From: a bacterium
GTDB taxonomy: Bacteria; CSSED10-310; JAJRTK01
DNA length: 17,061 nt
Direction of reading: 5' to 3'
Assembly (NCBI GenBank): GCA_024278345.1
Contig: JAJRTK010000340.1
Coordinates: forward strand, 1-17,061
The notes below the pieces were generated by a model. It searched no databases and was not told where the DNA came from. It was given only the letters and a program-made list of their open reading frames with translations. Made by a program: the position numbers and the translations under genes. Shown one piece after another: positions 1-17,061 of the stretch (its first letter is position 1; each line of letters begins with the position of its first letter).

Positions 1-1179
1 CGCTGTCCCCGGTCCCCAGGCAGGGCTTTGCCCTGCACCCACCAGGGAGTGACCTCCCTGGACCCACGTTCTTGTACGCTGCGCGTCTTTCTCTTTGTTT
101 TGTTGCGTGTCCCGGCTTAAGTGGATACCCCCCGAAACCATGTCAAATTCCAGAGCCAAGAGCGCCAAGGCGGCCTTCCCACTGCTGTCGATCCGCGGCT
201 CAGGGCAACTGGAAAAGAGTTGCAGGCAGGCAGCCGGACCCAACTCCAGAGCCCCGCGAATCACCTGGCAATCGCTGAATTTTGGCCCGCGTCCCCAGCT
301 CCCCAAGGCGCCGGACAGCCAGAGCGCTCTGGGAGAGGCCCCCATCCCCCTGCGCCGCAGCCGGGCAAGTGCCCTGGAACGCCAGCGCCGCCCCGAAGGC
401 AATGGAGGCAAATCCAGGTCCCGCTCCACGCCTGACCCGAGCTTCCCGTCCTCGCCAAGAAATCCCGCGGCTCGGAGCTCCGCCATCCGCCGGCGGTGAT
501 TTGCCCGGCTCAATCCGCGGAGGGTCGATAGCTTGAGGGTCGTTCCCAAGAAAAGTGCCTGGGCCAGATAGCACCGGGCATGATAGCCGATGCCCCCTGC
601 GGCGCCGCCACTTCCCTCGCCCCTTCTCCGCGGGGGATTCAAACCAAGAGGCCGGCCTTCCGTGGCCACGATCCCGATCTTCTGGAGATCGGGAGGAATC
701 TGCCCTCTGCTCTCAGCCTCCAAAATAATGATGAGCGGAAGATGGATCTGTCCCCCCTGAAGAAACCTCAACAACAGGCCCCAGACAGGAGACCGCAGCT
801 CCTTCGCGGAGCAAAGGACCAGCGCCGGGCGCCCTCGAAGAAGCGGCGCCACAGCCCTTTGCAGGTAGCGAGCCGCAAGAGCGGAAAACCCAAGCCAAAG
901 GGTTTCCAGGCGAAGATCATCTTTCGCTGGCAAGGGGAGGTCACAGCCCGCCACCTGAAGCAACAGTTCCCGAAGCGGCCCCAATTCGTCCCACGGCCGT
1001 GGTGGTTGAAGACGCAGCAAGGGAAACCCACACTCCCGTAGCCCAGCCCGGAGCGACCAAAGTTGGCCGGACTCGCCGTGAACGGCGAAAACGGATCCCC
1101 GGCCCTCGCCCAAAGCCTGCCAGAGGTTTTTCTGAAACAGAGGGAAACTCGCCGCGTCCAGAAGAGAGGGAAGTCTCAT
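1..1179 (-). CDS. Degenerate AAA/STAND-like ATPase, incomplete at window edge
   Basis: This frame opens with an ATG that overlaps the stop of the upstream lipoprotein gene (ATGA) and has no stop down to position 1, giving at least 393 codons and continuing outside the window. Residues about 30-45 (FAVHGESGQLWSLRAGL) sit where a P-loop would be in predicted ATPases of the AAA_16 type but lack the GK[ST] signature. Residues about 125-165 (RPALVLCSAKELRSP, then LPLIIILEAESRG) resemble the Walker B and sensor region, again without the acidic residues. A pseudo-ATPase is therefore my inference from pattern, not a firm family match. Third codon positions stay GC-rich to about position 150. The last 40 or so codons run through a dispersed repeat, so the true C-terminus, or a frameshift before it, is uncertain. 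The overlap suggests translational coupling to the lipoprotein. Confidence 0.5.
   Translation of the reverse strand, partial: MRLPSLLDAASFPLFQKNLWQALGEGRGSVFAVHGESGQLWSLRAGLRECGFPLLRLQPPRPWDELGPLRELLLQVAGCDLPLPAKDDLRLETLWLGFSALAARYLQRAVAPLLRGRPALVLCSAKELRSPVWGLLLRFLQGGQIHLPLIIILEAESRGQIPPDLQKIGIVATEGRPLGLNPPRRRGEGSGGAAGGIGYHARCYLAQALFLGTTLKLSTLRGLSRANHRRRMAELRAAGFLGEDGKLGSGVERDLDLPPLPSGRRWRSRALARLRRRGMGASPRALWLSGALGSWGRGPKFSDCQVIRGALELGPAACLQLFSSCPEPRIDSSGKAALALLALEFDMVSGGIHLSRDTQQNKEKDAQRTRTWVQGGHSLVGAGQSPAWGPGTA
11..128. repeat. Dispersed repeat, left copy
   Basis: This stretch contains the hairpin GCAGGGC-TTT-GCCCTGC at 20-36, then CACCCACCAGGGAG, then a GTACG...GCGTCTTT...TTTGTTTTG stretch and GTGTCCCGGCTTAAGTGGATAC at the end. 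The same ordered blocks recur in the same orientation at 16779-16922. It overlaps the open end of the leftward ATPase-like frame, so that frame may be non-coding here. Confidence 0.7.
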
Positions 1180-1682
1180 TTCTCAATAAGCAGGGGACCG
1201 AGCAGGATCTCAACCGGCGGGCCGCCCACAGATACGGGGTTTTCAGTCCCGCCTTCGAGATCCGAATCTTCTGTCGATCCGGCATCGCCATCGTGATCGA
1301 GGCGCGCACTCACCGTCATTGTTCCCTCAAACTTCGTACCGGGCATCATGACATTGGCCTGAGAAAGTTGGAACTCCATGGGAAAACTCACCGGCCGGAT
1401 CCTCTGGACCGCCACGAGGGCACCATTCGCATCCTTGGCCATGAGGAACAGAGTCTCGGTCCCGGTGACCTTTCCCGCGAGCTCCGGCACAACTCGGATC
1501 ACTCCCTGGATGGCCGGACCGCTGGTGGCGGGCATTGGCTGAGGCGGTTTCATGGGAGCCGAGGAAGCCGGAGAACTGTTTCCGGACCAGTCCAGCTCAC
1601 GTCCTTCATGGACATTCTTGTTGCAGGCCAAAAAGCCCGCGGCCACAAGGAACAAAACAAGAGCTCTGGAAAGCCTCTTCAT
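1176..1682 (-). CDS. Putative lipoprotein with CcmI/CycH-type Ig-like domain
   Basis: This gene encodes 168 residues. The ATG at 1682 is preceded by an AAAGGAA ribosome site. The N-terminus is basic (MKRLSR) and hydrophobic and ends in GFLAC, a weak lipobox with Cys20 as the likely lipidated residue. A linker rich in Ser and Pro follows to about residue 57. Residues about 58-165 read IQGVIRVVPELAGKV...LFLMAKDANGALVAVQRIR...FPMEFQLSQANVMMPG...VSARLDHDGDA. This matches the pattern of the C-terminal Ig-like domain of cytochrome c biogenesis proteins CcmI/CycH. There is no N-terminal transmembrane or TPR part and no ccm gene nearby, so a role in cytochrome maturation is not shown. A periplasmic, membrane-anchored binding domain is the safer call. 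The stop overlaps the next start by 4 bp. Confidence 0.75.
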   Translation of the reverse strand: MKRLSRALVLFLVAAGFLACNKNVHEGRELDWSGNSSPASSAPMKPPQPMPATSGPAIQGVIRVVPELAGKVTGTETLFLMAKDANGALVAVQRIRPVSFPMEFQLSQANVMMPGTKFEGTMTVSARLDHDGDAGSTEDSDLEGGTENPVSVGGPPVEILLGPLLIEK

Positions 1683-1872
1683 GGGGATTCCTTTCAAAGA
1701 GATGAAAAAGTCAAAAGCGACGACGAATTTTGCTCGTGCTTTTCGCTTGGGGCTTGGAGTTCCCTGCGGCACCCGCTGCTCGCCATTGTCGCCGCTTTCG
1801 ATCCATGGCCCTAAAGCTGAAGCATCACCCGAATTTTTGGAGCCGCCCGGGTCCGGAGCTGGCAACCTGATC

Positions 1873-2625
1873 TCAGTACGGCAACCCCGACATATCGCCG
1901 CCTGCCTCGCGCCAGACGGCGCACCAAACATTGGCCAAAATGTTGATAGCCCTCGAATACGAAATGGAGGCGACGCCGAAAGGAACGGAGCGGAAGTCGA
2001 AGGCGCTGGCCGGAAGCACCTTGCCATCGACGACAAAGGCCTCGTAGAGCACCGGGTAGAGATCCCGGGCACGGCGGGAGCCCTCGAGCAAATACTGGCT
2101 GGGAGGGAGTTTCCTCATGAGATCCATACGGTACCCCTGCCACAGGATCCGGAACTTCGGATTGGCCACCTCGCCCAAGCGGTGAAACCCCAGCCGGACC
2201 CCCGGAAGCCTCCAATCCGCCGCCTCCCCGTAATTGAGTGGATCACTGAGCTCGGCAACCGGACCCACCAAGCGCCCCAATCTATAAAAAACCTCTCCAA
2301 AGGGCCGGTGCCCCTCGATCATCCGCACGGCCTCTAACATTTCTCGCTCGATGGTTGCCGCGGCATCTGCTACGCCTCCGGAATCGGAGGCGAAAGCGGC
2401 TCGGGCAAACTCATCAGCCTCTTCCACCCCCCGCGCCAGATCCCCCACGTAAAGCCTCATCATCCCCCGGAGCGCCGGCGGCAAAAAACCGACGGTATCC
2501 CGAACCATCCGGTGGTAACTGACCTCCCGCCAGGCAACAGCGCCGCCTGGAACGACAATCAACACCGCCAACGACAGCGCACCGGCCAAAATCCTGCCAC
2601 CTGTGCTCTTCCTGCCCATCTTCAT
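1873..2625 (-). CDS. Exported protein, weakly like zinc-dependent phospholipase C fold
   Basis: This gene encodes 250 residues. I chose the ATG at 2625 because GAAGAGGG lies just upstream, the gene then begins 10 bp after the DUF167 stop, and residues 10-32 form a signal peptide (RILAGALSLAVLIVVPGGAVA). The mature N-terminus begins WREVSYHRMVRDTVGFLPPALR, which resembles the Trp...His opening of zinc-dependent phospholipase C and S1/P1 nuclease proteins. The later FYRLGRLVGPVAELSDPLNYG corresponds to their LGxxxHxxxDxxxP helix, but the metal-binding His is replaced by Gly. If the relationship is real, the protein is probably a catalytically altered member. A family-level assignment needs a profile search; the functional inference is weak. 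It sits inside the leftward operon, 190 bp before the lipoprotein start. Confidence 0.6.
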   Translation of the reverse strand: MKMGRKSTGGRILAGALSLAVLIVVPGGAVAWREVSYHRMVRDTVGFLPPALRGMMRLYVGDLARGVEEADEFARAAFASDSGGVADAAATIEREMLEAVRMIEGHRPFGEVFYRLGRLVGPVAELSDPLNYGEAADWRLPGVRLGFHRLGEVANPKFRILWQGYRMDLMRKLPPSQYLLEGSRRARDLYPVLYEAFVVDGKVLPASAFDFRSVPFGVASISYSRAINILANVWCAVWREAGGDMSGLPY

Positions 2626-2635
2626 CCAACCCTCT

Positions 2636-2956
2636 TCACTTTCCAAACAACAGTTCCCGTAACCGCCGTCCCAACTCGCTTTCGCCCAACCCTTCAATGG
2701 CCAGGAGCTTCTCCCGGTGGCGGTGCCCCCGAATCAGGGAAATAGCGGACTTTCGAACACCAAGTTTCTTTGCCAGCAGCTCCACGAGGCGCTTATTGGC
2801 CGCTCCCTCCACCGGTGGAGCTTGGAGCCGCAGGCGGAGCACGCCATCCCGCACCTCCACCAAAGCATCCCGCTTCGCCCCGGGCTGGACCCGGACCCGA
2901 AGGCGACATCCAGTCTCCGTACCTTTCCGCGGTTGTTTCACACCCGAAACACCCAT
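2636..2956 (-). CDS. DUF167 / YggU family protein
   Basis: This gene encodes up to 106 residues and matches the small DUF167 family (E. coli YggU). The signatures are LRVRVQPGAKRDALVEV, LRLRLQAPPVEGAANKRLVELLAKKLGV and ISLIRGHRHREKLLAIEGL. The family is conserved but has no established biochemical role. It often lies beside yggT and yggS, as here. The ATG at 2956 overlaps the YggT reading frame by 19 bp. A GTG at 2941 overlaps the YggT stop as GTGA and would remove five residues; it is an equally plausible coupled start. Neither has a strong ribosome site. Confidence 0.9.
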   Translation of the reverse strand: MGVSGVKQPRKGTETGCRLRVRVQPGAKRDALVEVRDGVLRLRLQAPPVEGAANKRLVELLAKKLGVRKSAISLIRGHRHREKLLAIEGLGESELGRRLRELLFGK

Positions 2957-3837
2957 AAGAGTAGCTGCACAAGAAACGATCGCACGGCTTCCACGGCGAA
3001 AATGGCGGCGATGGGCGACAAATCAATGCCCCCTACAAGTGGCAAAAACCGCTGGATCGGCGCCAACAAGGGTTGCGACAGGCCAGCGATGAAACGTATC
3101 AACGGCAGCGTCGGATCCGGGCGAAACCAACTCATCACGGCACCGGCAATCAACACCAACGTCAGGAAGCCTAGAGAGTAGACCCCCAGGTAGAGCGCCG
3201 AAAGAAGGCCCAAAGAAATATTCGCCGCAAGGCCACTCCCGGCATCACTCAAGAGGCTCAATAGACCAAGAAAAACAACCGAGATGCCGGTGCTGGCCAG
3301 AATGACGCTTCCAGAAGCCACGAGCCGGATCACCAAGGGGCTTCCCAATCGCTCCACCCGGCTTCCAAAGGTCAACACCACACTGTCCATCACCCGAAAG
3401 AAAAAGTGAGTGATGGGGTTCGCCGTATATCTCTCCATCAGCGCGGTCACCATCATGCTCACGAAGAACAGAGCCACAAGAATGTCCAAGCCCCACTGAA
3501 AGCTCATAAGGAAATAGGTCGTCAGAGTCCAATCCCGGCCATACTCGAGCATCTTGGCGCCAGCGGGGGAATAAATCAGCATTCCCGGAGCCAACAGCCC
3601 CAAAACCAAACCCCTGGCCACGAGCACCGCCATCAACACCAGAAACGTCGCGCGCCAACGGTTGCGAACTTTCTTCGCCAGCGGCCCAATCAACGGCTCC
3701 GTCAAGCCAGCAAGCCGAGCCAGGATCGGCACCGAATAGAACGACACCGGCTTCAAAATGAGCTGAAGAACCAGCGTCGCCAGATAGAGGCTCGCCATCA
3801 TGTCGATGGCAAAAGCCAAAATTCCACTCGAATTCAT
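2938..3837 (-). CDS. yggT: YggT family membrane protein with two YggT-like units
   Basis: This gene encodes 299 residues with several hydrophobic helices. The ATG at 3837 is chosen for the upstream AAGGGAGAA. The C-terminal part (LVLIAGAVMSWFRPDP, then LSQPLLAPIQRFLPLVGGIDLSPIAAIF) is a standard YggT motif. The N-terminal part (LQLILKPVSFYSVPILARL, then LTEPLIGPLAKKVRN) looks like a second, more diverged copy, with helices between them. YggT proteins are inner-membrane proteins of poorly defined role. Some members affect osmotic tolerance or cell division and septum organisation. The neighbours yggS and DUF167 are its usual partners. The 175-bp gap upstream holds a GC-rich hairpin. Confidence 0.9.
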   Translation of the reverse strand: MNSSGILAFAIDMMASLYLATLVLQLILKPVSFYSVPILARLAGLTEPLIGPLAKKVRNRWRATFLVLMAVLVARGLVLGLLAPGMLIYSPAGAKMLEYGRDWTLTTYFLMSFQWGLDILVALFFVSMMVTALMERYTANPITHFFFRVMDSVVLTFGSRVERLGSPLVIRLVASGSVILASTGISVVFLGLLSLLSDAGSGLAANISLGLLSALYLGVYSLGFLTLVLIAGAVMSWFRPDPTLPLIRFIAGLSQPLLAPIQRFLPLVGGIDLSPIAAIFAVEAVRSFLVQLLLWVFRV

Positions 3838-3948
3838 CGGGGTTCTCCCTTGAACCACCTGAGTCGGCCACAGCAGCACGGCCCTCATCTCAGGAAAGAA
3901 GTCAGGTCAAAACAGAGTTTTTTTTTGGGTTGTACTCCGCTCCCATCG

Positions 3949-3985
3949 GCGGCGGTCCCACCGCCGCTACTCGCCTTTCATCGCC
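3949..3985. repeat. GC-rich hairpin repeat, copy 1
   Basis: The stem is GCGGCGG (3949-3955) with CCGCCGC (3961-3967) around a TCCCA loop, followed by TACTCGCCTTTCATCGCC. A similar hairpin with a similar tail (CACTCACCGTTCCATCGCC) occurs at 15182-15222. It lies between yggS and yggT. On the transcribed strand it is followed by an A-run rather than a U-run, so it is not a classical terminator. Confidence 0.5.
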
Positions 3986-4011
3986 CCCCCCAGAACCATG
4001 GGCTCCTGGCC

Positions 4012-4713
4012 TCAAGCTGGTCTCCCGCCAAACAAGGCGGTTCCGACTCGTGTGATGGTTGCTCCCTCCTGGACCGCCACTTCGAGATCGAAACTCATGC
4101 CCATGGAGAGCTCCTCCATCCGCTCCAATCCGAGCCGCTGCCGGGTCTCCTTCAAGAGCTCCGCGATGAGCCGGAACTGGGGCCTCGCCTCTTCCGGATC
4201 AGCGACGGCCGCCGGGATCACCATCAGCCCACGAAGCACGAGGGATCGACAATCCCGGACTTTCCGAGCTAGAGCCAACACCTCGTCCGGGCGGGCTCCC
4301 GATTTGGTCTCTTCGCCTGAGCTGTTCACCTGAATGAGGACGTTGACCTTCCGACCCAACCGCTCCGCCTGCTGCTCCAGCTTGTCTACGAGCTTCCCGC
4401 GATCCAGAGTATGGATCCAATGGAAAAGCTCCACGGCCCGCTTCGCCTTGTTCGTCTGCAACGGCCCAATGAGGTGCCAACAGATTCCCTTGTCAACCGC
4501 TCCCTCTTCCCGAAAATGCCCAACTTTCCGAGCCGCCTCTTGGACGTAGTTCTCCCCGAAATCAATCTGCCCGGCGGCGTGCAACTGGGCGACAGCCGAG
4601 GCCGGGTGTCGCTTGGATACGGCAAGAAGACGGATTTCAGCCGGATCCCGGCCAACGCTGGCCGCTGCCTTGGCGATCCGCTCCAAAACTGCTTGAAGCC
4701 TGTGGTTGACCAT
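4012..4713 (-). CDS. yggS: YggS family PLP-binding protein (PLP homeostasis)
   Basis: This gene encodes 233 residues, the usual family length. YggS (PLPBP) binds pyridoxal phosphate without known catalysis and keeps vitamin B6 and amino-acid pools balanced in the cytoplasm. The PLP lysine lies in LLAVSKRHP (Lys34). Other signatures are IDFGENYVQE, WHLIGPLQTNKAK, QVNSSGEETKSGA and SMGMSFDLEVAVQEGATITRVGTALFG. I chose the ATG at 4713 because AAGGAGG lies 11 bp upstream and the distance to LLAVSK matches E. coli. An in-frame ATG at 4767 overlaps the PgeF stop (ATGA) and would add 18 residues. Either way, it is closely coupled to pgeF. Confidence 0.95.
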   Translation of the reverse strand: MVNHRLQAVLERIAKAAASVGRDPAEIRLLAVSKRHPASAVAQLHAAGQIDFGENYVQEAARKVGHFREEGAVDKGICWHLIGPLQTNKAKRAVELFHWIHTLDRGKLVDKLEQQAERLGRKVNVLIQVNSSGEETKSGARPDEVLALARKVRDCRSLVLRGLMVIPAAVADPEEARPQFRLIAELLKETRQRLGLERMEELSMGMSFDLEVAVQEGATITRVGTALFGGRPA

Positions 4714-4763
4714 TCTCTCAAATGCCTCCTTGCCGTAAGGATTCCCATAGGGCGGCCTGACGA

Positions 4764-5579
4764 TCATTTCCGCACCAGCCGGCCGATCAAGAACTGCCGC
4801 CCAATCACCGCGCCGGCACGCCGATAGGAGTGGTAAAGCTTGGGATGGCAACGGGTACACTCGTCCACGATCCCCGCGATCTCACCGCCGTAAGCGGCGA
4901 TCCTGGACCTGGCCACGCGGCGCAAATCGAGCCACCACCCAGAATCGGGGTGCGAAGCAAGAGCAGCCGGCACATCCATGAAACTCGATGCTACATCCTC
5001 TTGTACTTGGTAACAGCATGGGCCGATACAAGGTCCCAACCAAGCCAGAAAAGACCCAGTTTTTCCAAACGTCGGCCCCTGGCAGAGCTCCTCCGCCCCA
5101 CTCTCCAGGATCCCCGCTGCCAGGCCACGGTACCCGCAATGAACGATGGCGGCCCGACCAGTTTCCCGAGAAAAAAGCGCCACGGGCAAGCAATCGGCGA
5201 TTCCCACAGCCGCCCAGACTGCCACAGGCCGCGAAAAAAGCCAACCATCGCCCTCCTCTTGCCCCAGGCCACTGGCAACTTCAACCAAGCGCTTCCCATG
5301 CACCTGGCGAAGCCGAAGAAACGAGGCCGGAATCTCTGCTTCCCACCGATTCTCCCCTCCATGGCCCACAAGCCCCTCCCCAGTTGAAAAAAAGAAATCG
5401 AACCGCCGACCGCCACCTCGACTTTGCACCGAGATCCGGCGATTCGCACTCAACCGACGGGAAGAGCTCACACCCAAGGAACCTTCCCCATTCTCCACAC
5501 GCGATTCTATCTCCAATGTCCCTGTCCCCTTCGGTAGAACTTGTCTCGATTCATGCCCTCCAGGAAGCACACGGCCCAC
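4764..5579 (-). CDS. pgeF: PgeF/YfiH family multicopper-oxidase-like protein
   Basis: This frame encodes up to 271 residues; family members are usually about 240-260. The family (YfiH, YlmD, LACC1) includes purine nucleoside phosphorylase/deaminase activities and the PgeF role in correcting mis-incorporated residues in peptidoglycan stems. The metal-binding signatures are present: RQVHG (His94), ADCLP (Cys130) and VHCGYRG (His147), then LGPCIGPCCYQV and a late YRRAGAVIGRQ. The third motif is usually HAGWRG, so HCGYRG is unusual. The N-terminal stretch between FDFFFSTGEG and FLRLRQVHG is shorter than usual. The start is uncertain. The frame opens at GTG 5579 without a clear ribosome site, and TTG 5516 is an alternative. 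A mobile element begins 58 bp upstream. Confidence 0.88.
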   Translation of the reverse strand: MGRVLPGGHESRQVLPKGTGTLEIESRVENGEGSLGVSSSRRLSANRRISVQSRGGGRRFDFFFSTGEGLVGHGGENRWEAEIPASFLRLRQVHGKRLVEVASGLGQEEGDGWLFSRPVAVWAAVGIADCLPVALFSRETGRAAIVHCGYRGLAAGILESGAEELCQGPTFGKTGSFLAWLGPCIGPCCYQVQEDVASSFMDVPAALASHPDSGWWLDLRRVARSRIAAYGGEIAGIVDECTRCHPKLYHSYRRAGAVIGRQFLIGRLVRK

Positions 5580-5636
5580 GTTCTAGTGCTCACTGGAAAA
5601 GCAGTTCTCCGGCAGTCCTGTAGCCTTGCTTCCTGG

Positions 5637-5788
5637 GGGACCTATCAAATTGTCGTGTTTTTGCTTTACAACTTTCTTCGCCGAAACGGTGGCACCGGCA
5701 TCTTGCCGGTGTAGCGCCCTCCGGCTGCACGGAGCCGGGAAGGAGGCTCGCCCCGCGGTGATGTTGTCAACCGGATCTGATAGATCCC
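5637..5788 (+). mobile_element. MITE copy A (152 bp) with 8-bp target duplication CTTCCTGG
   Basis: The left end reads GGGACCTATCAAAT. The right end reads ACCGGATCTGATAGATCCC, its imperfect inverted repeat. The flanks 5629-5636 and 5789-5796 are both CTTCCTGG. It shares both ends, a TTTTTGCTTTACA block and the central hairpin CACCGGCATCTTGCCGGTG with the copies at 10722 and 16570, but the rest of the interior differs. It has no coding capacity, so it must have been moved by a transposase elsewhere. It overlaps the last 22 bases of the radical SAM gene and supplies that gene's stop codon. Confidence 0.92.
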
Positions 5789-7494
5789 CTTCCTGGCCCA
5801 TTTCGCCTTTCCGCCAAGAGGGGAGCTCGTTCGGCCTGCCGTCCTTCGACCCCGATCCTGTACTGTCGCTCCAAGCGTTTGCGAAGATGAGGGCTCATCA
5901 AGTGATCCCACGGAAGCGGCCCTCCCACCTGGGTCTGAGCCTGCAGCATCTCCTCCACCAAGTGGGAATGTTGCCGAAAGCTCGCCTTCCAAGGCTGCCC
6001 GCCTTCCGCCACCGACTCCACCAGGAGGCTCGAGCGCCGGTCGCCTCTTGAGAAGATCATCTGGAGGGGCGCCAGGTTGAGCGCGCCGAGTTTCACGCGC
6101 ACTCCTGGAAGCCCACACAGGCCCTTCTTCAGGCGCTTGGCCCGCTGTCGCAGGATTTTTGGAGCGCAGAGAGGTGCCCACTGAAAGGCTGTCTGCGGTT
6201 TCGGAATAAAGGGGTTGATGCTCACCTCAATTCGGGTCCCGCGGTCGAGCTGGCGGCGCTCACGGTGGATCTTGGCCACCAGATCCAAGGTGGACTCGAC
6301 TTCCCAGTCGCCCTCCGTGGGCACTCCATACATGAAATAGAGCTTGAGCGCGGGAATCCTTGCTTCCGCCGTCCAGCGGGCCACATCCAGGACCCGCTCG
6401 TTGGGATAGTGCTTCCCCAGGGCTGCCCGGAGAGCCACATCCCCCGATTCCGGCGCGATGGTCAAGGTTCGGACGCCGGTGAGGGCCGCGGCCTCCACCA
6501 TCCAGGGCGCCAAGTCCTCAATCCTCACCGAAGGGAAAGAAAAGGAGCCCTTTTGGGATCGGAGGGCGGTGAGGATCTCCCGAATTCCGGGATGTGCGGT
6601 GACCGACGGACCCACGAGACCCACGCGCCCCGTGAGCTTGAGGCCACGCTCCGCCAATTCCAACACTCGGGGAACCGGTAAGTTTCGAACGGGGTTCTGC
6701 GTCGTCTTCACCGAACAAAAGCGGCATCGCGCCGGACAGCCTCGGATGATCTCAATGTTGAAGAGGTGTCCGAACACCGTATGAGGAGTGACAATTCGCG
6801 TGTAAGATGGCGCCTGTTCCAGGTTTTTCAGGCGGACGCGGCGCAAATGCCCTCGGAAGCCGCCGGGCTCACGGCTGGCGACGATCACCGCTGGATCGTG
6901 GAGGGATGGCACATAAAACCCGGCGGCTTGGGACGCCAGCTCCTTCAGGAATTCTCTCCGGCTGCATCGCCCGGCAACCCGATCCTCCAGCAAATCAAGG
7001 AACGTCGGCACCATGGGTTCTGCTTCACCAAGGGCGATGATATCCATGAAGTCAGCCACCGGCTCGGGGTTGAGATAAGCTGCCGAACCGCCCATGAGCA
7101 CAAGGGGATCATCTTCGGTGCGCTCCCTTTGGCGGACAGGAATCCGTGCGAGCCTCAGCAAGCGAACGATGTTGGGAAAGTCGTTCTCGAAGGGAACCGA
7201 GAAAGCCACCACGTGAAAATCTTGCACCGCCCTGTTGGTTTCCAGAGTGCGGAGCATGCCGCGCCCAAAGCGGGCGTCGTTGAGGCAAGCCGATTCACGG
7301 GGGAGAAAAAAACGCTCGCAGACCACCCCTTCGTAGGAGTTTAAGAGAGCATAGACAGCTTGAAATCCCAGGTTCGACATCCCGACTTCGTAAGTGTTGG
7401 GGAAGGCGAGGGCAATGCGGATCTTGCCGCCATGATCCTTGACGATGGCTCCTCGCTCCGCCTTCAGGAGCTCCTGTCTATGTGGTCTTTCCAC
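5767..7494 (-). CDS. B12-binding-type radical SAM protein (TIGR03960-like)
   Basis: This gene encodes 575 residues. The GTG start at 7494 is supported by AGGAAGGA six bases upstream. Residues about 20-190 form a domain like the B12-binding fold seen in this family (IRIALAFPNTYEVGMSNLGFQ, then GGSAAYLNPEP and IIALGEAEP). The radical SAM core begins at about residue 245, with the 4Fe-4S motif RGCPARCRFC (Cys253, Cys257, Cys260), then VGLVGPSVTAHPG, TIAPESGD and KLYFMYGVPTEGD. This matches the TIGR03960 type, often followed by a DUF2344 partner; that partner is not seen here. The substrate is unknown. The last seven residues (RGSIRSG) and the stop come from an inserted mobile element. Without it the protein would end in 15 different residues, stopping at 5583. 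Confidence 0.93.
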   Translation of the reverse strand: MERPHRQELLKAERGAIVKDHGGKIRIALAFPNTYEVGMSNLGFQAVYALLNSYEGVVCERFFLPRESACLNDARFGRGMLRTLETNRAVQDFHVVAFSVPFENDFPNIVRLLRLARIPVRQRERTEDDPLVLMGGSAAYLNPEPVADFMDIIALGEAEPMVPTFLDLLEDRVAGRCSRREFLKELASQAAGFYVPSLHDPAVIVASREPGGFRGHLRRVRLKNLEQAPSYTRIVTPHTVFGHLFNIEIIRGCPARCRFCSVKTTQNPVRNLPVPRVLELAERGLKLTGRVGLVGPSVTAHPGIREILTALRSQKGSFSFPSVRIEDLAPWMVEAAALTGVRTLTIAPESGDVALRAALGKHYPNERVLDVARWTAEARIPALKLYFMYGVPTEGDWEVESTLDLVAKIHRERRQLDRGTRIEVSINPFIPKPQTAFQWAPLCAPKILRQRAKRLKKGLCGLPGVRVKLGALNLAPLQMIFSRGDRRSSLLVESVAEGGQPWKASFRQHSHLVEEMLQAQTQVGGPLPWDHLMSPHLRKRLERQYRIGVEGRQAERAPLLAERRNGPGRGSIRSG

Positions 7495-7600
7495 AAAATG
7501 TCCTTCCTGCCGTGGATATCATGGTGCGGCCCCATGGGATCCCAACGGCCAACCGACAAAAAGAAAGAAAACCCAACCCACTGGCGAATCCTTCGTGAAA

Positions 7601-7618
7601 AGTGGAACCAATTCCACT
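7601..7618. promoter_or_regulatory. Perfect inverted repeat, possible operator
   Basis: AGTGGAA-CCAA-TTCCACT is a 7+4+7 perfect inverted repeat. It ends 11 bp before the -35 box of the outer-membrane protein promoter, a position typical of an activator site. The protein that might bind it is unknown. Confidence 0.45.
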
Positions 7619-7629
7619 GCGCAAGCGTG

Positions 7630-7658
7630 TTGACAAAGCAGGCCCATCCACATAATTT
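7630..7658 (+). promoter_or_regulatory. Sigma70-like promoter
   Basis: A consensus TTGACA (7630-7635) is separated by exactly 17 bp from TAATTT (7653-7658). It lies 72 bp upstream of the beta-barrel protein start at 7731 and in the same direction. Transcription would begin near 7665. Confidence 0.7.
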
Positions 7659-7675
7659 GGCTACGCCATGCCGCT

Positions 7676-7689
7676 GGAGGCTCGCCTCC
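7676..7689. repeat. Leader palindrome GGAGGC-TC-GCCTCC
   Basis: This 14-bp perfect palindrome lies in the predicted 5' leader of the beta-barrel gene. It is close to the hairpin CGGAGGC-TCT-GCCTCCG at 16995-17011, so it may be a short dispersed repeat rather than a gene-specific control element. Confidence 0.45.
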
Positions 7690-7730
7690 TTGGCGACGGG
7701 CATGGATCACCACCCTACGCGAGGCGACGG

Positions 7731-8414
7731 ATGATTGCGATTTCGAGAACTCGAAGGGAATCGACTTTCGCCCTTTGGATCTTATCGGGGCTCCTCTTTT
7801 TCTCAGGCCCTGGAGCAACAAGCGCGGAAGCCGAGTCCTTTGCCGGTGTAAATGCAGGATACTGGATGCTCACGCAAACTGACGACCTCGATTCCATGTT
7901 TCTTGGTTCCCTGGAATCCGGCGCCTTCGATGGCGGTACCGTGGGTCTCCACGTTGGCCACTATTTTACGGCAAACCTGGGAGCGGAGTTGTCAGTGGAA
8001 GCCTATCTTCCAGGAAAATCCTTCGTGGTGGCCATCGACCCCGAACCGATTCTCGTTCCGGTCAAGACCTCTCTTGCACTCTATCCCATCTCGTTGTCGG
8101 CCCGTTACCGCCTCTGGCCGGAACGGCTCACTCCCGTGGCAACAGCGGGCGTCAGCCTCAATCCTTACGACTTCGATGTTGATTTTCCCGGGTTTCCTGG
8201 AACCGGAGTCCACAACACCGGGATCGAGTTTGGTTACCAATTCGGGATCGGAGCCGAGCTCCCTTTCTCACTTCGCTGGTCGGCAACATCGCTGCTCCTC
8301 TATAGAAGCATCGATATTTCCGTCGAGTTCCTGGACAGCGAGGGAACCCTTCAGGAGTTCAAACCCGACTTTTCAGGGCTGCAACTTCAGTTGGGATTTG
8401 CCTACCTTTTCTAA
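7731..8414 (+). CDS. Outer-membrane beta-barrel protein
   Basis: This gene encodes 227 residues. The ATG at 7731 follows GAGGCGACGG. Residues 1-34 form a signal peptide (basic MIAISRTRRES, hydrophobic ALWILSGLLFF, cleavage near ATSAEA). The mature part alternates short polar and aromatic strands (FAGVNAGYWMLTQ, GLHVGHYFTANLGAELSVEAYL, SLSARYRLWPERLTPVATAGVSL, FGYQFGIGAELPFSLRWSATSLLLY) and ends LQLQLGFAYLF. The terminal Phe is the hallmark of Bam-assembled outer-membrane proteins. Size and strand count suggest an 8-stranded OmpW/OmpA-like barrel. The ligand or transport role is unknown. It has its own promoter and is transcribed divergently from the radical SAM gene. Confidence 0.85.
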   Translation: MIAISRTRRESTFALWILSGLLFFSGPGATSAEAESFAGVNAGYWMLTQTDDLDSMFLGSLESGAFDGGTVGLHVGHYFTANLGAELSVEAYLPGKSFVVAIDPEPILVPVKTSLALYPISLSARYRLWPERLTPVATAGVSLNPYDFDVDFPGFPGTGVHNTGIEFGYQFGIGAELPFSLRWSATSLLLYRSIDISVEFLDSEGTLQEFKPDFSGLQLQLGFAYLF

Positions 8415-8469
8415 CACAAACTCAAGGGGAACTTGCAGCCCCACTGCCCTGCGCAATTCCCTTGGAAAC

Positions 8470-8494
8470 GATCCCGCTCTCGGCCCGCGGGATC
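8470..8494. promoter_or_regulatory. Hairpin in leader of the PTS IIA gene
   Basis: GATCCCGC (8470-8477) pairs with GCGGGATC (8487-8494) around a 9-base loop. It ends 20 bp before the PTS IIA start and 56 bp after the barrel stop begins the gap. There is no T-run, so it is a weak terminator candidate at best. It could instead shape the mRNA leader. Confidence 0.4.
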
Positions 8495-8514
8495 CTACAA
8501 TTCGGTGGAAAGTC

Positions 8515-8976
8515 ATGGATAACAAAGCGTTAGCAGATTTTTTCGACGCCGAGCTTTTCTTTTTCGATCTCGACGTCAAGTCGAAGCCGGAGCTCTTCCG
8601 AAGACTGGTGGAGCTCCTGCACGAAAAAGGCAAGATCGGAAACAAAAACGTTATTCTTCAGACAATTCTCGCTCGTGAAGAACTAGGGAGCACCGGCCTT
8701 GGCCAAGGCGTTGCCGTTCCACATTCACGCTCGCTGATGACAAAAAACCTGATTCTAGTGGGCTGCCGAACAAAAGAGCCTCTGGATTATGCTGCCCCGG
8801 ACGACATCGGTGTTCGGCTCGTCTTTCTGATCCTGGCACCGCCGCAAGATCCAGCGAACCAGTATTTGCCTGTTCTCGGGAAGCTCGTGGAATTCGTGAG
8901 CCATGAAGAAATCCGGAATAAGCTTCTGGAGATCGGCACCTTCGAGGAATTCAAGAACCTCTTACTGGGGGAATAA
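8515..8976 (+). CDS. PTS EIIA type-2 (PtsN-like) domain protein
   Basis: This gene encodes 153 residues covering a single PTS_EIIA_2 domain. The phosphorylatable histidine is His70 in GQGVAVPHSRS. The usual surroundings are also present: ILAREELGSTGLG before it, VRLVFLILAPPQDPANQYLPVLGKLVEFV after it, and a final helix FEEFKNLLLGE. Family members accept phosphate from HPr/NPr and in PtsN (EIIA-Ntr) regulate nitrogen, potassium or stress functions. No sugar permease lies nearby, which favours a regulatory PTS-Ntr-like role by inference. I chose the ATG at 8515; a TGGAAAG precedes it. The stop is 2 bp from the zinc-ribbon gene start, so the two are co-transcribed. Confidence 0.9.
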   Translation: MDNKALADFFDAELFFFDLDVKSKPELFRRLVELLHEKGKIGNKNVILQTILAREELGSTGLGQGVAVPHSRSLMTKNLILVGCRTKEPLDYAAPDDIGVRLVFLILAPPQDPANQYLPVLGKLVEFVSHEEIRNKLLEIGTFEEFKNLLLGE

Positions 8977-8978
8977 AC

Positions 8979-9326
8979 ATGCCGATAGTTCCAGCACTGG
9001 AAACGGTCATTATCCTACAGGATCTCGACCTCATGATCGCCGAGGTCAACGACGCCCAGTCGTCCAAGACCATCGCGGACATGGGATTCAACATCGACAA
9101 TCTCGACAAGCTCGAATCCGCAAGAAAAGAGCTTTTGGAAAAACTCGACGACTCTATCTTGCGCCTCTACAACCGGCTTAGCCGCCGATACTCCCACCGG
9201 GTCGTGCCCGTCCAGAACAATATCTGCCTGGGCTGTTTCATGACCCAGCCGACCCGCTTTACCGACACCGGCAATACTCAGCTCAGGACTTGCCAATCCT
9301 GCAACCGGATTCTCTATAAGATCTAG
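8979..9326 (+). CDS. Short C4-type zinc-ribbon protein (zf-RING_7 like)
   Basis: This gene encodes 115 residues. The start is 2 bp after the PTS IIA stop, with GGGGGA serving as ribosome site. Residues about 8-70 are helical and charged (LESARKELLEKLDDSILRLYNRL), a short coiled-coil-like hairpin. Residues 76-115 are a C4 zinc ribbon with CLGC (Cys83, Cys86) and CQSC (Cys105, Cys108), ending NRILY, as in the zf-RING_7 family. Those proteins are usually about 240 residues with a long coiled coil; this one is less than half that length. Nucleic-acid or protein binding is plausible, but no function is established. It belongs to the PTS IIA-zinc ribbon-selA run. Confidence 0.85.
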   Translation: MPIVPALETVIILQDLDLMIAEVNDAQSSKTIADMGFNIDNLDKLESARKELLEKLDDSILRLYNRLSRRYSHRVVPVQNNICLGCFMTQPTRFTDTGNTQLRTCQSCNRILYKI

Positions 9327-9334
9327 AGGCACCG

Positions 9335-10708
9335 GTGCAAGAACCGAGCAAACCCTCCAGCCAGCATGCTGTACTCCGGAAGCTCCCGGCTATCCACCGA
9401 TTGGCGGCTCTCCTCGACAACGTGGATGGCACGGTCGCTTGCCGGGTTGCTCGCGATTGCCTCTCCGCCGTGCGCCGCGACCTCCTCTCCGGAGAGGCCG
9501 CGGAAGTGCCTTCCTTGCATGAGCTTGCCTGGCAATGCCGTACTCTTTTGGACCAAGGTCTCAAGCCCTCTCTCCAGCGGGTGATCAATGGGACCGGCAT
9601 CCTCCTCCACACCGGGCTTGGCCGCGCACCAATTCATCCGGAGGCGGTCGAAAGTGCAAGGCGGGCCATGACTGGCTACGCGAACCTTGAGATCGACCTC
9701 AAAACAATGGCGCGTGGCGAAAGGCAGAGCCATCTCCTCCCCCTCCTCCGCCGCCTTTCCGGCTCAGAGGACGCCCTCGTTGTCAACAACAATGCCGCCG
9801 CCGCCCTTCTGGTTCTCGCGACCCTCTGTAGCGGTCGCGAAGCGATCCTCAGCCGTGGCGAGCTCGTGGAAATCGGCGGCGGCTTCCGGATTCCCGAGGT
9901 CATGCGCCAAAGCGGGGCGATTCTTCGGGAAGTTGGGACCACGAACCGCACCCATCTTTCAGATTATAAGGAGGCCATTGGCGGAAAAACTGGCCTACTC
10001 TGCAAGGTCCATCGCTCCAACTTCGACCTGGTTGGACACGTCGCGGAAGTCTCCATCGAGCAACTGGCGAGGCTGGGGAAACGAACGGGAATTCCGGTCT
10101 ACTTCGATGCCGGGAGCGCTTCCGTCACGCGCCTCCATTCCTTGGAGCCGACCTTGGAGGATCTCGCCAACAGTGGCATCGACCTCGTCTCCCTCAGCGG
10201 AGACAAAAGCCTCGGCGGCCCCCAAGCCGGGATCATCCTTGGCCGCCGCAAACTCCTTGAGCAGCTTCGAACTCATCCCCTGGCCCGGGCCTTTCGGATC
10301 GGAAAGGGGACTGTGTCGACCCTGGAGAAAACCCTGGCCCTCTACCAAGCGGGCAGAGCAGAAGAGATTCCGGTGGTCGCCATGGCCCGGGCAACAGAAG
10401 AAGAGCTGCGCGAAAGAGGCGCACGCATCACCGCCGGGGACTTTGGAGAGATTCGCATCCGCCCGGTTCCCTCCGTGGCCCACCTGGGAGGTGGAAGCGC
10501 ACCCCAGGCCACCTTCCCGTCGGTCGCCCTGGCCCTGGAACACGCCAGATTCGGGCCCGACGCTCTCAAACACCGGCTCGCCACCGCTGCCACGCCGATT
10601 CTCGGGCGAATCCATGAAAATCGCCTACTTTTGGATCTAAGAACCGTCCTCCCCCCGGAGGATGCCCTCATACGCCAGACCCTGCTAACAGTTGGGCTAG
10701 GCAAATAA
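9335..10708 (+). CDS. selA: SelA, L-seryl-tRNA(Sec) selenium transferase
   Basis: This gene encodes 457 residues, close to E. coli SelA (463). It converts seryl-tRNA(Sec) to selenocysteinyl-tRNA(Sec) using selenophosphate and PLP in the cytoplasm. The PLP lysine is Lys291 in LVSLSGDKSLGGPQAGI. Other signatures are the N-terminal LPAIHRLAALLDN, VINGTGILLHTGLGRAPI, VVNNNAAAALLVL, REVGTTNRTHLSDYK and KVHRSNFDLVGH. The GTG start at 9335 has TAGAGG five bases upstream and lies 8 bp after the zinc-ribbon stop. The usual partner selB is not downstream; a mobile element follows 14 bp after the stop. Presence of SelA implies the organism makes selenoproteins. I see no obvious in-frame UGA selenoprotein in this window. 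Confidence 0.97.
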   Translation: MQEPSKPSSQHAVLRKLPAIHRLAALLDNVDGTVACRVARDCLSAVRRDLLSGEAAEVPSLHELAWQCRTLLDQGLKPSLQRVINGTGILLHTGLGRAPIHPEAVESARRAMTGYANLEIDLKTMARGERQSHLLPLLRRLSGSEDALVVNNNAAAALLVLATLCSGREAILSRGELVEIGGGFRIPEVMRQSGAILREVGTTNRTHLSDYKEAIGGKTGLLCKVHRSNFDLVGHVAEVSIEQLARLGKRTGIPVYFDAGSASVTRLHSLEPTLEDLANSGIDLVSLSGDKSLGGPQAGIILGRRKLLEQLRTHPLARAFRIGKGTVSTLEKTLALYQAGRAEEIPVVAMARATEEELRERGARITAGDFGEIRIRPVPSVAHLGGGSAPQATFPSVALALEHARFGPDALKHRLATAATPILGRIHENRLLLDLRTVLPPEDALIRQTLLTVGLGK

Positions 10709-10721
10709 GCTGGGCGGGGAG

Positions 10722-10875
10722 GGGACCTATCAGATCCGGTTGACAAGTCCACGCACGAACGGAACCCACCGTTCAATTCCGTGAGTCCCGTCCAGCCCGC
10801 CACCGGCAAGATGCCGGTGCCACCAGGGCGGCGCCGCGGAGTGTAAAGCAAAAACGCGGGGATTTGATAGGTCCC
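10722..10875 (-). mobile_element. MITE copy B (154 bp) with 8-bp target duplication GCGGGGAG
   Basis: In the window orientation it starts GGGACCTATCAGATCC and ends GGATTTGATAGGTCCC. It is inverted relative to the other two copies. The flanks 10714-10721 and 10876-10883 are both GCGGGGAG. Its reverse complement matches the copy at 16570 with three substitutions in 154 bp by eye. It fills most of the gap between selA and the convergent protease gene, and its hairpins could help end transcription from both sides. Confidence 0.95.
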
Positions 10876-10929
10876 GCGGGGAGTATGCCTGGAAGGCGGC
10901 CCCGCCCACGAACCAGAGTTTTCCACCAC

Positions 10930-12057
10930 TCAACGGACTCCCGCGGTCCTCGTGGCTGGCGCGTTGATAATGTCGGCGATCTCCGGAAGAATCAGTTCCA
11001 TGCGTACCCCTTGGTTCCCCTCCGTATCCGAACACCCACCAAAGTGGTGGAGACCGATTACATGGCCGTTTCCATCGAAGACAGGAGAACCAGAGCTTCC
11101 ACCGGCCGTCTCCGCTTGGTAGCTGAGGTCCGTATCCGGAGCCCTTCCCTCAACCTTGGTCAAAAGCACAACGTCTTCGGAAACCTTCTTGGGGTAGCCG
11201 TGAGGATGTTGAATGACAAAGAGATCTTCCCCGACCGTGAGAGGTCGATCCGTCAGAGTGAGATGTTGACCCGGATAACCATCCATCTGGAACAACGCGT
11301 AATCAAGCTCATAATTGTATTTGACCAACTGGGTACAACGCAGCATCGGCCCCATCACCCCCCGAGTCGCGGAACAATCAGGGTCCTCTCGCTTGAAGTA
11401 AACCTCGTAACTGTCGCACTGGGCCTGGTTGTGATCCGAAAAGCAATGCTCGTTGGTCAGCAGGTGCCCGTCCGCGGAAACGACGGAACCCGAACAATAG
11501 TAAACACCCCCTGACTCCTTGACGAAACGCAGGTGCGCCACGGCCCCTTTCAAATCAGGGGTCAAATACGAACCCGGGCCACTCAAGTTCCCGGCACAGG
11601 CTACGCCCGTATAGTCGTTGCCGTTCCCGGGACAGGTCGATTCGATCTGGAACGGATCCGCGAAACCTCGAGCCACGCGATCAACTGTGAAAGAACCCGT
11701 CCCCCTTGACTTGAAATCAAGGATCACCGTGTCTCCCGGCACCGACATGGCCCAAAACGATCCCGTCTCCCGGATCCCTTTTCCATCAAAAGTCTCTAAA
11801 GCCTTGTAGCCGCCGTCTCGAACGGTTAGACTTTCGCCGGCACCAAGGGCAAAGTCTGTGAAATGGAGCTTGACAAACCCAGAATCCGGCTCCACCACCA
11901 CGAATTCTCGCCGTTCGCTTCCATTTCCAAGGATCTCAACGGCATCCGGACGAGCGGAATCTACAAACAGACCATCGACGACCTCCCCGATCTTCTCTTG
12001 AGCCAAACAAGGCACGGCAGCAAAAAGCAACATCACGGCCAACACTTTTACTCGCAT
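10930..12057 (-). CDS. Secreted trypsin-like serine protease (S1 fold)
   Basis: This gene encodes 375 residues. The ATG at 12057 is preceded by GAGAGA. Residues 1-19 are a signal peptide (MRVKVLAVMLLFAAVPCLA, cleavage before QEK). Residues about 40-130 form a beta-rich N-terminal region (REFVVVEPDSGFVKLHFTDF, then ESLTVRDGG and FKSRGTGSFTVDRVARGF) that resembles a CUB-like domain. The protease part runs from about residue 165. The inferred triad is His204 in LLTNEHC, Asp252 in YELDYALFQ and Ser322 in AETAGGSSGSPVF. TNEHC in place of TAAHC, together with many cysteines, resembles lysyl-endopeptidase-like bacterial enzymes. It is probably a secreted degradative enzyme of unknown specificity. 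It is convergent with selA. Confidence 0.9.
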   Translation of the reverse strand: MRVKVLAVMLLFAAVPCLAQEKIGEVVDGLFVDSARPDAVEILGNGSERREFVVVEPDSGFVKLHFTDFALGAGESLTVRDGGYKALETFDGKGIRETGSFWAMSVPGDTVILDFKSRGTGSFTVDRVARGFADPFQIESTCPGNGNDYTGVACAGNLSGPGSYLTPDLKGAVAHLRFVKESGGVYYCSGSVVSADGHLLTNEHCFSDHNQAQCDSYEVYFKREDPDCSATRGVMGPMLRCTQLVKYNYELDYALFQMDGYPGQHLTLTDRPLTVGEDLFVIQHPHGYPKKVSEDVVLLTKVEGRAPDTDLSYQAETAGGSSGSPVFDGNGHVIGLHHFGGCSDTEGNQGVRMELILPEIADIINAPATRTAGVR

Positions 12058-12428
12058 CTTCTCTCAACTCTTTCGCTTGAGTAAAGTCTCGCACAATCAA
12101 CATGCATGGCCCTCAGCTAGAGCAAGATCCGAGCCAAACTCAAAAAAACCATAAAACATCACAATGGCCGGTCATCCTCTCCTCGCTCTAGAGTTTCATG
12201 CAGGGGCAACTCCCAAAAACCGTGACTCTTGGATTACGGCTTGTGACATCTAACTTCAGCTCGTGCGGAACTTCACCCGAAAACGGAGACCATGCCCGAT
12301 TCCACCGGCCCTCCAGAGATTCCCTGAAAGATCTTTCTTCGGTCGCGACCGAGCGCCTTCTCAGTCGGGATCCGAGTTCTAATTTTTCAGTCCATCGTCA
12401 GGAATTTGCATCTCGTGAGATAGCCTGC
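12058..12428. other. Intergenic region with two adjacent palindromes
   Basis: This 371-bp gap lies between the end of mtnA and the start of the protease gene; both genes are read leftward. It is locally richer in A and T than its surroundings. I see no convincing gene, RNA or terminator. The notable structure is the pair of perfect palindromes at 12326-12352. Confidence 0.6.
12326..12352. promoter_or_regulatory. Two adjacent perfect palindromes, possible operator
   Basis: GAAAGATCTTTC (12326-12337) and TCGGTCGCGACCGA (12339-12352) are perfect 12-bp and 14-bp palindromes separated by one base. They lie about 270 bp upstream of the protease start and 77 bp beyond the mtnA stop. They could bind dimeric regulators or form hairpins; no family is recognised. 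Confidence 0.4.
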
Positions 12429-13469
<1,041 letters not shown>

Positions 13470-13581
13470 GTTTTTGTCCTCATCATCAAGAGAGCGGTGC
13501 GCCCGAGCCCAAGACCCTCGGCGCCGCCGAAACCCGCCCCCGGGAAAGCCCGAGCGCGGCGACTGAGAATCGGAGGCTCTG

Positions 13582-13614
13582 TAGCACATTTGGGTCGCTC
13601 TGTGCTAAAGCGAC
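13582..13614. promoter_or_regulatory. Two interleaved inverted repeats
   Basis: TAGCACA (13582-13588) pairs with TGTGCTA (13601-13607). GTCGCT (13594-13599) pairs with AGCGAC (13609-13614). The order is 1-2-1'-2'. They lie in the region shared by mtnA and the beta-synthase gene, 82 bp before the latter's start. They could be overlapping operators or two mutually exclusive hairpins in a leader RNA. Confidence 0.4.
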
Positions 13615-13695
13615 GGGACGGATCACGCTTACGCCGAGACTTTGTCTACGGTCAGTCCCGAATCGGCAAGTCCAGCAGAAAAACGGAGAGCCACC

Positions 13696-15102
13696 ATGTC
13701 TGATGCCAACACGACGATGGAATCCGGTGAAATCCAGTTTTACGACAACATCATGGAGACGATGGGCGACACGCCCCTCGTAAGGCTTAGGGCGATCAGC
13801 CGGGGAACTCCACACCTGGTCCTTGCCAAGCTCGAATCGTTCAATCCCGGTGGCAGCGTCAAAGACCGGGTGGGACTGAGTATCATCGAAGCCGCTGAAA
13901 AATCCGGAGACCTCAAACCCGGCGGCACCATCGTCGAAGCGACGTCGGGCAACACGGGAGTCGGGCTGGTGATGGCCGCCGCTCTCCGCGGCTACAAGTG
14001 CATCTTCACGGTTCCCGACAAGCAAAGTCAGGAGAAAGTGCGCCTCCTCAAAGCCTACGGCGCCCAAGTGATCGTCTGCCCCACTTCCGTCCCGGCGGAT
14101 CACCCGAATTCCTATTACGAAATCGCTCGCCGCAAGAGCCTCGAAACACCCAATGCCATCTTGGCCAACCAGTATTTCAATCCGGCAAATCCCGAGGCCC
14201 ACTACCGGTCCACCGGCCCCGAGATCTGGAATCAGACGGCGGGCAAGATCGACATCTTCATCGCCGGGGCCGGAACCGGCGGGACCTTGAGCGGCGTTGG
14301 GCGCTACCTGAAGGAACAGAATCCCGCCATCAAGATTATCGGTGTCGATCCCGAGGGCTCCATCCTCCGCGATTACTTCTATTACAAGAAGATCACCGTC
14401 GCCCATCCCTATAAGATCGAAGGGATCGGCGAAGACATTATCCCTGGAACCATGGATTTTTCCGTCGTCGATGAATTCGTGACTGTCTCCGACCGCGAGG
14501 CCTTCATCCTCACAAGGGCCCTTGCCCGGGAGGAAGGAATCCTCATGGGCGGCTCCGCCGGGGCGGCATTGGCCGGAGCCGAGAAGTACATCAAGAATAT
14601 CACCGACAAGAAGGTCGTGGTTGTCCTGCTCCCCGACACCGGCGAGCGGCACCTTTCGAAGGTCCACAACGACGACTGGATGGAAACCAACGGCTACTTC
14701 CTTCCCGAGAACATCACTCTTGCCTACATCCTGGAGCACAAGCAGGAACCGATTCCCGATCTCGTCTTTGTCTCCACCCATACCACCGTCGAGGAGGCCC
14801 TGGCCCGCCTGCGAAGCTTCAACATCTCCCAAATGCCGGTTCTGGAAAACGAACACGCGGTGGGCAAGGTGACTGAAAACCATCTCATCCGGCAGGTCAT
14901 CGAGAGCGCGGACAGCCTCTCCAAACCCGTCCAGCAATTCCTTGAACCCGGGCTGCCCATTCTGGAAGCCGCCACGAGTATGGAGGAGGCGACGGCTCAA
15001 CTTGGCCGGAATAGCGGCGCTATTTTGGTTCGTAGGGACGGCAAGCTCATGGGCATTCTCAGCCGCTTCGACTTCCTGGATTACCTGGCCCAAAAGCGCT
15101 GA
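13696..15102 (+). CDS. cbs: Cystathionine beta-synthase with C-terminal CBS-domain pair
   Basis: This gene encodes 468 residues. The ATG at 13696 is preceded by GGAGAG with seven-base spacing. It condenses homocysteine and serine to cystathionine, a PLP reaction of reverse transsulfuration. The catalytic domain covers about residues 12-330: MGDTPLVRL, PLP lysine Lys56 in FNPGGSVKDRVG, substrate loop EATSGNTGVGL, phosphate loop AGAGTGGTLSG and LMGGSAGAAL. Residues about 345-468 hold two CBS motifs (VFVSTHTTVEEALARL...MPVLENEHAVGKVTE and LEAATSMEEATAQLG...ILVRRDGKLMGILSRFDFLDYL). In human CBS this region binds S-adenosylmethionine as an allosteric signal. There is no heme-binding N-terminal extension. 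Related O-acetylserine-dependent enzymes are possible, but the downstream gene supports this call. Confidence 0.9.
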   Translation: MSDANTTMESGEIQFYDNIMETMGDTPLVRLRAISRGTPHLVLAKLESFNPGGSVKDRVGLSIIEAAEKSGDLKPGGTIVEATSGNTGVGLVMAAALRGYKCIFTVPDKQSQEKVRLLKAYGAQVIVCPTSVPADHPNSYYEIARRKSLETPNAILANQYFNPANPEAHYRSTGPEIWNQTAGKIDIFIAGAGTGGTLSGVGRYLKEQNPAIKIIGVDPEGSILRDYFYYKKITVAHPYKIEGIGEDIIPGTMDFSVVDEFVTVSDREAFILTRALAREEGILMGGSAGAALAGAEKYIKNITDKKVVVVLLPDTGERHLSKVHNDDWMETNGYFLPENITLAYILEHKQEPIPDLVFVSTHTTVEEALARLRSFNISQMPVLENEHAVGKVTENHLIRQVIESADSLSKPVQQFLEPGLPILEAATSMEEATAQLGRNSGAILVRRDGKLMGILSRFDFLDYLAQKR

Positions 15103-15181
15103 CCCAGTAGCTCCGGGTGGCGGAACCCACGGCAAGGCTTCAGACAACTCCCGTCTTTTCACTGATTTACGTTCCGTTCGC

Positions 15182-15222
15182 GGCGGCGGCAATCCGTCCG
15201 CCGCCACTCACCGTTCCATCGC
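15182..15222. repeat. GC-rich hairpin repeat, copy 2
   Basis: GGCGGCGG (15182-15189) pairs with CCGCCGCC (15198-15205) and is followed by ACTCACCGTTCCATCGCC. Stem and tail resemble the element at 3949-3985. It lies in the 220-bp gap between the two transsulfuration genes, where it could lower read-through or mark a repeat insertion. Confidence 0.5.
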
Positions 15223-15322
15223 CCTCGGACCAAGCTTCATGCCCGAAAAGCAGGCCACAACCAAGCTCCATGGGAACCTCTCAACCCAAGAAACCGCTTC
15301 AACCACCAAGGATCCGTTTGTC

Positions 15323-16465
15323 ATGGGCTTTTCCACTGACGCCATCCACGCCGGACACGGCATCGACCCGGTGACTGGCGCCGTCGTCACCCCCCTTCAC
15401 TTGACCACGACCTACGCACAGGAAGAGCCCGGCCACCACAAGGGTTACGATTATTCCAGGACGATCAACCCAACCCGCCAGGTACTGGAGCAAAACCTGG
15501 CGGCACTGGAAAAGGGAACATGGGGCCTCTGTTTCGCCTCGGGCATGGCTGCCATGTCGTCCCTCTTCCAGACCCTCAAGTGCGGAGAGAAAGTTGTGGC
15601 ATCGGACAATTGCTACGGAGGTACGTACCGCGTTCTCCGAAAGGTGTTCGCCCACCAGGGTATTGCCTCTGAGTTTGTGTCTACCCAGGATTTAGAGGCT
15701 CTGGAAGAGGCCATGGACGATTCCACTCGTGTGGTTCTGGTGGAAACGCCTACAAACCCAAATCTGGGGCTTTCCGACATCCGCGCAATCGCCGATCTGA
15801 TCCGGGGCCGCCAAGTGATTCTGTGCGTTGACAACACCTTTGCCACCCCCTACTTGCAGCGGCCGCTGGAGCTTGGGGCGGACCTTGTGATCCACAGCAT
15901 GACGAAGTACCTTGGCGGCCATTCTGACGCCATGGGAGGGGCCCTCATCGGATTGAGCCCGGAGCTAAGAGACAAACTCGCCTTCATCCAAAACGCCCAT
16001 GGAGCGATCCTCTCCCCCTTTGAAAGCTGGATGATCCTTCGAGGGATCAAGACCCTGGCTGTCCGCATGGACCGGCAGTGTAAGAGCGCCCTTGAGATTG
16101 CCCACTACCTGGAGGATCATCCCAAGGTTCAGAAAGTCTACTTTCCCGGTCTGAAAAGCCACCCGCAGCACGATTTGGCCCTGAGCCAAATGCAAGGTTT
16201 CGGAGGCATCGTCAGCTTCGACACCGGAAGCCTCGACTCGGCCACGAAGTTCTCCGCTGCTCTGAAGATCGGGGTGTTGGCGGAAAGTCTCGGTGCCGTG
16301 GAAACCCTTGTCAACCACCCGGCCATCATGACCCACGGTGCCATCCCCGAGGCGGATCGGCTCCGATCCGGCATTACCGCCGGGCTTCTCCGCATCTCCG
16401 TGGGCCTGGAAGATGTCGAAGACCTTCTAGCGGATTTTGCCGCGGGCCTGGACGCCATGGGCTAA
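15323..16465 (+). CDS. Cystathionine gamma-synthase/gamma-lyase (Cys/Met PLP enzyme)
   Basis: This gene encodes 380 residues, the usual length for MetB and CGL. I chose the ATG at 15323 because MGFSTDAIHAGHGIDPVTGAVVTPLH is the typical N-terminus and AAGGA lies ten bases upstream. An ATG at 15239 would add 28 residues and lacks a ribosome site. PLP lysine Lys195 lies in VIHSMTKYLGGHSDAMGG. Other signatures are YDYSRTINPTRQVLE, FASGMAAMSS, CYGGTYR, VETPTNPNLGLSDI, CVDNTFATPYLQ and ESLGAVETLVNHPAIMTH. Motifs alone do not separate the synthase, which makes cystathionine, from the lyase, which cleaves it to cysteine. The adjacent cystathionine beta-synthase favours the lyase and cysteine formation, by inference. 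Confidence 0.93.
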   Translation: MGFSTDAIHAGHGIDPVTGAVVTPLHLTTTYAQEEPGHHKGYDYSRTINPTRQVLEQNLAALEKGTWGLCFASGMAAMSSLFQTLKCGEKVVASDNCYGGTYRVLRKVFAHQGIASEFVSTQDLEALEEAMDDSTRVVLVETPTNPNLGLSDIRAIADLIRGRQVILCVDNTFATPYLQRPLELGADLVIHSMTKYLGGHSDAMGGALIGLSPELRDKLAFIQNAHGAILSPFESWMILRGIKTLAVRMDRQCKSALEIAHYLEDHPKVQKVYFPGLKSHPQHDLALSQMQGFGGIVSFDTGSLDSATKFSAALKIGVLAESLGAVETLVNHPAIMTHGAIPEADRLRSGITAGLLRISVGLEDVEDLLADFAAGLDAMG

Positions 16466-16554
16466 GTACCGGAGTGGGTCTCCACGCAAGGCGGGACATT
16501 CCCGGGACTGTGGAATCGAAAGCGTCCGGGCAACGCCTCGCTGTCGCTTGGCGG

Positions 16555-16756
16555 GTCACGTTTGCGTGAGGGACCTATCAAATCCCCGCGTTTTTGCTTT
16601 ACACTCCTCGGCGCCGCCCTGGTGGCACCGGCATCTTGCCGGTGGCGGGCTGGACGGGATTCACGGAATTGAACGGTGGGTTCCTTTCGTGCGTGGACTT
16701 GTCAACCGGATCTGATAGGTCCCTTGCGTGACTTGAAGGGTCACGCCTCGCGTGAC
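16555..16756. repeat. Tandem palindromic repeats, first one split by a MITE
   Basis: The second unit is intact: GTCACGC-CTC-GCGTGAC at 16740-16756. The first unit would read GTCACG-TTTG-CGTGAC if the element at 16570-16723 and one copy of its target duplication were removed. The two units would then lie side by side, eight bases apart. Confidence 0.7.
16570..16723 (+). mobile_element. MITE copy C (154 bp) with 8-bp target duplication TTGCGTGA
   Basis: It starts GGGACCTATCAAATCC and ends GGATCTGATAGGTCCC, an inverted repeat with one mismatch in 16 bases. The flanks 16562-16569 and 16724-16731 are both TTGCGTGA. The interior holds TTTTTGCTTTACA, the hairpin CACCGGCATCTTGCCGGTG and a second inverted repeat, GAACGG/CCGTTC type. 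It is nearly identical to copy B. It lies about 100 bp after the cystathionine gamma-synthase/lyase stop. Confidence 0.95.
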
Positions 16757-16778
16757 TCGGCGGTCGTCCGGGGATTCC

Positions 16779-16922
16779 ATCCCCTGGCAGGGCTTCGCCC
16801 TGCATCCACCAGGGAGCTCGCTCAACTTCCCGTTGCAACAAAGGGCAACGGGATCCCAGCCCACATTCATGTACGACGCGTTGCGTCTTTGTTTTGGCGG
16901 GTGTCCCGGCTTAGGTGGATAC
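16779..16922. repeat. Dispersed repeat, right copy
   Basis: It has the same block order as at 11-128: hairpin GCAGGGC-TTC-GCCCTGC (16787-16803), CATCCACCAGGGAG, then GTACGACGCGTTGCGTCTTT, TTTTGGCGGGTGTCCCGGC and TTAGGTGGATAC. It carries about 25 extra bases in the middle, including an 8-bp-stem hairpin. Confidence 0.7.
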
Positions 16923-16968
16923 GGCCTCGGTCATGGTACCGGCCACGGTGCAGATTTCAGACGCCGCC

Positions 16969-17038
16969 CCAGGGCTTCCAGCCCTGGAACCCGGCGGAGG
17001 CTCTGCCTCCGGACCTCCGCTGGGAGCGCCGCTCCCAG
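16969..17038. repeat. Array of three hairpins with 3-base loops
   Basis: CCAGGGCT-TCC-AGCCCTGG (16969-16987), CGGAGGC-TCT-GCCTCCG (16995-17011) and CTGGGAGC-GCC-GCTCCCAG (17020-17038) follow each other closely. All stems are perfect. The look is of a REP/BIME-like palindrome cluster. Confidence 0.75.
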
Positions 17039-17061
17039 ACCCACGCCAGGGAGCCAGCTCC

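What the first reader, a model, noticed from the sequence alone, without database searches (positions are those of the whole stretch)
5637..16723. A MITE family with 16-bp terminal repeats and perfect 8-bp target duplications, three copies in 11 kb
Copies at 5637-5788, 10722-10875 and 16570-16723 share termini starting GGGACCTATCA. Each has its own identical 8-bp flank pair: CTTCCTGG, GCGGGGAG and TTGCGTGA. Three independent perfect duplications are very unlikely by chance and show transposition rather than simple REP spread. No transposase is encoded. Several insertion-sequence families make 8-bp duplications, including ISL3, IS256 and ISAs1 types, so the driver cannot be named from this window.
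Basis: partly seen in the sequence, partly recalled or inferred. Interest (0 to 1): 0.75.

Follow-up and report, generated by a model that had tools for sequence, protein, structure and literature searches.

The report
Recently active 154-bp mobile DNA family
Three short hitch-hiking DNA elements in this stretch belong to a family of more than a hundred near-identical copies that recently jumped around the genome of a little-known bacterium using an enzyme made elsewhere; such elements are known in many bacteria, so this is a new family of a familiar kind.

Summary
It is a true MITE family. The own genome (6.06 Mb MAG, 550 contigs) holds roughly 120 copies in two 154-bp subfamilies, A and B, each copy about 2% from its consensus. 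Of 80 distinct copies with both flanks, 58 have a perfect 8-bp duplication and 12 one mismatch; 20,000 mismatched flank pairs gave none perfect. Empty sites are shown: window copy 3 sits in another repeat whose other copies carry TTGCGTGA once, and one A copy sits inside a B copy. Copies avoid genes (20% genic against 80% for random points). No transposase is encoded. Nearly all exact ends were followed; none leads into a longer transposase-bearing element. Transposases of 8-bp-duplicating families are present only as decayed or contig-truncated pieces (ISL3, IS1595, ISKra4, ISAs1); the ends that could be read differ. So the driver remains unnamed: lost, unassembled or unbinned. The central palindrome is part of the element, not an independent REP, and no convincing RAYT was found. 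One contig of a Myxococcota MAG carries the same repeats; no other hit among 84,980 species genomes. Verdict: new member of a known kind.

The parts
5637..5788 (+). MITE copy 1, subfamily B, 152 bp
   Evidence: 16-bp ends, no coding capacity
5629..5636 (.). left 8-bp duplication CTTCCTGG of copy 1
5789..5796 (.). right 8-bp duplication CTTCCTGG of copy 1
10722..10875 (-). MITE copy 2, subfamily A, 154 bp, inverted relative to copy 3
10714..10721 (.). left 8-bp duplication GCGGGGAG of copy 2
10876..10883 (.). right 8-bp duplication GCGGGGAG of copy 2
16570..16723 (+). MITE copy 3, subfamily A, 154 bp, inserted in another repeat family; empty site known
16562..16569 (.). left 8-bp duplication TTGCGTGA of copy 3
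   Evidence: present once in the empty site L102 3057-2866
16724..16731 (.). right 8-bp duplication TTGCGTGA of copy 3
5767..7494 (-). radical SAM ORF whose last codons and stop lie inside copy 1 (575 aa; 583 aa if the flanks are joined)

Best explanation
A MITE family: 154-bp non-autonomous DNA transposons with 16-bp terminal inverted repeats (GGGACCTATCARATCC in consensus) and a further inner motif TTKACA near each end. A DDE transposase supplied in trans from an autonomous insertion sequence binds both ends, excises or copies the element, and inserts it at staggered cuts 8 bp apart; host repair of the gaps makes the 8-bp duplications. Shown: ends, duplications, empty sites, recent amplification, intergenic location, absence of a coding sequence and of any longer element with these ends among those examined. 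Inferred: the DDE chemistry, supply in trans, and that the autonomous partner is lost or missing from the MAG. The most likely partner type is one of the families that make 8-bp duplications and start with GG (IS1595, ISL3 or ISKra4 class), which are present here in decayed or truncated form.
For: Perfect 8-bp duplications in 58 of 80 copies, one mismatch in 12, control 0 perfect in 20,000. Empty site for window copy 3 with TTGCGTGA once, and A-in-B nested copy with CCGCCCCA once in the uninterrupted B element. Ends occur 214 times with at most 1 mismatch, reversed control 0. Fixed length of 154 bp and median 98.1% identity to consensus in both subfamilies: recent burst. 20% genic against 80% of random points. 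No exact end that was followed leads into a transposase-bearing element.
Against: No autonomous partner found; without it the transposase family and the in-trans step are inference. About nine copies lack matching flanks (3 or more mismatches), as expected from recombination between copies or decay, but not proven for each. A fresh burst with no partner in the assembly needs the partner to be lost, unassembled or unbinned.
Confidence: 0.95

Rival explanations
1. REP-like palindromic repeats spread by a RAYT (Y1) transposase or by gene conversion.
For: Each copy holds a central palindrome GGTGGCACCGGCATCTTGCCGGTG with a compensated pair in older copies, and the palindrome can expand into tandem arrays (L071, L097, L120). 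The same 24-mer occurs in three places on two viral contigs.
Against: In the fetched DNA it occurs 103 times inside the MITE and 5 times outside, all 5 in arrays next to MITE ends. The only Y1_Tnp match is below the curated cut-off. Y1 transposition makes no target duplications (established knowledge), whereas these have 8-bp duplications.
Confidence: 0.02
2. Internal-deletion derivatives of the resident ISL3 or IS1595 elements, moved by them (a narrower version of the best explanation, not exclusive of it).
For: Both families make 8-bp duplications and start with GG (established knowledge); fragments of both lie in the genome. The IS1595 end GGCTCTATATGCGATCC has a faint likeness to GGGACCTATCARATCC.
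Against: The ISL3 end here reads GGCTCTTCGCCATC and the IS1595 end GGCTCTATATGCG; neither matches, and subterminal sequence is not shared. The copies are broken: a second MITE interrupts ISL3 and a half-deleted MITE lies in one IS1595 gene.
Confidence: 0.15
3. A cis-acting regulatory or terminator element kept by selection at gene ends, duplicated with its surroundings.
For: Strong hairpin fold, intergenic location, copies 1 and 2 at or within about 15 bp of gene ends.
Against: No bias between 3' and 5' gene ends (18 to 15, random points 45 to 41); flanks differ from copy to copy except for the 8-bp duplications; nested insertion of one copy in another.
Confidence: 0.02

Closest known systems
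Chunjie MITE of Geobacter uraniireducens (PMC10969869, citing Chen et al. 2008)
   Same: MITE with inverted ends and flanking repeats, dozens of mostly intergenic copies, recently active
   Different: 178-235 bp with variable length; ours is almost always 154 bp; ends were not compared here
MITEAba12 of Acinetobacter (PMC6382973)
   Same: Short (113 bp) recently active MITE with 16-bp ends; movement attributed to a resident IS acting in trans; 40% of copies with duplications
   Different: 9-bp duplications and an identified parent (ISAba12); here 8-bp duplications and no parent found
Correia elements of Neisseria and ERIC of enterobacteria (PMC10969869)
   Same: More than 100 short inverted-repeat copies in a genome
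   Different: Different size and sequence; Correia elements duplicate TA (own knowledge), here 8 bp
IS1595, ISL3 and ISKra4 family insertion sequences
   Same: 8-bp (ISKra4: 8 or 9) duplications and ends starting with G's (own knowledge); remnants in the same genome
   Different: The ISL3 and IS1595 ends readable here do not match the MITE ends; no ISKra4 remnant has a GGGACC-like end near it

Membership tests
MITE | Short (under about 600 bp) and without a transposase gene | tested here: met
   152-154 bp; reading frames show no transposase
MITE | Terminal inverted repeats | tested here: met
   16-bp ends
MITE | Target-site duplications of fixed length | tested here: met
   58 of 80 perfect at 8 bp, control 0 of 20,000
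MITE | Many near-identical copies at unrelated sites, with empty sites | tested here: met
MITE | Shares its ends with an autonomous element that moves it in trans | tested here: inconclusive
   no longer element with these ends among the ends followed; the MAG is 87.9% complete and fragmented, so absence is not decisive
ISL3-derived MITE | Ends shared with a resident ISL3 element | tested here: not met
   resident ISL3 end GGCTCTTCGCCATC
IS1595-derived MITE | Ends shared with a resident IS1595 element | tested here: not met
   resident IS1595 end GGCTCTATATGCG
IS256-derived MITE | IS256 (Transposase_mut) transposase in the genome | tested here: not met
   no match
ISAs1-derived MITE | Ends shared with a resident ISAs1 element | tested here: inconclusive
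   only a C-terminal fragment at the start of C373; no GGGACCTATC end follows its stop codon, but its true end is not fixed
ISKra4-derived MITE | Ends shared with a resident ISKra4 element | tested here: inconclusive
   only decayed pieces at C17, C481, C464, with no GGGACC-like end near them
REP/RAYT system | Stand-alone palindromes plus a RAYT (Y1) transposase | tested here: not met
   palindrome tied to the MITE; Y1_Tnp only below cut-off

The most novel reading that the evidence does not exclude
The elements are moved by a transposase of a family not among those tested (IS256, ISL3, IS1595, ISKra4, IS6/IS240, and DDE_Tnp_1 families such as IS4, IS5 and ISAs1), and the conserved central hairpin is a working part of transposition or of protection of host transcription.
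Probability: 0.12. Interest if true: 0.55.

Novelty: new member of a known kind. Interest (0 to 1): 0.3.

Why it matters
It is a clean, recently active MITE family in a sparsely sampled phylum, with internal empty sites that prove transposition without a sister genome. It also shows how short mobile repeats break metagenome assemblies: 42 of 192 contig ends examined (a set chosen for MITE content) and 4 of 70 in a less biased set lie inside a copy.

Tried and rejected
Whole-genome family searches for a driver: IS256 none, IS6/IS240 none, DDE_Tnp_1 only an ISAs1 fragment, ISL3, IS1595 and ISKra4 present without these ends. A promising junction of IS1595 sequence with a MITE at the start of C16 proved to be a half-deleted MITE inserted in the transposase gene. 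Self-comparison of 1.3 Mb for long repeats gave no transposase with these ends. An exact end in C142 (L126 2456) reads on as coding sequence and looks like a chance match. Viral contigs: no end-pattern hit. Genome contigs: one contig of a Myxococcota MAG with the same repeats, no autonomous element. 40 other genomes, 7 of them of the same phylum: none. Rfam on the window: none. A list of contig-end reading frames was drawn up but not scanned, because the batch scan would not list families matched by a single protein. IS66 and IS1 were not searched.

Full report
Check of the observation. All three copies, their ends and their 8-bp flank pairs are exactly where stated. Copies 2 and 3 are 98% identical and inverted with respect to each other; copy 1 is a diverged relative sharing ends and centre. 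The end motif is far above chance in the window (6 matches, mean 0.29 in shuffles).

The family in its genome. The window is contig C270 of a 6.06-Mb, 550-contig assembly, 87.9% complete. The 16-base end occurs 214 times with at most one mismatch and the reversed control never; exact ends number 51 plus 108. A less biased part of the genome gives 7 blocks in 343 kb, or about 120 copies per genome (a rough figure from a small count). Two subfamilies, A and B, are both 154 bp in consensus, with median identity of 98.1% to their consensus. They share both ends, the inner TTKACA motifs and a central palindrome. Older, diverged copies (L105, L109, L136) keep the ends and the palindrome with a compensated C-G to A-T pair.

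Transposition is shown. Of 80 distinct copies with both flanks, 58 have a perfect 8-bp duplication and 12 one mismatch; pairing left and right flanks of different copies gave no perfect match in 20,000 draws. Joining the flanks of window copy 3 with one copy of TTGCGTGA gives a sequence that aligns without a break at the junction to an unoccupied copy of the host repeat in L102, at 90% identity over 192 bases. An A element sits inside a B element in L066 with its own duplication; the joined B element differs at one base from the uninterrupted B element of L114. Joined flanks at other sites also match unoccupied repeats. Target sequences show no strong preference (50 duplications, 52% G+C).

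Where they sit. With a simple codon-usage gene caller, 11 of 54 copies lay inside a gene against 480 of 597 random points, with no preference for 3' over 5' gene ends. This fits selection against gene disruption. Copy 1 lies at the extreme 3' end of a radical SAM gene and supplies its stop codon: 575 residues instead of 583.

The driver. Unpaired exact ends among those fetched were explained by contig ends, nested or later insertions, or expanded palindromes, apart from one apparent chance match in coding sequence; none leads into a longer transposase-bearing element. A scan of the fetched DNA for diverged ends with perfect duplications up to 3.6 kb apart found only an old 130-bp copy and the nested pair. 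Some ends with one mismatch, and the exact ends beyond the listed 100, were not all followed. Profile searches of the whole genome found ISL3, IS1595, ISKra4 and ISAs1 pieces and no IS256 or IS6. The readable ISL3 and IS1595 ends differ; the ISAs1 and ISKra4 ends could not be fixed but no GGGACC-like end lies by them. The near identity of copies means the transposase acted recently; it is probably missing from this fragmented bin, or lost. That step is inference.

Distribution. None of 40 other genomes has the element. A scan of 84,980 species genomes with a specific 25-base end pattern, own and very near genomes possibly left out, gave one contig, assigned to a Myxococcota MAG (Dive96_bin1.27), which carries a B copy and other repeats of this genome at up to 96% identity. 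This is either misbinning of DNA from the same or a sister organism, or shared mobile repeats.

Comparison. It meets the tested criteria for a MITE, except that its autonomous parent is unknown. Comparable recently active bacterial MITEs are Chunjie (PMC10969869) and MITEAba12 (PMC6382973). It is not a REP/RAYT system. The finding is therefore sound, and a new family of an ordinary kind.

Noticed in passing
window 16917-17061 (approximate) and L106 335-535, L119 2873-3072: A second MITE-like family, ends GGCCTCGGTCATGGTACCGG, about 200 bp, with 9-bp duplications in some copies; one copy interrupts an ISL3 transposase gene.
   Followed up: partly
window 16477-16922 and L102 2866-3057: A third repeat family (GGTATCCACGCAAGGCGGGACA...) that hosts MITE copy 3; related sequence recurs at window 13-128.
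   Followed up: partly
window 5767-5788: Copy 1 supplies the stop codon of a radical SAM gene and replaces its last residues.
   Followed up: yes
L071 from 5640, L120 from 19653, L097 1-433: The central palindrome of the MITE has expanded into tandem arrays inside some copies, in L097 with compensated stem changes.
   Followed up: no
L052 1481-1837 (end of contig C78): Next to a MITE fragment, a palindrome is followed by what looks like the start of a group II intron.
   Followed up: no
L192 4900-5295: A contig binned as Myxococcota (Dive96_bin1.27) carries the repeat families of this genome, suggesting misbinning or transfer.
   Followed up: partly
L188 1-1116, L189, L191: Decayed ISKra4-type transposase genes; ISL3 is interrupted and IS1595 copies are broken or contig-truncated too.
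   Followed up: partly
L194-L196: The 24-base palindrome of the MITE occurs exactly in two viral contigs, in two of three places next to a second palindrome (ACAGGCTGGAAGCCTGTG), in a different setting without MITE ends.
   Followed up: no
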